64,000 nt of DNA from Natrinema salifodinae (GTDB lineage: Archaea; Halobacteriota; Halobacteria; Halobacteriales; Natrialbaceae): NCBI RefSeq assembly GCF_900110455.1, contig NZ_FOIS01000003.1, positions 389,491-453,490 of the forward strand. Direction: 5' to 3'. Position numbers and translations under genes: made by a program. This document shows, in pieces, positions 1 to 64,000 of this stretch (the first letter of the stretch is position 1; each line of letters opens with the position of its first letter). Below the pieces are notes generated by a model. It did not search any database, was not told the DNA's origin, and worked only from the letters and a program-made list of their open reading frames with translations.

Positions 1-171
1 GTGGGTCCAAAACCGCCGCTGCCGTTCCCAGAGCGGGTCCGACGAGCGGATCGACTTCCACGTGAAGTAGATCAGGAAGGGCGCCAGGCCCATGCTCATC
101 ACGGGGAAGATGATGTGAACGATAGTCGTAAGCGCAAACTGCAACCGGCTGGCGATGACTGGGTCGACCAT
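1..171 (-). CDS. cydA: Cytochrome bd ubiquinol oxidase subunit I, N-terminal part (runs off the window)
   Basis: Only the first 57 codons are inside the window; the gene continues beyond position 1. The translated start reads MVDPVIASRLQFALTTIVH and then a hydrophobic stretch, which lines up with the start of CydA proteins, including the conserved SRLQFAL segment and a histidine at residue 19, the position of a heme ligand in the bacterial enzyme. CydA is the heme-carrying membrane subunit of the quinol-oxidising bd-type terminal oxidase. The ATG at 171 is preferred because it aligns with family starts. The CydB partner would lie outside the window. A YthA/CioA-type variant cannot be excluded from this fragment. 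Confidence 0.85.
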   Translation of the reverse strand, partial: MVDPVIASRLQFALTTIVHIIFPVMSMGLAPFLIYFTWKSIRSSDPLWERQRRFWTH

Positions 172-383
172 GTGAATCAGTAGATACGGGACACGAGATG
201 GGTGCCCAGTCGGAGGATAGTCACTCGCCATTTGACGGGTGTTCGCCGATTCCCGAGCGCTGGGAACCGGTAACGGCGTCGACGACGACGCGGTCCGATC
301 GGGAACCCGAGAGCCCGATCGACGGGAACGAACAGGACCGAGCAGGACCGAGCGGAGCCGATCGAACCCGCGGGCCGCGGTGC

Positions 384-1595
384 TCAGGCGAGCACGTCGA
401 CCTCGTAGCCCGCGTCGCGCAGCGCTGCGAGGAAGGCGTCGACGTGGTCGGGACCGCGCATCTCGAGTTCGATCTCGACCTCGGTGTCGCTCATCTCGAC
501 CTCGCGTGAGGTCCGGTCGTGGTGGATGGCGTAGATGTTCGCCTGGTGCTCGGTGAAGATATCCAGCAGGTCCTCGAGCGCGCCTGGTCGATCCTTCAGG
601 ACGGTCCGGATCTTCAGGTAGCGGCCGGTCTCGACCAGGCCACGAACGATGACGTTGGTCAGCGTGTTGAGATCGATGTTACCGCCGCAGAGCGCGGGGA
701 CGATGACCTCGTCCTCGTCGTATTCGAACGTCTCGAAGAGGACGGCCGCGAGCGGTACCGCGCCGGCGCCCTCGACGACCGTCTTCGAGCGCTCGAGTAA
801 GTAGACCAGAGCGACCGCGATCTCGGGGTCGGAGACGGTGACGACCTCGTCGACGTACTCCTGAATGTAGGGGAAGGTCCGCTCGCCGACGCTGCGAGTC
901 GCGATGCCGTCCGCGATGGTGTCGACGCCGTCGATCGAGACGCGTTCGCCCTTCCGCAGGGACTCGGCGGCGCTCGAAGCGCCGTCGGCCTGAACGCCGA
1001 TCACGCGGACGTCGGGTTTCTGCTCCTTGATGGCGGTCGCGATGCCGCTGATGAGTCCGCCGCCGCCGATGGGGACGACGACGGTCTCGACCTCGGGGCA
1101 GTCTTCGAGGATCTCGAGGCCAATCGTGCCCTGGCCGGCCATCACGTATTCGTCGTCGAACGCGTGGACGTAGGTCCGGCCCTCCTCGCGTTCGATCTCG
1201 TGGGCGCGCTCGGCGGCCGCGTCGTAGTCCCGACCCGAGAGGACGACCTCGGCCCCGTAGCTCTTGGTCGCCTTGACCTTCGAGATCGGCGCGTGCTCGG
1301 GCATGACGATCTTCGAGTCGACGCCCGACCGCGTGGCCGCCAGCGCGACGCCCTGCGCGTGGTTGCCCGCGCTCGCGGTGACGACGCCGGCCGCCTTTTG
1401 CTCCTCGGAGAGCGTCTTGATCCGGTTGGTCGCCCCGCGGATCTTGAACGCGCCCGTCCGCTGGAAGTTCTCCAGTTTCAGGTGGATCTCGGCTCCGGTC
1501 ATCGCCGAATACGTGTGCGAGTGATCGAGCGGCGTGTGCCGAGACGTCTCTCGCACCCGCTCTTCGGCCTCGAGAATATCCGAGAGTTCGAGCAT
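384..1595 (-). CDS. ilvA: Threonine ammonia-lyase (threonine dehydratase) with C-terminal ACT domain
   Basis: Predicted PLP enzyme of 403 residues converting threonine to 2-oxobutanoate, the first step towards isoleucine. Lys51 in FKIRGA is the expected Schiff-base lysine; SAGNHAQG (about 75-82) and the glycine loop PIGGGGLISG (about 175-184) are the usual PLP-phosphate and active-site elements. The last 80 residues form an ACT domain (KIRTVLKDRPGALEDLLDIF). The reading frame is open up to 1709, but the ATG at 1595 (MLELSDILEAEERV) matches the usual start. This leaves a leader of about 150 nt if the TATA box near 1770 is the promoter. The enzyme could also act on serine. Confidence 0.93.
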   Translation of the reverse strand: MLELSDILEAEERVRETSRHTPLDHSHTYSAMTGAEIHLKLENFQRTGAFKIRGATNRIKTLSEEQKAAGVVTASAGNHAQGVALAATRSGVDSKIVMPEHAPISKVKATKSYGAEVVLSGRDYDAAAERAHEIEREEGRTYVHAFDDEYVMAGQGTIGLEILEDCPEVETVVVPIGGGGLISGIATAIKEQKPDVRVIGVQADGASSAAESLRKGERVSIDGVDTIADGIATRSVGERTFPYIQEYVDEVVTVSDPEIAVALVYLLERSKTVVEGAGAVPLAAVLFETFEYDEDEVIVPALCGGNIDLNTLTNVIVRGLVETGRYLKIRTVLKDRPGALEDLLDIFTEHQANIYAIHHDRTSREVEMSDTEVEIELEMRGPDHVDAFLAALRDAGYEVDVLA

Positions 1596-1688
1596 ACGCT
1601 CGTCTACTCGGCGTAGCGTGTAAGGATTACTGTCGGGGACCGGATGAGCCTGTGGCCGGCCCGCACCGTCGTCCCCCCAACAGCGGAT

Positions 1689-1709
1689 GTGCTGCAACGT
1701 TGGCAGCAC
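1689..1709 (-). promoter_or_regulatory. 21-nt inverted repeat in the ilvA leader
   Basis: GTGCTGC and GCAGCAC form perfect 7-bp arms around a 7-nt centre. The repeat lies about 95 nt upstream of the ilvA start and about 60 nt downstream of the TATA-like box at 1768-1778. It could be a regulator site or an RNA hairpin in the leader. No regulator is identified. Confidence 0.35.
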
Positions 1710-1767
1710 GACAGGGAATACAGGGAATGCACGGCGTGTGACGTGCGAGTGTAGAAGGGGACGCGGA

Positions 1768-1778
1768 GTATATAAATC
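1768..1778 (-). promoter_or_regulatory. TATA-like box, probable ilvA promoter
   Basis: The minus strand carries an AT island reading ATTTATATAC in a GC-rich surrounding. It is the clearest archaeal TATA-like element between ilvA and the gene behind it. Because it is near-symmetric it could also serve the plus strand, but no gene is seen there. Confidence 0.45.
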
Positions 1779-1855
1779 TCATGCACCCGTGGTGGAAGTG
1801 AAACCGCAAGACGGCGTCGGGGAAACGACGCCGTCAGACGCTAGACAGACGGACG

Positions 1856-2386
1856 TCATTCGAGGATCCGGACCGAGACTCCGGGTCGCGAAACGAAGTT
1901 TCGAACCCGATCGGAGAACGAGCCGGACCCGGGCCAGGCCGCGTCGACGCCGAGACGATCCGGGTCGCCGACGTAGACCCAGCACCGTCGATCGGCGGCG
2001 TTGGCCGCGCCGTCCGCCGCGGTTTCCCAGCGGTCGTCGCGGTCCCCGGCAGACGAGGCCCTCGCGGCGCACGTCGCGTCCCTCGTGTCCGGCACCGCGA
2101 CCCGGACGTAGAGACCGCTGTCTACCCCCTCGTACCGATCGAGGCGCTCGAGGCCCGCCTCGTCGACTGTCAGGAGACGGCCGTCGACGCTGCCGCCTGG
2201 CGCGAGCGTCGGATACCGGCCGTCGACCCGACGGAGCCCGTCGAGGGTCGCCTAGCCGACGAACTCGTACTGGGGGTCGGCGGACCCGCGCTCGCTCTCG
2301 CGGTCTGCCTCGCCCGTAGCGCCGAGGACGCTTGTGACTCGGTCGGGATCGGTCAGCGTGCCGTAGACGAAGACGTCCGCGTCCAC
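1856..2386 (-). pseudogene. Gamma-glutamylcyclotransferase (AIG2/GGCT-like) family gene interrupted by an in-frame TAG
   Basis: One continuous minus-strand frame of 177 codons from a GTG at 2386 to TGA at 1856, broken by one amber codon at 2254-2252 (codon 45). Before the stop is DADVFVYGTLTDPDR, containing the family's FVYGTL nucleotide/substrate-loop signature. After it come DGRYPTLAPGGSVDG, the catalytic-glutamate region LDRYEGVDSGLYVRV and a C-terminal WVYVGD strand. A single G-to-T change (GAG to TAG) would explain the break. A GTG at 2095 could restart translation but would drop most of the fold. The gene sits between ilvA and citrate synthase. Sequencing error and recent loss cannot be told apart here. 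Confidence 0.75.
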
Positions 2387-2620
2387 GACCGATCGTTGTG
2401 GGTCGAGGGACTTGCAGGTACTGCCGGCGGCCGTCGGCAGGTGGCGTCCGGTATCGTATCGGGGAGGCTCGTTCGACCGGCGCGGAGCCGTCGCTGGCTC
2501 GGATATCGACGACGGAACTGACGACCCGGGACGGAGAAAGCGGGCTGGGCGTGCGAGCGAGCGGAAAGAAATCGGACGGTGAGAGCAAGTCGCTCCGGGA
2601 GGGGAGACGGCGGCTCGGGC

Positions 2621-3769
2621 TTACCGCTCTTCGAGCGGGACGAATCCCTGGTCCTCGGAGCCGACGTACCGGGCGCGCGGGCGGATGAGGCGGTTGTCGT
2701 CCTGGTACTCGAGGACGTGTGCGATCCAGCCGCCGACGCGGCTCATCGCAAAGATTGGCGTGTACATGTCGATCGGAATACCGAGCTGGTAGTAGACCGA
2801 CCCGGAGTAGAAGTCGACGTTCGGGGCGATGCCCTTGTCGACCAGCCCTTTCTCCTCGGTGAGGTACTCCTCGATGGTGCTCGTGATGTCGTACCACTTC
2901 GAGTCGCCTTCGGCGGCGAGTTCCTCGCTGCGCTCCTGGAGGATCTTCGCGCGGGGGTCCTTGACGTTGTAGACGCGGTGGCCGAAGCCGGGGATCCGGC
3001 GGCCCTCGTCGGTGGCCTGCTCGACCCAGTCGAGGGGATCGAGGTTGCTCTCGTCGATCTCCATCAGCACTTCCATGACGTCCTGATTCGCGCCGCCGTG
3101 GAGCGGCCCCGAGAGGGCGCAGATACCGCCGGTCACGGCGCTGTAGATGTCGGCCATCGTCGAGCCGATGACCATCGACGTGAACGTCGAGGCGTTCAGT
3201 CCGTGGTCGGCGTGGAGGATCAGCGCCTGGTCGAACGTCTCGGCGGCGACGTCGTCGGGCTCCTCGCCGGTCAGCATGTAGAGGAAGTTCGCCGCCAGGC
3301 CCAGGTCGGGGTGGGGGTCGACCGGCTCCTCGCCGATGCGGTAGCGCTCGAAGGCTGCAAGCGCGGTCGGGATCTTGGCCGTGATCCGCCGGCCCTGCCG
3401 GAGCGTGGCGTCGAGATCCTCTGGATCGGCGTCGCTCTCGGGTTCGAAGGCCGAGAACATCGAGACGGCGGTCCGCAGGGCGGCCATGGGACGTTCGTCG
3501 GCCGCGGCGAGTTTCTCCATCGTCTCGAGGACGGTGTCGTCGACCTCGCGTTCGTTCATGAGCGCGTCCGCGAACGGCTCGAGCTCGTCTTCGGTCGGGA
3601 GGTAACCGTTCCAGAGCAGGTAGAGGGCTTCCTCGTAGCTCGTCCCGCGAGCGAGCTCCTCGATCGCGTAGCCGCGATAGATCAGGCGGCCCGCGTCACC
3701 GTCGATCGAACTGAGTTCCGATTCGGCGACTAACACACCCTCGAGCCCTTTCTTGAGGTCGTCAGACAT
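2621..3769 (-). CDS. gltA: Citrate synthase
   Basis: A 382-residue protein matching short (type I fold, about 380 aa) citrate synthases, which condense acetyl-CoA and oxaloacetate at the entry of the TCA cycle. The three catalytic residues are recognisable: His224 in GPLHGGAN, His264 in GFGHRVY and Asp319 in VDFYSG. The N-terminus (LKKGLEGVLVAESELSSIDG) is the family's usual start. The ATG lies about 30 nt behind a TATA-like box at 3795-3805, so the message is probably leaderless. A 2-methylcitrate synthase activity is possible because the two enzymes share this fold, but nothing nearby suggests propionate metabolism. Confidence 0.95.
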   Translation of the reverse strand: MSDDLKKGLEGVLVAESELSSIDGDAGRLIYRGYAIEELARGTSYEEALYLLWNGYLPTEDELEPFADALMNEREVDDTVLETMEKLAAADERPMAALRTAVSMFSAFEPESDADPEDLDATLRQGRRITAKIPTALAAFERYRIGEEPVDPHPDLGLAANFLYMLTGEEPDDVAAETFDQALILHADHGLNASTFTSMVIGSTMADIYSAVTGGICALSGPLHGGANQDVMEVLMEIDESNLDPLDWVEQATDEGRRIPGFGHRVYNVKDPRAKILQERSEELAAEGDSKWYDITSTIEEYLTEEKGLVDKGIAPNVDFYSGSVYYQLGIPIDMYTPIFAMSRVGGWIAHVLEYQDDNRLIRPRARYVGSEDQGFVPLEER

Positions 3770-3794
3770 ACTCAGGGATTTCGGACGCCAATGG

Positions 3795-3805
3795 AAAAGT
3801 ATTAT
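3795..3805 (-). promoter_or_regulatory. TATA-like box of the citrate synthase gene
   Basis: The minus strand reads ATAATACTTTT, centred about 30 nt upstream of the ATG at 3769. This is the spacing expected for leaderless haloarchaeal transcription. Confidence 0.5.
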
Positions 3806-3975
3806 CGTTTAGTCGGTGCCGGTACTCGACACGTCGTCTGTGTGTATTTTGCCGTTTTCACGAACACGTCCGGGTGGAATTTCCGCTTTCGAGCGGACAG
3901 ACAGTCAACCGAGTAGCCCCCAGGTTCTGTAATTTTCTTTCGTTGGGTATCCTCGGCGAACCGGAAAACTGTCGC

Positions 3976-4350
3976 TCAGTCGAGTCGTTCGACCAGTTCG
4001 ACGACGTAGCCGTTCGGGTCCTCGACGAACGCGACGCGGCGATCGATGTCGGCCATCGTCGTCGGTTCCTCGCGAACCGGCGGGTCCGCGCGCTCGACCA
4101 GGCGCTCGAAGGCGTCGTCGGTACTGTCGACGCCGACGGCGACGTGGGCCATCGTCCCCGACTCGATTTCCGGCCCGCCGTCCGGATCGTACTTGAACTG
4201 GAACTCGGCGTTCTCGCCGCCGATGTAGACGTTTTCGACGCCGTCACCGCCGGTGAACGACCAGTTCTCCTGCAGGCCGAGCCCGTCGATATAGAAGTCC
4301 CGGGTCCGTTCGATGTCCGATACCCACAGGGCCGTGTGAATGACGTCCAT
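3976..4350 (-). CDS. VOC (glyoxalase/bleomycin resistance/dioxygenase) superfamily protein
   Basis: A 124-residue single-module VOC protein. It opens with HTALWVSDIERTRDFYIDGL, the first beta-alpha-beta unit with a potential metal-ligand His5, and ends with FVEDPNGYVVELVER, the usual second-half strand with a ligand glutamate. This fold supports lactoylglutathione-lyase-like, dioxygenase or binding roles. Haloarchaea generally lack glutathione, so the true substrate is unknown. It is transcribed away from sepF's side and toward citrate synthase with a 206-bp gap, so it appears to be a single gene. Confidence 0.85.
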   Translation of the reverse strand: MDVIHTALWVSDIERTRDFYIDGLGLQENWSFTGGDGVENVYIGGENAEFQFKYDPDGGPEIESGTMAHVAVGVDSTDDAFERLVERADPPVREEPTTMADIDRRVAFVEDPNGYVVELVERLD

Positions 4351-4621
4351 GTTCCCGACGAGAACGTCCCTCGTGAAAGCATTATTGGCATACGAAGGAC
4401 TCTCACGAGAACGGGCACCGCGCCGAGCGACAGCGACTCGCGGTTCGCGGTCGATCGAATCGATCGAGATCGCGCTCGTCGACTGCCGCGGCCGCGCCGG
4501 TCCCGCATGCAGGCCGGACGACGACGCGTTCTTTTACTGGCAGATATCGGCGGTCCAAAACTCGAAGAAGGCGAGAGAATCGAACAACAAGCGTGTGCTC
4601 CTTCGAGCGACAGGCCCGGCC

Positions 4622-4984
4622 TCAGAGCTTCTGGCCGAGTTTCTCGCGGCTGATCCGGACACCCGTAGGCGTGATGATCATCTGGTCGTCGCCCTTCCGG
4701 ACGATATCGCCGTCGACCTCCTGAGCGACCTGGCGAAGCTCGTCGACGATGTGTTCGACGGTGCTGTCCTCGGTGCGCAGGCGCGTGATGTCCGCGATGA
4801 CGATGTCACCGTCGTAGACGGCGTCTTTGATGTCGATCGCGTCCGCCTGGCTGCCCACTTCCGCGATGTGTACCTGCATCGTCGCCGATGCCGACTCGGC
4901 CGCGACGTCCTCGAGGTCCAGTTCGGCGTAGTCCTCGACGGTGCGGGACTGGTTCCCGCCGAGAATTTTACTCATCAATCCCAT
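4622..4984 (-). CDS. sepF: Cell division protein SepF
   Basis: A 120-residue protein with a short amphipathic N-terminus (MGLMSKILGG), the typical membrane-targeting helix, followed by an acidic linker and a SepF core (residues about 35-115) including VYDGDIVIADITRLR and GDIVRKGDDQMIITPTGVRI. In haloarchaea SepF anchors FtsZ to the membrane at the division site. The size fits archaeal SepF. No ftsZ is nearby, which is normal. A TATA-like stretch (ACTATACAG) lies about 30 nt upstream of the ATG. Confidence 0.92.
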   Translation of the reverse strand: MGLMSKILGGNQSRTVEDYAELDLEDVAAESASATMQVHIAEVGSQADAIDIKDAVYDGDIVIADITRLRTEDSTVEHIVDELRQVAQEVDGDIVRKGDDQMIITPTGVRISREKLGQKL

Positions 4985-5231
4985 AGGCGAGAGAGTCCGT
5001 CGCTGTCTGTATAGTTCTTACGTCAGACGTGACCGTTCAACCGAAGCGAACGCGACCGAGCGGGGCCGGTCGTCGATCGCGAGCGGCGAGCGTTGTCGGG
5101 TCGGCCAGGCGGCCGCGGCGCTGCGATCGTGGGCGGAAGCCCGCAACAGCGGAGATATTCCTCTCCAAATAATGTTTCCGTATATAGATCATCTGCGTAA
5201 TTTTATAGGAAGGGAGAATGAATTATCTTTC

Positions 5232-6236
5232 ATGGGACTCACGGAGAAAGCGGAGATGGCGAAAGCCGCGCTCGGGAACGACTTTCTGCGCCGACAACTG
5301 CTCTTATCGTCGGTTCTCGGTCCCGTTCAGAAACGCATTCGTGGCAACGACGGGGAGTACGTCATGGACGCGGATTGGGACAACCTCCTGATCTTGGACG
5401 GGTGCCGATACGACCTCTTCATGCAACTCTACACCAAGCGCTCGCTCGAGGGCGAGGTGAGCGAGTTCCGCTCGCGCGGCAGTTCGTCGCCGGAGTTCCT
5501 CGCGGAGAACTTCGCCGGGCGGACCTACAACGATACCGTCTACGTCACCGCGAACCCCCACGAGAAGCGGGTCCTCGACGAGTCGTTCTATCACACCGAC
5601 CGCGCCTGGGTCGACGACTGGAACGACGACGAGGGCGTCGTGCTCCCGGCGGACCTCGCCGACCGTGCGCTGGCCGCCCACGAGTCCCATCCGAACAAGC
5701 GACTGATCGTGCACTTCATGCAGCCACACGTACCGTTCATCGGCGACACGCGACTCGACGTGGAGAGCGGGATCACGAGCGGCCTCCGCGGAGCCGTGCT
5801 CGAAGACGACGCCGACGTCGAGTTCGAGTCGGTCTGGCAGGCGCTGCGCGACGGAGAGGTCGACGCGGGCGTCTTCTGGGAAGCCTACCGCGATAATCTG
5901 CACCGGGTGCTCGACGAGGCCGTGCCGCTGGCCGATCGCCTCCCCGGCAAGACGGTGATCACGGCCGATCACGGGAACGCGGTCGGCGAGTGGGCGACGC
6001 CGTTTCCGGTCTCGGTGTACTTCCACCCGAGCAACGTCCGGATGCCGGCCCTGAACACCGTTCCCTGGTACGTCCCGCCGTACTCCGAACGAAAACCGAT
6101 CGTGCGGTCGGAACCGGTCGACTCGACGGCCGTCGTCGAGTCGGTGACCACGGATGGGACCGCCGCCGATACAGCGGATGACGCCGACGGGGACGTCATC
6201 GAGGACCGGCTCTCGGCGCTCGGCTATCTCGAGTGA
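5232..6236 (+). CDS. Alkaline-phosphatase-superfamily (sulfatase-like) protein
   Basis: A predicted 334-residue cytosolic protein with the alkaline phosphatase/sulfatase-superfamily layout. NLLILDGCRYDLF (about 44-56) holds the first metal-binding aspartate, LIVHFMQPHVPF lies mid-protein, and TVITADHGNAVGE is the late metal-binding Asp-His pair. Haloarchaeal genomes carry many such proteins in sulfated-glycan and surface-polymer loci, but the substrate cannot be inferred here. The frame is open further upstream, yet the ATG at 5232 (MGLTEKAEMAKAALG) follows an AT-rich promoter stretch (about 5157-5230) and is the natural start. The position that is a nucleophile in true sulfatases is a Cys (DGC), but no formylglycine motif (CxPxR) is seen. 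Confidence 0.7.
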   Translation: MGLTEKAEMAKAALGNDFLRRQLLLSSVLGPVQKRIRGNDGEYVMDADWDNLLILDGCRYDLFMQLYTKRSLEGEVSEFRSRGSSSPEFLAENFAGRTYNDTVYVTANPHEKRVLDESFYHTDRAWVDDWNDDEGVVLPADLADRALAAHESHPNKRLIVHFMQPHVPFIGDTRLDVESGITSGLRGAVLEDDADVEFESVWQALRDGEVDAGVFWEAYRDNLHRVLDEAVPLADRLPGKTVITADHGNAVGEWATPFPVSVYFHPSNVRMPALNTVPWYVPPYSERKPIVRSEPVDSTAVVESVTTDGTAADTADDADGDVIEDRLSALGYLE

Positions 6237-6240
6237 CGCC

Positions 6241-6270
6241 CGTCGAACCGACGGTCGATTTTTTATTTTT
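6241..6270 (+). terminator. Short hairpin plus T-run behind the phosphatase-superfamily gene
   Basis: CGTCG-AAC-CGACG can fold into a 5-bp stem and is followed a few bases later by T6 and ATTTTT. It begins 4 bp after the stop codon at 6236. The same T-rich stretch lies about 30 nt before the next ATG (6292) and may double as its promoter element. Confidence 0.45.
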
Positions 6271-6291
6271 CGGGTTCGAACTGTGTAATCG

Positions 6292-7056
6292 ATGACGTTC
6301 AGCATCTGCGTTCGCGAGGACTACGAGACCGAGAACGGCGAGCAACACCGCCGATTCGGCGTCGCGGTCACGACGCGACTGCCCGGCGTCGGCACGCTCT
6401 GTCCGTTCGTCAGCGACGACGGCGCCGTCGCGACCCAGAGCCTGGTCAACGTCGACCTCGGCGAGCGCGGGATCGAGTACATCGACGACGGCCTGGCCGT
6501 TGACGACGCGTTGCAGTCGCTGCTCAACGCGGACGACGGCGCGCCCCAGCGCCAGGTACACGGCGTCGACGCGGAGACGACTTTCGCCTTCTCCGGCGCG
6601 GAGTGCGTCGAGTGGGACGGCCACTGCGAGGGCGATCACTACACCGTCGCGGGCAACATGCTGACCGGCGAGACGGTCATCGACGCGGCCGCGGAGGCCT
6701 ACGAGGCGACCGCGGTCCACGACGCGACCGATCCCGCGACCGGGCCGGCCGCGGTCACCGAGGACGGCGACGTCGAACCGCTCGCAAAACGGCTGATCGA
6801 CGTCCTGGCCGCCGGCGACCGCGAGGGCGGCGACAAGCGCGAGGAACTACCCGTCCAGAGCGCGGCCGTCGTCGTCGAGACGACCGAATCCTACGTCGTC
6901 GAACCGCCGTACAACGACCTACGGATCGACGCCACGGAGACGCCGATCGCGGACCTGCGCGAGACGTACGATCTGGCGGTCCAGGGGTACCGAGACACGC
7001 TCGCCCAGTACGAGGGCGCTTACGAGGCGGATTCGCTGGACGAAGCGGCCGATTAG
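6292..7056 (+). CDS. DUF1028 family protein (putative Ntn-hydrolase-like)
   Basis: A 254-residue protein whose first 190 residues match the DUF1028 layout: MTFSICVRED at the start, FGVAVTTRLPGVGTLCPFV, GAVATQSLVNVDLGERGIE, then QRQVHGVDAETTFAFSGAEC and the conserved YTVAGNMLTGETVIDA. The biochemical role of the family is not established; structural similarity to Ntn hydrolases has been suggested. The C-terminal 60 residues (VVETTESYVVEPPYNDLRI) look like a family-specific extension. It converges on the PUA gene, with stop codons 21 bp apart. Confidence 0.85.
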   Translation: MTFSICVREDYETENGEQHRRFGVAVTTRLPGVGTLCPFVSDDGAVATQSLVNVDLGERGIEYIDDGLAVDDALQSLLNADDGAPQRQVHGVDAETTFAFSGAECVEWDGHCEGDHYTVAGNMLTGETVIDAAAEAYEATAVHDATDPATGPAAVTEDGDVEPLAKRLIDVLAAGDREGGDKREELPVQSAAVVVETTESYVVEPPYNDLRIDATETPIADLRETYDLAVQGYRDTLAQYEGAYEADSLDEAAD

Positions 7057-7077
7057 GGCAGAACTAGGTCCGTTTCG

Positions 7078-7557
7078 TCAGCCGGTGAACTCGTAGAGGT
7101 CGTCGCCGACGTGGTGCAGCGAGTCGACGACCTTCCCCTCGTCGCCGCCCATCTCGTCGCCCGGGACGCGGGCGCGGCCGACTGCGAGTACCTTCCCGTG
7201 GGACTCCTCGGCGATGACGACCAGGTCGTCCGGCTCGATGTCGTCGGTGGCCGCCGTGATCCCGGGGCGCATCACGTCCGCGCCGTCGCTGACGAAGGAG
7301 ACGGCGCCCGCGTCGACGGTTACCAGGCGCTTGTCGGGCTCGTAGGCGTTGGCGCCGCGGACGGTCAGGAACGGCTCCTCGTCGAAGTACGCGACCTGCG
7401 GTTCGCCGTCGATGAGGACGACCTCCCAATCGGTGTCCTCGAACTCGACGCGTTCGTAGGCGTCGCCGTCGGGCGAGACGCCGAGTCCCTCCTCGAGGGT
7501 CTCCTCGAGCTCCGAGACGGCGTCGCTGCGGAGGTGATGGCGAGACTTGACCTGCAT
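7078..7557 (-). CDS. PUA-domain RNA-binding protein (MCT-1/Tma20-like)
   Basis: A 159-residue protein with an N-terminal pre-PUA region (MQVKSRHHLRSDAVSELEE) and a C-terminal PUA domain (about 78-155) including LVTVDAGAVSFVSDGADVMRPGI and VVIAEESHGKVLAVGRA. This two-domain layout is that of archaeal MCT-1/Tma20-like proteins, thought to bind structured RNA such as tRNA or the ribosome. It is divergent from the zinc-finger gene at 7722. Confidence 0.88.
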   Translation of the reverse strand: MQVKSRHHLRSDAVSELEETLEEGLGVSPDGDAYERVEFEDTDWEVVLIDGEPQVAYFDEEPFLTVRGANAYEPDKRLVTVDAGAVSFVSDGADVMRPGITAATDDIEPDDLVVIAEESHGKVLAVGRARVPGDEMGGDEGKVVDSLHHVGDDLYEFTG

Positions 7558-7721
7558 ATCCGGGCCAACGGCCGGTCCGGAGATAAAAGGCCCGTTCCGG
7601 AGAGCCCGAAGCGGCCGAGGTCGATCGGCTCCAAGACGGAGATTCGGTCGGGCTGACCGTCAGGCCAGAGACAACGTGTGACAATCGCTAAGTAGGCCCG
7701 CGGCGTCGGATCGAGTAGAGC

Positions 7722-8018
7722 ATGTGGCCCTCTCGGAACCGCACGGAGACGGTGACGTGTCTCGCCTGTGGCGCCGAGCGCCCGCGGACGGAGGCCCGCG
7801 AGTACGACAAGCACGGCGACCGCTGGGACCGCGAGAACAAGACCTTCGAGTACCTCTGTAAACCCTGTCACGGCGAGCTCTGCCACCTCCCGCGCGACGA
7901 ACTCGAGGACCTCTTAGTAGAGCTCGAGGCCGGCGGGCGGGACCGCGACGGCTTTCTCGCGAGCTATCTCTCGACGGTCGAAGAACGGTACGGGCCGCTC
8001 GAGGAACGCGAGCGCTAG
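7722..8018 (+). CDS. Small zinc-finger-like haloarchaeal protein of unknown function
   Basis: A 98-residue protein with two Cys pairs, CLACG at about 14 and CKPCHGELCH at about 47, which could build one zinc ribbon. A charged helical tail (LLVELEAGGRDRDGFLASYL) follows. I recognise it only as a small conserved-looking haloarchaeal zinc-ribbon type. Its stop is 2 bp from the convergent ABC permease stop. Confidence 0.7.
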   Translation: MWPSRNRTETVTCLACGAERPRTEAREYDKHGDRWDRENKTFEYLCKPCHGELCHLPRDELEDLLVELEAGGRDRDGFLASYLSTVEERYGPLEERER

Positions 8019-8020
8019 GC

Positions 8021-8812
8021 CTAGAGGTCGTCGGTCGCGAACCGCCAGTAGCCGACGGCCGGAGCGAGCACCGCCCACCCCAGCAGGACGGCGGCGCTGA
8101 ACCCGGTGAGAGAGCGATTGTAGTCCACTTCGAGCACGGCAAGCAACAGCTGTTCGTACGCAAGGCTCGGAGACAGCATGCTGACGTACGACGTCCACCA
8201 CGGCTGCGTCGCCGGCTCCTCGAAACCGGCCGCGATGTAGGACAGGCCGTCAGGCACGAACCGCCAGACGACCAGAAGGAGGAGCAACGCGCCGAAGACG
8301 GCGAACGACGCCCACGTCTGGGTGCGGACCATCGCCGAGATACCGATCGCGATGGCGAGGTAGGCGAGCCCCAGGCCGGCGCTGATGAGGAGGTACGCGA
8401 GAACGTCGACCGTCGGAACCGAGTGCCCGGTGGCGAGTATGACGGCGACCCCGGTGATGACGCCCGTGAACAGGGACGCGAGGAAGACCACGTACCGGCC
8501 GACGTACATCCCGAGGACGATATCACGTCGGTCGTGGGGGAGCCCGAGCAGCAGCGTTAGTTGGCCGTTCGAACGCCGCCTGACGATCGCGCCGTACGCG
8601 ATCAACAGGCCGGTGACCGGCACGAGGAGCATCCCGGGCAGCCCGAACTGAGAGACCAGGTCGCCTGGCGTGATGTACCCCTCTTCGAGCTGACTGACGT
8701 AGAGCGCGGCCATGGCGCTGAAGACCAGCGCGAACGTCGCGGCGATCGCGTACAACTGCCGGTTGCGGATCGCGTCGCCGACCTCCTTCCGAGCGATCAG
8801 CTTCCAGTTCAT
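8021..8812 (-). CDS. ABC-2 type transporter permease
   Basis: A 263-residue membrane protein with about six hydrophobic segments (AIAATFALVFSAMAALYV, LLVPVTGLLIAYGAIV, FLASLFTGVITGVAVILA and others) and the cytosolic element RRRSNGQLTLLLGLPHDRRD typical of ABC-2/NatB-like permeases. It follows the ATPase gene with a 4-bp ATGA overlap, so the two form one exporter operon. The substrate is unknown; similar pairs export drugs, sodium or other small molecules. Confidence 0.9.
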   Translation of the reverse strand: MNWKLIARKEVGDAIRNRQLYAIAATFALVFSAMAALYVSQLEEGYITPGDLVSQFGLPGMLLVPVTGLLIAYGAIVRRRSNGQLTLLLGLPHDRRDIVLGMYVGRYVVFLASLFTGVITGVAVILATGHSVPTVDVLAYLLISAGLGLAYLAIAIGISAMVRTQTWASFAVFGALLLLLVVWRFVPDGLSYIAAGFEEPATQPWWTSYVSMLSPSLAYEQLLLAVLEVDYNRSLTGFSAAVLLGWAVLAPAVGYWRFATDDL

Positions 8813-9717
8813 GCCGCCCCCTCCGTGTAGGAGACGAACAGGTCTTCGAGCGAGGCCTGGCCGGTCGAGAAATCGCGGATCGTCCCGCCGGCGGCCCGGA
8901 TCTCGTCGAGCACTCGGAGTTTCGCGTCGGCGGTACAGCCGACGACGAGGTCGCCGTCGCGTTCGGCGGCCGTCGAGACCCCTTCGATGGCCGCGACGGC
9001 GGGCGAGATTTCGGTCGGGTCGCCGGCCAGGTCGACGGTCAACTCCGCGCCGGCATCGACCGTTTCGCGCAGCCCGTCGATCGTGTCGACGGCGACGAGC
9101 TCGCCCGATCGGAGAATGGCGACGCGATCGGCGACCGCCTCGACCTGCGCCAGGATGTGGCTCGAGAAAAAGACGGTCGCGCCGCGGTCACGTTCCGCGC
9201 GGACGATCTCGCGCATCCGCCGGACGCCGTGGGGGTCGAGCCCGGTCGAGGGCTCGTCGAGGATCAACACGTCGGGCTCGCCGACAAGGGCCATCGCGAG
9301 CGCGAGGCGCTGGATCATCCCCGTCGAGTAGTCCGCGGCGGCCCGATCGGCGGCGTCGGCCAGGCCGACGCGCTCGAGCAGGGCCGCCGGATCGTCGTCG
9401 ACGTCGGTGGCCTCGATCGCGTACGCGAGGTGCTGGCGGCCGGTCATCGTCTCGAAGGGCGCGAAGCCCTCGGGGAGGATGCCGACGCGCTTCCGGACGG
9501 CGGCCGGCTCCTCGGAGACGTCGTGGCCGAGCACGTCGACCGAACCGCTCGAAGGATGCGTGTAGTGCAACAGAATATCGATCGTCGTCGACTTTCCGGC
9601 GCCGTTCGGCCCGAGAAAGCCGAACACTTCGCCGGACTCGACGGTCATATCGATACCGCGGAGGGCGCGGACGTCACCGAACTGCTTAGTGACTCCCTGG
9701 AGGGTTATCGCGGGCAT
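8809..9717 (-). CDS. ABC transporter ATP-binding protein
   Basis: A 302-residue ATPase subunit. Walker A GPNGAGKST (about 37-45), a weak signature loop YSTGMIQRLALA and Walker B VLILDEPSTGLDP are present, followed by an H-loop (FFSSHIL). The C-terminal 90 residues form the accessory domain common in NatA/CcmA-like exporters. The ATG at 9717 is about 27 nt behind a TATATTTT box, so the operon is probably leaderless. A 17-bp palindrome lies between TATA and start. Confidence 0.93.
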   Translation of the reverse strand: MPAITLQGVTKQFGDVRALRGIDMTVESGEVFGFLGPNGAGKSTTIDILLHYTHPSSGSVDVLGHDVSEEPAAVRKRVGILPEGFAPFETMTGRQHLAYAIEATDVDDDPAALLERVGLADAADRAAADYSTGMIQRLALAMALVGEPDVLILDEPSTGLDPHGVRRMREIVRAERDRGATVFFSSHILAQVEAVADRVAILRSGELVAVDTIDGLRETVDAGAELTVDLAGDPTEISPAVAAIEGVSTAAERDGDLVVGCTADAKLRVLDEIRAAGGTIRDFSTGQASLEDLFVSYTEGAA

Positions 9718-9727
9718 TCACGCGTAG

Positions 9728-9744
9728 TTTTGTTAGATACAAAA
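9728..9744. promoter_or_regulatory. Palindromic operator candidate of the ABC exporter operon
   Basis: TTTTGT-TAGAT-ACAAAA is a perfect 6-bp inverted repeat with a 5-nt spacer. It abuts the minus-strand TATA box (about 9741-9748) and lies just ahead of the predicted transcription start. A protein bound here would block transcription, so a repressor site is the simplest reading. Confidence 0.45.
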
Positions 9745-9858
9745 TATATCTTCCTGATCGAACGCGGTCCGTCCGTCGGTGTCGGTGCTCCGGGAACTCG
9801 CGATCGGACGGCTCCTCGTCCCGACACGACTTTGACCTTCACGTCCGTAGCCCCCGGT

Positions 9859-11157
9859 ATGAGTAACGACGCACAGGCCGAGGCCGGGACGGTCGAAGGC
9901 CAGGGCCCCGTCGAGATCTCGGAAGACCTCGCGCGCCACCTCGAGAACAAGCGCGAGGAACTGTTCGAGAAGTTCGAGATCCGCGACGAGTTCCCGCCCG
10001 AAGTCCTAGAGGAGGCGGAGGCCCGTACGGAGGGCGTCCAGTCGGAGATCAGCGACGAGATCGACGAGCGCAAAGATCTGCGCGATCTAACGACCTGGAC
10101 GACCGACCCGATCGACGCCCAAGACTTCGACGACGCGCTCTCGATCGAGGAGCGCGACGACGAGTACGTCCTCTGGGTCCACATCGCCGACGTCACCCAC
10201 TACGTCAACCCCGACACGGCGATGTGGGACGAGGCCGTCGAGCGCGGCAACACGGTCTACCTGCCCGGCTACACGATCCACATGCTACCCCCGGTGCTGG
10301 CCGAGACCGTCTGCTCGCTGGTCCCCAACGAGGAGCGCCTGGCCCACACCGTCGAGATGCACCTCGACAAGGAGCACCTCTCCTACGAGAACATCGAGAT
10401 CTACAAGTCCGTCATCGAGTCAGACGAGCGGCTCACCTACACGCAGGCCGAGAACCGACTCGAGGACCCCGACGCGCCGCTGCACGAGGAGAACAAGCTG
10501 GTCTACGACCTCGCCGACCGGATGCACGAACAGCGCAAGGAAGACGGCTCGCTCGTCCTGAACCCGAGCCGAGACCGCGCCCACACAATCATCGAGGAGT
10601 GCATGCTGAAGGCCAACAAGGCCGTCACGCACGAGCTGATGTGGAACCGCGGCGTCGAGGCCATGTACCGGGTTCACCCGCAGCCGAGCCCCGACGAGTG
10701 GTCCGAGGCCCTTCAGGAAATCCAGGATCTAGACGGCGTCTCGATCCCGGGCAGCACCTGGGAGGACCCGCGAAAGGCCGTCAATGCGACCCTCGAGGAG
10801 GCGCCGGGTCGCCAGCTGGACAAGATCCAGTGGGCGGTGATGAAGGTGATGCCACGGGCGCGGTACATGAACGACCCGTTCGGCGGCCACCACGCGCTGA
10901 ACTTCGAGATCTACGGCCACTTCACGAGCCCCATCCGCCGGCTCTCGGACCTGATCAACCACTGGATCGTCTACCAGAACGACGTGCCGGAGAACCTGAT
11001 CGAGCTTTGCGATCGGGCCAGCGACAAGCAGAAGGACGCCGAGCAGTGCGAGCGCGAGTACAAGAACTTCCTTCAGGAGGTCGGCCTCGATCCCGCGGCG
11101 GTCAACAACCGCGGCGTCGAAGTCGTCGACGAGAGCGAGGCCGAGAAAACACTGTGA
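9859..11157 (+). CDS. rnr: RNase R-family exoribonuclease consisting of an RNB domain
   Basis: A 432-residue protein made almost only of an RNB catalytic domain. The catalytic aspartates are in DPIDAQDFDDALSIE (D86, D89, D91, D92), and later conserved stretches include VCSLVPNEERLAHTVEM, IIEECMLKANKAV and HFTSPIRRLSDLINHW. The cold-shock and S1 RNA-binding domains of bacterial RNase R are absent, as described for haloarchaeal RNase R. The enzyme should degrade RNA 3' to 5'. The ATG at 9859 was chosen because upstream in-frame sequence has no family similarity and overlaps the divergent ABC promoter. Confidence 0.92.
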   Translation: MSNDAQAEAGTVEGQGPVEISEDLARHLENKREELFEKFEIRDEFPPEVLEEAEARTEGVQSEISDEIDERKDLRDLTTWTTDPIDAQDFDDALSIEERDDEYVLWVHIADVTHYVNPDTAMWDEAVERGNTVYLPGYTIHMLPPVLAETVCSLVPNEERLAHTVEMHLDKEHLSYENIEIYKSVIESDERLTYTQAENRLEDPDAPLHEENKLVYDLADRMHEQRKEDGSLVLNPSRDRAHTIIEECMLKANKAVTHELMWNRGVEAMYRVHPQPSPDEWSEALQEIQDLDGVSIPGSTWEDPRKAVNATLEEAPGRQLDKIQWAVMKVMPRARYMNDPFGGHHALNFEIYGHFTSPIRRLSDLINHWIVYQNDVPENLIELCDRASDKQKDAEQCEREYKNFLQEVGLDPAAVNNRGVEVVDESEAEKTL

Positions 11158-11224
11158 GCGAGGCCGCGAAGCGCGAACGGTGTGGGAAGACGGACGTGCC
11201 GCTGTAGACCAGCGACGGAACGAA

Positions 11225-11788
11225 TCAGCCCGAGCGCTCTCGCGACAGCGATCGCTCGTACACGTGTTCTTCGAGCCCGTCGCCTAGATCGTTCTTCCGC
11301 GTCGCGACGCGTTCGAACCCGGTCGACTCGTAAAACGAGATCCCGATCTCGTTGTCCGCGAGGACGGCGAGTCGGAGCCGGTCGAACGACCCCGAGAGGT
11401 CGGCCTCGAGCCGTTCGAGCAACGCGGTACCGATCCCTTCGTTCCAGCTCGCAGGGTGGACGTACAGGCGTGCGAGAAACGCCACGGAGGTGTCTTCCGG
11501 CCAGGGGACGGCGTGGGCGAAGCCGCGACAGTTCGCGTTCGTCTCGGACCGAGAACCGCCTCCGGCGGGTTCGTCCCTCCCCTCGGCGACGAGAAACGCG
11601 ACATCGTCGCGTCCCTCGGCCTCCGAAATTGACGACTCGAGGTCCCCGATCGCGTACCAGTCGTCGACGACGTCGTCAACTGTCTCGGGGCCGAGGATCT
11701 CGTCGTAGGCGTCGTGCCAGCTCTCGCGGGCGATTTCGTGGACGGCCCAGACGTCGTCGGCCGTCGCCCGCCGGACGTCTCGAGTCAC
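11225..11788 (-). CDS. GNAT family N-acetyltransferase
   Basis: A 187-residue GNAT protein. Beta strand 4 and the acetyl-CoA loop are seen as FLARLYVHPASWNEGIGTAL (about 115-134), and the terminal GFERVATRK strand is typical. The substrate is not evident. The GTG at 11788 (VTRDVRRATADD) is chosen because GNAT domains start at this motif; an in-frame ATG at 11836 would add 16 residues without homology. It is convergent with RNase R. Confidence 0.85.
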   Translation of the reverse strand: MTRDVRRATADDVWAVHEIARESWHDAYDEILGPETVDDVVDDWYAIGDLESSISEAEGRDDVAFLVAEGRDEPAGGGSRSETNANCRGFAHAVPWPEDTSVAFLARLYVHPASWNEGIGTALLERLEADLSGSFDRLRLAVLADNEIGISFYESTGFERVATRKNDLGDGLEEHVYERSLSRERSG

Positions 11789-12138
11789 AGTCGACGGTAG
11801 CACCCCGCCCGTCAAAAAGCGGTGGGGGACCGCCATCCGTTCGAAACGGTCGCCGTGCGATGAATTCGGCGGCGTTTTCGTCTCGACATCGCCTGGCCGC
11901 GCCCCGTCCGAATCGGGAGCCGATGTCGGACCCGGCGGATCGTTTGGACGGGTTTGTCAGTAGTACTATTCGACCGCCGGATAAACGATTCGGTGGCGGG
12001 CGGGATCGTCTGTTCGCAAGGGAGCGGCTCACCGTCCCGTCCGCCGCAAATTCCCCCTCCCCTTTCCCCCTCGTGTCGACATCGCGTCGGCTTGCGCCGC
12101 CAGTTCGTCAGTCCCGGGACGGCACCGGGCTCTCGTCG
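11789..12138. other. Gap of 350 bp without a recognisable gene
   Basis: Nothing in either strand reads as a convincing protein; open frames here are arginine- and proline-rich products of high GC. The one notable element is a copy of the promoter box otherwise found in front of the two secreted paralogs (11944-11963), listed separately. Confidence 0.6.
11944..11963 (+). promoter_or_regulatory. Orphan copy of the secreted-paralog promoter box
   Basis: TTGGACGGGTTTGTCAG matches the box upstream of the gene at 15176-16519 in 16 of 17 positions and is followed by TACTATT where a TATA box would lie. No gene is visible in the next 180 bp, which run into the 3' end of the convergent oxidoreductase gene. 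Confidence 0.45.
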
Positions 12139-13641
12139 TCACTCCCGATCAGTCGCGGGCTCGCTAGCGGGCGGCGTCTTTCCGAACGGAGGGGCCGCCG
12201 ACTCGGTATCGCCGACGCACTCGCGGCGCTCCGCGAGTCGCGCACACGCTTCGCGGACGAGTTCGTCGAGGATCTCGGGCGTCGTCGGGTGGTAGGCTCG
12301 CTTCGGCACCTCGCGGACGTCCAGGCCCATCTCGACGACGACCTGCATCGTCTTCGCCATCACGTCGGCGTGGCGGTGCAGCCCCTGATAGCCAAGCACC
12401 GTCCCGTCCTCGGCGTTGACGATCAGCGTCGCTCGGCCCTCGGGATGGCCTTTCGTCTCGAAGACGCCGTCGGCGGCCGCCTGGCGAGTGACGACGATCG
12501 CGTCCATGTGCGACTCGGCGGCCGTTTCAGGGGTGTGGCCAATGCGGGCGAAGGGGTAGACGCCCAGCCCCGAGAAGATCACGTGGTGGGGTACGCTGGC
12601 GTACGGCTCGCAGGCCTCGCCACGATGATGGCGAACGACGTTCTCGCCGGCGGCGACGCCCTGTTCCTTGGCTACGTGGAGGATGGGTTCGCGGCCGTTG
12701 GCGTCGCCGACGACGAAGACGCGGTCGTCGTCGCGGGCCTGCATCGTCGACGTGACCCAGCCGTCGCCGGGATCGAGGGACGTATTCTCGAGCGCCAGGC
12801 CGTCGAGGTTCGGCCGGCGGCCGGTGAACAGGTAGAGGTCGTCGGCCTTGACCGTTCGCTCCTCGCCGTCCCGCTCGGCGAACAGCCGGACGCCGCCGTC
12901 AGCGGTCGGTTCGAGGCGCTTCTCGTCGGTCTCGGTCAGGACCTCGATTCCGAAGTGATCGCGGTAGATCTCGAGGAGGGTGTCGCCGTACGCGTCTTCC
13001 ATCTCGTCGAGCGGGCGCTCGTCGTGTTCGATCACGGTGAGGTCGACGTCGCCGACCTCGCTGAGGTAGGGCCCGAGTTCGAGGCTGACGTACCCGTGTC
13101 CCATCGCGATCCCTGAGTCCGGGAACGTCGTCGCGTCGAGAACGTCCGCGCTCGTTTGATACGGCACCCGGTCGATCCCGGGGAGATCGGGAACGTTCGG
13201 GACGGAGCCCGTCGCGACGACGACGTAGTCGGGCGCGAGTCGCTGCCCGTCGACCGCGAGGATCCGGTCGTCGACGAAGCGGGCGGTGTCACGGACGAGT
13301 TCGACGCCGTCGCTGTCGGCCAGATCGTGGACGTGATCCCGGCGGTGTGCAGCGAACTCGGAGACGTGCTCGTCCTTTCGGGCGACGATCGTCTCGGGAT
13401 CGGCCGCGGGAGTTCCGTCGAGCCTGTCGTCGTGACGCGCCAGGTACCGGTGTTCGCCGGCCGAGAGCACTTCTTTCGAGGGCATACAGCCGCGGAGAAT
13501 GCAGAGCCCGCCGCCGGGGTCGCCGTCGTCGATCAGCGTCAGTTCGAGGTCATCGTTGAGGTCGTCGCGTCGTTCCAGGAGTTCGTCGGCGACGGCGACG
13601 CCCGCGCTGCCGTAGGCCCCGACGATCGCAACGTGGACCAT
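12139..13641 (-). CDS. Class I pyridine nucleotide-disulfide oxidoreductase (dihydrolipoamide dehydrogenase-like)
   Basis: A 500-residue flavoprotein. The N-terminal FAD fold starts MVHVAIVGAYGSAGVAVA. The redox-active pair is C47 and C52 in GGGLCILRGCMPSKEV with Lys56. The NAD-binding region carries GIAMGHGYVSLELG, FAD contact FVVGDANG follows, and the C-terminal dimer domain has the partner-histidine region HPTTPEILDEL. It resembles Lpd and mercuric/glutathione reductase relatives, but no 2-oxoacid dehydrogenase genes adjoin it. The usual GGGYIG second dinucleotide motif is altered to GHGYVS. Residues after about 470 are a disordered tail. Confidence 0.88.
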   Translation of the reverse strand: MVHVAIVGAYGSAGVAVADELLERRDDLNDDLELTLIDDGDPGGGLCILRGCMPSKEVLSAGEHRYLARHDDRLDGTPAADPETIVARKDEHVSEFAAHRRDHVHDLADSDGVELVRDTARFVDDRILAVDGQRLAPDYVVVATGSVPNVPDLPGIDRVPYQTSADVLDATTFPDSGIAMGHGYVSLELGPYLSEVGDVDLTVIEHDERPLDEMEDAYGDTLLEIYRDHFGIEVLTETDEKRLEPTADGGVRLFAERDGEERTVKADDLYLFTGRRPNLDGLALENTSLDPGDGWVTSTMQARDDDRVFVVGDANGREPILHVAKEQGVAAGENVVRHHRGEACEPYASVPHHVIFSGLGVYPFARIGHTPETAAESHMDAIVVTRQAAADGVFETKGHPEGRATLIVNAEDGTVLGYQGLHRHADVMAKTMQVVVEMGLDVREVPKRAYHPTTPEILDELVREACARLAERRECVGDTESAAPPFGKTPPASEPATDRE

Positions 13642-13770
13642 AGGCGACCTACCACGGCGGCACGGAAATGGATTCGTCCGGAACGGACGATCGATACTGC
13701 AAGAGAAGTGAACCAGCGGACGGCACGCGGACGGTCGGGGACCGCACCATTCCGGTACCGAACCGATACG

Positions 13771-14934
13771 TTACTGTCGGAGTCGGGCGGCGGTTCCGGT
13801 CAGCAGGGCGACCAGCGCGGCGCCGGCGCCGAAGCCGGGCACGCTGTCGTCCCCGTCAGCGTCGCCGTCGGCGCTCTGGACCGCCACCTCTCGCTCCGAA
13901 AAGTGGTCGATCGCCACGAGCACGTCGGCGGTCGCCGAGGCGTCGCTCGATTGCGTCACCATGTACCGGGGCTCCTCGCCGATGCCGCCCTCGAGTTCGC
14001 TGTACGAGGACGCCTCCGCGGCGGCCTCACCGTCGACGGTCACCGCGAGGTCCTCGGCGCTCTCGGCGCCGTCGACGGCGGCCTCGGAGACGCTCGCGAT
14101 GACGACCGTGCCCTCGCCGTGGGCGCGTTCGACGGTCATCTCGAGGCGCTCCTGACTCTCTTCGGCGGCGTCGATCGCGATGTCCTGGCCGTAGGTCGCG
14201 ACGTCGACGACGCGCTCGCCGGCGCGTTCCTCGGCGTAGATCTCGGCGGTCGCCGTGCCGTCGGCGATCAGCCGTTCCTGTTCCTCGGCGCTCTCGTCGC
14301 GCTCGCCGTCCGCGTACGAGCGGAAGACGAGCGTCGCGTCGTTCCCGAGGTCCGCCGTCACGTCGCCGTTCTCGTTGACGGCTACCTCGCCGTCGCCAGC
14401 GACGACGAACGCGCCGGTGCGCTCGCCGCTGTCGACGACGACGCGGTCGCCGTGCTCGGCGTCCGCTTCGGCCGAGACGTTGTCAGCCAGGTCGACCTCG
14501 ACGTACCGGGCTTCGTCGCCGGCGTCGACGGTCAGGATGCCGCGCTCGCTGTCGTGAGCGGCCATCGACGCGGACCCTTCGGTCTCGATCTCGGCGCGCG
14601 TTTCGCTCTGCGCACCGAGTTCAAGTCCGAGGCCCGAGAGGTTCACCACGGCATCGAGTGCGACGTCGGCGCCGAGACCTGCTCGGCTGTGGTGGTCGCT
14701 CTGGGACACGACGCTTACGTTCTCGAACACCTGTTCGCCGTCGACGCGGTAGTCGACGAGCGCGTCGTTCGAGGTCTCGAAGGCGACGTGCGTCCCGGCG
14801 TAGGCGCCGGCGTCGGCACTGCCGTCGGACTGTTGGGAGGGCGATGCTGCGCTCGCACCCGCGCCGACGGCGGCGACCGGCAGGGTCGCCACCGTGACGA
14901 GGACTGCGAGTACGACGGCTGTGATTCGGTTCAT
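13771..14934 (-). CDS. Secreted protein with PGF-CTERM-like C-terminal anchor (paralog 1)
   Basis: A 387-residue predicted secreted protein. Residues 1-25 form a Sec-type signal peptide (MNRITAVVLAVLVTVATLPV). The body is an acidic beta-rich domain, and the C-terminus reads DDSVPGFGAGAALVALLTG followed by ARLRQ, a PGF motif, hydrophobic segment and basic end as in archaeosortase-processed surface proteins. The neighbouring gene at 15176 encodes a clear paralog: both share AYAGTHVAF/AYAGAHVAF, DGNVTADLG-type and IDHFSER/VNHFSKR blocks. The function of the shared domain is unknown to me. The ATG at 14934 begins the signal peptide; upstream codons overlap the promoter. Confidence 0.85.
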   Translation of the reverse strand: MNRITAVVLAVLVTVATLPVAAVGAGASAASPSQQSDGSADAGAYAGTHVAFETSNDALVDYRVDGEQVFENVSVVSQSDHHSRAGLGADVALDAVVNLSGLGLELGAQSETRAEIETEGSASMAAHDSERGILTVDAGDEARYVEVDLADNVSAEADAEHGDRVVVDSGERTGAFVVAGDGEVAVNENGDVTADLGNDATLVFRSYADGERDESAEEQERLIADGTATAEIYAEERAGERVVDVATYGQDIAIDAAEESQERLEMTVERAHGEGTVVIASVSEAAVDGAESAEDLAVTVDGEAAAEASSYSELEGGIGEEPRYMVTQSSDASATADVLVAIDHFSEREVAVQSADGDADGDDSVPGFGAGAALVALLTGTAARLRQ

Positions 14935-14958
14935 TGCACTCGACCGGTGGGAGCGGGG

Positions 14959-14988
14959 TATTAAATCCTTTCTGACAGAGCCATCCAA
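14959..14988 (-). promoter_or_regulatory. Promoter of secreted paralog 1 with conserved upstream box
   Basis: Box TTGGATGGCTCTGTCAGAAA (14988-14969) is followed by TATA-like ATTTAATA (14966-14959), 25-32 nt ahead of the ATG. The same arrangement and spacing precede paralog 2. Confidence 0.6.
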
Positions 14989-15175
14989 TTGTGGGAGTCG
15001 GTCTCTCGCAGGAGAAAACGGTCGGGTTACGCGGACGACGCTGTGACCCGTATCAAAATGTAGTCACGACTACCATCGAGCGACCGGGGAACATCGGCGA
15101 CGAAGAACGACGAACGAAAAGCACCAAAATCGAAGCTCTCAGCCCTCTCAGTCCGTGACGGCAACTGCGACGGAG

Positions 15176-16519
15176 TTACTCCCGCAATCGCGCGACCAGG
15201 CCGGCGAGCGAGGTCGCGACGGCGGCGATGCCGACGCCGACGCTGAAGCCGGGGACGCTGTCGTCGTCCTCGCCGGCATCGGTCTCGCTCTCGCTATCAC
15301 TGGAGCCGGCGTCGCTTTCGTCGGAACGTTCCTCGTCGTCGGTTACGGTATCATCGCCCTCGGAACTCTCGGACGTGCTGCCGCTGGTAGTCTCGCTCTC
15401 GGACTCGTCGCCGTCGTCGGTTCCGCCCTCGGAATCGTCGTCGCCGTCGATCGTCGCCGTCCGCTTCGAGAAGTGATTGACCGCGACGTAGACGGTCGCC
15501 TGGCCCTCGGCCTGCGCGTCCTGAACGACCATGTAGCGGGACTCGTCGCTGCCGATGGCGCCCACGAGGTCACTCTTCGAGGAGGCTTCGACCGCGGTCT
15601 CGCCGTCGACGGCGACCGAGACGTCCTCGAGGCTGCCGACGGCCTCCTCGGAGAGGGTGGTCACCACGACCGTTCCCTCGTGGACGGCGCGGTCGACGGT
15701 CACTTCGACCTGCCCCTCGGCGGTCGTCGCGACCTCGGCGGACGTCTCCTGCCCGTAGGTGACGGCGTCGGTGACCGTCTCGCCGTCGCGGTGGTCGGCC
15801 GTCACTTCGATGGCCGCGTCGCCCGCGGCGATCAGCGACTCCTCGTACCGGGCCTGGTCGTCGCGCTCGCCGTCCTGATAGGAGCGGAACGCGAGCGTCG
15901 CGTCCTCGCCGAGGTCGGCGGTCACGTTCCCGTCGTCGGTGACGGTCACCCCGCCGTCGCCGACGACGAGGAAGACGCCCTCGCGGTCGTCGGTCTCGAC
16001 GACGACTCGGTCGCCGTCGCCGTCCCCGCCTTCGCGGGCCTCGGCATCGGCCCCGAGTTCGGCCGCGACGTACTGGGACTCGCCGCCGCTCTCGACGACC
16101 AGCGTGCCGCGCGGGGTATCGTGGGCCGACAGCGTCGCGCCGCTCTCGGCCGCGACCTCGGCGCTCGCCTCGGTCTGGCTCGACATCGCCAGGCCGGCGC
16201 CGTTGAGATTCGTCGCCGCCTCGAGATCGGCATCGGCACCGAGGCCGGCCCCGAGGTCGGCTTCGCTCTGAGACTGGACTGCGACCGACGAGAAGACCTG
16301 ATCGCCGCCGACGCGGTAGTCGGTGACGGCGTCGCCCTCGACGTCGAAGGCGACGTGTGCGCCGGCGTAGGCCTCGCCCCCGGATTCGGCGTCGCCCGCG
16401 CTCTCGGTCGTCGTCGATTCCATCTCGGACGTCGGTGCGACTGCACCGGCGGCCGCGGCCATCGTGACGGAGCTTGCAGCCACGAGCAGTGCGATCAGCA
16501 GTGCGCCTCCACGTGTCAT
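15176..16519 (-). CDS. Secreted protein with acidic linker and PGF-CTERM-like anchor (paralog 2)
   Basis: A 447-residue paralog of the preceding protein. It has a signal peptide (MTRGGALLIALLVAASSVTM), the same ectodomain of about 310 residues, then a linker of about 80 residues made almost only of Ser, Asp, Glu, Thr and Gly, and DDSVPGFSVGVGIAAVATSL with a basic end (ARLRE). Paralog 1 has only a very short linker, so the two differ mainly in how far the domain would stand off the cell surface. Linkers of this composition are often glycosylated. The ATG at 16519 begins the signal peptide. Confidence 0.85.
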   Translation of the reverse strand: MTRGGALLIALLVAASSVTMAAAAGAVAPTSEMESTTTESAGDAESGGEAYAGAHVAFDVEGDAVTDYRVGGDQVFSSVAVQSQSEADLGAGLGADADLEAATNLNGAGLAMSSQTEASAEVAAESGATLSAHDTPRGTLVVESGGESQYVAAELGADAEAREGGDGDGDRVVVETDDREGVFLVVGDGGVTVTDDGNVTADLGEDATLAFRSYQDGERDDQARYEESLIAAGDAAIEVTADHRDGETVTDAVTYGQETSAEVATTAEGQVEVTVDRAVHEGTVVVTTLSEEAVGSLEDVSVAVDGETAVEASSKSDLVGAIGSDESRYMVVQDAQAEGQATVYVAVNHFSKRTATIDGDDDSEGGTDDGDESESETTSGSTSESSEGDDTVTDDEERSDESDAGSSDSESETDAGEDDDSVPGFSVGVGIAAVATSLAGLVARLRE

Positions 16520-16544
16520 TGTGTCCGATGGCTTTCGACGCCTC

Positions 16545-16574
16545 CATAAAACCGGTTCTGACAAATCCGTCCAA
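16545..16574 (-). promoter_or_regulatory. Promoter of secreted paralog 2 with conserved upstream box
   Basis: Box TTGGACGGATTTGTCAGAAC (16574-16555) precedes TTTTATG (16551-16545), about 27 nt ahead of the ATG. It matches paralog 1 at 16 of its 20 positions with the same spacing to the start. Confidence 0.6.
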
Positions 16575-16652
16575 TCATCCGCGTCGGTCGTCTCGCCGGC
16601 GCGTCGGCTCGGTCGCCGTCGAACGATCGGCGGAAAACGGTGGTGTGGCGCG

Positions 16653-17606
16653 CTATCGCGAGATATCTTCGGCCTGTTCGCTGACGACCGTCTCGACCTC
16701 GTCGGCGGTGACCAGCGCGACGTCCCCGGGAATCGTCCGCTTGAGCGCGGCCGTCGCCGCGGCGTACTCGAGGGCGGTCGGGACGTCGTCGCCGTCGAGC
16801 CGCCTGGCGATGAACGCGCCGGTGAAGGCGTCGCCGGTCCCGATCGGATCGACGGTGTCGGTCTCGTAGGCGGGCTGATCGTGGACGACGTTGTCGTGCC
16901 AGCCGACCGCGCCCTCGGAGCCCCGCGTGACGATGACGGTCGTGAAGTCGTACTGGGAGCCGAGTCTGTGTGCGAGCTGTCGCGGATCGTCCTCGAACCC
17001 GAGGACGGTCCGCGCGTCGCGGGCGGCGATCACGAGCACATCGATGCCCGGGAACAGCCGCGTCAAGGTCTCTTTGGCCTCGCTGGGCGACCAGAGCTTG
17101 TTCCGGTAGTTGAAGTCGAAGGCGGTCGTCGTCCCGCCCTGCTGGGCCGCCTTGAGCAGGTTCGCCGTCGTGTCCCGGAGCGTCGAGGAGAGCGCGGGTG
17201 TGATGCCGGTCGTAAAGAAGACCCGCGCGTTCCGGATCGGGTCGAGGTCGAACTCGCGGGCCGCAGCCGTCGAGACAGCGGTGTTCTCGCGGTCGTAGAT
17301 GACGTTGTTTCCGCGCGGTGTGCCCCCCTGTTCGAGGTAGTAGGTCCCCTGGCGGCCGCGGTGGCTCCAGACGACGTCGGTCTCGATCCCGTGGCTGCGG
17401 AGTTCGCCGACGACGCGCCGTCCGAGCGGCGTCTCGGGGACCTTCGACGTCCAGACCGCGTCGGCGCCGAGGCGATTCGCTGCGATGGCGACGTTGCTCT
17501 CGGCCCCCGCCGCGCGCACCTCGAATTCGTCGGCGTCCTCGAGACGCTCGCTGTCGGGCGGCGACAGCCGGAGCATCGTCTCGCCGAACGTCACGATATC
17601 GCTCAC
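16653..17606 (-). CDS. kdgK: 2-keto-3-deoxygluconate kinase (PfkB family sugar kinase)
   Basis: A 317-residue PfkB-family kinase. It starts SDIVTFGETMLRLSPPDSER, the usual sugar-binding N-terminus, has AGAESNVAIAANRLGA and ends with the catalytic loop DPIGTGDAFTGAF, in which the Asp is the base. The closest family I recognise is KDG kinase of the haloarchaeal semi-phosphorylative Entner-Doudoroff pathway. A ribokinase or fructokinase assignment is possible. The GTG at 17606 is preferred: GGAGGG lies 10 nt upstream, and the in-frame ATG upstream has no homology. It follows rtcA in the same direction with a 156-bp gap containing a TATA-like CTTATAG near 17690. Confidence 0.82.
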   Translation of the reverse strand: MSDIVTFGETMLRLSPPDSERLEDADEFEVRAAGAESNVAIAANRLGADAVWTSKVPETPLGRRVVGELRSHGIETDVVWSHRGRQGTYYLEQGGTPRGNNVIYDRENTAVSTAAAREFDLDPIRNARVFFTTGITPALSSTLRDTTANLLKAAQQGGTTTAFDFNYRNKLWSPSEAKETLTRLFPGIDVLVIAARDARTVLGFEDDPRQLAHRLGSQYDFTTVIVTRGSEGAVGWHDNVVHDQPAYETDTVDPIGTGDAFTGAFIARRLDGDDVPTALEYAAATAALKRTIPGDVALVTADEVETVVSEQAEDISR

Positions 17607-17762
17607 GGCTCGGCCCTCCGGACCGATCGACCGCGAGCGGGACCGGTACTGCGTCCTTCGATCATACCGGAGCCAACGGACGGCCGCGCTATAAGTTGTG
17701 GCGGTGTGCCGACGCGCGCCCCCGTCCGCTCTCTCGGTCACGGGGGCTCGGCCCCGCCGACG

Positions 17763-18893
17763 CTACCCGGAATCGTCCAGCGGCGACGCGACCGAAACGA
17801 TCGCCGTCTCGCCGTCTCGCTTGCGTTCGACGTCGGCGCCGAAGGCCGCGAGCAACTTGCAACTCGTCTCGACGTGGTCGGTCACGGCCGGGGCGCGAAC
17901 CTGCCCGCCGGCCAGCGCCAGGAAGACGAGCAACTGATCGGCCAGGTGCCGATCGACCGGCGCCGTTCCCTCGAGGAAGCGGTTCGCGGCGTCCGCGGCG
18001 TCTTCGCCGACGCGCTCCGCGGGTTTCTCGCGTTCTCCCAGCGCGGTGAAGCCGGCGATACCGGTCCCGTGATCGATGCGGAGCACCAGCGCGGAACCCG
18101 GTGATGGGCTGGCCGCGGTCGTCTCGCACCGCTCGATCAGTTCGACGGCGCGTCGGTCGGCGGCCCCGTCGGCGTCGGCGCGCTCGGTCACGTTTCCGTC
18201 CTCGGTCCCACGGCCGAACGCTCCCGGCCCGACGTGTAGCCGCTCGAGCGTACCTTCGGCTTGCCGAGACGCAACGTCGCGGTCCGCCAGCGACTCCGAC
18301 TCGGTCGAGTAGAGCCGAATACCCTCGATCGGGCCCCGCTCAGTCAGGTCGATCGGCTCGATCGTCGACGGTGCGAGCCGGAGCGTCGCCCGCCCGCCGC
18401 CGTCGGGATAGAACCCTCGCCGGTCGACCTCGCAGGTCGCCGCGATCCCGTACCGGCGGACGAGCGGCAGTTTCACGCGCCGGAAGTAGTCGAGCGGCGG
18501 CGACCAGGCGACGTCGGTGCCGCCGGTGACGGTGACCGACAGCGGGGCCCGGAGAACCGTCGCCAGCGGGAGCAGGGACTCGAACAGCAGCGTCACGCTG
18601 CCGGCGGTGCCGATGTCGACGGCGTACTCGCCGCCCGCGAGTCCACCACCGTCGTGTCCCGGATCGAATTCGATCGTCTCCGCGCCGAGTTCGGCCCCCG
18701 ACACGTCGGCGTCGCACAGTTCGGCCAGCGTCTCGAGGACCGCCAGGTGCTGATGGCGCAGGCCAGGCGTCGATCGATCGCCGCGGACGTCGACCAGGCG
18801 GACGGGCTCGTTTTCGAGGACCGACAGCGAGACCGCGGTCCGGAGGAACTGGCCGCCGGCGTCGGCGCCGTCGAGTTCGTGAGGCGCAGGCAT
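17763..18893 (-). CDS. rtcA: RNA 3'-terminal phosphate cyclase
   Basis: A 376-residue RtcA-family protein that should convert RNA 3'-phosphate ends to 2',3'-cyclic phosphates using ATP. Evidence is the start LDGADAGGQFLRTAVSLS (family LDG..GGGQ.LR), the signature RRGFYPDGGGRATL, APLSVTVTGGTDV, DRHLADQLLVFLALAGG and the C-terminal histidine H340 in DHVETSCKLL at the place of the adenylylated nucleophile. RtcA is usual in archaea. No rtcB is adjacent. Confidence 0.92.
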   Translation of the reverse strand: MPAPHELDGADAGGQFLRTAVSLSVLENEPVRLVDVRGDRSTPGLRHQHLAVLETLAELCDADVSGAELGAETIEFDPGHDGGGLAGGEYAVDIGTAGSVTLLFESLLPLATVLRAPLSVTVTGGTDVAWSPPLDYFRRVKLPLVRRYGIAATCEVDRRGFYPDGGGRATLRLAPSTIEPIDLTERGPIEGIRLYSTESESLADRDVASRQAEGTLERLHVGPGAFGRGTEDGNVTERADADGAADRRAVELIERCETTAASPSPGSALVLRIDHGTGIAGFTALGEREKPAERVGEDAADAANRFLEGTAPVDRHLADQLLVFLALAGGQVRAPAVTDHVETSCKLLAAFGADVERKRDGETAIVSVASPLDDSG

Positions 18894-18974
18894 GGCCGGT
18901 GCTACGGGTTCGAGTCACCTACCAGTTATCAGTCCGCGGGACGGCCGTCAGGTCGAGGATTCGAATTCGGCGAC

Positions 18975-21233
18975 CTACCCGCCGTGGCCGGGATAGTCTC
19001 GCTCGAACCGATCCTCGATTTCGTCCTCGTCGAAGCGGACGATCACCGGTCGGCCGTGCGGACAGGCGTAGGGGTTCTCGCAGTCGTCTAACGCCGACAG
19101 CAGGTCGACGACCGACCCCTCCGTCAGCGACGTGTTGCCGGTGATCGACGGGTAACAGGCCAGGTCCCCGAGGAACTCGTCGGCCAGGGCGTCGACCGTC
19201 TCCGCGCCGGTCTTGCGGTCACCCTCGATGAAGGAGGCGAGGACGTCCCGCAGCCGCGCCGGCTCGAGGGTCTCCTCGAGGACCGCGGGGACGGTCGTCA
19301 CCGCGACCGTCCGGTCGTCGATCCGGTCGGCGTAGAATCCCAGCCGTGAGAGCGCCTCTCGGTAGTTTTCGAAGGCCTCGGCCTCAGCCGCGGTTAACTC
19401 GAGTTCGACCGGGTCCGCGAGCGCCTGGGCGGTCGGATCGTCCGCGAACGCGTCTCGCAGGCGCTCGTAGTTGACCCGCTCGTCGGCCGCGTGCTGGTCG
19501 ATCAGGACGAGCCCGTCGGGCGTCTCGCAGACCAGGTACGTGTCGTGCAGTTGGCCGAGCACCCGCAGCGACGGCAGCGAGTCGAACTCGCTTCCCTCGC
19601 CGGTCGCGGGTTCGCCCGTCAGCGTCCGCTGTTCGGTCGCGGGCGCAAACTTGCGCTCGCGGTCGGCGTCTGCGTCGACGTCCCGGTTCGCCGTCGACGC
19701 CCGGTCCGGCGCCGCGGACGTTCCGTCATCGTCCGAGTCGGGCGAGGCGGACGCCGACGGAGTCGCGTCGGATGCACCTGCCGTCGGTGCGTTCCGGGAC
19801 TCCGCGGTCGCCGATCCGTTGGCCGCGACGTCGGATTCGTCGGCGCTCGTCTCCGACGAGGCCGCGTCGGTCGTCGCGGGAGACTCGCCAGGCGCGGACG
19901 CGGAGCGACGCTCGCCCGTCGGCGCCGAACGCCTCGGCTCGTCGCCCGTCGCGGCGTCCGGATCCGCGGCCTCGGACGTGGGTTCACCGGCGTCACCGTC
20001 CGAGTCGGCGGCTTCCCGTGGGGATTCGGCATCGGTGGTGTCGGTCGCCGTCTCGAGCGTCGTCGGCTCGCCTGGCGACTCGGCTCCGTTTCCGACCCCG
20101 GCCCCGCGGCCGCGATCGCTCCCGGTCCCGGGTTCGACGCGCGCTTCGCCCGGCGCCGATCGGCCGCGCGGGGCGCGCGAGCGGAGCAGCCCGTGGTCGA
20201 GCAGGGCGCTCTCCACGGCGGCGTCGACCTGGCGGCGCACCGCGTCGTCGTCGTCGAACCGCACCTCCCGCTTGCGCGGGTGGACGTTCACGTCGACCGC
20301 GTCGGCCGGCACGTCGAGGAAGAGCGTGACGAACGGGTAGCGGTCGCCGCCTAACTGCGTGCCGTAGGCGCCCATGATCCCCTCGCGGATCGCGTCGGCG
20401 GTCACCGCGCGGCCGTTAACGTAGGTCGCCAGGTAGTCCCGACTCGAGCGGTTCGTCTCGGGATGGGAGACCAGGCCGGACACCGAGTCGAGCGGGCCCG
20501 GCGGCAGGTCGTCGCCGTCGGCCTCGACGGGGATCATCGACGAGGCGACCTCGCGGCCGTAGACCGAGAGAACGGCGGCCTGGCGGTCGCCCTGGCCGGT
20601 CGTAGCGAAGACCTCGCGGCCGTCGTGGGTCAGGGAGACGGCCACGTCCGGGTTCGCGAGCGCGTAGCGGGTGACGACGCGGTTGACGTGGGCGAACTCC
20701 GTCGCCGTCGTCTTGAGGAACTTCCGGCGGGCGGGGGTGTTGTAGAACAGGTCCGCGACCTCGACGGTCGTCCCCGCCGGACAACCCGTCGGTTCGACGG
20801 TGACAACGTCGCCGCCCTCGTAGACGAGTTCCGTGCCCGCGCCGTCCCCGTCGCGGGGGCGCGAGCAGATGGTCAGCCGCGAGACCGAGCCGATGGTGTG
20901 CAGGGCCTCGCCTCGGAAGCCGAGCGTCCGGACGCCCGACTCCAGATCCTCGAGACCGTCGATCTTACTGGTCGTGTGCTCGCGGACGGACGCGCGAACG
21001 TCCGCCTCGCTCATCCCGCGGCCGTCGTCGGCGACCCGAATCAACTCGGTGCCGCCTTCCTCCACGGTCACGTCGACGCGGTCGGCGTCGGCATCGAGGC
21101 TGTTCTCGACGAGTTCCTTCACTGCGCTGGCTGGTCGTTCGACGACCTCGCCGGCGGCGATGCGGGCGACGGTGTCCTCGTCTAACTGGCGGATGTCGGT
21201 GTCGTCCTCGGACGGGGTGTGCTCCTCACTCAT
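18975..21233 (-). CDS. mutL: DNA mismatch repair protein MutL
   Basis: A 752-residue MutL. The N-terminal GHKL ATPase shows ENSLDADADRVDV, DDGRGMSEADV and LGFRGEALHTIGSVS (about 40-110). A disordered Ala/Ser/Asp-rich linker spans about 350-530. The C-terminal dimerisation/endonuclease domain contains DQHAADERVNYE (D579 to E590), fitting the DQHAx2Ex4E metal motif, and CPHGRP at 724-729, so it should be a nicking MutL. The long acidic linker makes it larger than most bacterial MutL. mutS lies 2.3 kb upstream, separated by three unrelated genes. Confidence 0.96.
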   Translation of the reverse strand: MSEEHTPSEDDTDIRQLDEDTVARIAAGEVVERPASAVKELVENSLDADADRVDVTVEEGGTELIRVADDGRGMSEADVRASVREHTTSKIDGLEDLESGVRTLGFRGEALHTIGSVSRLTICSRPRDGDGAGTELVYEGGDVVTVEPTGCPAGTTVEVADLFYNTPARRKFLKTTATEFAHVNRVVTRYALANPDVAVSLTHDGREVFATTGQGDRQAAVLSVYGREVASSMIPVEADGDDLPPGPLDSVSGLVSHPETNRSSRDYLATYVNGRAVTADAIREGIMGAYGTQLGGDRYPFVTLFLDVPADAVDVNVHPRKREVRFDDDDAVRRQVDAAVESALLDHGLLRSRAPRGRSAPGEARVEPGTGSDRGRGAGVGNGAESPGEPTTLETATDTTDAESPREAADSDGDAGEPTSEAADPDAATGDEPRRSAPTGERRSASAPGESPATTDAASSETSADESDVAANGSATAESRNAPTAGASDATPSASASPDSDDDGTSAAPDRASTANRDVDADADRERKFAPATEQRTLTGEPATGEGSEFDSLPSLRVLGQLHDTYLVCETPDGLVLIDQHAADERVNYERLRDAFADDPTAQALADPVELELTAAEAEAFENYREALSRLGFYADRIDDRTVAVTTVPAVLEETLEPARLRDVLASFIEGDRKTGAETVDALADEFLGDLACYPSITGNTSLTEGSVVDLLSALDDCENPYACPHGRPVIVRFDEDEIEDRFERDYPGHGG

Positions 21234-21406
21234 GATAGTTCGGCGTCGGTGGCTGGCCGACGCGCCTGGCGTTGGCGTACTGGATAGCCGTACAGACGGC
21301 GACTGGTTAGGTCTTACGTCCGCCTCGATGTCGTCGATCGTCGCGGGGCACGCGGCGCAGCGAGACGGCGGGGCGGCGGAACGGCAGCGACCGATCCCGA
21401 GCGCCG

Positions 21407-22210
21407 TCAGTCCTCGAGCCCCAGGTCCTGTGACATCGAGTTCCCGGCCCGCGGAACCCCCTTCGCAGTGATCGTCTCGCCGTTCATGAACGAGGCCGCG
21501 GGGCTGGCGAGGAACCGGACCACGTCGGCGATCTCCTCGGCGTGCCCGATGCGTCGGTCGGTCGCCTCGCGGGGCGGCATGGCCTCGCTGTCGATACCCA
21601 GCGTCTCGGCGACGCCAGGCGTCTGGATCAGCCCCGGCGCGACGCAGTTGACGCGGATGCCGTGCTCAGCCCATTCGACGGCCAGCGTCTCGGTGAGGCG
21701 GATGATCGCCGCCTTCGACGCGCCGTAGTGGCTCTCGCCGGGCGCGGCGTGCTGGCCGTTGACCGACGAGAGGTTGACGATGATGCCGCCCGACCCCTCG
21801 CGCATGACCTCGCCGGCGAGTTGCGTGCAGTGGACGGTGCTGTTCAAATTGAGGTCGACGATGGTCTGCCAGCCGTTCGCCGAGATCTCCTCGAAGGGCG
21901 CGACGAACTCCCCGCCGGCGTTGTTCACGAGGACGTCGATGTCGCCGAACTCGGCGACCGTTTCGTCGACCAGACGTTGCACCTGGTCGCGCTCGCGGAC
22001 GTTGCACTCGACGGCGATCGCCTGGCCGTCGGCGTCGTCGGCGTCGTTGATTTCCTCGGCGACCGGACCCACGCGATCCATCGAACGCGAGCAGATCGCG
22101 ACGTTGGCGCCGCCGGTCGCGAGCGTCTCCGCGATCGCTCGACCAATGCCTTGGCTCGCGCCGGTGACGATCGCGGTCCGCCCCGCAACGTCGAAGTCAG
22201 AGTCGTGCAT
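21407..22210 (-). CDS. SDR family oxidoreductase
   Basis: A 267-residue classical short-chain dehydrogenase/reductase. It has TGASQGIGRAIAE (TGxxxGxG cofactor loop, about 16-28), NNAGG, the active-site serine in VNLSSVNG and the YGASK catalytic pair. The substrate is unknown; relatives are annotated as glucose 1-dehydrogenase or 3-oxoacyl reductase. It lies between mutL and a divergently read YihY gene. Confidence 0.92.
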   Translation of the reverse strand: MHDSDFDVAGRTAIVTGASQGIGRAIAETLATGGANVAICSRSMDRVGPVAEEINDADDADGQAIAVECNVRERDQVQRLVDETVAEFGDIDVLVNNAGGEFVAPFEEISANGWQTIVDLNLNSTVHCTQLAGEVMREGSGGIIVNLSSVNGQHAAPGESHYGASKAAIIRLTETLAVEWAEHGIRVNCVAPGLIQTPGVAETLGIDSEAMPPREATDRRIGHAEEIADVVRFLASPAASFMNGETITAKGVPRAGNSMSQDLGLED

Positions 22211-22342
22211 CGTGCTAACGAGTATCGTTTATTCGCAAAATTCTATCGATAGCGGCGTCCAGGGCCGGTATCCGGTCCCGCCGGCGTCGCGGACAGCGAG
22301 TGCCAGCGCTGGTCTTTTCGGCTCCCCGACCGACTACACCGT

Positions 22343-23173
22343 ATGGACCCGCGACGGATCTACTCCGTCGCTCGCGACGTGGCCGCCGTCATCGACGAGC
22401 ACAACGTGACGTTCATGGCGGGCAGCATCGCCCACGCCGCGTTCCTCTCCCTGCTGCCGCTCCTCCTGCTGTTGTTCATCATCGCCGGCGCGGTCGGCAA
22501 CGACTACCTGACCGAACAACTCGTCGCGATGGCCCGCGACCACCTCAGTCCCGCCGGCCAGGGCCTGGTGTACGAGGCGCTGACTCACGCCTCCGAGCGG
22601 GCCGGCGCGTCGCTGATCGGGCTCGTCTCGCTGCTGTGGGGAATGCTGCGCATCTTCCGCGGGATCAACACCGCGTTCGACGAACTCTACGCGGACGACG
22701 AGAGTTCGTTCCTCGAGCAACTGGTCGACGGCGCGATCGTCTTCACCGTTATCTTCGTCGCCACCGTCGGTGCCGGCTTCGGTGCGACGACCCTGGCCGC
22801 GATCGACCACCCCCTCGTCGAGGTGCTCACGCCGTTCGCGCTGTTTCTCGCCTTAGCGGCCGCGTTCTTCCCGATGTACTACGTCTTCCCGGAACCGGAC
22901 GTCTCGATGCGGGAGGCGCTGCCGGGTACCGTCATCGCCGCCGCGGGCTGGGTGCTCCTCGAGGCGATCTTCGGAATCTACGCCGACCTGGTGAATACCG
23001 TCGGCACGTTCGAGACCCTCGGGGCGGTCATCCTGTTGCTCATCTGGCTCTACGGCAACGCGCTCGTCCTCCTGGTCGGCGCGGCGGTCAACGTCGTGAT
23101 CGGCAATCACCGACCCGAGGACGGTCCGGACGACGCCGACGAGCGGGACTCGGCGAGTTCGGTCCGCGCCTGA
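22343..23173 (+). CDS. YihY/BrkB family inner membrane protein
   Basis: A 276-residue protein with six predicted membrane spans and the family's layout: an early AGSIAHAAFLSLLPLLLLL helix, SLLWGMLRIFRGINTAFDELY in the middle, and FETLGAVILLLIWLYGNALV near the end, where YGN is strongly conserved in YihY/BrkB proteins. Molecular function is unsettled for the family. The last 25 residues are an acidic tail. Confidence 0.92.
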   Translation: MDPRRIYSVARDVAAVIDEHNVTFMAGSIAHAAFLSLLPLLLLLFIIAGAVGNDYLTEQLVAMARDHLSPAGQGLVYEALTHASERAGASLIGLVSLLWGMLRIFRGINTAFDELYADDESSFLEQLVDGAIVFTVIFVATVGAGFGATTLAAIDHPLVEVLTPFALFLALAAAFFPMYYVFPEPDVSMREALPGTVIAAAGWVLLEAIFGIYADLVNTVGTFETLGAVILLLIWLYGNALVLLVGAAVNVVIGNHRPEDGPDDADERDSASSVRA

Positions 23174-23277
23174 TCGGGTCGTAGCCGACCGATTCGCGCC
23201 GGCCGACCGCGGTGAAACAGCTAAGTTACGTCGGATGGTCGATTCCAGCGTCGAACGCGGGACCGGCTTTCACTATC

Positions 23278-23472
23278 ATGACCAGCTACACTGTCGACGT
23301 ACCCGACGGTGGGGAGCGCGGGATCAGAATCGAATGCGCCGAACACGGCGACGCCGAGGAGTTCCAACCGGGGTATCGGACGGTGGCGTTTCACTGCGAC
23401 GGTTGCGGGTACGAGGTCGAACTGACCCTCCACGACCTCCACGAGTGGCGGGATCTCGGCGAGCGGTGCTGA
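23278..23472 (+). CDS. Small cysteine-containing protein of unknown function
   Basis: A 64-residue acidic protein with a CDGCGYEVEL knuckle at about 39-48 and two more cysteines (IECAEHG and the C-terminal GERC), possibly binding zinc. The ATG at 23278 is chosen over an in-frame GTG at 23212 because the promoter-like sequence and family-style start (MTSYTVDVPDGG) begin there. I do not recognise its function. It ends 46 bp from the mutS stop on the opposite strand. Confidence 0.65.
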   Translation: MTSYTVDVPDGGERGIRIECAEHGDAEEFQPGYRTVAFHCDGCGYEVELTLHDLHEWRDLGERC

Positions 23473-23518
23473 CGGGCCGCCGACCGGGTTCCCGGCACCC
23501 GGCGGCTCCCGCTCGCAA

Positions 23519-26239
23519 TCACTCCTCGAGTCGCTCCTGTAGCTCCTGAACCTTCGTGACGAGTTCGATCGGCGGCGTCGTGTTCACGTCGATCGACTCG
23601 AGATCCGAGAGGACCGCTTTCACTTCGGGATCGATCGCCTGGTCGTCGTCCTCGCCGGACTCGGCCCCACCACCGGCGCCCGCCGGGCCGCCGTCGGTCG
23701 TCGCCGGTGTCTGCGCTTGCGAGCCGTCCTGGCCCTGATTCTGCGTCCGCATCGTTTCGCTCCCCAGATCGAAGACGGCCTGGACGGGCTCGGTCGAGCC
23801 GCCGCCCTTGGCCTCGATGGCCTTCTCCTCGCGCAGACGTTCGAGGACGTCCCGCGCGCGGTCGACGACCGGATCGGGGACGCCGGCGAGGTCGGCGACG
23901 TGGATCCCGTAGGAGCGGTCGGTCGGCCCGTCCCGGACCGTTCGGAGAAACGTGACGTCGCCGTCGCGCTCGTCGGCGGCCACGTGGACGTTGGCCACGC
24001 GCGGGAGGTTCTCCGCGAGCCCCGTCAGTTCGTGGTAGTGGGTGGCGAAGAGGGTCTTCGCCTGTACTTCGTTGTGCAGGTACTCCGTCGCCGCCCAGGC
24101 GATCGAGATGCCGTCGTAGGTCGCGGTTCCCCGCCCCACTTCGTCTAAGATCACGAGCGACTCCTCGGTCGCCGCGTGGAGGATGTTCGAGAGTTCGCTC
24201 ATCTCGACCATGAACGTCGACCGGCCCTGCGCGAGTTCGTCCAGCGCGCCGACGCGGGTGAAGATGCCGTCGACCAGGCCGATCTCGGCCTCCTTCGCGG
24301 GAACGAAACTGCCGATCTGCGCCAGCAGGACGATCCCGGCGACCTGTCGCATGTACGTCGATTTCCCGGACATGTTGGGCCCGGTAACGACCAAAAAGCC
24401 GCGATCCTCGTCCATCCGCACGTCGTTGGGGACGAACTCCGTCGTCTGCTCGACGACCGGGTGCCGGCCCTGATCGATCTCGAAGCGGTCGTCCCGGTGG
24501 AGGTCGGGCTGGACCCACCGGTTCTCGGCCGCGTGGGTCGCCAGGCTGGCGAGCGCGTCGACGGTCGCCAGCGCGCGGCCGACGTCCTGGAGCAGTTCGG
24601 CGCGGCCGGCGACCGCCTCGCGGAGCTCCTCGAAGAGTTCGTACTCCAGTTCCCCGCGTTGCTCCTCGAGGCGGAGGATCTCTCGCTCTTTCTCCTCGAG
24701 TTCGTCGGTGGTGAACCGCTTGGAGTTCTTCAGCGTCTTGATCTCCTCGTAGTGGTCCGGCACCCCGTCGGCGGCGGACTTGCCGACCTGAACGTAGTAG
24801 CCGTCGGTCTTGTTCCGGTCGACGGTGACGTGCGAGAGGTCGTGCTGGCGCTTCTCGCGTTCGGCGAGGGTGTCGAGCCACTCCTTGACCGCCTCGTGGC
24901 GCTCGATGACCTCGTCCAGTTCGTCGTCGTACCCTCGTTGGAGGAGTTCGCCCTGGGTCACCGTCGACGGCGGGTCTTCGGCGATGGCCTCCGCCAGGGT
25001 CTCCCGGAGGGCCGCGGCCGCCTCCCGGTTCGGCCGCTCGACGATCTCCGCGAGCGGCGAGTCGGCCAGGTCCGGGTTCGATGCGATGGTCTCGGCCAGG
25101 CGCGGCAGGACCGCCAGCGTCTCCCGGACGGCGACCAGGTCCCGCGCGTCGGCGCTGCCGTGGGTCGCCTTCGAGGCGAGCCGCGCCAGGTCGTAGGCCT
25201 CGCCGAGCGTGTCCTGAATCTCGTCGCGGGCCAGCGCCGCCGTCGAGAGCGCAGCGACACTGTCCTGGCGGCGCTCGAGCGTCTCCAGCGACCGGCGCGG
25301 CCGCTGGAGCCACTCCTTGAGCAGGCGGCCGCCGGCGCTGGTCTCGGTGTGGTCGATCGTCGCGAACAGCGACCCGTCGCGCTCGCCCTGCATGGTCTCG
25401 GTGAGTTCGAGGTTGCGCTGGGTCGTCGCGTCCAGCGTGACGTGATCGTTCCCGTGGTGGGCCTGGATGCGGGTCATCGAGGCCAGCACGCCCGCGCCGG
25501 TCTCCTCGACGTACGAGAGGATCGCGCCGGCGGCGGCGACGGCCGGCTCGGCGGCCGACAGCCGCTCGACGGTCTCGGTGCCGAACTGCTCGCGAACCCG
25601 ATGGTCGGCCCGCTTCGGCGCGAACGCCTCGGTCTCGTGGAGCGTCAGTGTCGCGTCGACGCGCTCGCGGACCAGATCCAGCAGTTCGTCGTCGGTGCGC
25701 ACGTCGGGCCCCGGCAGCACCTCGACCGGGTCGAACCGGTACAGTTCGGTCAGCGCCTCGTCGACGTCGTCGGCGTCCGCGACGAGGAAGCGGCCGGTCG
25801 TCACGTCGGCAAACGCCAGGCCGTACGCGTCTCCGTCCGCGCTCGTCGTTTCGCTCCCGCTCGAGCCGTCGATGACCGCCGCCAGGTACTGCGCGTCGGC
25901 GTCGCTGGTCTCTAGCAGGGTGCCGGGAGTCACGACGCGGACGATCTCGCGCGCGTGTCCGGAGTCGGTCTCGTACTGATCGGCGACGGCGACGCGGTAG
26001 CCGCGCTCGACGAGGGCCTTGAGATAGGGCGTGAGGTCGTCGACCGGCACGCCGGCCATGGGGTACGACGAGCCGTGAGAGGACTTCTGGGAGACTTTGA
26101 GGTCGAGCTCGTCGCTGACGATCTCGGCGTCCTCGCCGAAGAATTCGTAGAAATCGCCACACTGCATCGTCAGTAGTTCGGCGTCGGTCGCTTCCTTCAA
26201 GGAGAAGAATTCCCCGACGATCCCCGTCGCCTCGGTCAT
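23519..26239 (-). CDS. mutS: DNA mismatch repair protein MutS
   Basis: A 906-residue MutS of the MutS1 type, recognising mismatches and loops and recruiting MutL. The mismatch-binding domain contains GDFYEFFGEDAE, with the F-x-E motif as FYE; the Walker A TGPNMSGKST is at about 616-625, Walker B VILDEVGRGT at about 690-700, and TLFATHYHELTGLAE follows. A disordered Gln/Gly/Ala segment lies between ATPase and C-terminal dimerisation helix. The ATG at 26239 (MTEATGIVGEFFSLKE) fits the family start; upstream in-frame codons have no homology. Confidence 0.97.
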   Translation of the reverse strand: MTEATGIVGEFFSLKEATDAELLTMQCGDFYEFFGEDAEIVSDELDLKVSQKSSHGSSYPMAGVPVDDLTPYLKALVERGYRVAVADQYETDSGHAREIVRVVTPGTLLETSDADAQYLAAVIDGSSGSETTSADGDAYGLAFADVTTGRFLVADADDVDEALTELYRFDPVEVLPGPDVRTDDELLDLVRERVDATLTLHETEAFAPKRADHRVREQFGTETVERLSAAEPAVAAAGAILSYVEETGAGVLASMTRIQAHHGNDHVTLDATTQRNLELTETMQGERDGSLFATIDHTETSAGGRLLKEWLQRPRRSLETLERRQDSVAALSTAALARDEIQDTLGEAYDLARLASKATHGSADARDLVAVRETLAVLPRLAETIASNPDLADSPLAEIVERPNREAAAALRETLAEAIAEDPPSTVTQGELLQRGYDDELDEVIERHEAVKEWLDTLAEREKRQHDLSHVTVDRNKTDGYYVQVGKSAADGVPDHYEEIKTLKNSKRFTTDELEEKEREILRLEEQRGELEYELFEELREAVAGRAELLQDVGRALATVDALASLATHAAENRWVQPDLHRDDRFEIDQGRHPVVEQTTEFVPNDVRMDEDRGFLVVTGPNMSGKSTYMRQVAGIVLLAQIGSFVPAKEAEIGLVDGIFTRVGALDELAQGRSTFMVEMSELSNILHAATEESLVILDEVGRGTATYDGISIAWAATEYLHNEVQAKTLFATHYHELTGLAENLPRVANVHVAADERDGDVTFLRTVRDGPTDRSYGIHVADLAGVPDPVVDRARDVLERLREEKAIEAKGGGSTEPVQAVFDLGSETMRTQNQGQDGSQAQTPATTDGGPAGAGGGAESGEDDDQAIDPEVKAVLSDLESIDVNTTPPIELVTKVQELQERLEE

Positions 26240-26443
26240 ATACGGTGGGTGTCCGTCCACCGCTAAAATCCTGCGGATTCCGCGGTGAAAGTGGTCCGTT
26301 CGCAACGAGTACACGGCCGGATAGGTATTGTCCCCGCAGGGCCCTCGAAACGCCGCAGCCGTCGCTGTCCGCTCTGGAGTTTTCGTCTCGCTTCGACTTC
26401 GATCGGCCGCTCTCGAACCGTCGACTACCGATTCGAGACGATC

Positions 26444-26481
26444 AATAAAACGTCGGCCGGGAGCCGACGGTCGCCGTCGGC
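26444..26481 (-). terminator. Alternative hairpins followed by a T-run in the mutS leader
   Basis: Reading the minus strand, GCCGACGG-CGA-CCGTCGGC (26481-26463) can form an 8-bp hairpin. Its second arm can instead pair onward as CGTCGGC-TCCCG-GCCGACG (26469-26451), a 7-bp hairpin directly followed by TTTTATT (26450-26444). The two folds exclude each other, as in an attenuator, or the second simply ends a short transcript. It lies about 205 bp before the mutS start. Confidence 0.45.
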
Positions 26482-26652
26482 CCCGTCACTGGTTTCCGGT
26501 GGTAGGTGGGTGGATAGAGGATCGGAATCGTCGGCTGGCGTGACGTTGGAACGATCTCCGATCACCGGCGAGGGTGACGTGACGTCTCGGAGTGTCGAAC
26601 GGGTCTGGCAACGACCGAATTCGATCCCTCGCCGCTTAGTCCTACGCGAGCA
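26444..26652 (-). ncRNA. Candidate short transcript between a promoter-like element and a terminator-like hairpin
   Basis: If transcription starts about 25 nt after the TATA-like TTTTAA at 26675-26680 and stops at the T-run, an RNA of about 205 nt results. It has no recognisable protein and matches no RNA family I know. It could equally be the leader of mutS. The call rests only on the promoter and hairpin positions. Confidence 0.25.
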
Positions 26653-26672
26653 CTGTCTATACTTATTCACCC

Positions 26673-26686
26673 GTTAAAACCATTTC
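26673..26686 (-). promoter_or_regulatory. Promoter-like element identical to that of EF-1alpha
   Basis: GAAATGGTTTTAAC occurs here and again at 48509-48522 upstream of the EF-1alpha gene, both on the minus strand. The purine-rich start resembles a BRE and TTTTAA a TATA box. No coding start follows at leaderless distance here. Confidence 0.5.
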
Positions 26687-26722
26687 AGCGGCGGTAATCG
26701 GCCGATCTACGAACGACCGAGT

Positions 26723-27082
26723 TCAGTACAACGGGCCGCCGAGTGGCACCTCCTCGTCCGGCGAGACGAGAATCGGATACCCCTCCTCGCAGGGGACGCC
26801 GACGGTCAGCGCCTCGGATTTGAAGCCGGCGATCCGCACCGATCCGAGGTTCGTCGCACAGAGCACCTGGCGACCGACGAGGGCGTCGGCGTCGTAGTGA
26901 TAGTCGAGTTGCGCGGCGGACTGGATCGGTTCGCCGCCGCCTTCGGCCTCGCTCTCGTCGCCGGCATCCCCGCTGAGGTCGATCCACAGTTTCGTCATTT
27001 CCGGCTTCTCGGCTTCGGGAAACGGCTCGGCATCGATCACTTCGCCGACTTCGATCTCGACGTCGAACGGACTGTCGACCAT
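26723..27082 (-). CDS. CsaA-like tRNA-binding domain protein
   Basis: A 119-residue protein with one EMAP II/CsaA-type OB fold. FDVEIEVGEVIDAEPFPEA, QSAAQLDYHYDADALVGRQV and IAGFKSEALTVGVP match CsaA in order, and the end ILVSPDEEVPLGG fits too. Members bind tRNA; a chaperone role has been proposed for bacterial CsaA. An acidic insert (DAGDESEAEGGGEP, about 45-58) separates the strands and looks like halophilic expansion. The ATG at 27082 is preferred; eight extra codons upstream have no similarity. Confidence 0.85.
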   Translation of the reverse strand: MVDSPFDVEIEVGEVIDAEPFPEAEKPEMTKLWIDLSGDAGDESEAEGGGEPIQSAAQLDYHYDADALVGRQVLCATNLGSVRIAGFKSEALTVGVPCEEGYPILVSPDEEVPLGGPLY

Positions 27083-27132
27083 GTGCCGCGATAGCAGGGC
27101 CGTCACAAATTAGCTATCGGTTCGCGAGCCGA

Positions 27133-28107
27133 CTAGTCGAGCAACTCGTCGGCCAGCAGGGCGAGGCTCTCGTCCCCGTCGTCGGCGACGGACGGCATCG
27201 CGAGCATGACCGTCTCGATACCGACGTCGGCGTAGTCGGCAAGCCGGTCGCGGACCTCGGCCGGCGTACCGGCGGGTGCCGTCTCGAGGTAGCCCGAGAG
27301 GAAGAACTCGCGGGGTTCGGCGGGTTCGCCGGCCAGGAACTCGCTCCGGAACGCCTCGCGCTTTTCCTCGGCTTCCTCGGTCGTCTCGCCGACAAAGGCG
27401 AACAGCTCCGCGGACTTGCGGATCTCGTCGTACCGTTCCTCGCTCTCGCAGTGCTCGCGCAGCACGTCGAGCTTCTCGGCGAACCCCTCGGGGTCGAGCG
27501 TGCCGTAGTTCCAGCCGTCGGCCAACTCGGCGGTGTACCGCAGGGTAAAGTTCTCGCCGCCGCCGCCGATCCAGATCGGCGGGTGCGGGTCCTGAACGGG
27601 CCGGGGCTCGCAGAACGCCTCGTCGAGATCGACGTCGAGGTGCTCTCCCTCGTGGCTGTAGGTCTCCTCGGTCCACAGTCCCTGCAAAATCTCGACGGTC
27701 TCGGCCAGGCGGCGGAGCCGCTCGGCCGGCGGCTCCCGGAACTCGTAGCCGAAGCGGTCGTACTCGTCTTCGTACCAGCCCGCGCCGAGGCCGAGTTCGA
27801 GGCGCCCGTCGCTAACGTGATCGACGGAGGCCGCCATCTTCGCGAGTAAGGCGGGATGACGGTACGACTGGCTGGTGACGAGCGTGCCCAGCCGCACCCG
27901 GTCGGTCGCCTCGGCGATCGCGCTCAGGGTCGTCCAGCACTCGTGGGCGTTCCGGCGCGGATCGCCGATCCACGACTGGAAGTGGTCCTCGAGCCAGACC
28001 GAGTCGTAGCCCAGCGACTCGGCCTCGAGCGCGGTGTCTCGCACCGTCTCCATACCGGTCCCGTACTGCGGAAGGATGACCCCGACGTCGAGGTCGGTCG
28101 CACTCAT
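27133..28107 (-). CDS. LLM class flavin/F420-dependent oxidoreductase
   Basis: A 324-residue luciferase-like TIM-barrel protein. It shows DVGVILPQYG at the start, GYDSVWLEDHF, RLGTLVTSQSYRHPALLAKM, DGRLELGLGAGWYEDEYDRF and PPIWIGGGGE, all usual for F420-dependent LLM enzymes. Haloarchaea make F420, so it is the likelier cofactor. The substrate is unknown. Its start overlaps the thiDN stop by 4 bp (ATGA), so both are probably translated from one message. Confidence 0.88.
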   Translation of the reverse strand: MSATDLDVGVILPQYGTGMETVRDTALEAESLGYDSVWLEDHFQSWIGDPRRNAHECWTTLSAIAEATDRVRLGTLVTSQSYRHPALLAKMAASVDHVSDGRLELGLGAGWYEDEYDRFGYEFREPPAERLRRLAETVEILQGLWTEETYSHEGEHLDVDLDEAFCEPRPVQDPHPPIWIGGGGENFTLRYTAELADGWNYGTLDPEGFAEKLDVLREHCESEERYDEIRKSAELFAFVGETTEEAEEKREAFRSEFLAGEPAEPREFFLSGYLETAPAGTPAEVRDRLADYADVGIETVMLAMPSVADDGDESLALLADELLD

Positions 28108-29465
28108 TCGGCCACCTCCGAATCGAGCGCCAGCGCGCGGTCGGCGAGCGTCTCGGCGTCCGGAGCGAGGAGTTTCACCATCGCCTCTTTGCCGACGTCG
28201 CCGCGATCGACGACCGCGACCGGGGGCTCGTCGCGATCCGCGAAGGCCTGGCGAGCGCCCCAGCCCATCGTCCGGCCGTCGGTCGCTTTGACCTCGTCGG
28301 GCTCCTCGCCGCGGTCGTACTCGGCGACCGGCCAGGCGAGCGCGTCGAGCGCGTCCTCGACGGACGGGTCGAACCGGCAGTTGACCGCGAACCGGTACTC
28401 GGGGTCGAACTCGCGGGCCGACAGGAGGAACCTGGCGACGTGGCTCGAGGCGCCGAACCGGACCCCGCGGTTGGGCTGGACGCCCGACAGCGTCCGCGTG
28501 ATCCGGCCCTCGACGGCGGCGGTCTCGGCGACGGACTCGGCGTACGGCGTCGCGCCGACGACGTTCATCCCCACCTCGGGGACCAGCGCCGAGACGTCGG
28601 CGTCGACGAACCGGTCGACGACCGCTTGAACCTCCTCGGCGGTGGTCTCGCGGGCGGCCTCGTTGCGCAGCGGGACCATGTGGTTGACCGCGCCGTGACC
28701 CTCTCCGACGTCGTAGTAGTAGCGCACCGCACGCGCCAGGAAGTCGGTCGCGCCCTCCACGGCGGTCTCGAGGGGCTCGCCCTTGGCCAGGCGAGCCGCG
28801 ATCGCCGCGGCCAGGGCACAGCCGGAGCCGTGGGTGGCGTCGGTGCCGACGCGGGGGTGTTCGAACGCCCGGACGATGTCATCGGTGACGAGCACGTCCT
28901 GAACGCGCTCACCGGGGACGTGCCCGCCCTTCACGAGGACGGCGTCGACGCCGGTCTCGAGGATCGCCTGGCCGGCCTCGCGGGCACTTTCCTCGTCGGT
29001 GACGGCGATATCGGTCAGGACCTCGGCCTCGTCGGCGTTCGGCGTCACGAGGGCCGCCCGGCCCAGCAGGTCCTCGTAGGCGCGCTCGGCCTCGCGCTCC
29101 AGCAGGCGGTCGCCGGAGGTCGCGACCATCACGGGGTCGACCACCAGCGGGAAGTCGAACTCACTGGCCCGCTCGGCGACGGTTTCGATGACTTCGGTCG
29201 TCGCGAGCATCCCCGTCTTCGCGGCGCCGACGGCGAAGTCGCCGGTGACGGCCGCCAGTTGCGCTTCGATCTCCTCGATCGGAAGGACGAACGAGGACTC
29301 GACGCCGCGGGTGTGCTGGGCGGTGACGGCCGTGATCGCCGACGTGCCGAAGACGCCGTGGGCGGCCATCGTCGCGAGATCGGCCTGGATCCCGGCGCCG
29401 CCGCCGGAGTCGCTGCCGGCGATCGTCAGCGCGACCGGTCGGCTATCGGGTGCTGGTGTTCGCAT
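28104..29465 (-). CDS. thiD: Bifunctional HMP/HMP-P kinase and thiamine-phosphate synthase (ThiD-ThiN fusion)
   Basis: A 453-residue fusion for thiamine synthesis. The ThiD half (about 1-265) has [37 protein letters not shown] and the ribokinase-fold end [17 protein letters not shown]. The ThiN half (about 280-453) has [35 protein letters not shown] and MGWGARQAF. ThiD phosphorylates hydroxymethylpyrimidine twice; ThiN joins HMP-PP to the thiazole phosphate. This fusion is standard in haloarchaea. It heads a likely two-gene operon with the LLM enzyme. Confidence 0.95.
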
Positions 29466-29562
29466 GCGTGAGGCTATTTCCCGGTTATACTAAGCGGTGA
29501 TGGTCGGATTATCTAACGGTCTCCGGACGTCGGACGTGGCAGACGAGTCGCGGGGATCGGGA

Positions 29563-30612
29563 CTACTCGGCGCGGTCCGCCAGGCGGGAATAGGCCGCCC
29601 ACGACGGATCGACGCAGGGATGGGCGAGTCGATCGCCGTCGACGAGGACGGCACCGGCCTCGTTTCCGCCCTCGGCTGCGGATTCGCCACCGGCCGCGTC
29701 GACGCGACCGATTTCGGCGACTGGCGTGCCCCGCTCCTCGAGCGCCCCGCGCACGTCGTCGACGCCGTCGGGGTCGACCGCGATCAGGAGCGAGCCGCAA
29801 CTGGTCGCCGCCCAGGGATCGATCTCGAGGGCGTCACAGACCTCGCGGACGCCCGGCCGCAGCGGGACGGCGTCCCCGTCGATCGCGAACCGGGCGCCCG
29901 CGCCGTCGGCCATCTCGTTGAGCGCGCCGGCCAGGCCGCCCTCCGTCACGTCGTGCATCGCCGTCACCGGGCCCGCGGCGGCCGCGGTGAGGGCGTCGCG
30001 GACGGCGAAGACCTCGTCGAGGCGATCCTGCGCGTCCGCGACGACGTCGTTCGGGAGATCCAACTGGTCGCCGAAGAGGGTGCTCAACAGGCCGACGGCT
30101 TCGACGCCGGGACCGTTCGTCAGGAGCAGTCGGTCGCCCTCACAGGCCCCGTCGGGGCGGACGATGTCACCGTGGTCGCCGACGCCCATCGCGGTTGCGG
30201 CGCCGACCCAGGGGTGGGACGGGTCAGCGTAGCGGGCCGTGTGGCCGGTCACGACTGCGACGCCGAGGTCGGCGCACTCGGCGTGGATCGTCTCCCAGAC
30301 CGTCGCGAACTCGTCGTCGGTCATCCCCTCGGGGAGGGTAAAACAGATCGAGAGGTGTGACGGGGGGACGCCGCTGACGGCCACGTCCGCGAGCACGAGG
30401 TCGAGGGCGAACCGCGCCGCCCGCTCGAACCCCAACGCGGGAAGGATCGACAGCGGGTCCGTGGCGGTGACCAGCGCCCGATCGCCGACGTCCAGCACGC
30501 CGAAGTCGACGCCGTGGGTCGGACCGACGGCGACGTCGTCGCGATCGGCGCCGAGGTTCGGCGCGATGTGACGGTCGAAGAACGCGCGATCGATTTTTCC
30601 GAGGTCGCTCAC
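29563..30612 (-). CDS. AIR synthase (PurM/ThiL/HypE-like) family protein
   Basis: A 349-residue member of the PurM-like ATP-binding superfamily. DDVAVGPTHGVDFGVLDVGD and VTATDPLSILPAL form the N-terminal half with the metal/ATP-binding Asp; DVAVSGVPPSHLSICFTLPE, VVTGHTARY and MHDVTEGGLAGALNEMADG follow. It resembles the HypE-like COG more than ThiL or PurM, but no hydrogenase genes are near. The neighbouring thiDN makes a thiamine-related role conceivable but unproven. The start is GTG at 30612. Confidence 0.85.
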   Translation of the reverse strand: MSDLGKIDRAFFDRHIAPNLGADRDDVAVGPTHGVDFGVLDVGDRALVTATDPLSILPALGFERAARFALDLVLADVAVSGVPPSHLSICFTLPEGMTDDEFATVWETIHAECADLGVAVVTGHTARYADPSHPWVGAATAMGVGDHGDIVRPDGACEGDRLLLTNGPGVEAVGLLSTLFGDQLDLPNDVVADAQDRLDEVFAVRDALTAAAAGPVTAMHDVTEGGLAGALNEMADGAGARFAIDGDAVPLRPGVREVCDALEIDPWAATSCGSLLIAVDPDGVDDVRGALEERGTPVAEIGRVDAAGGESAAEGGNEAGAVLVDGDRLAHPCVDPSWAAYSRLADRAE

Positions 30613-30711
30613 GGCGGATCGCTCCCGCCGAACCCTCTTAGCCGCGTCGATAGTCGGTCGCGGCTGACACGTCGCTGATCGGTAACCGCCGACTCGGAGC
30701 CGGCGATCAAT

Positions 30712-30737
30712 CGGTTACGCTCGCCGGTACGTAACCG
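30712..30737. promoter_or_regulatory. Inverted repeat upstream of the MOT1-like transporter gene
   Basis: CGGTTACG (30712-30719) and CGTAACCG (30730-30737) are a perfect 8-bp inverted repeat with 10-nt spacing. A related copy follows at 30762-30781. Together they lie 40-110 bp upstream of the transporter ATG. Confidence 0.5.
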
Positions 30738-30761
30738 AAACCACCCGCATACGCGGAGCTA

Positions 30762-30781
30762 CGAAACCGTGTGTGGTTACG
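30762..30781. promoter_or_regulatory. Second, imperfect inverted repeat upstream of the transporter gene
   Basis: CGAAACC (30762-30768) and GGTTACG (30775-30781) repeat the CGTAACC half-site with one mismatch. The site is 39 bp before the ATG at 30820, close to where transcription would start. Confidence 0.45.
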
Positions 30782-30819
30782 AACAAGAGTGAAGGAAGCG
30801 CCGCGCATAGCCGGCATAG

Positions 30820-31947
30820 ATGGCGTATTCGCTGGGATCGCGGGCCGAATCCGACCTCGAGTTCTCCGCCAGCGAACTCACGGGTGCGCTAGGTGATTCG
30901 GTTACGGTACTCCCCCTGCTGATCGCGCTGGCCGCGACGACGAGCGTCTCCCTGCCTCACGTCCTCATCGGCTTCGGCGTCTTTCAGATCGTCTGGGGGG
31001 TGTACTACGGACTCCCCCTCTCCGTCGAACCGATGAAGGCGCTGGTCGGCCTGGCCATCGTCGGCGCGCTCTCCTACGCGGAACTCGCCGCGGCCGGGTT
31101 GTTCGCCGGCGGCGTCCTGCTCGCCGTCGGGCGACTGGGGCTCGTCGGGCGGCTCCAGCGGGTCGTCGGCGAACCGGTCATCCGCGGCGTGCAGTTCGCG
31201 GTCGCGCTCCTCCTGTTCGAAGCGGCCGTCGACCTCTCGCTCGGGAACCCCCCGGTCGCCGCGGCCGGCCTGGCCGTCGTCGGCCTGTTCGCGCTCGTCG
31301 GCTACCGCCAGGCGAGCGTGCTCGCGGTCCTCGGGCTCGGCGGGGTCGCGGCCGTCGCGACGACGGGCGTGCCGACGCCGACGGCGCCGGAACTCACGGT
31401 CTTTCCCGCGGGGACGCCGACGGTCACGTCGGCCGCGCTCGAGGGCACCGTCGCCCAGTTGGGGATGACGGTCGGGAACGCGGCGATCGCGACCGCCTTG
31501 CTCTGTGGCGACCTCTACGATCGAGACGTCTCCGCCGACGCGCTCTCGACGAGCATGGGCGCGACCTGTCTGACGGCGATTCCGTTGGGCGGCATCCCGA
31601 TGTGCCACGGCAGCGGCGGACTCGCCGGCAAGTACGCCTTCGGCGCGCGGACCGGCGGCGCGAACGTCCTGCTGGGAATCGGCTACCTCGCGCTCGCGCT
31701 GGTCGCCACCGGCGCCGTCCTCGCCGCGTTCCCGACGGCCGTCCTCGGGGTGTTGCTCGTCGTCGTCGCGCTCGAACTCGGTAAGGCGGCGTTCGACCCT
31801 GTCTCCGGCAGCCGTTCGCTCGCGCTCGTCGTCGCCGTCGGCGTCGTCGGCCTGGTCGTCAACGTCGGCGCGGCGTTCGTCCTCGGGGCCGTCGCGTTCC
31901 CGCTGCTCGTACGGCGGTCGGAGACCGGGTCTCGGCCGGCGCAGTGA
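30820..31947 (+). CDS. Molybdate/sulfate transporter family protein (MOT1-like)
   Basis: A 375-residue membrane protein with about ten spans. It contains the paired motifs of the MOT1/SulP-related family: LGDSVTVLPLLIALA with YYGLPLSVEPMKAL in the first half and PLGGIPMCHGSGGLAGKYAF with GARTGGANVLLG in the second. MOT1 proteins take up molybdate; some relatives move sulfate. Two CGTAACC-type inverted repeats upstream suggest a dedicated regulator. It reads divergently from the AIR synthase-like gene. Confidence 0.85.
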   Translation: MAYSLGSRAESDLEFSASELTGALGDSVTVLPLLIALAATTSVSLPHVLIGFGVFQIVWGVYYGLPLSVEPMKALVGLAIVGALSYAELAAAGLFAGGVLLAVGRLGLVGRLQRVVGEPVIRGVQFAVALLLFEAAVDLSLGNPPVAAAGLAVVGLFALVGYRQASVLAVLGLGGVAAVATTGVPTPTAPELTVFPAGTPTVTSAALEGTVAQLGMTVGNAAIATALLCGDLYDRDVSADALSTSMGATCLTAIPLGGIPMCHGSGGLAGKYAFGARTGGANVLLGIGYLALALVATGAVLAAFPTAVLGVLLVVVALELGKAAFDPVSGSRSLALVVAVGVVGLVVNVGAAFVLGAVAFPLLVRRSETGSRPAQ

Positions 31948-32001
31948 GCACCCGAGTCGCGAGTCGGACGACCTTTCATCACGCGGCTCCAACCCCCGCC
32001 G

Positions 32002-32145
32002 ATGAGCGAGCGCTGGGCCGACCTGTTCGATCGCGGGGCGGAGTACGACGCCGATCGCGAGCGGATCCGAGCGGAACTCGCGTCGATCCGAGCGGGAGAC
32101 GGACAAGCGGAGGGGGAAGGGGAAACGGAGGACGACGATGGCTGA
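32002..32145 (+). CDS. Small acidic protein overlapping the PIN-like gene
   Basis: A 47-residue protein (MSERWADLFDRGAEYDADRE at the start) with an N-terminal charged helix and a Gly/Glu/Asp-rich end. Its stop codon at 32143 lies inside the next gene's start (8-bp overlap, ATGGCTGA), indicating translational coupling. I recognise no domain. The arrangement resembles a small antitoxin ahead of a PIN toxin, but no DNA-binding motif is evident. Confidence 0.65.
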   Translation: MSERWADLFDRGAEYDADRERIRAELASIRAGDGQAEGEGETEDDDG

Positions 32146-32671
32146 GAACGAAAGCGAGTCCGTGCGCGACCGCGACGAACCGAACCCCGCCCGCGTCGTC
32201 GCCGACGCCGACGTGCTCGCGGCGGACCTCCTGCTCGGCGGCGACGCGCGCGAGGCGCTGGACCACGTCCGCAGCCACTCCTGGGTCGAACTCGTCGCCA
32301 GCGACCCGCTGCTCGATCAGACGGAGCGCCTGGTCGCGCGCCTGGCCGATCCGACGCTCGCGGCCGACCACCGCGAGCGACTCGAGGCCGAGCGCGTCGC
32401 GGTCGACCAGCCCGAGGGCGACCACCCCGCACTGGCGTCGGCCTATCGGGGTGAGGCGGCGCACCTCCTCTCCTACGACGAACGGCTCCGGTCGGCGGCG
32501 GCTGGGCTGACACTCCAGCCCCGCATCTCGGTCAGCATCCGCCCGCCGGACGCGTTCGCCAGGCTGTTCGACGCCGAGAGCCTATACGCGGCGGTCGAGG
32601 ACGGCGGCGACAGCGACGGCGGTGACAACGACTGGGAGTACCCGGGGCCGGATCGCGACCCGCGAGCGTAG
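32138..32671 (+). CDS. PIN-like domain protein of unknown function
   Basis: A 177-residue protein. VVADADVLAADLLLGGDARE at about 20-40 resembles the first aspartate strand of a PIN domain, SHSWVELVAS follows, and HLLSYDERLRSA at about 108-119 resembles the terminal PIN aspartate. The C-terminal 60 residues include ISVSIRPPDAFARLFD and an acidic tail. PIN domains are usually RNases, but the acidic set is incomplete by eye, so activity is uncertain. It is coupled to the 47-residue gene before it. Confidence 0.65.
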   Translation: MAENESESVRDRDEPNPARVVADADVLAADLLLGGDAREALDHVRSHSWVELVASDPLLDQTERLVARLADPTLAADHRERLEAERVAVDQPEGDHPALASAYRGEAAHLLSYDERLRSAAAGLTLQPRISVSIRPPDAFARLFDAESLYAAVEDGGDSDGGDNDWEYPGPDRDPRA

Positions 32672-32775
32672 GCCGTATCGGACGGGTGGCGACGCTTTTC
32701 GACGGGTCGGACCGGTCGGCCCGTCGAGCGGCGGCGGGGGACTTATGCGGCGCGACCGACTCACTAGTACGGGGT

Positions 32776-33906
32776 ATGAGCGACTTACGCAATCTCCGCA
32801 CCGGGCTAAGCTACGGTGACGTGCTCCTCGTTCCGAACCGCTCGCCGGTCGACAGCCGCGGCGACGTCGATCTCTCGACGCCGTTTACGCCGCGCATCGA
32901 ACTGGATACGCCACTGGTTTCCGCCGCGATGGACACCGTTACGGAGGCCGAGCTGGCGATCGAACTCTCCCGCGCCGGCGGGATCGGCGTCCTCCACCGC
33001 TTTCTCACGTCGGCGGAACAGGCCGACCAGGTCGCCGCGGTGACCGCCGCCGACGAGCAGGTGGCCGCCGCCGTCGGGATCAACGAGGACTACGTCGCCC
33101 GCAGCGCCGGCCTGGTCGACGCCGGCGTCGACGCGCTCGTGGTCGACGTAGCCCACGGCCACCTCGAGCGAACGATCGAGGCCGTCGAGCGGCTCCGGGC
33201 CGAGTTCCCGGAGACTGACCTGATCGCCGGCAACGTCGCGACGCCCGCGGGCGTCAGGGACCTGGCGACCGCCGGCGCCGACTGCGTGAAAGTCGGCATC
33301 GGCCCGGGCTCGCACTGTACCACCCGGAAGGTTGCGGGGGCCGGCGTTCCGCAGCTGACGGCCGTCGACGACTGCGCCGAGGCGGCCGCGGACCTGGACG
33401 TCAGCGTCTGCGCGGACGGCGGCATCCGCACCTCCGGGGACGCGGTGAAGGCGCTGATGGCGGGTGCCGACACCGTCATGATGGGCAGCCTCTTCGCGGG
33501 GACCGAGGAAGCGCCTGGTGCGGTGGTCGAGGTCGACGGGACCCGGTACAAGCGCTCGCGGGGAATGGCGACGACGACCGCGGCGAAGAAGCGCGACGAC
33601 AAGGAGAACAACGTCAGCGCCGACGAGGGCGTCGAGGCGCTGACGCCGTACAAGGGCCCGGTCGCCGACATCGTCGAGGAGTTCTGTGCCGGCATCCAGT
33701 CCGGCCTCTCCTACTGCGGGGGGCACACGATCCCCGCGGCCCGCGAGAAGGCCGAGTTCATCCGCGTCGCCCCCAGCGCGAAGGACCGCGAGGGGTACCA
33801 CGCGGATCACGACTGGGAGGGCGTCAGCGTCAAGAGCGAAGCGAAAATCGTCACGGAAGCACAACTGGCGGCGGACGACGCCGCGAACGCCGAGCGCGGC
33901 GACTAG
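32776..33906 (+). CDS. IMP dehydrogenase/GMP reductase family protein, probably GMP reductase-like
   Basis: A 376-residue TIM-barrel enzyme without CBS domains. The nucleotide/catalytic loop reads [11 protein letters not shown], with the catalytic Cys, preceded by [20 protein letters not shown] and followed by [20 protein letters not shown]. The flap [19 protein letters not shown] lacks the Arg-Tyr pair of true IMPDH and is nearer to GMP reductase, which would return GMP to IMP. The ATG at 32776 ([18 protein letters not shown]) is the family's start; the open frame upstream is spurious. IMPDH activity remains possible. Confidence 0.82.
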
Positions 33907-33949
33907 CGCTTCCGCTGCGGTCGTGGAATAGCGAGCGCGGAAGCGGGCG

Positions 33950-34501
33950 TCAGTCGTCGCGCCCGGCGTACCACTCGGCGAACGCGGCCAGCGCGCGGCC
34001 CCGGTGCGAAATCGCGTTCTTCTCTTCGGTACTCATCTCGGCCATCGTCTGTCCATTGTACTCGAAGATCGGGTCGTAGCCGAACCCGCCCTCGCCGCGG
34101 GGCGCGACGAGCGTGCCTGCGACCGAGCCCTCGAACGTTTCGGTGCCGCTCTCGTCCGCGTACGCGAGCACGGTCCGGAACTGTGCACGGCGGTTCTCCT
34201 CGTCCGCCGCGAGCCGCCAGAGGCGCTCGACGCCCACGGTGTCCTCAACGTACGACGAGTACGGGCCGGGGAACCCGCCCAGGGCGTCGACGAACAGACC
34301 CGCGTCGTCGACGAGCACCGGCTCGTCGCTCCCGAGGTGTTCGAACGCTTCGCGGGCGCCGCGGGTTGCGATCTCCGCGAGCGAGTCGCTCTGGACCTCG
34401 GTGTAGTCGTACGCGAGCTGTTCGACGGATTCGATCCCCTCGAGGTAGTCCCGCGCCTCGCGGACCTTCCCGTCGTTACCGGTGACGAATCGAATGGCCA
34501 T
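33950..34501 (-). CDS. rdgB: Non-canonical purine NTP pyrophosphatase (RdgB/HAM1 family)
   Basis: A 183-residue Maf/HAM1-fold enzyme that hydrolyses ITP, dITP and XTP to monophosphates. The start MAIRFVTGNDGKVRE contains the TGN.GK triphosphate site; VLVDDAGLFVDALGGFPGPY and RGEGGFGYDPIFEYNGQTMA are the signature blocks, and NAISHRGRALAAF the C-terminal one. The ATG at 34501 is chosen because upstream frame sequence has no homology. Confidence 0.94.
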   Translation of the reverse strand: MAIRFVTGNDGKVREARDYLEGIESVEQLAYDYTEVQSDSLAEIATRGAREAFEHLGSDEPVLVDDAGLFVDALGGFPGPYSSYVEDTVGVERLWRLAADEENRRAQFRTVLAYADESGTETFEGSVAGTLVAPRGEGGFGYDPIFEYNGQTMAEMSTEEKNAISHRGRALAAFAEWYAGRDD

Positions 34502-34631
34502 ATGCGAGCGACGTCGCGGCGACGGCAAAGCGTCGTCGGTTGCGCCGCGTCCAGTCTCCCGTCCCGCGATCGACTGCTCGTGCTGACGAGCGAGGATCGG
34601 AAATCGCGCGAGAAGTAGCGTAGAGCGTCGC

Positions 34632-34922
34632 TCAGTCGTCCGTCTCGGCGTCGTCGACGATGACCTCGACGGGCTCGTCGGTGCGGTCCGCACCGCCGTC
34701 CGTCCCGCCGGACTGTTCCTGCCAGAGGAGGGCACCGGCGATCAGGACGACGATCCACGACCGCCAGTTGGCCAGGTTCAGGGTGTAGCCGACCCCGAAG
34801 GGCTTCTCGACGAGCATCCCCTCGCCGGGCTGCCAGTAGGACGAGAGCATGCGGCCGATGCTCGGACGTTCGAAGTTGTACGGTACCCCGAGGATCTCAC
34901 CGGAAGTCGGCTTCTCTGCCAT
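34632..34922 (-). CDS. DUF5808-like small membrane protein
   Basis: A 96-residue protein. EILGVPYNFERPS and VEKPFGVGYTLNLAN are the short conserved blocks of DUF5808-like proteins, followed by one membrane span (WIVVLIAGALLW, about 56-67) and an acidic tail. Function unknown. It sits between rdgB and kae1-bud32, all on the minus strand. Confidence 0.75.
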   Translation of the reverse strand: MAEKPTSGEILGVPYNFERPSIGRMLSSYWQPGEGMLVEKPFGVGYTLNLANWRSWIVVLIAGALLWQEQSGGTDGGADRTDEPVEVIVDDAETDD

Positions 34923-35007
34923 GGCAGGTGATACGTCCTCCCCCGATAAGAGTATTGTGTGGCGCGGCGATTGCTGCAAGCAGGTGCGATATCTCGGTTC
35001 GGATCGG

Positions 35008-36651
35008 TTATTGCGACTGATACCGTCCGCGGCCCTCGACCTCTCGCAGCCGTTCGAGCACTCGCTCGTCGCCGACCGCGCGGTACCCCTCGCGGACGGC
35101 CTCCCGGAGCGGGGCGGGCTCGTCCGCGGTGCCGACCAGGCTCTGGTCGAAAACGTGGAGGTCCATCGCATAGTCCTCGACGTGGTCGGTGTGGTAGCCG
35201 AGCCCGAAGTCGATGAGGTAGGTACGGTCTCCGTCGACGCGAACGTTCCGCGTCGTCGGATCCCCGTGGACGAACCCCGCCTGGTGCAGCCGCGCCAGGT
35301 GCCGTCCCACGTCGCGCACGCGGTCGGGGGCCAGCGCGTCCCGGAGATCGCGCTCGCCGACGTACTCGAGTTCGAGGCGCGCGTCCCGCGAATCGACGTC
35401 CGAGAGGACCGGCGTCGGCACGCCCTCGCGGCGGGCCAGGCTCGTCAGCCTGGCCTCTAAGGTCGTCCGCTCGCGGCGGAGGCGCTCGTCGAGGTCGGGG
35501 TGGCGATACCGCTTGGGCTCGCGGCGTTTCGTCACCAGGCCCGCGTCGGGCGCGACGTCGACGAGGGCCTCGGCGCCGCGGACCTGCGTCCGTTCGTCGC
35601 CCGCGGCGTCCGCGCCGCGGCCAGCGGCGAGTTCGGGTTCGTCCCGCCGCCACGTCACCGGCACCTGGTCCGGCCGGAAGTCGGGGTCGACGCGCGAGTC
35701 CTCGAGCGCGAGGGTGTCGCCGGCGTCGTACATCTTCGCGCCGAGGACGGCGATCATGCCGGCGTTGTCCCGCAGGAATCGCGGTTCGGGGGCGTGGAAC
35801 GCGGCGCCGCGCTGGTCGCACATCTCCTGAAGCATCTCGCGCAGGCGGGCGTTCTGCCCGACGCCGCCGCCCAACACGAGTTCGTCGCTACCGGTCAGCG
35901 AGAGGGCGCGTTCCGAGACCTCGGTCAGCATCCCGAAGATCGTCTCCTGCAGGGAGTAACAGATGTCGTCGACCGGGACGTCGTCGTCGTATCGCTGTTT
36001 CGCGGCGCTCATGATCCCCGAAAACGAGAAGTCCATCCCCTTGACGACGTAGGGGAGGTCGACGTACCTGCCGTCCTCGGCGGCCGCCTCGACCTTGGGA
36101 CCGCCGGGGTGGGACCAGCCGACGTGGCGGGTGAACTTGTCGATCGCGTTGCCGACGCCGGTGTCCATCGTCTCGCCGAGCACCCGGTAGCGCCCGTTGC
36201 GGTAGGCCAGCAGGTGGGCGTTCGCGCCGCTGGCGTTGAGACAAACCGGCGACTCGAAGTCCGCGGTGTGGCGACCGATCTCGAGGTGGGCGACCATGTG
36301 GTTGACGCCGACCAGCGGCACGTCGAGCGCCTGACTCAGCGCGCGCGCGGCGGTGCCGACGACCCGCAGGCACGGTCCCAGGCCGGGGCCACGGGAGAAG
36401 GCGACCGCGTCGACGGGCGACTCCGTGGCCGGCCCGTCGTGGGTCTCACGGGCGTGGTCGAGCGCTCGCTCGACGACCCGCGGGACGGCGTCGTGCATGT
36501 GTTCGGACGCTTCGCGGGGGTGAATGCCGCCGCTGTCGGGCTGGTAGGCGTCGCTCTCGATGAAAACGTCGTCGGATCCGGCGTCGAAGACGGCCGCGCT
36601 GGCGGCCCAGGCGGTGCCTTCGATACCGAGGATTCTGGTGTCGGAACTCAC
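35008..36651 (-). CDS. kae1: Fused Kae1-Bud32: tRNA N6-threonylcarbamoyladenosine synthase and Bud32 kinase
   Basis: A 547-residue KEOPS-complex fusion for t6A37 modification of ANN-decoding tRNAs. The Kae1 part (about 1-330) has RILGIEGTAWAASAAVFD, the metal histidines H118 and H122 in NHMVAHLEIGRH and LRDNAGMIAVLG with the third metal ligand. The Bud32 part has a degenerate N-lobe and the catalytic loop HGDPTTRNVRV with IDFGLGYHTDHVEDYAMDL. The linker between is about 40 residues. This fusion is typical of several euryarchaea. The start is at 36651. Confidence 0.96.
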   Translation of the reverse strand: MSSDTRILGIEGTAWAASAAVFDAGSDDVFIESDAYQPDSGGIHPREASEHMHDAVPRVVERALDHARETHDGPATESPVDAVAFSRGPGLGPCLRVVGTAARALSQALDVPLVGVNHMVAHLEIGRHTADFESPVCLNASGANAHLLAYRNGRYRVLGETMDTGVGNAIDKFTRHVGWSHPGGPKVEAAAEDGRYVDLPYVVKGMDFSFSGIMSAAKQRYDDDVPVDDICYSLQETIFGMLTEVSERALSLTGSDELVLGGGVGQNARLREMLQEMCDQRGAAFHAPEPRFLRDNAGMIAVLGAKMYDAGDTLALEDSRVDPDFRPDQVPVTWRRDEPELAAGRGADAAGDERTQVRGAEALVDVAPDAGLVTKRREPKRYRHPDLDERLRRERTTLEARLTSLARREGVPTPVLSDVDSRDARLELEYVGERDLRDALAPDRVRDVGRHLARLHQAGFVHGDPTTRNVRVDGDRTYLIDFGLGYHTDHVEDYAMDLHVFDQSLVGTADEPAPLREAVREGYRAVGDERVLERLREVEGRGRYQSQ

Positions 36652-36729
36652 AGTTACGTGTGATAGCAGTACCGGCCGCGGCTGCAGGCCGCGGTAGGCA
36701 CAGAAACGGAGTGCGGTTACTCGTCGCCG

Positions 36730-36864
36730 TTACTCCCACTCGGTGTAGCCGCACTTCCCGCAGTGCAGGCGGTCACCGTGGTCGGCGAGGAACACGTCAC
36801 CACACCGGGGACACTGGTCGCGGTCGGTGCTCCCGTCGTCGTCGTAGAGTTCGTAGCGAGCCAT
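36730..36864 (-). CDS. rps27ae: 30S ribosomal protein S27ae
   Basis: A 44-residue zinc-ribbon ribosomal protein. It starts [11 protein letters not shown] and has four zinc cysteines at C18, C21, C35 and C38 (QCPRCGD and HCGKCGY), ending YTEWE. Its ATG directly follows the S24e stop with no gap, the standard archaeal S24e-S27ae pair. Confidence 0.95.
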
Positions 36865-37179
36865 TTACGCTTCCTCCGCTTCGGCCTCGGCCTCCTCTTC
36901 GGCGCCGATCTTGTTGCGCTCGAGCATGTGGTCCTGTTCGACCTCGCGGGCGTAGTCGGCCGTGTCGTAGACCTTGGCCTCGCCAACGGTCTTGCGCATC
37001 CCGAACTTGGTGTCGAGCTGGCGGATGACGACCTCGTCGGCGTCCTTGTTCAGCTTCGCCGCCAGGCTGTCCCGAACCTGCAGTCGCGAGGGCGTGGCGT
37101 CCTCGTGGACGAGTTCGAAGGTCACGTCCGTCCGATGCAACATGGGGTTCTCCTGCTCGGAGATGATGTCGACGTCCAT
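36865..37179 (-). CDS. rps24e: 30S ribosomal protein S24e
   Basis: A 104-residue ribosomal protein. MDVDIISEQENPMLHRTDV and ATPSRLQVRDSLAAKLN are the family's N-terminal block, and IRQLDTKFGMRKTVGEAKVY the central signature. An acidic tail (EEEAEAEAEEA) is halophilic. It heads a two-gene operon with S27ae and probably the kae1-bud32 gene downstream. Confidence 0.97.
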   Translation of the reverse strand: MDVDIISEQENPMLHRTDVTFELVHEDATPSRLQVRDSLAAKLNKDADEVVIRQLDTKFGMRKTVGEAKVYDTADYAREVEQDHMLERNKIGAEEEAEAEAEEA

Positions 37180-37332
37180 GATATCACTCAGTTACTCTAC
37201 TATCTCCGTGTAGCGCCTAAAAGGATTTCGAAGCGGCCACTGTCGTGCCGCCGAGCGATCGTCGGCAGATCGGCGAGCGCGCCGGCGACGGGTATGAAAG
37301 TATTTACTGAGTTACCGAATACGATGACAATA

Positions 37333-38538
37333 ATGCCCTCCAGACGACAGTTGCTCGCCTGCGGCGGACTCGCCGTCACCGGCCTGGTCGGCGGTCGCGC
37401 CGCCCTGGTCGAGGGGACGGCCGCCGCCGCGCTCGAGTGGCCGATGGCCCGCTACGACGCCGCCGGCACCGGGTACAATCCCGCGGCGTCGGGGCCGAAA
37501 GACGACGTCGAACCCGCGTGGACGGGCGCACTCGAGAGCAGCGGCGGCTTCGAGATCGATCCGCCTGTGCTCGTCGACGGCACAGTCTACGCCGGCACCG
37601 ATGCCCTCATCGCGTTCGACGCCGACACCGGAGACGTCCGCTTCTCGTACGGTACCGCGTACGGATCGACTCCCGCTCGCGCGCGCTCGTCGATCTATCG
37701 GACCGACACGCTGGTGGTCAGTTCGACGGACGGACTCGTCGGACTGAACGCCGGCGGTGGCCTCGGCCCGGGAGCGATTCGACTCGGCGCCGAACGCTGG
37801 CGCGGCCCGAGTCAGGCCGCGGGATCGTCGATCTTCGGACCGCCGGAGATACCGCCGCCCGTCGCGGTCGGTGACACGGCGTACGCCGTGATCCCTGATG
37901 CCGGCTCGATCGTCGCTCTCGCGGCCGACAACGGTCGCGAACGGTGGCGACGGACGATCGAGTACGACGAGGCCACCGTCACCCCGCGCCGACCGGCGGT
38001 TCGCGACGGCACCGTCTTCGTCACCGCCTGGCCCCATCAGGTGCGGGCGTTCGACGCCGAAACGGGGGCCGAGCGGTGGCGCACCGACCACCCGGAGCAG
38101 ATGGTCCTCGCGCCGACGGCGACCACGAATGGCCTCCTCGTCCCGTCCAGATCCGGACTCAGGCTGTACGAGGCCGACGGTGACGGCGACACCCGCTGGA
38201 AGCGCGATTTCGACGGGAACGCGACCGCCGGGGCCGCCGCCGTCGCCGACGGTCGCGTCTTCGTCGCAGACGGCACCGAATCGCTGCGCGCGCTCGATCT
38301 CGAAACGGGCGAGGAAGAGTGGTCGGTGCCGTTCACCCACGAGGCGACGCCGGTCGTCGCCGACGGCGTCGTCTACGTCACGCGCGACGGCTACGACCTC
38401 GTCGCGTTCGACGCCGAGACGGGCGACCAGCGATTCACTCGCCAGGCGAAGTGGTCTCTGTCGACCCCCGCGATCGGTGACGGGGTCCTCTACATCGTCG
38501 ACGGCGATCGGGTGCTCGCCCTCGAGGAGGCAGCATGA
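37333..38538 (+). CDS. PQQ-like beta-propeller repeat protein (BamB-like), exported
   Basis: A 401-residue protein with a probable twin-arginine signal (SRRQLLACGGLAVTGLVG) and a beta-propeller body. At least five PQQ-type repeats end in a D-x-x-T-G-x-x-x-W/F pattern: AFDADTGDVRF, ALAADNGRERW, AFDAETGAERW, ALDLETGEEEW and AFDAETGDQRF. Such domains often serve as protein scaffolds rather than quinoprotein enzymes; no ligand-binding set for PQQ is recognisable. ATGs at 37324 and 37333 are both possible; 37333 puts the twin arginines at residues 4-5. The next gene overlaps by 4 bp (ATGA). Confidence 0.82.
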   Translation: MPSRRQLLACGGLAVTGLVGGRAALVEGTAAAALEWPMARYDAAGTGYNPAASGPKDDVEPAWTGALESSGGFEIDPPVLVDGTVYAGTDALIAFDADTGDVRFSYGTAYGSTPARARSSIYRTDTLVVSSTDGLVGLNAGGGLGPGAIRLGAERWRGPSQAAGSSIFGPPEIPPPVAVGDTAYAVIPDAGSIVALAADNGRERWRRTIEYDEATVTPRRPAVRDGTVFVTAWPHQVRAFDAETGAERWRTDHPEQMVLAPTATTNGLLVPSRSGLRLYEADGDGDTRWKRDFDGNATAGAAAVADGRVFVADGTESLRALDLETGEEEWSVPFTHEATPVVADGVVYVTRDGYDLVAFDAETGDQRFTRQAKWSLSTPAIGDGVLYIVDGDRVLALEEAA

Positions 38539-39530
38539 CCGACGAGTCGCCGGACGCCGGTTCCGGGTTCGAGTTCGGTACCGAGACGGAGCTAGCAGCC
38601 ACCGGTGACCGTGACAGCGACGGCGACAGTGACAGCGATCCCGATCGAGGTGAGGAACGAACTTGGGAGCGACTCCCGATACCGGAGCTGACGTCCTCGG
38701 CGGGACGGGACGCGCGGTCCGCGTCCGACGACGGCCCGTCATCGTCGTTCGCCGTGGCGATCGCACGGATCCGACGGGAGCCGACGCTCCTGCTGCCGTT
38801 TCTCGCCGCCGGCCTCGTCCTCACCGTCCTCGATCTGCTCCGGCGCCGGGACCCGCTCCCGGTACTGGTCGACGACGATCCGACGATCGGTGTCGAGTTC
38901 GTCGGCTATCCGACCGGCGTCCCGGAAACGGTGCGCTCGCTGGCGGCGTTGATCGATCTGAAACTTCCCTACCTGCTCTGGGGGATCGGCCTCGAGGTCC
39001 TCGCGCTCCTGGCCGTCGTGGCCGCCGGAACCGCGACGATCGCTCGCACCCTCGCGATCGGCGACGGCCGCGAGCGATGGGACGATTGGCGCGACTGGTC
39101 CGCGGCGCTCTCGGCCCGGCGGCTGCTCGCGTACCTCGGCCTGATCGCGCTGTTCGACGCGGCCTGGCGAGTTATCGGCTCGTTCGGCGAGTTCGGTCTG
39201 CTCGTCGGCACGCTCGTCGCCGTGCCGCTGTTTGCCGTGTACGTGCGCTGTTTCGTCGCTCCCGCGGCCGTCGTCGTCGGCGGTGAAAACGGCGCGGGAC
39301 CGCTGACGGCGCTTCGTCGCAGCGTCCGCGCGACCCGCGGGCGCGGCTGGTCGATCCTCGCGCTCGTGCTCAGTTACGGGCTCGCGGCCTGGCTCCTGTC
39401 GCTCGTCTCCGTCATCGGGACGGCGCTCAGTACCGCCGTCGTCGGATCGCTCCACGCCGTCTCGGCGGCGGTCATCTGGGAACGGGCGAGCGACCGGGAC
39501 GAGCGAGCAACGGGCCGGCCCGACGAGTGA
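38535..39530 (+). CDS. Integral membrane protein of unknown function
   Basis: A 331-residue protein with about 75 acidic, Ser/Asp-rich disordered N-terminal residues, then about five or six membrane spans (PTLLLPFLAAGLVLTVLDLL, LLWGIGLEVLALLAVVAAG, LLVGTLVAVPLFAVYVRCFV, ILALVLSYGLAAWLLSLV). The composition resembles haloarchaeal DUF4013/DUF7847-like polytopic proteins, but the family is not certain. Its start overlaps the PQQ-propeller stop by 4 bp, so the two are translationally coupled and may work together. Confidence 0.75.
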   Translation: MTDESPDAGSGFEFGTETELAATGDRDSDGDSDSDPDRGEERTWERLPIPELTSSAGRDARSASDDGPSSSFAVAIARIRREPTLLLPFLAAGLVLTVLDLLRRRDPLPVLVDDDPTIGVEFVGYPTGVPETVRSLAALIDLKLPYLLWGIGLEVLALLAVVAAGTATIARTLAIGDGRERWDDWRDWSAALSARRLLAYLGLIALFDAAWRVIGSFGEFGLLVGTLVAVPLFAVYVRCFVAPAAVVVGGENGAGPLTALRRSVRATRGRGWSILALVLSYGLAAWLLSLVSVIGTALSTAVVGSLHAVSAAVIWERASDRDERATGRPDE

Positions 39531-39561
39531 CCGCTGCTCGCTGCCGGCTCTCGACCGCGCG

Positions 39562-40674
39562 TCAGGCAACCGCCGCCAGGCCGCGGGGCGTCTGCGCCTC
39601 GAACGCGTCGGCCCAGTCGATGCCGACCTGTATCCACGAGTCGCCGAAGTCCCGCGTGACGAACAGCCCGAAGTTGTTCGCGGCGTAGACGACGCCGGGG
39701 TCGCCGACCGTCGCGAACACCGTCCGGACGACGCCGTCGCCGGTCGGAAGGCCGCGGTCGTCGAGGCGTTCCCACTCGGCGTCCTCGCCGTCCGCGTTCT
39801 CTCTACCGTCCTTGCGATAGACGTACGATTCCGCTCGGCTCGCGGTATGGGCCGTCGACGCGCCCCTGGCGCTCGAGACGAGGACGCGGTCCGGATCGCC
39901 GGGGTCGGGGACGACGCTCCAGCAGTACCGATGGTCGAGTCCGTCCTGCGGCCGTCGCCACGACTGGCCGCCGTCGTCGCTCTCGGCGTAGCCGTCGCCG
40001 GCCGCGGCGTAGAGCCGCCCCTCGCGGTCGGGGTGGGTCGCCAGGCTGTGGTTGTCTCGGCGGGCGCCCGCGGGTCGCTCGCGCCAGGTCGTGCCGCCGT
40101 CGGGGGTGTAAACGAACGCGCCGGCCTCGATACCGACGTAGAGCCGTTCGGGATCGAACGGATCGACCTCGAGCCAGCGGACGTGGTGGGTGTGGGGACG
40201 CGGCGGAAAGAACCACTCGTCGGCCGAGGGGAGATCGGTCAGTCCGTCGAGTCGGGACCAGGCGTCGCCGCCGTCGCGCGAGCGATAGATCCGGCTGGGT
40301 TCGGTCCCGGCGTAGACGACCTGCGGATCGTGCGGGCTGACGGTCAGGGACATCACGGCGTCGCTCTCGCGGTCGGGGTCGGCGGCACCGTCTCCGTTCG
40401 CGTTCGCACCGCCGCGGTCGCTGCGAGCGCTTGCCGAGTCGTCGACGACGAATGCGGTGTCGAGGCGGTCGAACGTCTCACCGCCGTCGGTGCTGCGGAA
40501 GAGACCGCTCTCGAAGGTGCCGACGAAGAGCCGCTCCGCGGCGTCGGGATGAGTTGCGACGCACTCGAGGTCGTCCCCCTGGAGTCGCGTCTCGGTCGTC
40601 CAGTCGTCGGGTGCGGCCGCGTCGCCCCGACAGACGAGCAGTCGGTCCCGAAGCGCTATCGATACCGTCACCAT
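39562..40674 (-). CDS. BNR/Asp-box beta-propeller protein
   Basis: A 370-residue protein with five Asp-box turns: FRSTDGGETF, YRSRDGGDAW, YTPDGGTTW, ESDDGGQSW and TRDFGDSW. Each is followed by a strand such as RLYVGIEAGAFV or VVYAGTEPSRIY, as in sialidase/VPS10-like propellers. No signal peptide and no sialidase catalytic triad is seen, so an enzymatic role is not supported. It converges with the membrane-protein gene, making two unrelated propellers neighbours. Confidence 0.82.
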   Translation of the reverse strand: MVTVSIALRDRLLVCRGDAAAPDDWTTETRLQGDDLECVATHPDAAERLFVGTFESGLFRSTDGGETFDRLDTAFVVDDSASARSDRGGANANGDGAADPDRESDAVMSLTVSPHDPQVVYAGTEPSRIYRSRDGGDAWSRLDGLTDLPSADEWFFPPRPHTHHVRWLEVDPFDPERLYVGIEAGAFVYTPDGGTTWRERPAGARRDNHSLATHPDREGRLYAAAGDGYAESDDGGQSWRRPQDGLDHRYCWSVVPDPGDPDRVLVSSARGASTAHTASRAESYVYRKDGRENADGEDAEWERLDDRGLPTGDGVVRTVFATVGDPGVVYAANNFGLFVTRDFGDSWIQVGIDWADAFEAQTPRGLAAVA

Positions 40675-40787
40675 GAGTAATCGAACGGGCTCCGAACAGA
40701 TACGCTTCGCGCCGATCTGTGAACCGTGTCAACGATCCATCCAATTCATTAATGATGGGTGTGACACCAGTTCTGGGTAGTTCGAAG

Positions 40788-42296
40788 ATGGCCACGTTCA
40801 CTCGCCGCGCCGTCGACTGCGTTCGTCCGTTTGCGGTCGCCTTACTCGGACTTGGAGTCCTCGCCATCGTCGCGGCGTACGTGGTGACGTTCGGCGGTCC
40901 GTACCCACGGTTGGTGCTCGGACTGATCCTGCCGACGGCGGTCGGCCTCGGGTTCGTCCGGTACGGGCTGTGGATCCGCGATCGGGCAGTCGGTGACGGG
41001 ACCGGGGCCGGCGCGGGGGCCGATCCCGATCGGGCGACGGTCGTCACCCTCTGTTCGTGCGCCTGTGGCGTCCTGCTCACGCTCGTCTGTCTGGGGAGCC
41101 TCGCCCTTCTCTCACCAAGGATCGGTGGTAGCAGCGACCTCGCGAAGCCGGTCCTCAACTCGTTGAGCACCGGGCTCGGACTGGGGGCGATCATCGGCCA
41201 CGCCTTCGTCGAACTCTCGCGACACCGCCGCGAGAACGACCGTCTCTTGCGGGCCGTCGACGCCTCGATGGACGGCATCGCGGTCGTCGTCGACGGCGAC
41301 CATCACCACGTCAACGACGCGTACGCCTCCCTCTACGGCCTCCGAGACGGCGACGCCCTCGAAGGTCGTCCGTGGACCGAACGGTACACGAAGGACTCCC
41401 GGCAGCGTATCGACCGCGAGGTCCGGCCGGCCGTCGCCGAGCGCAACTTCTGGCGCGGCCGGCTGACCGGAACGCGCCCCGACGGCACGACGTTCCCGCA
41501 GGACGTGACCGTGAGCGGGCTCGAGAACGGCTCCGTGATCGTCGCTCGCGACGTCACCGAACAACGGGACCGCGAACAGCGGATCCAGGTGCTCAACCGG
41601 GTGCTTCGGCACAACCTCCGGAACGCCTTCACCGTCATCCGCGGCCACGCGAACCTGATCGGCGAGCGCGACCCCGAACTCGAGCGCCGACACGTCCGCC
41701 CGATCCAGGCGGAGATCGACGACCTGCTCGCGACGGCCGACAAGGCCCGCAGCGCCGAACGGACACTCGACCGACACGGCCAGGCCGGTACCGTCGCGGT
41801 CACCGAAGCGGTCCAGACGGTCGCCGAGCGGGCGCGGGCGGCGCATCCGGACGCCCGCATCGTCTCGCGGATCGAGACCCCCGACGGAACGACGCCGACG
41901 ATCAACGATGCCGTGGTCGACGCCCTGAACGAACTCGTCGACAACGCGGTCCAACACAACGCCACGGACGCGCCGACCGTCGAAATCACCGCCCGAGCCG
42001 TCGAGACCGACGGTCGGTCGCGAATCGAGTTTACGGTCGCCGACGACGGGCCGGGAATTCCGCCGACCGAGCGCCGAGCGGTGCTCGAGGGGCGGGAAAC
42101 AGCGCTGGATCACGGCTCCGGGCTCGGCCTGTGGCTCGTCAACTGGATCGTCCGAACGACCGGGGGCAACCTCTCCTTTGCCGACGCTCCCGGCGATGGG
42201 ACGACCGTTCGGCTCTCGTTTCCGGACGCGACCGGGGCCGGGAGCGGGACCCGATCCGAAGCCGTGACGGATGCGCCGTCGAACGCGACGCAGTAA
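40788..42296 (+). CDS. Membrane-bound PAS sensor histidine kinase
   Basis: A 502-residue haloarchaeal-type kinase. Four N-terminal membrane spans (about 13-145, VALLGLGVLAIVAAYVV and following) precede a PAS domain with DASMDGIAVVVDGDHHHVND, the H-box VLNRVLRHNLRNAFTVIRGH, and an ATPase with NELVDNAVQHN and FTVADDGPGIPP, GSGLGLWLV. No cognate receiver adjoins; the gene converges with a Bat-type HTH regulator, a possible but unproven partner. The ATG at 40788 (MATFTRRA) was preferred over ones at 40752 and 40755, which overlap the promoter-like AT stretch. Confidence 0.85.
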   Translation: MATFTRRAVDCVRPFAVALLGLGVLAIVAAYVVTFGGPYPRLVLGLILPTAVGLGFVRYGLWIRDRAVGDGTGAGAGADPDRATVVTLCSCACGVLLTLVCLGSLALLSPRIGGSSDLAKPVLNSLSTGLGLGAIIGHAFVELSRHRRENDRLLRAVDASMDGIAVVVDGDHHHVNDAYASLYGLRDGDALEGRPWTERYTKDSRQRIDREVRPAVAERNFWRGRLTGTRPDGTTFPQDVTVSGLENGSVIVARDVTEQRDREQRIQVLNRVLRHNLRNAFTVIRGHANLIGERDPELERRHVRPIQAEIDDLLATADKARSAERTLDRHGQAGTVAVTEAVQTVAERARAAHPDARIVSRIETPDGTTPTINDAVVDALNELVDNAVQHNATDAPTVEITARAVETDGRSRIEFTVADDGPGIPPTERRAVLEGRETALDHGSGLGLWLVNWIVRTTGGNLSFADAPGDGTTVRLSFPDATGAGSGTRSEAVTDAPSNATQ

Positions 42297-42372
42297 TCGA
42301 GATCCGGCATCCGTACTCCGGCCTTCGGCCGTGCCCCAGCCCTAATTCGTCGACCAGCGGTAGAACCGGCAC

Positions 42373-43092
42373 TTATCGCGACGCCGACCGGTGCGTCGCG
42401 TTCCGGTCGCGCCCGGACTCGGCGCGCGGCCCCGTCCCGGTGACGAGCGTCGACATGAGCCGAGCCTCGATCCGGCGGAGGTGTTGCCCGACGGTTCCCG
42501 GCGAACAGTCGAGCCTGGCGGCGATGTCCTCGTAGGTCACCTGGCGGGGCTCCTCGTAGTAGCCCGCCTCGACCGCGACGCGTAACACCTCGCGCTGGCG
42601 AGCCGTCAGGGTCGCGAAGAGGCGTTCGTCGGTCGGGTCGTAATCGCCGAGCCGTTCGATCTCGACGTCGACGATTGCGCGCGTCTCCTCGATAACTCGC
42701 CGGAGCGCGTCCTCGCGGCCGATTTCGTCGACGCGGAGCCGTCTGTTTTCGGGGCCCGCGTACTCGAGCGGGTACTCCAACACCACCGCGTGTCGGTCGT
42801 GGACGGCGAGCAACTCCCGCGTGAGGTCGCTGGGCCGATAGTGCAACTGCAGGATCGTCGCGTCCCCGGCGTCGATGAGCTGGTGGTCGACGACCGTCGG
42901 CCCGGTGTCCTCGAGCGCGTCCTGAAGGGCCGCCCGATCGCCCCGAACCACTTTCTGCGTGATGATCGTTCCGTCGTCGAGCCGGTCGATGTTCCGGATC
43001 GAATCGAACGTGACTCCTCGCTCGCGGAACCGTTCTGCACCCCGGTCGAAGTAGCCTCGTTGTGGGGTGAGAACGTATGACACATGACGCAT
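42373..43092 (-). CDS. Bat-type (bacterio-opsin activator) helix-turn-helix regulator
   Basis: A 239-residue transcription factor. Its N-terminal 150 residues resemble the Bat-associated GAF/HTH-type sensor part (DDGTIITQKVVRGDRAALQD, DLTRELLAVHDRHAVVLEY), and the C-terminus has an HTH_10 domain with LTARQREVLRVAVEAGYYEE, VTYEDIAARLDCSPGTVGQH and a recognition helix continuing LRRIEARL. The ATG at 43092 is taken because the upstream codons lie in an AT-rich promoter (TTTTCTATTAGG). Targets are unknown. Confidence 0.88.
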   Translation of the reverse strand: MRHVSYVLTPQRGYFDRGAERFRERGVTFDSIRNIDRLDDGTIITQKVVRGDRAALQDALEDTGPTVVDHQLIDAGDATILQLHYRPSDLTRELLAVHDRHAVVLEYPLEYAGPENRRLRVDEIGREDALRRVIEETRAIVDVEIERLGDYDPTDERLFATLTARQREVLRVAVEAGYYEEPRQVTYEDIAARLDCSPGTVGQHLRRIEARLMSTLVTGTGPRAESGRDRNATHRSASR

Positions 43093-43291
43093 TGCGATAC
43101 AATAACCAATCCTAATAGAAAATAGTTGTGAAGGGTGGGCGCTTAATTGTACACTAACGGAAAGCATAGAAAGATGCTGGACACAATTGTTCGCCGTTCG
43201 GCTCGGCGGACCGAGGTTCGAAGCCGCTCGTCGTGTCGGCGATGCGACCGCGTGACCGGGTCCGATTACCGGAAGGACGACCGGACGGTGG

Positions 43292-44407
43292 TTACGTGTA
43301 GTAGGGCCAGTACAGCGACCGACCGGCCTTCACCAGTTTCCAGAGCGGGCTACAGCCCCGTTCCCAGACTAGCACCGGGACGGCCCGGCCGCCGAAGCCC
43401 TCCTTGAACCGATACACGCCATCCTCGAAGTCCGTGTTCGTACTGCCGAAGTCGTAGGTCTCGTAGCCGTGCTCGATCCCCCACTGGAAGACGTGATCGT
43501 AGAGCAGCTCCGAGGCGTGATCGTCGAAGTACTCCCGGGGCACGGCGGCGAAGAAGCCGTGGACCGCGTCGTGCTCGTCGTCGAGCACCTCGAGCATCCC
43601 ACCCGCGTACTCGCCGTCGATGCGGATCGTCAGCAACAGGAACCGCGACTCCATCGCCTGCAGCTGCTCGAAGAACGAGAACGGATACACGTCACCGTCG
43701 ACCCGGTCCATCACGCGCTCGTAGGTCCGATAGAACCGCTGGAGGTTCTCCCGGGTGAGCTCCTCCTCGACGATTTCGTAGTCGGCGTCGCGCCCGCGTT
43801 CGATCCCGCGTCGCCTGGTCCGACTCATATCCTCCAGAAGCTGCTCGTGTCCCTTCGTGAGATCGAGCAGGAACCGACACTCGCGTCGGAAGGGCCGGTA
43901 CCCCCACGACTGGAGCGCGTCGTTGTACCGGAGATAACTCGTGTCGAGCCCGCGGATCTGGTGAACGATCGTCGTGCCGCGACAGAGCTTCGGGACGGTC
44001 TCGACGATGCACTCGAGGGACTCCTTCGGATCGGTCGGCAGCAGGGGGCCGCCGAAACCGGGATAGAGCGACGACAGGCGATTGAACGGCGTCTTCTCGA
44101 TCTCGACGACGAAGTTGGGCATGAGGCCGATCCGGTTCCCGTCCTTGGTGACGACCAGATGCCGTGGCGTATAGTTCAAGCCCGTCTCGATCGCGTCGAG
44201 CCACTCGTATCGGTGGAAGACGCTCCCCCGACTCGAGCGGTCGACGATCCCGTTCCACTGTTCCTTTCCGACGTCACGAACCGTGTCGACGACGTCCACC
44301 TCAAGGTTCGACCGCTCGCTGACGGTGGGTCGCGCGTACCGCTCCGAAAACAGAGAGCCGATTCGATGGAGCTTCGACCGAGTGGAACCGCCGGTCTTCT
44401 GTGCCAT
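43292..44407 (-). CDS. FemAB/BioF2-like acyltransferase-fold protein
   Basis: A 371-residue protein with two GNAT-like halves as in FemAB and lipid II glycyltransferase relatives: WNGIVDRSSRGSVFHRYEWL and YPGFGGPLLPTDPKESL in the first, and RRGIERGRDADYEIVEEEL, FLLLTIRIDGEYAGGML, YETYDFGSTNTDFEDGVY in the second. FemAB enzymes transfer amino acids from aminoacyl-tRNA to peptidoglycan, which archaea lack, so the substrate here must be different, perhaps a surface glycan or peptide. No polysaccharide genes surround it. Confidence 0.85.
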   Translation of the reverse strand: MAQKTGGSTRSKLHRIGSLFSERYARPTVSERSNLEVDVVDTVRDVGKEQWNGIVDRSSRGSVFHRYEWLDAIETGLNYTPRHLVVTKDGNRIGLMPNFVVEIEKTPFNRLSSLYPGFGGPLLPTDPKESLECIVETVPKLCRGTTIVHQIRGLDTSYLRYNDALQSWGYRPFRRECRFLLDLTKGHEQLLEDMSRTRRRGIERGRDADYEIVEEELTRENLQRFYRTYERVMDRVDGDVYPFSFFEQLQAMESRFLLLTIRIDGEYAGGMLEVLDDEHDAVHGFFAAVPREYFDDHASELLYDHVFQWGIEHGYETYDFGSTNTDFEDGVYRFKEGFGGRAVPVLVWERGCSPLWKLVKAGRSLYWPYYT

Positions 44408-44752
44408 TGACGAACCCTCACAACAGGTTGCCTATTTGGTAGTACGGTCATTATTCACGGACCCGGTGACGGTAACGACCCCCAACCAGTCCCGCGGCCC
44501 CGCTATCACCCAGTAGGTTCCGACTACCCCCTTTTCGAGCGTCGGCCGCGCGGAAGTCCGGAGACGGAGGTCCGATCGACGGCAACGGCGCGCACTTCAT
44601 GTCGGCATGGGAACTCGATCGGGCGAATTGCTTATTCCACAATACAGTCATCGGAAAGAGATTATTACGAATCCAGATTTTCGATATTAGTAGACAGAGG
44701 CCACAAGAGTACGAAAAAGACAAGCATCGAGCGGACATTTGCGAACGCAGGA
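44408..44752. other. Gap of 345 bp between divergent genes
   Basis: No protein or RNA gene is seen. About 44630-44745 is much more AT-rich than the surroundings and probably holds the promoter of the Lrp-type regulator; the FemAB-like gene starts on the other side, with AT-rich stretches near 44430-44455. Confidence 0.6.
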
Positions 44753-45277
44753 ATGGATCTGGACGAGACAAACAAGGCCGTTTTGTACATGCTCCAACGG
44801 GATGCGCGGCGGCTCACCACGAAGGAGATGGCCGAGGAGATCGGTGTCTCGGCCAGCACGGTCCGAAATCGCATCGAGCAACTCGAAGACGCAAAGATCA
44901 TTCAGGGCTATCATCCGATCATCGACTACGACAAGGCGGGACTCCAGTTGCACGTCCTCTTTATCTGTACCGCCCCGAACCCGCAACGCGAACGGCTCGC
45001 GAAGGCGGCCCGCGACGTCAGCGGCGTCGTTACGATTCAGGAGGTCCTCAACGGCCAGGAGAATATCCAGATCGAGGCCGTCGGGACCGAAACCGACGAC
45101 ATCGCGCGCATCAGCGACGAACTCTGCGATATCGGGCTCGAGGTAGTCAACTCGAAGATCCTCAAGAGTTCGCACAAACAACCGTTCGACCACTTCGGCA
45201 AGTCGATCGTCGACTCCGACCAGGAGCCGGACGCGAATACCGACGCCGACACAGAGACGGACACGACCGATGCGTGA
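44753..45277 (+). CDS. Lrp/AsnC family transcriptional regulator
   Basis: A 174-residue protein with an N-terminal winged HTH (DLDETNKAVLYMLQRDARRL, IGVSASTVRNRIEQLEDAKI) and a RAM/AsnC-like C-terminal region (LQLHVLFICTAPNPQRERLA, GVVTIQEVLNGQENIQIEAV). A poly-acidic tail (DQEPDANTDADTETD) ends it. Its stop lies inside the next gene by 8 bp, so the two are co-translated. Ligand and targets are unknown. Confidence 0.92.
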   Translation: MDLDETNKAVLYMLQRDARRLTTKEMAEEIGVSASTVRNRIEQLEDAKIIQGYHPIIDYDKAGLQLHVLFICTAPNPQRERLAKAARDVSGVVTIQEVLNGQENIQIEAVGTETDDIARISDELCDIGLEVVNSKILKSSHKQPFDHFGKSIVDSDQEPDANTDADTETDTTDA

Positions 45278-45596
45278 CCACGTCGCTCCCATCGAGTTCG
45301 ACGTCGAAACGACCACCTACCGCGCCCGCTACGACCCGTCCGCGATCGACCCCAGCCTGGCCGTCGTCAGCATGCTCGGATCGATCACCGACTGCGACGT
45401 CGCGGACCTGGCCCCCCTCCACGACGTGATCGATCCGCAGAGCTTCGACCGGCTGTTGCACCACGCGCGGACGACGCCCCACGGCGATCGGTTGCAGATC
45501 ACCTTTCGATACGCAGGGCACCTGGTGACCGTCTTCGGCGACGGGCAGCTCGAAGTGGAGCCCGTTCGTGAGGCCGGCCAGGCGGACGATGAATAA
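45270..45596 (+). CDS. HalOD1 output domain protein
   Basis: A 108-residue single-domain protein. YRARYDPSAIDPSLAVVSML, DVADLAPLHDVIDPQSFDRL and QITFRYAGHLVTVFGDGQLE match the HalOD1 domain in order. HalOD1 is found as the output domain of haloarchaeal response regulators, with unclear activity; here it stands alone. The start overlaps the Lrp-type gene, suggesting joint function. Confidence 0.88.
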   Translation: MRDHVAPIEFDVETTTYRARYDPSAIDPSLAVVSMLGSITDCDVADLAPLHDVIDPQSFDRLLHHARTTPHGDRLQITFRYAGHLVTVFGDGQLEVEPVREAGQADDE

Positions 45597-45735
45597 TATC
45601 GGCTACGAATTGGGACCATCGGTGCCGCTGGTCTACTCGATTTCTCGGCATCACCTCCGTCGGTTTCGGTCGCTTAGTGATTCGCCTGGTGACTCTCGGA
45701 GAACTCAGTATATAGAACGCGGTGAACGAAAGGAA

Positions 45736-45749
45736 TGGACTCGCCGGGA
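45736..45749. repeat. Direct repeat of the tRNA-Ala 3' end
   Basis: TGGACTCGCCGGGA repeats the 14 bp at 45818-45831, which are the 3' end of the tRNA gene. The two copies are 82 bp apart in the same orientation. Such a pair can be left by integration at a tRNA, but no integrase or inserted genes lie between. Confidence 0.55.
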
Positions 45750-45817
45750 GTCACGCGAGCGAAGCGAGTGTGACTACGGAGAGTCCACGACTGAACGAGC
45801 GTAGCGACGTGAAGAAG

Positions 45818-45889
45818 TGGACTCGCCGGGATTTGAACCCGGGGCCTCTTCCTTGCGAAGGAAGCGATCTGCCACTGATCTACGAGCCC
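45818..45889 (-). tRNA. tRNA-Ala (anticodon CGC)
   Basis: A 72-nt cloverleaf. Acceptor GGGCTCG pairs with CGAGTCC, giving the G3-U70 wobble that marks alanine tRNAs; D arm GATC-AGTGGCA-GATC, anticodon arm CTTCC-TTCGCAA-GGAAG with anticodon CGC (reads GCG), variable loop AGGCC, T arm CCGGG-TTCAAAT-CCCGG and discriminator A. CCA is not encoded. The GCG codon is frequent in such high-GC genes. I see no intron. Confidence 0.96.
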
Positions 45890-46013
45890 GCGCCCGTTTC
45901 TAACGCAGGTTTCTATTTGAGGCTTGTGTTTCGGACCGGTATCGTCACGGCGTTGCACGGGTTCGGTCCGCGTCCAGCTCGGCCTGGCCAGGCCACTAAA
46001 CCCATCACACCCA

Positions 46014-46697
46014 TCAGACAGCTGCCCGAGACCCCACCGCCAACACCCGCGCCCGGCCGGCAACCAGGCCGACCAGAAACCCGGCGAAATGGGCGATCAG
46101 GGCCACGCCTGGCGAGGCGGTCGCGAGCGTGATCGCGATCGCCAGGCCGACGAACGCGAGGACCGAGAGCCAGCGCGGGATCGTGACGAACGACGCGAGA
46201 CCCGTCGACAGCCGGTTCGACGCGACGAGATACCCCAGGAGGGCGAACACCGCGCCGCTGGCGCCGAGGACGCCAGGCGTCGGCGCGACGGGGACGAACG
46301 GCAGCGGCGCGAGCGCGCCGGTGACGACGATCTGGGAGACGCCGGCGACCGCGCCGGTCGCGGCGAAGAAGGCGTGAAAGCGCAGCCGCGTCGTCGCTCG
46401 CGCGACCGGCCAGCCGAAGACGAGCAGGGCCAGGCTGTTCGAGACCAGGTGGCCGAGGCCGCTGTGGGCGTAGACGCTGGTGACGATCGTCCAGGGATTG
46501 GCCGTCAACGGCGGTGCGAGGATGAACAGCGCACTCATGACGCCTGCGAGGGTGGTGATACCCTGGGCGACGAAGACAAGCACGAAGACGACGAGCAGTT
46601 CGAGAATCGGGCTGCTTGACCCCGGGTCCGTCCCCGCGTGCGGATCGGGGCGAGCCCCGACTCGCGGCTGTGATCGTGACTGCGAGCGCCTCGCCAT
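46014..46697 (-). CDS. Rhomboid family intramembrane serine protease
   Basis: A 227-residue rhomboid with about six membrane spans. The catalytic serine is in LGASGAVFALLGYL (about residue 147) and the histidine in IAHFAGFLVG (about 200); SGLGHLVSNSLALLVFG carries the HxxxN helix. An N-terminal basic tail of about 35 residues (ARRSQSRSQP) is cytosolic. Substrates are unknown; haloarchaeal rhomboids have been linked to surface-protein and motility phenotypes. The ATG at 46697 is preferred over one 9 codons upstream. Confidence 0.9.
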   Translation of the reverse strand: MARRSQSRSQPRVGARPDPHAGTDPGSSSPILELLVVFVLVFVAQGITTLAGVMSALFILAPPLTANPWTIVTSVYAHSGLGHLVSNSLALLVFGWPVARATTRLRFHAFFAATGAVAGVSQIVVTGALAPLPFVPVAPTPGVLGASGAVFALLGYLVASNRLSTGLASFVTIPRWLSVLAFVGLAIAITLATASPGVALIAHFAGFLVGLVAGRARVLAVGSRAAV

Positions 46698-46884
46698 ACG
46701 GGAGTCTGTGACGGCAAGCGACAAAAGTGGGGGCGCTTCCGGGTCCCGGTTCTAGTCCGTCCCCGATCCCGAGTCGGCACTGAACCGTACAGCGACAGCT
46801 ACGGATGACTCTAGAGGCTGGGGTATCACACGATGACCGCAAAAACGGAAACCCGCACTCGCGTCGCGATCGGAGCGACCTCGA

Positions 46885-47193
46885 TTAGTCTTCGAGGACG
46901 ATCTCGATCGAGACGTCGTTCGGCACCTGAATGCGCATGAGCTGGCGGAGTGCGCGTTCGTCGGCGTCCAGGTCGATAAGGCGCTTGTGGACGCGCATCT
47001 CCCAGTGCTCCCACGTGGCGGTGCCCTCGCCGTCAGGCGATTTCCGGGTCGGCACCTCGAGGGTCTTCGTCGGCAGCGGGATCGGACCGCTCAGGTTGAC
47101 GCCGGTGTTGTTCGCGATCTCGCGGACGTCGTCGCAGATGTCGTCGAGGTCGTCGGGACTCGTGCCCGCGAGTCGAACGCGTGCCTGCTGCAT
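46885..47193 (-). CDS. rps10: 30S ribosomal protein S10
   Basis: A 102-residue S10. [60 protein letters not shown] and [18 protein letters not shown] are the family blocks in order. The ATG follows the EF-1alpha stop immediately (no gap), the conserved archaeal EF-1alpha-S10 pair. Confidence 0.98.
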
Positions 47194-48456
47194 TTATTTC
47201 TCGTTGACGTCGAGAACCTTGCCGGCCGCGATGGTCTGACCCATGTCGCGGATGGCGAAGCTTCCGAGTTCGGGAATTTCGCTGGATGGCTCGATGCTGA
47301 GGGGCTTCTGCGGTCGGATGGTGACCACAGCAGCGTCGCCCGACTGGATGAAGTCGGGGTTCTCCTCGGCGACCTCGCCGCTCGAGGGGTCCATCTTCTT
47401 GTCGATGGATTCGATCGTACACGCGACCTGTGCCGTGTGGGCGTGGAAGACCGGCGTGTAGCCCGCCGTGATCACGGACGGGTGCTGCATGACGACGATC
47501 TGTGCCTGGAAGGTATCGGCGACGGACGGCGGCTCGTCTGCGGGACCGCAGACGTCACCGCGGCGGATGTCGTCCTTGCCGATGCCGCGGACGTTGAACC
47601 CGACGTTGTCACCGGGCTCGGCCTTCGGCACTTCCTCGTGGTGCATCTCGATCGTCTTGACCTCGCCGCCCACGTCGCTGGGCTGGAAGGAGACGTCGTC
47701 GCCGGTGTTCATGACACCGGTCTCGATACGTCCGACGGGGACGGTACCGATACCGGAGATCGTGTAGACGTCCTGAATCGGGAGTCGCAGCGGCGCGTCC
47801 GTCGGCGGCTCCGGCTCGGGCAGGTCGTTGAGGGCCTCGAGCAGGATTTCGCCGTCGTACCACGGCGTGTTGTCGGACTCCTCGGCGATGTTGTCGCCCT
47901 CGAAGGCCGAGATCGGGATGAACGAGGCGTCGTCGGTGTTGAACTGGACCTGCTTGAGCAGCTGGTTGACTTCTTCGACGACCTCGTTGTACGTCGACTC
48001 CTCGTAGTCGACGACGTCCATCTTGTTGATGCCGATGATGAGCTCGTCGATACCGAGGGTACGAGCCAGGAAGACGTGCTCCTGTGTCTGGGGTGCGACA
48101 CCGTCGTCAGCGGCGACGACGAGGACGGCGTTGTCGGCCTGGGACGCACCGGTGATCATGTTCTTGACGAAGTCGCGGTGACCAGGACAGTCGACGATAG
48201 TGAAGTCGTACTCGTCGGTGGAGAACTCCTGGTGGGCGATGTCGATGGTGACACCGCGTTCGCGCTCTTCGGCGAGGTTGTCCATGACGTAGGCGAACTC
48301 GAAGCCGCCCTTGCCCTTCTCCTCGGCCTCTTCTCGGTGCTGTTCGATGACGTGCTCGGGCACGCTCCCCGTCTCGTAGAGGAGTCGTCCCACGAGCGTA
48401 CTCTTCCCGTGGTCAACGTGGCCGATAATGGCCAGGTTCTGGTGTTGTTCGCTCAT
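47194..48456 (-). CDS. tuf: Translation elongation factor 1-alpha
   Basis: A 420-residue GTPase delivering aminoacyl-tRNA to the ribosome. The G1 loop [21 protein letters not shown]2 [16 protein letters not shown]3 [12 protein letters not shown] and G4 GINKMDVV are all present, with the usual domains 2 and 3 following (about 235-420). It is followed at once by S10. Two TATA-like elements lie upstream (48480-48487 and 48509-48522). The long high-GC frame is well conserved, leaving no doubt about the product. Confidence 0.98.
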
Positions 48457-48479
48457 TGTTGTAGCTCACGCGCAAAGGC

Positions 48480-48522
48480 GCTTATATCGGTCTCTTTGGC
48501 TCGTTGCGGTTAAAACCATTTC
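48480..48522 (-). promoter_or_regulatory. EF-1alpha promoter region
   Basis: On the minus strand GAAATGGTTTTAAC (48522-48509) contains a BRE-like and TATA-like element giving a leader of about 30 nt; GATATAAG near 48485 would give a leaderless start. The 14-nt element recurs upstream of mutS at 26673-26686. Confidence 0.5.
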
Positions 48523-48693
48523 GAAAGTGTATTCAGATGATCCCGACGCCGTCTTGCGGTTTGCCTAGCATTCACACGACGGGGAACGTTCGATCGACGG
48601 ACGGCGTCAGCCTCGAATCGGCCAGGCTCGGACCGCAGTTCGAGTCGCCGATTGCAATCGATTCGCCTGGTCCGTGCGGCGGACCGGAACCGG

Positions 48694-49641
48694 CTACAGC
48701 GGCGGGAGCCGGCCGACGTCCGAGAGGACGGCCGTGGCCGTCTCCGGACCGCCCGCACCGCGGCCGCTGGAGTGCAGCGAGCCGGCGTTTCGAGTCTCGA
48801 TCTGGACGATATTTCGCGTGCCGGTCACGGCGAGCGCGCCGTTCTCGGGGACGAGTCGCGGGCCGACGCGGACGCCGTCGCGAGTCGCCTCGCCGATGAG
48901 TCGGATCGTGCGTCCGTCCTCGGCGGCAAGGTCGAGCGCGCTGCCGGGAACGTTCTGAATCCCCTGGACCGTCGCGTCGTCCAGCGAGAAGCCGCCGTCG
49001 GCCAGCACGTTCGCTAGAATGACGAACTTCAGCGCGGCGTCGGTGCCGTCGACGTCGAATGTCGGGTCGGCCTCGGCGACGCCTAGGTCCTGGGCCTCCG
49101 CGAGCACGTGTTCGTAGTCGAGTCCTTCGGCGGCCATCCGGGTGAGGATGAAGTTCGCCGTGCCGTTGAGCACGCCACGCACCGCGGTGACGGCCTGGGG
49201 CGTGCAGTCCTCGATCGTCGAGAGCACCGGAATCGCGCCGCCGACGGTCGCCTCGAACCGAATCGAGCCCGCGCTCTCGGCCTCGAGAGCGCGGAGTTCC
49301 TCGTAGCGTTCGGCGACCGGCCCCTTGTTCGCCAGGACGACGTGGCGATCGGCCTCGAGCGCTCGCCGGACGTGCGAGAAGCCGGGCTCGGCGTCGCCGA
49401 GCGTCGTCGGCGTCGCCTCGATCAGGACGTCGTAATCGGTCTCGAAAACGTCCTCAGGGTCGGCGGTGCCGACGGCCTCGCCGCCGATCTTGCGCTCGAG
49501 GGTGTCCGCGACGGCGATGCCGGATGGATCGACCGCAGCCGTTCCGGAGTCGGCCAGTGCGACGACCTCGTGACCGTACTCGCCGGCCAGGTCGGCGACC
49601 GAACGGCCGACGTCGCCGGCGCCGAGGATCGCGAGCCGCAT
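48694..49641 (-). CDS. hom: Homoserine dehydrogenase
   Basis: A 315-residue enzyme reducing aspartate semialdehyde to homoserine for threonine, methionine and isoleucine. The start MRLAILGAGDVGRSVADLAG is the NAD(P) fold; HVVLANKGPVAERYEELRAL, RFEATVGGAIPVLSTI, VRGVLNGTANFILTRM and LGVAEADPTFDVDGTDAALK are homoserine-dehydrogenase hallmarks. It has no ACT domain of its own; the ACT protein directly upstream (TGATG overlap) may provide regulation. No aspartokinase fusion is seen. Confidence 0.95.
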   Translation of the reverse strand: MRLAILGAGDVGRSVADLAGEYGHEVVALADSGTAAVDPSGIAVADTLERKIGGEAVGTADPEDVFETDYDVLIEATPTTLGDAEPGFSHVRRALEADRHVVLANKGPVAERYEELRALEAESAGSIRFEATVGGAIPVLSTIEDCTPQAVTAVRGVLNGTANFILTRMAAEGLDYEHVLAEAQDLGVAEADPTFDVDGTDAALKFVILANVLADGGFSLDDATVQGIQNVPGSALDLAAEDGRTIRLIGEATRDGVRVGPRLVPENGALAVTGTRNIVQIETRNAGSLHSSGRGAGGPETATAVLSDVGRLPPL

Positions 49642-50207
49642 CAGGCCTCACCTCCGAGCAGCGGTTCGACGACGGTCAGGTCCTTGTCCGAGCCGATCGC
49701 GCGGATGGCTTCGAGAACCTCCGCCGCGCGGCCCGAATCAATCGCCAGGCGGGCGCGGGCGCTGGCGACGCCGTCGGTGCCGTCGGGTGCGGCCAGCGAG
49801 AGGTCTTGGACGACCGCATCGGCCTCGTCTTCGATCCGCGAGAGGGTGTTCGAGAGGTCGGTTTCGACGAGGTGGCCGACCAACACGACGTTGACCTCCT
49901 CCTCGTAGTGCTCCTCGCCGGCCTGAATGACGTTGACGCCGGCGTCGCGCAGCGCCGAGACGATGCCGTCGAACCGGTCGGGGGGACACTCGAAGTCGAC
50001 CTCGACGGGGATGTGCCCGCGAGGCGTGATGTTACCGCGTTCGTGGTGGATGCTCAGCAGATTACCGCCGTTATCGGCGATGGGGGCGAGCGCGCGCAGC
50101 AGCTCGCCCGGTTCGTCGACGAGCTCGAGTCGGACAGTATAGGCGCGTACGCCGCCATCGGTTTCTGGTTCGTCCTCGCCGGAATTGGCGGCTGGTTCGT
50201 CACCCAT
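49641..50207 (-). CDS. ACT domain amino-acid-binding protein
   Basis: A 188-residue protein with an ACT domain (AYTVRLELVDEPGELLRALA, NGGNLLSIHHERGNITPRGH) and a second, ACT-like half (EEEVNVVLVGHLVETDLSNT, SRIEDEADAVVQDLSLAAP). It ends at the hom start with a 1-bp TGATG overlap, so it likely senses threonine or another end product for homoserine dehydrogenase. The start is uncertain: ATG at 50207 is used here; an in-frame GTG at 50237 sits about 33 nt behind a TATA-like TTTTAC and could be the leaderless start. Confidence 0.88.
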   Translation of the reverse strand: MGDEPAANSGEDEPETDGGVRAYTVRLELVDEPGELLRALAPIADNGGNLLSIHHERGNITPRGHIPVEVDFECPPDRFDGIVSALRDAGVNVIQAGEEHYEEEVNVVLVGHLVETDLSNTLSRIEDEADAVVQDLSLAAPDGTDGVASARARLAIDSGRAAEVLEAIRAIGSDKDLTVVEPLLGGEA

Positions 50208-50365
50208 CGCCACCACCTCCGTGTCGCGGGCGTCCACACGTTGTCATGATGTATGATTCCGTAATGGGCGCGTAAAAGGATATAGGACTTCCCAAAACTC
50301 ACCGACCCTGTCAACGATGGGCACAGCCACCGTCCGGCCGGTCGATCGCAGACCTCACAGGTTCC

Positions 50366-50731
50366 CTAGAGGTGGTCCTTGCCCGGATTCGACGAGCCCC
50401 AGTCGCCGCGGCCGCCCTCGGTCCGGTCGACCCCCATGATCGACTCGGGCTGGTCGGGGCCGCCGAGACTGTCGCGTGCGTCGGGGACGCGGACCGTGAC
50501 CTCGTCGATCTCGGGCCAGGTGATGAGTTCGGCCTCGATGTTACCCGTCGTCACGTCGCTGACCGAACAACCTTTGCAGCCGCCGCCGAGTTCGATGATG
50601 ACTTCGCCGGTCTCGGGATCGGCCTGGCGAACCGCGCTGGTTCCGCCGTGCATCTGGATGATCGGCATCTCGCGCGCTAGCCACTGCTCCACCCGCTCCT
50701 GCAGGGACGGCTCGTCCTCGGGGTCAGTCAT
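50366..50731 (-). CDS. NifU-like iron-sulfur scaffold domain protein
   Basis: A 121-residue protein whose middle part is a NifU C-terminal domain: QMHGGTSAVRQADPETGEVI, then ELGGGCKGCSVSDVTTGNIE with the two cysteines of a CxxC cluster site. Such proteins carry Fe-S clusters to targets. The C-terminal 35 residues (GPDQPESIMGVDRTEGGRGD) are a haloarchaeal extension. Confidence 0.92.
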   Translation of the reverse strand: MTDPEDEPSLQERVEQWLAREMPIIQMHGGTSAVRQADPETGEVIIELGGGCKGCSVSDVTTGNIEAELITWPEIDEVTVRVPDARDSLGGPDQPESIMGVDRTEGGRGDWGSSNPGKDHL

Positions 50732-50791
50732 GAGTCGTGCTAGGAACTCGAACGGTGAATAAGTTCGGTCACGCGACCGAGATCCGGCGGA

Positions 50792-52273
50792 TTAATCCTG
50801 AACGTTCCCGCCGCGCCGGCGCAGCCACTCGAGCGTGGCCGCCCCCGCCGCGGCGCCGGTCAGACCGGTGAAGCCGGGGATCGAATCGCCGCCATCGGAG
50901 CCGTCCTCGTCGCCGTCGCTGCCATCGTTGGTTCCGTTCTCGTCGCCGGACTCGTCGCTTCCGCTCGTCTCGTCGCCGGCCGATCCCCACTCCGACGGCT
51001 CCGCCAGGGACGGCGGATCGACCTGCTCGCCGACCTCGATCGGGAACGTGTAGAGCGCCCCGTCCAGAGACGTGTTGGGGATCGCCTCGGTGCTTGTCGC
51101 CAGGAAGGTCTTGCCCGACTCGACGACCCGGGCCGTCCAGAAGGCCGTCTCGCCGGGGTCGCGCCACCAGGCCAGTTCCTCGGGCTCGCCGGGTTCGGAG
51201 ACGTCGTGGATCTTCACGCCGCCGCGGTACCACGACGAGTAGAGGCGGCCGTCCCGGAGTTCGAAGTTGTGCGAGGTCGTCCAGGTCCCGCCGTCGTAGG
51301 ACTCGTCGACCGTCCGGGGCGCCTCGATCGCCCCTCGGTGGACCGGATCGCTCGGGTCGCTAACGTCGTATAGATCGATCCCGCCTGGCCGGTCGGGCTC
51401 GTCGCCGCCGGTCGCCCAGGCCTCCCGGCCGACGGCCATGAGGTCGCCGGTGTCGTCGACCGCCGCGTAGTGGTCGTTGCCCGGCAGCCCCTGGGCCGGC
51501 TCTGCCTCGTCGGTCGTCCGTTGGTCTTCGAGCGTCGTCTTCGCGACGTGGGAGACGTATTCGGGGTCGGTCGGATCGCTCACGTCGAGCAGATAGGTTC
51601 CGGCGTTCCAGTAGGGGAGGTACGCGATGTCGTCCTGCACGTAGACGTCGTGGAGGTATCGCGCGAGGAAGTCGACGTCGCGCCACCCCGGTTCGCGGTC
51701 CAGCAGCGACCAGTAGCCGACCTGTTCGATTTCGTCCCCGTCGCCGACGTCGTAGATGACGAGCAGGTTCCGATCCTCCTGCCAGGGGTTCGCGGCGACG
51801 AACAGCAACTCGCCGTCGAGATAGCAGTTGTGGATGTGATAGCCGGTCTCGTACGCTCCGACGGGCTCGGGCGATTCGGGATCGCTCACGTCGTAGCTCC
51901 GGAATCCCATGACCCCGTAACCCGGGTTCGCCGGCCCCGCGGCGACCAGGCGGTCGCCGTCGACGGTCACGTCGAGAATTTCGGACAGCGTTCCGTCACC
52001 GACCTCGAGAGCGCGTTCCGTGGCGAGCACCGTCGGCTCGGCGGGATCGCTGACGTCGACGGTCGCGAACCCGGTAGTCGTGGCGACGTAGGCGGTCTCG
52101 CCGTCGTCGCCGACGACGCCTTCTGCGGCTCCGTCGACGGCAACTCGACCGAGCGGTTCGTAACCGTCCTGCTGGCGGGCTGTCGGACGACGCGATCGGG
52201 CCGCGGTGTGTCCCGTCGCGGCCAGGCCGAGTCCCGCCGCGCCACTCGCTCGAAGGAACGCTCTCCGCTCCAT
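50792..52273 (-). CDS. Exported LVIVD-repeat protein with PGF-CTERM-like tail
   Basis: A 493-residue protein with a twin-arginine signal (ERRAFLRASGAAGLGLAATG) and a propeller of LVIVD repeats, the D-V-S-D-P pattern occurring repeatedly: VDVSDPAEP, YDVSDPESP, LDVSDPTDP, YDVSDPSDP and HDVSEPGEP. After about 430 comes a Ser/Asp/Gly/Asn linker, then SIPGFTGLTGAAAGAATLEW and a basic end (LRRRGG), a PGF-CTERM-like anchor. Cell-surface exposure is expected. The biochemical role is unknown. Confidence 0.87.
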   Translation of the reverse strand: MERRAFLRASGAAGLGLAATGHTAARSRRPTARQQDGYEPLGRVAVDGAAEGVVGDDGETAYVATTTGFATVDVSDPAEPTVLATERALEVGDGTLSEILDVTVDGDRLVAAGPANPGYGVMGFRSYDVSDPESPEPVGAYETGYHIHNCYLDGELLFVAANPWQEDRNLLVIYDVGDGDEIEQVGYWSLLDREPGWRDVDFLARYLHDVYVQDDIAYLPYWNAGTYLLDVSDPTDPEYVSHVAKTTLEDQRTTDEAEPAQGLPGNDHYAAVDDTGDLMAVGREAWATGGDEPDRPGGIDLYDVSDPSDPVHRGAIEAPRTVDESYDGGTWTTSHNFELRDGRLYSSWYRGGVKIHDVSEPGEPEELAWWRDPGETAFWTARVVESGKTFLATSTEAIPNTSLDGALYTFPIEVGEQVDPPSLAEPSEWGSAGDETSGSDESGDENGTNDGSDGDEDGSDGGDSIPGFTGLTGAAAGAATLEWLRRRGGNVQD

Positions 52274-52331
52274 AGTTGCGGCAGGGAGCGGGCGGATATA
52301 TAGGCGGCGGATCCGGGGTCGGGCCGACCGC

Positions 52332-53309
52332 TCAACTGCGCAGTCGTTGGCGGTCGCCGGTTCCCTCGGTCAGCGCGCTGGCGAGAGCACCCTCGAGGAC
52401 GACGTCGTCGCCGAGGTCGGTGACGCGGATCTCGGGGACGTTGGTCATCACCATCTCGGAGACGCGCTCGCGGATGGGGTCGACGACCAGTTCCTCGTTG
52501 TGCAGGGCGACCGCGCCGCCGAAGGAGACGACGATCGGCGCGAACGCGTGGATCACGTTGGTGACGCCGATCGCGTTCCAGTGGGCGAGCTGTTCGATGA
52601 CGTAGTCGGCCAGTTCGTCCTCACCGGCCAGTTCGAAGACGTCCTTGGCCGTGAAGTCCGACCCGTTGAGCGGCAAGTTCGTGGAGATGGTCGGATCGTC
52701 CTCGGCGAGCAGCTTCGCGTAGTCGGGGATGGCGTTGCCGGAGCAGTAGGCCTCCCAGTGGCCCTCGCGGCCGCAGCCACAGGTCAGCCGACCGCGAGGG
52801 TCGACGACGTAGTGGCCGACCTCGCCGGCGTTGCCGTCCCAGCCGCCCATGATCTCGCCGTCACAGCAGACGCCGGCGCCGATCCCCGAGGAGATAGTGA
52901 TGTAGACCATGTCGTCGGGATTGCGATCGGCGTGGAACCGCTCGCCGATGACGCCGGCGGTAGTGTCATTGTGGAGGTAGACCTCGTCGCTGTCGATCAG
53001 TTTCCCGATCGGTCCCGTTAGTGGGATTCGGTCGATCGAATTGGGGAGGTTCGCCGGGTCGATCACTGCCCCTTCCGCGAGGTCGAACGGTCCGATCGAC
53101 CCGATTCCGGCGGCCGCGATTCGGTCGGGAGCGATGCCGGCCTCGCCACACGCCTGGCGAAGCGTGCGGAGGACTCCTTCCGTCACGTCGATGCCCGTCG
53201 GCCCGCGTGGCGTAGATCGGCGGCTCACGCCGATCGTCGTCCCGTCGGCCTCGGCGACAACCGCCCGGACGTTGGTCGCGCCGAGATCGACGCCCGCATA
53301 GTAGACCAT
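52332..53309 (-). CDS. ROK family sugar kinase (glucokinase-like)
   Basis: A 325-residue ROK kinase. VDLGATNVRAVVAEADG is the phosphate loop, D115 in LHNDTTAGVIGE the catalytic base, ITISSGIGAGV the ATP loop, and GNAGEVGHYVVD with H166 followed by C177 and C179 in LTCGCGREGHWEA the zinc site. The third zinc cysteine of the usual CxCGxxGCxE motif is His184 here. Glucose is the likely substrate, but other hexoses are possible. The ATG at 53309 (MVYYAGVDLG) is the family start. Confidence 0.92.
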   Translation of the reverse strand: MVYYAGVDLGATNVRAVVAEADGTTIGVSRRSTPRGPTGIDVTEGVLRTLRQACGEAGIAPDRIAAAGIGSIGPFDLAEGAVIDPANLPNSIDRIPLTGPIGKLIDSDEVYLHNDTTAGVIGERFHADRNPDDMVYITISSGIGAGVCCDGEIMGGWDGNAGEVGHYVVDPRGRLTCGCGREGHWEAYCSGNAIPDYAKLLAEDDPTISTNLPLNGSDFTAKDVFELAGEDELADYVIEQLAHWNAIGVTNVIHAFAPIVVSFGGAVALHNEELVVDPIRERVSEMVMTNVPEIRVTDLGDDVVLEGALASALTEGTGDRQRLRS

Positions 53310-53457
53310 GCTATTGGAGAGACGACCGTCGCCGTACTTAACTACCCAGATTATACTCGCAGACGAGTTGCGATTGCGAGAGGTTACGTCGTCAATAGCA
53401 CACCGACGACGCGCCGCCGGCGACATATGTATGACACATCGTCCCATAGTACGTCGT

Positions 53458-53940
53458 ATGGCCACCGACGACTCCCCCACCGATCTCGACGCCGAGTCCG
53501 ACCCCGGGACCGACGCCGACGGCGAGCCGGAGTCCGTCCCCGCCGAGCCGGACTCGACGCCGTCGCTGTCCGAGACGGAGCTTGAGGCCCTTCACGAGGT
53601 CGAACTGGGGCTCGAGTGGACCCAGCGCGCCCAGGGCTGTCTGCTCGAGTTCCACCACGCGACGGGCCACGGCATGGACCACCTCGCCCGCGGCGAAGAA
53701 CTGCTGCGGGCGGCCGGCCGCGACGACCTGGCGGACGCGATTCGGACCGACCTGCTCCCCCACGGCGTCGTCGACGAGGACCGGTGGTCCTACGACGTCC
53801 TCGAGGACTTCCAGGAGACGCTGCTCGCGGAGACGCGGACGCTCGAGCGACGCGTCCGCCGCGAGCTGGCCGACGGGGAACGCCACGTCCGCGAACGACG
53901 CCAGGAACGCACGTGGAAACGTCGCGCCCGCGAGCGGTAA
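53458..53940 (+). CDS. Haloarchaeal protein of unknown function
   Basis: A 160-residue protein with an acidic disordered N-terminus (about 40 residues) and a helical body: LSETELEALHEVELGLEWTQ, LLEFHHATGHGMDHLARGEE and LEDFQETLLAETRTLERRVR, ending in a basic tail (RRQERTWKRRARER). The long amphipathic helices suggest a coiled or four-helix fold. I do not recognise a family. It is divergent from the ROK kinase. Confidence 0.75.
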   Translation: MATDDSPTDLDAESDPGTDADGEPESVPAEPDSTPSLSETELEALHEVELGLEWTQRAQGCLLEFHHATGHGMDHLARGEELLRAAGRDDLADAIRTDLLPHGVVDEDRWSYDVLEDFQETLLAETRTLERRVRRELADGERHVRERRQERTWKRRARER

Positions 53941-54063
53941 CCGACGGGCGAGCGGCGGTGACGGTCTCGATCCGGTCGGCCAGGCCGACCGATGCGCACC
54001 GTCTCGGTTCTACGACGGCACGATGGGACGGCGCGACGCACGAAAAACGGGTACTCGACGGCG

Positions 54064-54516
54064 TTACTCCTCGCTCCGGACGAAGGTAACCGGGCAGGGG
54101 GCCGACAGCATCACTTCCTGGGCCGTCGAACCGAAGACGGCCTTCCCGGTCGGGGAGCGGCGCCGGCCGCCGACGATAACCCGGTCGGCCTCGACGCTCT
54201 CCGCCAGGTCGACGATCGTCGGCCCGTGCTCCCCGACGGCGCCCTGGATCTCGTAGTCGACGTCGTGTTCGTCGAGGATATCCTGGATGTCGTGGATCGT
54301 CGAGTGCCGCCCCGCGACCGCGTTCGGATCGACGTCGTCGACCTCCCGGTCGAACTCGAGGCGGTCGAGCACCTCGTCGTACTCGTTGCTGGTGAAGACG
54401 TGCGCGAGGATGACGGTCGCGCCGGCCGGTTGCGCTACTTCGAGGACCGCTTCAGCCAGTTGCTCGCTCCGGTCGGCGTCGCCGGGACCGACGGCGAGTA
54501 GTACAGTGTCTAGCAT
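54064..54516 (-). CDS. Universal stress protein family (UspA-like)
   Basis: A 150-residue UspA-fold protein: MLDTVLLAVGPGDADRSEQL at the start, TVILAHVFTSNEYDEVLDRL, then ADRVIVGGRRRSPTGKAVFG, with GGRRRSPTGK close to the ATP-binding G-x2-G-x9-G-S/T pattern, and SAPCPVTFVR at the end. The ATG at 54516 is chosen because codons before it (MKNPFLM) are not family-like. It may bind ATP; role unknown. Confidence 0.9.
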   Translation of the reverse strand: MLDTVLLAVGPGDADRSEQLAEAVLEVAQPAGATVILAHVFTSNEYDEVLDRLEFDREVDDVDPNAVAGRHSTIHDIQDILDEHDVDYEIQGAVGEHGPTIVDLAESVEADRVIVGGRRRSPTGKAVFGSTAQEVMLSAPCPVTFVRSEE

Positions 54517-54642
54517 GAGAAACGGGTTTTTCATGCAGCGCCGTAAATCCGAGGGTCGGTTCGGTCCGGACTGGCGTCGCGGCCGTCAGGCGCCCGATCC
54601 GACACCGGGTCGTTTTTCCACCGCGTCGTCGACTGGCGACGC

Positions 54643-55383
54643 ATGGAGGGACCAGATCTTTCTGAACGGACGGTGCTCGTCACGGGCAGCGCGAAGGGCG
54701 TCGGTCGCGAACTCCTGCTGTCGACGGCCGACTGCGGCGCGTCGATAGCGGTCCACTACCACACCAGCGCCGACGCCGCCCGCGACGTGGCCGCGGCCGC
54801 TCGCGAGCGCGGCGCAGCCGAGGCGATGACGGTCCAGGGCGACGTCACCGACCCGGAGAGCGTCGACGGACTGTTCGCGGCCGTCGAGGCCGAACTCGGC
54901 GCCGTCGACGTACTGGTGAACAACGTCGGCGACTTCGCGCCCGCCCACTGGGCCGATCTCGAGTTCGAGACCTGGAACCGCGTCCTCGAGACCAATCTCA
55001 ACGGGACCTATCTCTGTTCGAAACGCGCCCTGCCGGCGATGCGCGAGCGCGAGTACGGTCGGATCGTGAACATCGGCTACGCCTCGTCCGAGAAAGGCCT
55101 GGTCAGTCCGAAGAACTTCCCCTACTTCGTCGCGAAGGCGGGCGTGTTGATGTTCACCCGCATGCTCGCGGCCGACACGCAAGACGACGGGATCACTGTC
55201 AACGCCATCTCGCCGTACGTCGTCGAGAACTCCGACGAGTTCCCCGACGAACTGCCCCGCGATCGCCCCGCGAGCTTCGAGGACCTGATCCAACCGCTGT
55301 ACTTCTTCCTGGATCCGGACAGCGAGTACGTCAGCGGCGAAAATATCGAGGTCGATGGCGGCTGGTTACCCGAGCGAGTATAA
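54643..55383 (+). CDS. SDR family oxidoreductase (pteridine reductase/3-oxoacyl-ACP reductase-like)
   Basis: A 246-residue classical SDR. VLVTGSAKGVGRELLL (cofactor loop), LVNNVGDFAPAHW, VNIGYASSEKG with the active-site serine region, YFVAKAGVLMFTRMLAAD with the Tyr-Lys pair, and SGENIEVDGGWLPERV at the C-terminus. NNVG replaces the usual NNAG. The substrate is unknown. It is divergent from the stress protein at 54516. Confidence 0.9.
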   Translation: MEGPDLSERTVLVTGSAKGVGRELLLSTADCGASIAVHYHTSADAARDVAAAARERGAAEAMTVQGDVTDPESVDGLFAAVEAELGAVDVLVNNVGDFAPAHWADLEFETWNRVLETNLNGTYLCSKRALPAMREREYGRIVNIGYASSEKGLVSPKNFPYFVAKAGVLMFTRMLAADTQDDGITVNAISPYVVENSDEFPDELPRDRPASFEDLIQPLYFFLDPDSEYVSGENIEVDGGWLPERV

Positions 55384-55418
55384 GCGGTTGGCGGCCGGCA
55401 GCCGGAGACGGCGGCCGA

Positions 55419-55883
55419 CTACTGGAGTTCGTCGGACGTCGGTAACCGGACGGTCGACAACCAGAAGTCTTCGAACGTGCGAAGGGTCTCGATGTAGTCG
55501 TCGGCGTCTCCGGCCTTCGTGATACAGGCGTTCGCGTGGCGCTTGTACGCCCGGCTGACGTCTTTCTCCGATTGCGAGCCGGTCAGCACGATAACGGGAA
55601 TGTGTTCGAGCTCCGGATCGTCTTTTAGTTCCGCCAGGACGTCTTCGCCGTCCGTTCCGGGAAGGTTCCAGTCGAGAAGGACGAGGTCGGGGCGTGGCGC
55701 GTCCGCGTAATCGCCGCGCTGGTGAACGAAATCGAGGGCGTCGTCCCCTGCGGAGACGACCTGCAGTGCATTGACGAGTTGGTCATCGCGGAGCGCTTCC
55801 TCGACGAGTCGAGCGTCTCCTGGATTGTCCTCGATCAAGAGAAGGACGGGCGGCTGCCCCGTATTCGGGGCCGAATCGCTCAT
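55419..55883 (-). CDS. Response regulator receiver-domain protein
   Basis: A 154-residue stand-alone receiver (CheY-like). LLLIEDNPGDARLVEEALRD holds the acidic pair E18/D19, D71 in DLVLLDWNLPG is the phosphorylation site, VIVLTGSQSEKDV the Thr switch and ACITKAGDADDY the Lys switch. The last 25 residues extend beyond the domain. No kinase is adjacent. This is the Rcp1-like type common in haloarchaea as an intracellular signal carrier. Confidence 0.92.
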   Translation of the reverse strand: MSDSAPNTGQPPVLLLIEDNPGDARLVEEALRDDQLVNALQVVSAGDDALDFVHQRGDYADAPRPDLVLLDWNLPGTDGEDVLAELKDDPELEHIPVIVLTGSQSEKDVSRAYKRHANACITKAGDADDYIETLRTFEDFWLSTVRLPTSDELQ

Positions 55884-56059
55884 ACAGTCCCTGTCGACAG
55901 GGGAGTATATAAAAGCAAGGAGGTTCCGACTCCGATATTTCCGCTGATATGTGCGTCTGTGTGTGTGTTCTCGGCGTTCTCGCGGAATTCGTCGAGTAAT
56001 TCACAGACGAATAACACGAACGCGGTGCACCCGAGAATTATCACGGAACGCCGTCGCGC

Positions 56060-56329
56060 GCCATAGGCACGGACGGGATCGCGTTCACGCCCGAAACGGC
56101 ACCGGCGGACGAGCCGACGATGGTGAAGTCGGTCAACAGCGCGTTCATCGGTACGGAGAACCTCGGGTTCGATCCGATCGTCGTCGCCGACGCGACCGCG
56201 ACGTTCGAGCGTTCCGTCGACGGCAAGCCCTTCGACGCGGAGACGGTCCATCGCACCGCCCTGGCACACCTCGAGGGCGAGTTCGCGACGGTGGCGACGA
56301 CCGCCGAGATCCTCGATCACGACGCCTGA
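56060..56329 (+). pseudogene. Isochorismatase/cysteine-hydrolase family remnant with internal deletion
   Basis: A 90-codon open remnant. The first part, DGIAFTPETAPADEPTMVKS, matches the segment before the active site in isochorismatase-like hydrolases. Then VNSAFIGT, normally followed by about 30 residues leading to the catalytic cysteine in a THCVSTTAR-type motif, jumps directly to ENLGFDPIVVADATATFERS. The end VHRTALAHLEGEFATVATTA is the usual C-terminus. The first 60-80 residues are also missing. Without the cysteine it cannot be an active hydrolase. A short product from the ATG at 56120 could still be made. Confidence 0.7.
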
Positions 56330-56411
56330 CGCGGGCGCAGAGTGCCCTGGGCCCCTCGTCGACCGCCGCTCGCGCACCACAGTTATGGACGTGGTCGTGG
56401 CCCTGTCCGCC

Positions 56412-56885
56412 ATGCGAGTCGCAGTCGCCGGCACGTTCGGGCCGCTCCACGACGGCCACCGACAGCTGTTCGAGCACGCGCTGCGCTTCGGCGACGACGG
56501 CGTCGTCGTCGCGCTGACCAGCGACGACCTGGCGGTCGAGACGCGCCACGAGCCGCGGCCGATCCCGTCGCTCGACGAGCGGACGACGGCCGTGGCCGAC
56601 GCGATCGCCGCCCTCGACGAGCGAGGCCGCGACGTCGAGATCCGGACGCTCGAGACCGAGTACGGTATCGCGACCGACGAGCCGTCGATCGACGGCTTGG
56701 TGGTCTCGCCGGAGACGGCGCCCGAACTCGAGGCGATCAACGAGCGGCGGCGCGAACGGGGGTTCGATCCGATTACGGGAATCGTCGCGCCGTACGTCCT
56801 CGCCGACGACGGCGAGCGGATCTCGTCGACGCGGATCGTAACGGGCGAGATCGACGCGCACGGCCGGGTACTTGCCGACGGGTGA
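56412..56885 (+). CDS. coaD: Phosphopantetheine adenylyltransferase
   Basis: A 157-residue nucleotidyltransferase of the archaeal/eukaryotic PPAT type, making dephospho-CoA from 4'-phosphopantetheine and ATP. VAVAGTFGPLHDGHRQLFEH has the HxGH site (H13, H16), GDDGVVVALTSDDLAVETRH follows, and GERISSTRIVTGEID contains the ISSTR late motif. The ATG at 56412 (MRVAVAGTF) is the family start, not the in-frame one 27 bp upstream. Confidence 0.93.
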   Translation: MRVAVAGTFGPLHDGHRQLFEHALRFGDDGVVVALTSDDLAVETRHEPRPIPSLDERTTAVADAIAALDERGRDVEIRTLETEYGIATDEPSIDGLVVSPETAPELEAINERRRERGFDPITGIVAPYVLADDGERISSTRIVTGEIDAHGRVLADG

Positions 56886-56913
56886 CGGTGACCGACCGTC
56901 CGATTCCGACGCG

Positions 56914-57711
56914 TCAGACGAACACCAGGGGAGCCATCAGGAGGATGCCGGCGCCGATCCCGCCGAGGAGTTCCGGCTTGCCGCCGCGGGGCAGCCGTTC
57001 ACCGATGTCCAGCGCCTCGGGGACGAACTCGGTGAGCACCAGGTAGATCATCGCGCCGGCGGCGAAGCCGAAGCCGTAGGGGAGGAACTCCCGCGCGTAG
57101 CGGACGAAGGCGAAGGCGATGACGGCCCCGACGGGCTGGGGTAGGCTCGAGAAGACGGCCCACCAGACGAGCTTCCAGTTCGCGACGCCCATCGCGGTCA
57201 ACGGGATCGAGATCGCGGTCCCCTCGGGGACGTTGTGGATTGAAATCGCGATCGTCATGAATACCGCCAGGAGCGGGACCGTAAAGCTGAGGAATTCGGC
57301 GCCGCCCTCGAGCCCGAGATCGGCGAAGGAGACGCCGATGGCCACACCCTCGGGGAAGCTGTGGACGGTCAGGATTCCGAGGATGAGGACGAGTTTCTTG
57401 AAGTCGGCTTCCTCGTACTGCTGTGGATCGATGTCGGCGTCCAACAACAGGTCGTGGGCGACGACGACGAGGGCGACCCCGGCGAACAGGCCGACCGCGA
57501 TTTCGGCCGGCGTCCCCTCGGCTAACCCCTCCTCGACGAGCCCGAACGTCGACGCCGAGAGCATGATCCCCGAGGATAGGCCCCAGAGGACGACGTTTCG
57601 GCGGTCGCTGAGCCCCTCGAAGAAGAAAAAGGGGAGCGCGCCGAGTCCGGTCGCCAAAGCCGTGATCAAGCCGGCGACGAACACCAGCGCGAGGTTCTCC
57701 AGCAGCGCCAT
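56914..57711 (-). CDS. ZIP family divalent metal transporter
   Basis: A 265-residue transporter with eight predicted spans. Spans 4 and 5 carry the metal-binding motifs HSFPEG (H117, E121) and HNVPEG (H159, N160, E163). The central cytosolic loop is acidic (DADIDPQQYEEAD), not His-rich. It most likely imports zinc, iron or manganese. The stop lies 29 bp from the coaD stop on the other strand. Confidence 0.93.
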   Translation of the reverse strand: MALLENLALVFVAGLITALATGLGALPFFFFEGLSDRRNVVLWGLSSGIMLSASTFGLVEEGLAEGTPAEIAVGLFAGVALVVVAHDLLLDADIDPQQYEEADFKKLVLILGILTVHSFPEGVAIGVSFADLGLEGGAEFLSFTVPLLAVFMTIAISIHNVPEGTAISIPLTAMGVANWKLVWWAVFSSLPQPVGAVIAFAFVRYAREFLPYGFGFAAGAMIYLVLTEFVPEALDIGERLPRGGKPELLGGIGAGILLMAPLVFV

Positions 57712-57796
57712 TCAGTGGCGTAACGGGCCGAACGCATAAATCGACGGCGAACCCGGCGATCGGTACTGTCAACAGCCGTCCTGGAATAGACAACGT

Positions 57797-59437
57797 ATGT
57801 CACTGTGGCGATCCCGCCGCGCCGGTTACTACCTCGCGCTGGTGACCGTCACGACCGTCGTCTCCACGCTGGTGTACAACTACGGTATGGCGACCTTGGA
57901 GAACGATCCGCAGCCGCTGTACCGGTCGCTCGAGGTCGTCTTCCAGACGTACACGACGACCGGCTACGGCGAGGACGCGCCGTGGGCGACGCCCCAGATG
58001 AACCTGCTGGTGATCGCCCTGCAACTCACGGGCATCGGCCTGATCCTCACCGCCGTCGACGTCTTTGCCGTCCCCTGGCTCCAGCGCGCGCTCGCGACCA
58101 CGCCGCCGACGGCGGCGACCGATCTCGAGGACCACGTGATCATCTGCGAGTACACGTCCCGCGGCGAGGCGTTCATCGAGGAGCTCGATGCCCGCGACCA
58201 GGCGTCCGTCGTCGTCGAACCCGACGAGGAGACGGCGATGGCACTGTACGAGAGCGACTATCGGGTCGTCCACGGCGATCCGGAGTCGACGGACGTGCTC
58301 GAAAACGCCGGCATCGAACGGGCGACGGCGGTCGTGGCCGATTCCGCCGACGACACGAACGCAAGCATCGTCCTCTCGGCCCGCGAGGTCGCACCTGACG
58401 TGCGGGTCGTGACGTTGGTCGAGGACCGGCGGCTCGGGGAGTACCACCGGATCGCGGGTGCGGACGACGTGCTCTCGCCCCGCCAGTTACTCGGCGAGAG
58501 CCTGGCCCACCGCGTGCCGACGGCCGTGACGACCGCGGTCGACGAGGGGGTCGAGATCGGGGACGACCTCGAACTGGTCGAGCTCTCGATCGCGGAGGGA
58601 AGCGACCTCGTCGGCCGGACCACCGGCGAGGTCCGGCTTCGCGAACGCTACGGCGTCGACGGCATCGGCGCCTGGTTCGGCGGCGAGTTCGAGAGTCCGC
58701 TTTCGCCGGACCGGGTGCTCGATACGGAAACGCGGCTGCTCGTCGCGGGGGAACCCGACCGCATCGACGAGCTGCGGTCGGAAGCGTCGTCGTCGGTCCA
58801 GCCCTTCTCGGCCCAACACGTGGTGATCGCCGGCTACGGGGAGGCAGGTGCGGCGGCGGGCGGCGCGCTCGCCGAGACGAACTCCCAGGTGACCGTCCTC
58901 GACAGTGTCGACAAGGAGGGCGTCGACGTCGTCGGCGATGCCCGCGATCCGGACGCGGTCCGCGAGGCAGGCGTCGACGATGCGACCGCGGTGATCGTCA
59001 CCCTGGACGACGACACGACCGCCGTCTTCGCGACGCTCGTCGTGCGGAACCTGAACCCGTCGGCCGACATCGTCGTCCGGGCAAACGACGCCGAGAACAT
59101 CCAGAAGCTGTACCGGGCGGGTGCCGACTACGTCCAGTCGCTGGCGACGGTCAGCGGCCGGATGCTTGCCTCGACCGTCTTCGAGGACGAGGAGGTCCTG
59201 GCCGTCGACCGCCAGATCAACGTGGTGAAACTCCCAGCCGGGCGCCTGGCGGGGCGCACGGTCGCCGACGCCGACGTCCGCTCGCGGACCGGCTGTACCG
59301 TCCTCGCGGCGGTCCGGGGCGGCGAGACGGTCACGGGATTCGACCCCGACTCGTTCGTCTTCGAGGACGGCGACGAGGTCGTCCTCGCCGGCACCGACGA
59401 GAGCGTCCGAGCTTTCGAGGAGACGTTCGGTGTCTGA
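57797..59437 (+). CDS. Potassium channel/RCK protein with two TrkA-N/TrkA-C modules
   Basis: A 546-residue protein. Two membrane spans (about 11-27 and 68-88) flank a P-loop with the selectivity filter TTTGYGED (about 53-60). The first RCK begins DHVIICEYTSRGEAFIEELD, with a degenerate GxGxxG; the second begins HVVIAGYGEAGAAAGGALAE, with an intact one. TrkA-C domains follow each half (LVELSIAEGSDLVGRTTGEV and INVVKLPAGRLAGRTVADAD). It should be a regulated K+ channel, fitting the need for potassium balance in halophiles. No separate TrkH partner adjoins. Confidence 0.92.
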   Translation: MSLWRSRRAGYYLALVTVTTVVSTLVYNYGMATLENDPQPLYRSLEVVFQTYTTTGYGEDAPWATPQMNLLVIALQLTGIGLILTAVDVFAVPWLQRALATTPPTAATDLEDHVIICEYTSRGEAFIEELDARDQASVVVEPDEETAMALYESDYRVVHGDPESTDVLENAGIERATAVVADSADDTNASIVLSAREVAPDVRVVTLVEDRRLGEYHRIAGADDVLSPRQLLGESLAHRVPTAVTTAVDEGVEIGDDLELVELSIAEGSDLVGRTTGEVRLRERYGVDGIGAWFGGEFESPLSPDRVLDTETRLLVAGEPDRIDELRSEASSSVQPFSAQHVVIAGYGEAGAAAGGALAETNSQVTVLDSVDKEGVDVVGDARDPDAVREAGVDDATAVIVTLDDDTTAVFATLVVRNLNPSADIVVRANDAENIQKLYRAGADYVQSLATVSGRMLASTVFEDEEVLAVDRQINVVKLPAGRLAGRTVADADVRSRTGCTVLAAVRGGETVTGFDPDSFVFEDGDEVVLAGTDESVRAFEETFGV

Positions 59438-59561
59438 GTCGCGGCGCTCGGCTTCGGACGCGGAGCTCGATTCAGCGGTGACGAATCGGTCGTCGGACGC
59501 AGTTCGGGCGAAATCGACGGACGAACGGTACTGAAAACGAGCGGGCGGCGACTCCGTCGGC

Positions 59562-60809
59562 CTACAGCAGGTTGAAATCGAGCCCCAGTTGCTGTTTCGC
59601 CAGGCGAGCGAGCAGCGGCGCGTCGCCGGGCTCGAGTAGCTGGGCGATGGCCAGGGGGTTACCCTTGTTCGCCTTAGCCAGGGTCTCGGTGTCGAGTCGG
59701 TGGAGGTCCTCCATGAACTTGTCGTAGCGCTCGTTGGGCGCGAGGTAGAGCAGGTTGGTCATCAGCAGCCGCTTGTTCATGTTGGGCGCGACGTCGCGGT
59801 GCCAGAGGGTCTCGTAGACGACGAGGTTCTCGGCGGTCGGTTCGGCGTCAGCGTGTTTGAGGCAGCTGTCGGCGGCGACGGCGGCCACGCGACCGGACTG
59901 CATGCACTTGTTGATCCCCTCGCCCCAGAGCGGGTCGACCGTGGGGACGGTGTCGCCGATGGCCATGAACCGGTCGGTGTGCATCTGGCCCGGCTTCTGG
60001 AGGTGGGCCGAGCCGCGGTGTTGCTTGCCCTCGATACGCTCGGCGTCCCGGAAGCGCGGGTCGGTATCGAGCCAGTGCTCGAGGTAGTCGTCGACGGTGT
60101 AGCTGTCCTTGGCGTACCGCTCGTGGTGGTTGTTCTGGATGTAACAGAGGCCGACCTTGGCGGTGTCCTCGCCCGTGTGGAAGATCCAGGAGTAGCCGCC
60201 GGGCGCGATCTCGTGATCCAGCCGGAGCATCATCGCGTCGCGGAGGTCGGCGAAGCCGGGGCGGTCGATGTCGATGCCCTCGAACTCGTACTCGATGCCG
60301 ATCGCGTGGTTCTCCCGTTCGAGTTCGACGACGTCGAGTTTCTTCGCCAGCGGCGCGGCCGGGCCCGTCGCGTCGACGACGATCTCGCCGTAGACCTCCT
60401 CGTCGCCGTTGTAGGTGACGCCGGCGATCTCGCCGCCGTCCATGATTGGGGCGGTGACGCGGGAATCAAACCGGTACTCGGCGCCCTTCTCGCGGCCGTC
60501 TTCGACGAGATAGCGCTTGAAGTCCGCGAACTCCAGCACCGCACCGGGCTGGTCCTGGACGTAGTGGTTCGTCGGGGACTCGAGGACGACGCTGTCGGTG
60601 TACTGCATTACCACGTCGTCCGGGATGCCGAAGGAAGCCATCATGGAGGGGAAGGTCCCCGCGGTGGACTTGTTACTCTGGCGCGGGAACTCGTCCTCGG
60701 ACTCGGTCTCGAGGACGACGACGTCGTACCCCCTGGCCGCGAGATCGCGGGCACACTGGGCGCCAGCGGGGCCGGCACCGGCGATCACTACGTCGTAGCG
60801 GTCGTTCAT
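59562..60809 (-). CDS. Geranylgeranyl reductase family protein (archaeal lipid saturation)
   Basis: A 415-residue FAD-dependent reductase. The dinucleotide fold VVIAGAGPAGAQCARDLAAR is at residues about 7-26, VVVDATGPAAPLAKKL mid-protein, and MAIGDTVPTVDPLWGEGINK is the flavin-binding late motif. The protein matches digeranylgeranylglycerophospholipid reductases that hydrogenate isoprenoid chains of archaeal membrane lipids. A related prenyl reductase role, such as for menaquinone side chains, cannot be excluded. An AT-rich promoter lies just upstream of the ATG. Confidence 0.9.
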   Translation of the reverse strand: MNDRYDVVIAGAGPAGAQCARDLAARGYDVVVLETESEDEFPRQSNKSTAGTFPSMMASFGIPDDVVMQYTDSVVLESPTNHYVQDQPGAVLEFADFKRYLVEDGREKGAEYRFDSRVTAPIMDGGEIAGVTYNGDEEVYGEIVVDATGPAAPLAKKLDVVELERENHAIGIEYEFEGIDIDRPGFADLRDAMMLRLDHEIAPGGYSWIFHTGEDTAKVGLCYIQNNHHERYAKDSYTVDDYLEHWLDTDPRFRDAERIEGKQHRGSAHLQKPGQMHTDRFMAIGDTVPTVDPLWGEGINKCMQSGRVAAVAADSCLKHADAEPTAENLVVYETLWHRDVAPNMNKRLLMTNLLYLAPNERYDKFMEDLHRLDTETLAKANKGNPLAIAQLLEPGDAPLLARLAKQQLGLDFNLL

Positions 60810-60963
60810 GTAATCCAGACTGTAGCGGACCTTAATTAGTTTGTCCTGTTACGGTCGATACGACGACGGCGAACGCCTTGAGTGTCCACACGGCATGTTC
60901 ACAGACCGGATACCGCGACGACGCTCGACTTCGACCGGCCGCCGCGAGCGAGCCGACTCATTG

Positions 60964-61380
60964 TTACCGAACGATCGTTACCGGCACGGGCGCCTGGCGA
61001 ACGATTCGTTCCGCGACGCTGCCCAACAGTACCCTGGAGAACCCGGTCCGTCCGTGGCTGCCGACGACGATCCGGTCGACGGCGTGGGTCGCGGCGTAGT
61101 CGACGACCGCGTCCGCCGGCTGGCCGACGACCGTCGCCGGCGCGATCGAACAGCCGTAGTCGGCCGCGCGATCTTCCGCGGTCGCGAGTAGCTCTTCGGC
61201 CGCGTCCCGTTGGTGGTCGAGCAGCGCATCCGGCCCGAGGTGAGCCGCCGCACCGTAGCCGCTCTCGGTCGGATCGACGACGTGGAGCACCGTGATCTCG
61301 TCCTCGGTGTGCTCCGTACATGCGAACTCGAGGGCCGCCCATCCCGGCTCGGAGTCGTCGAGCGCGACCAGCAGGTGCAT
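60964..61380 (-). CDS. Universal stress protein family (UspA-like)
   Basis: A 138-residue UspA-fold protein: MHLLVALDDSEPGWAALEFA, ITVLHVVDPTESGYGAAAHL, GQPADAVVDYAATHAVDRIV and VGSHGRTGFSRVLLGSVAER, the last containing the ATP-binding GxxGRxGxxxxxxGS pattern. It ends APVPVTIVR. The ATG at 61380 is chosen because upstream codons are not conserved. It is unrelated in position to the stress protein at 54064. Confidence 0.93.
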   Translation of the reverse strand: MHLLVALDDSEPGWAALEFACTEHTEDEITVLHVVDPTESGYGAAAHLGPDALLDHQRDAAEELLATAEDRAADYGCSIAPATVVGQPADAVVDYAATHAVDRIVVGSHGRTGFSRVLLGSVAERIVRQAPVPVTIVR

Positions 61381-61683
61381 ACGGACCGATACGAACACCA
61401 ACTACTTGAGTGTCATCCACTAGCACGTCAAAACGTCCGACCCACAATCGGGACGCCGAACGGAGACGACAGACGGAAGCGACGCGTGACCGAAACTCAC
61501 CGGCGCGAGTCGCCAGGCGGCACCGCGGCCGCGACCGAACGGGACCAGGCCTCGCGGTCCGCGGCGTCGGCGGCCGCGGACGTTGCACCGGTCGGGTTGA
61601 CGCTGCAGTCGAACACGCGGGCGACATCGTCGGTCGTGTAGTTGAGCAGAAAGAAGAAGGATGCGAGGCCCTTCGGCGCCGTC
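61381..61683. other. Gap of 303 bp without a gene
   Basis: This is the region between the stress-protein start and the stop of the small gene at 61684. I see no coding sequence or RNA gene; frames are GC-driven. The first 60 bp upstream of 61380 probably hold the stress-protein promoter. Confidence 0.55.
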
Positions 61684-61833
61684 TCACTCGGAGTACCCTT
61701 CCTGTAAGAACGCGCCCTCGGTCTCGTACATCGAGACCAGTTCCTCGACGAGTTCCTCGCACGACTGGCCCTCCTCGCGGTGGCTGTCGAGTCGCTTCTT
61801 CAGGTCGTCGCTGATCTCGAGCGTGTGTGTCAT
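61684..61833 (-). CDS. Small antitoxin-like protein (DUF7557-type)
   Basis: A 49-residue protein, MTHTLEISDDLKKRLDSHRE followed by an acidic helical end (EELVEELVSMYETEGAFLQE). It starts like a ribbon-helix-helix antitoxin. The pattern LEISDDLKxRLDSH with ELVxELVSxYE is one I know from small haloarchaeal DUF7557-type proteins. No PIN or other toxin gene follows within 300 bp, so it may stand alone. Function unknown. Confidence 0.7.
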   Translation of the reverse strand: MTHTLEISDDLKKRLDSHREEGQSCEELVEELVSMYETEGAFLQEGYSE

Positions 61834-62080
61834 GGTTGTATCGATGTCGTGGACTGGAGCGTGTCGTGGACCGGAGCGCTGTCAGAACGCGTACCGGAAC
61901 CGTCGGCGACCAGCGTCAAATAGCCACGGGGCGCGAGTGCAGACACGACTACGGGACCACCCGATTACCGGCATACGATCGGCGTGCACACCGCGTCTCG
62001 ACTTCTCTGCCGTACACCCGCCGTCTCGACCGGCACGGGACGGCCGTTCGCTTACACCGGTCCTTCCCGTATCGCCAACT

Positions 62081-62320
62081 ATGACGGCTCCACTAACTGA
62101 CGACGACGTCGGGAAGACGGTCGTCGACACCGAAGGGAAGGAACTAGGAATCGTCGCCAAAGTCGAAAACGGCCGGGCCTCCGTCGATCCCGACCCCAGC
62201 TTAGCGGAGCAAGTGCTCGCCTCGGTCGGCTGGGAGGGCGAAGACGAGGAGGACTACGTAGTCACCGAAGACATGCTCCGACGCGTCGACAACGAGGTCG
62301 TCCTCCGCGGCGAACTCTGA
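62081..62320 (+). CDS. Small PRC-barrel-like protein
   Basis: A 79-residue acidic protein. LTDDDVGKTVVDTEGKELGI and VAKVENGRASVDPDPSLAEQ resemble the beta strands of a PRC-barrel, and YVVTEDMLRRVDNEVVLRGE the end. PRC-barrels mediate RNA-processing or membrane-protein contacts; the role here is unknown. The ATG at 62081 is preferred because the open frame upstream is low-complexity. Confidence 0.8.
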   Translation: MTAPLTDDDVGKTVVDTEGKELGIVAKVENGRASVDPDPSLAEQVLASVGWEGEDEEDYVVTEDMLRRVDNEVVLRGEL

Positions 62321-62432
62321 CGGGTCCTCGCCCCGTCCGCGGTCGGACTCGCCGATCTCGACCTCGGATACCGTCGCGCTCGACGCGAGCGGACCGTCAG
62401 ATCGAACACGGCATCGAGCGAACGGTTCGGTG

Positions 62433-63557
62433 ATGGAACCCAGCGAGCTCCGCGAGACGATGCCCGCCCTCGAGTCCAGCGTCTACTGCAACTGGGGCGC
62501 CGGCGGCCCGAGCCCGCGCCGCGTCGTGGACGCGGCCGAATCGGCGCTGGAGGACCACGAGTACCGGGCGCCCGCGGCCGAGGGGATGTACCCCGCGGCG
62601 TTCGACGCCTACGACGAGGCGCGGACGGCCGTCGCCGACCTGCTCGGGGCCGCGCCGGTCGAGATCGCGCTGACCCAGAGCACGACCGACGGGATCAACC
62701 GGATCGCGGGCGCGCTCGACTGGGATTCGGACGACGTCGTCGTCCGGACCGACCTCGAACACTCCGCCGGAGTGCTGCCCTGGGAACGGCTCCGGCGCGA
62801 ACGCGGCGTCGAGATTCGGACCCTCGAGACCGAGAACGGCCGGCTCGATCTCGACGACGTGACGGCGGCGGCCGACGACGCGACGCTGTTCTGCGTGAGT
62901 TCGCTCACCTGGACCCACGGGACGCGGCTCCCGGTCGAAGACGTCGTCGAAATCGCCCACGACGCGGACGCGCTCGCGCTGGTCGACGCCGTCCAGTCGC
63001 CCGGCCAGGCGCCCGTCGACGTCGGCGAGTGGGGCGCCGACTTCGTCGTCGCGGCAGGCCACAAGTGGCTCCTCGCTCCGTTCGGGGCAGGCTTTCTCTA
63101 CGTCCGCGACGGCGTCGAACGGGACCGGGACCTCGTCCCCGCCGCGATCGGTTACCGGAGCGTCGCGGACGAGACCGCGACCGACTACGAGTACGCGCCT
63201 GGCGCGCGGCGATTCGAGGTCGGCACCGCGAGTCCCGCGCCCTACGCGGGGCTGGCGGAAGCGATCGAGACGATCGAGGAGATCGGGATCGACGCGATTC
63301 AGCGGCGGATCGAGACCCTCACCGACCGGCTCAAGGAAGGTGTGCCCGACGACCGACTCCTGAGCCCGCGGTCGTACGAGTCCGGCCTGGTGACGATCGA
63401 CGTCGACGAGCCGGAGCGGGTCGTCGAGCGCCTGGCCGATCGAGGGATCGTCGTGCGAGCCCTCCCGGAACCGGCGGCGGTCCGCGCGTCGATCCACGCG
63501 TTCAACGATCGGGCGGACGTGGACGCGCTGCTCGCGGCGCTCGACGAGGAGTTCTGA
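62433..63557 (+). CDS. Class V aminotransferase-fold PLP enzyme (cysteine desulfurase-like)
   Basis: A 374-residue PLP enzyme. SVYCNWGAGGPSPRRVVDAA is the N-terminal entry loop, IALTQSTTDGINRIAGALDW, RTDLEHSAGVLPWERL (with the histidine stacking on PLP), LVDAVQSPGQAPVDV (Asp-Gln pair) and VAAGHKWLLAPFGAGFLYV (Lys Schiff base) follow. The fold is that of cysteine desulfurases, but no conserved active-site cysteine loop is seen, so it may act on another amino acid. The ATG at 62433 is used; a GTG at 62430 adds one residue. Confidence 0.85.
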   Translation: MEPSELRETMPALESSVYCNWGAGGPSPRRVVDAAESALEDHEYRAPAAEGMYPAAFDAYDEARTAVADLLGAAPVEIALTQSTTDGINRIAGALDWDSDDVVVRTDLEHSAGVLPWERLRRERGVEIRTLETENGRLDLDDVTAAADDATLFCVSSLTWTHGTRLPVEDVVEIAHDADALALVDAVQSPGQAPVDVGEWGADFVVAAGHKWLLAPFGAGFLYVRDGVERDRDLVPAAIGYRSVADETATDYEYAPGARRFEVGTASPAPYAGLAEAIETIEEIGIDAIQRRIETLTDRLKEGVPDDRLLSPRSYESGLVTIDVDEPERVVERLADRGIVVRALPEPAAVRASIHAFNDRADVDALLAALDEEF

Positions 63558-63572
63558 GACGGCGAGCGGCGA

Positions 63573-63983
63573 CTATTCCGAGTCGGCGTCGGCAGCCGAC
63601 GCGGCGGTCTCGACCATCGTCTCCCGCTCGTCGAAGTAGGCGGGCGCGTCGGTCTCGGCCTCGAACTCGATAATTTGGGTCAGTGCGTCCTGGCCGTCCG
63701 CGGCCTCCGACGCCAGGTCCGCGGCGAGCTCGGTGTAGCCGGCGGCCAGCTCCTGGAAGGCCTGCATTCGGGTCTGTTTCGCTTCGACGAGCAGCTGTTT
63801 CTCCTCCAGTTGCTCCTGGAGTTCCTCGAGTTCCGCGACGTCGTCGGCCCTAGCGTCCGGCACGTCCGCGGTCGACGGAGCGTCGGTGCCCTCGACCTCG
63901 TCCGGGAGCGCTTCGAGGCGCGACCGGATCTCGGCCATCTCCGCGTCGATCTCGTCCAAAAGCTCGTCGGCCTCCTCGCTCAT
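63573..63983 (-). CDS. Coiled-coil protein of unknown function
   Basis: A 136-residue, strongly acidic protein. EEADELLDEIDAEMAEIRSR and VAELEELQEQLEEKQLLVEA form long heptad-like helices, followed by MQAFQELAAGYTELAADLAS and an acidic tail. I recognise no family. The ATG at 63983 leaves only 17 bp before the window ends, so the promoter is not visible. Confidence 0.78.
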   Translation of the reverse strand: MSEEADELLDEIDAEMAEIRSRLEALPDEVEGTDAPSTADVPDARADDVAELEELQEQLEEKQLLVEAKQTRMQAFQELAAGYTELAADLASEAADGQDALTQIIEFEAETDAPAYFDERETMVETAASAADADSE

Positions 63984-64000
63984 CGTCTCGACGCTCCCCG

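Follow-up and report, generated by a model that had tools for sequence, protein, structure and literature searches.

A probable stand-alone structured RNA gene upstream of mutS and its dispersed multicopy family in Natrialbaceae

Introduction

In the haloarchaeon Natrinema salifodinae (Natrialbaceae), the gap upstream of mutS encodes a pair of overlapping hairpins, and it raises the question of whether these regulate mutS or are part of a gene in their own right. The gap lies in a 64,000-nt stretch of contig NZ_FOIS01000003.1 (the window, to which all coordinates refer). Here mutS is an ORF on the minus strand (23519-26239; ATG located), a neighbor and not a part of the RNA gene described below, and the syntenic upstream neighbor, likewise in the ORF list for the minus strand (26723-27082), encodes what we take to be a CsaA-like protein. 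An initial annotation had placed the hairpins between a promoter element and mutS and had considered two readings, a conditional terminator and a separate RNA of about 205 nt. We find that the minus strand from 26634 to 26451 probably constitutes an independent gene, whose product is a structured RNA of about 184 nt and which belongs to a multicopy family that is dispersed in Natrialbaceae. The part of this reading that appears secure from comparison of the sequences is that of an independent structured RNA gene belonging to a dispersed family.

Structure and boundaries of the RNA

The hairpins, including the TTTTATT that follows the second of them, are all present where the initial annotation had placed them. 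Hairpin A (GCCGACGG/CCGTCGGC) was located at 26481-26463 and hairpin B (CGTCGGC/GCCGACG) at 26469-26451 of the minus strand, and they are mutually exclusive because both use 26469-26463. Hairpin B, hereafter P4, forms a putative terminator with the T-run TTTTATT at 26450-26444 (together 26444-26469, minus strand); all nine of its pairs are compensated, 95.1% of its cells are paired, and it recurs at a near-constant place in most copies with a T-rich run behind it. The 5' arm of hairpin A, the competing stem (26463-26481, minus strand), was found in one of 44 copies, being peculiar to the window copy (five of the 49 copies were left out of this count as the terminator was not located in them), and hairpin A would seem to be a chance feature of that copy.

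A promoter element upstream of the hairpins is likewise present, but the box that is conserved at a fixed distance is not the TTTTAA element singled out at first. It is instead a TATA-like core promoter, GAATAAGTATAG, at 26668-26657 of the minus strand, some 23-34 nt ahead of the P1 foot, within a conserved block from -45 to -1 whose identity is 0.63 in 11 mutS-linked loci. Across 49 copies the consensus before P1 is GCCAAcAgggTTAtT, with T, T and A at 84, 80 and 76%. The TTTTAA element (GGTTTTAACGG, 26681-26671, minus strand) was located in the window sequence as a candidate upstream or operator element, and TTTAAC was spotted by eye in the mutS-linked relatives too.

Between promoter and terminator, the predicted RNA (26451-26634, minus strand, from the P1 foot to the end of P4) is organized around two further domains. 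The P1 domain (CGGCGAGGG/CCCTCGCCG, 26566-26634), whose outer pairs covary, encloses an inner hairpin P1a (GGTCGTTGCCAGACC, 26616-26602) and a conserved segment TCCGAGACGTC (26591-26581), both located in the window sequence, and is followed by the P2 domain (GATCGGAGATCGT...ACGATTCCGATC, 26520-26563), all on the minus strand. The structure was set by hand from an RNAalifold start on an alignment running from promoter to terminator. For the covariance model R2 (189 positions, 35 pairs, 31 sequences), 40 copies with their flanks were gathered and realigned; it took the place of a first model, R1, which rested on a partly misaligned 5' half. R2 matches the window copy from 26634 to 26446 with 112.1 bits.

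The training alignment has 55 cells altered on both sides of a pair, as against 22.5 ± 3.8 in shuffles. When 88 matches (85 distinct rows) are aligned to R2, an alignment biased towards the model's own structure, the both-side-changed cells number 194 as against 65.7 ± 8.4 in shuffles, and the covariation score is 0.309, compared to 0.207 for shuffled alignments and 0.037-0.101 for slid structures. Beyond P4, compensatory changes in this alignment are seen in six of the seven pairs of P2 and three of the four of P1, while P1a and P3 are weaker, being paired in 69% and 75% of cells, respectively. Covariation of the stems in relatives, which the initial annotation had named as a check, is thus found for P1, P2 and P4 but not for a switch between the two hairpins. 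Taken by itself, the single-sequence fold of 216 nt has only a moderate advantage over shuffles (z = -1.81), 11 of 200 of which equal or surpass it, and settles nothing; the evidence comes from the relatives. There, hairpin B, the promoter block and the outer helices are conserved and the helices covary, apparently to a greater extent than can be expected by chance. A promoter of its own, a conserved covarying structure and a terminator of its own, which together mark an independent RNA gene, all seem to be in place. The separate RNA of about 205 nt proposed as the alternative at the outset is, accordingly, the claim that has held up, with 85 distinct copies attesting to the conservation and covariation of a promoter-to-terminator unit.

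Since the RNA varies in length between 172 and 193 nt in the mutS-linked loci, with differences that are not in multiples of three, there appears to be no reading frame conserved across it. An 81-codon ORF (26425-26670, minus strand) overlaps the RNA, and is probably non-coding because the length changes in relatives break its frame. Searches of Rfam at the gathering score with the window, the window stretch and another copy (L078) yielded no match to the RNA, their sole match being a tRNA elsewhere in the window.

Relationship to mutS

The layout of the window might be taken for an attenuator, in which the RNA would be the 5' leader of mutS and the pairing of hairpin A (antiterminator) or hairpin B (terminator) would allow conditional read-through. 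The presence and overlap of both hairpins, the T-run after B and the promoter upstream on the same strand all fit such a device, but an antiterminator arm confined to a single copy does not, and the comparison of mutS loci within the genus points to a different arrangement. A block with the features of a core promoter (GGAATCCGCAGGATTTTAGCGGTGGACGGAC, 26251-26281, minus strand), apart from the RNA, lies before mutS; its counterpart in relatives, CCGCAGRRTTTTWG, is found in 28 of 28 mutS loci of the genus, and in all of them the TTTT begins 29 nt before the ATG, whether the RNA is present or not. The RNA itself lies upstream of mutS in 11 of the 29 loci of the genus at 42 bits or more, with a twelfth (G017) on a contig end. 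In these 11 loci, the promoter and RNA have an identity of 0.63, which drops to 0.35 over the preceding 75 nt and to 0.22 over the spacer that follows, and the last 75 nt ahead of mutS reach 0.73; the spacer between the RNA and the mutS promoter ranges from 24 to 147 nt and is unconserved.

The RNA is also absent from the gap between csaA and mutS in several relatives: the two genes are 82-143 nt apart in five RNA-less genomes as opposed to 385-563 nt in the RNA-positive genomes with both ends placed (csaA being placed by its conserved stop region, and found in all but 8 of 28 loci). In three other genomes (G003, G018 and G023; loci L195, L197 and L196), the RNA stays by csaA and mutS is about 2.6-3.1 kb away. 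Together, the invariant promoter block, the RNA-less loci and the genomes with a distant mutS argue that mutS is served by a promoter of its own, whose position would give the gene a very short leader, and that the RNA is a separable neighbor. With most copies of the family being nowhere near mutS, we consider attenuation extremely improbable and the conditional terminator of the initial annotation is given up. Attenuation of mutS would not be a function of the window RNA, the most to be expected being an effect of transcription through it on the downstream mutS promoter. This removes a misleading idea, namely that mutS is here under attenuation control.

Distribution of the RNA family

A blastn search with 26722-26440 as the query found matches in 20 of 61 genomes, the longer of which span the 5' three quarters and include loci without mutS in reach (L002-L004, L021). 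With R1, matches were recovered in 34 of 391 genomes of the class, with several copies per genome. With R2, none of the 29 genomes of the genus lacks the RNA, and 59 of the 125 genomes of the family have a match at E <= 0.001 (48 of 125 have a best E <= 1e-7). The highest copy numbers are 16 (G019) and 14 (G008), and the genome of the window has three copies by R2, a count that omits two matches at E about 0.3. Across the 391 genomes of the class, 51 have a match, 46 of them in the family; the other five belong to a single further family, and just one of these five is clear (46 bits). Because R2 also scores 20-26 bits within csaA in five mutS loci, there on the opposite strand, we do not trust scores under about 30 bits, and are unsure of the weak matches and of the spread beyond the clear genera. 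Named plasmid records with RNA matches come from Natrinema, Haloterrigena and Natronorubrum.

Copies on both chromosomes and plasmids, as well as the presence or absence of the RNA between csaA and mutS, are what one might expect of a non-autonomous mobile or selfish element, whose RNA would help it to spread, perhaps by acting as the substrate or guide for an enzyme that another locus encodes. Many pairs of copies also share a homology unit of about 240 nt (of 125 copy-versus-copy alignments, 51 end at +190 to +210, and the starting point is in many cases either near -40 or the start of the RNA), and this unit, like the tandem pairs about 285 nt apart, is consistent with such an element. However, no recurrent transposase or recombinase was recognized in the neighbor lists of the copies and no target-site duplication was established; furthermore, the copies are of old date and have diverged, and in 11 of 29 loci the mutS-linked one has kept its place. 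Neither did the queries used match viral sequences, with blastn of two copies against 50,697 phage records giving no match and two exact patterns being absent from IMG/VR. We regard this explanation as improbable, and return below to a family of independent RNA genes.

The tandem pairs lie between two lipoprotein-like genes at L158, L159 and L160 of G009, G001 and G014, respectively, genomes that have few copies of the RNA. Some RNA loci have genes nearby that we presume to be provirus-like, DUF7845 being the sole family match among them. A recurrent neighbor is a 127-residue nuclease-like ORF, which we also take to be provirus-like; it ends 100-170 nt before the RNA (L055, L076, L155, L065, L073, L087 and others) and is often broken into fragments.

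The D1 and C2H2-like neighbors

A family of 59-residue small proteins, here termed D1, recurs behind the RNA, many copies of which lie 42-70 nt upstream of a D1 gene on the same strand. In a hand-made list, partly chosen by eye, a listed RNA lies no more than 3 kb from 44 of 83 D1 places; in each of the 44 it is on the same strand, and in 39 it is upstream, mostly at 42-96 nt. An unselected replicate of 47 D1 loci from named genomes yielded 22 R2 matches (E <= 0.1) in 21 loci, every one of them upstream and on the same strand, with a gap of 27-74 nt in 19 loci; the genera concerned are Natrinema, Natronorubrum, Haloterrigena and, weakly, Natrialba. On the other side of the RNA, a gene for a C2H2-like small protein was found upstream in 15 of 27 places, always on the same strand, with a typical gap of about 97 nt (92-100 nt in 14 of the 27 and 137 nt in one).

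The fixed spacing of RNA and D1 bespeaks what appears to be a stereotyped two-gene locus. The spacing to both D1 and the C2H2-like gene may, nevertheless, reflect the shared descent of duplicated segments; since this could explain much of it, we put forward a functional partnership of the RNA and D1 as a hypothesis. The partnership is also not general, because most listed RNAs of the genus have no D1, which stands behind 36 of 133 (in a list partly chosen by eye), and the window copy is one of these solo RNAs. D1 is present in 87 of the 125 genomes of the family as against the 59 with the RNA, and in many genomes it is found without a detectable RNA. Remnants resembling the RNA precede a small number of D1 genes in genera that lack clear R2 matches (in L254, at 24 bits).

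D1 has a conserved promoter of its own, consisting of TTTATATA about 33-35 nt before the ATG and AGCCGCGGCCAACG directly before it, which is kept with or without an RNA upstream (L205, L227, L200, L060 and other D1 loci) and looks like an operator under common control. The protein is predicted to fold into three helices (mean pLDDT 92.8). Comparisons with Pfam, NCBIfam and PADLOC assigned it to no family, giving only weak rows, and Foldseek searches of the model against the PDB and viral models gave no match under E 1e-3; its best VIA Z of 7.5 (Sgt2) is within the range of unrelated helical bundles. A candidate antisense pairing of the RNA with the D1 start was rejected, as the mean duplex energy over 11 pairs was -43.1, against -43.1 for shuffled sequences and -44.9 with other RNAs.

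In type III toxin-antitoxin systems such as ToxIN, an RNA, a terminator and a small protein gene lie on one strand, and these systems are plasmid-rich. The D1-linked copies, though not the window copy, resemble them in having the RNA, terminator, 42-70 nt and protein gene in this order on one strand and in their plasmid-rich distribution, raising the possibility of a toxin-antitoxin-like module in which the RNA is the antitoxin and the solo RNAs are leftovers or anti-addiction copies. That D1 is often decayed, many of its matches being interrupted by stops, would also agree with this. Unlike ToxIN, however, the window copy shows no tandem repeat in 26430-26700, and D1, at 59 residues, is much smaller than the ToxIN protein, has its own TATA box and lacks a PADLOC, Pfam or NCBIfam relative. 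The many D1 genes without a detectable RNA, and the RNAs standing alone in core chromosomal places such as before mutS, are again at odds with a module of this type, which we hold to be unlikely.

Possible functions and parallels in known systems

Given its many genomic places, its own promoter and terminator and its conserved segments, the RNA most likely acts as a trans-acting RNA or as a component of an RNP. Transcription would start at the foot of P1 and end at the T-run, and the product would act in trans, either in regulation or as the RNA moiety of an RNP, for which D1 is the first candidate partner. The conserved segments GUCGUUGCC, GAGACAUC, AUCGUUCCAACGUC, AAUAGCCA and UUGACACACCACC are the likely contact sites; the window copy is without the last of them, UUGACACACCACC. 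Going further, we tentatively propose, while being rather doubtful that it will hold in full, that the RNA and D1, in some cases joined by the C2H2-like gene, make up a novel RNA-protein module of archaea, the RNA being either bound by D1 or in control of it. Such modules would multiply on plasmids and chromosomes, and solo RNAs, like that by mutS, would be domesticated copies that act in trans on the network.

Apart from the universal ones, few non-coding RNAs of archaea are known to have a conserved fold with several domains. A family such as this, with up to 16 covarying paralogs per genome, promoters and terminators of their own and a stereotyped small-protein neighbor, would give new access to RNA-based regulation, to RNPs or to selfish modules linked to RNA in archaea.

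A guide function has also to be weighed, in that the two hairpin domains with conserved internal segments recall box H/ACA-type RNAs, which direct pseudouridine formation in rRNA or tRNA. The accessible part of one study reports such two-hairpin guides in haloarchaea, with 23S positions 1956, 1958 and 2621 as targets (PMC2584109). Inspection of our alignment by eye, in contrast, revealed no ACA-like box at a fixed place after P1 or P2. Likewise, no antisense was seen to the 23S 1956/1958/2621 helix, and the RNA has no Rfam match. Searches of the genome of the window for rRNA gave no hit, although those of control genomes did. We judge a guide of this kind to be very improbable, and the reading of an independent trans-acting or RNP-associated RNA stands apart from it.

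In kind, the nearest parallel would be the Brt RNAs of Bartonella (Brt1-9). As described in the accessible part of the source, these are structured intergenic RNAs of 194-203 nt, present in many copies within one group and each directly upstream of a gene for a small protein, Trp (PMC5387305). The haloarchaeal family shares with them, by this description, the multiplicity, the structure, the intergenic location, the restriction to one group and the small protein gene directly downstream. It differs from the bacterial case in that its putative partner D1 is a predicted three-helix protein with its own promoter and many of its RNAs are solo. Haloferax sRNA132, as characterized in the accessible text (PMC6560208), is similar in being an independent haloarchaeal non-coding transcript that presumably acts in trans; by the same description, the RNA reported here is set apart as a covarying multicopy family with a recurrent protein neighbor. 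The family is not described in the accessible parts of Grosjean 2008 (PMC2584109), the halite sRNA paper (PMC7002113) or Weinberg 2010 (PMC2864571), nor did our searches of the open-access literature bring it to light.

Finally, an operator common to all copies was considered for the RNA promoter and rejected, with the mean inverted-repeat score, 4.19, hardly exceeding the 3.71 of shuffled sequences, and a palindrome occurring only in a subset of copies. In these (L056, L057, L064, L066, L070, L092 and L158-L160), GGTAACA-N4-TGTTACC or a near variant lies just upstream of the RNA promoter, and is possibly a site for a transcription factor.
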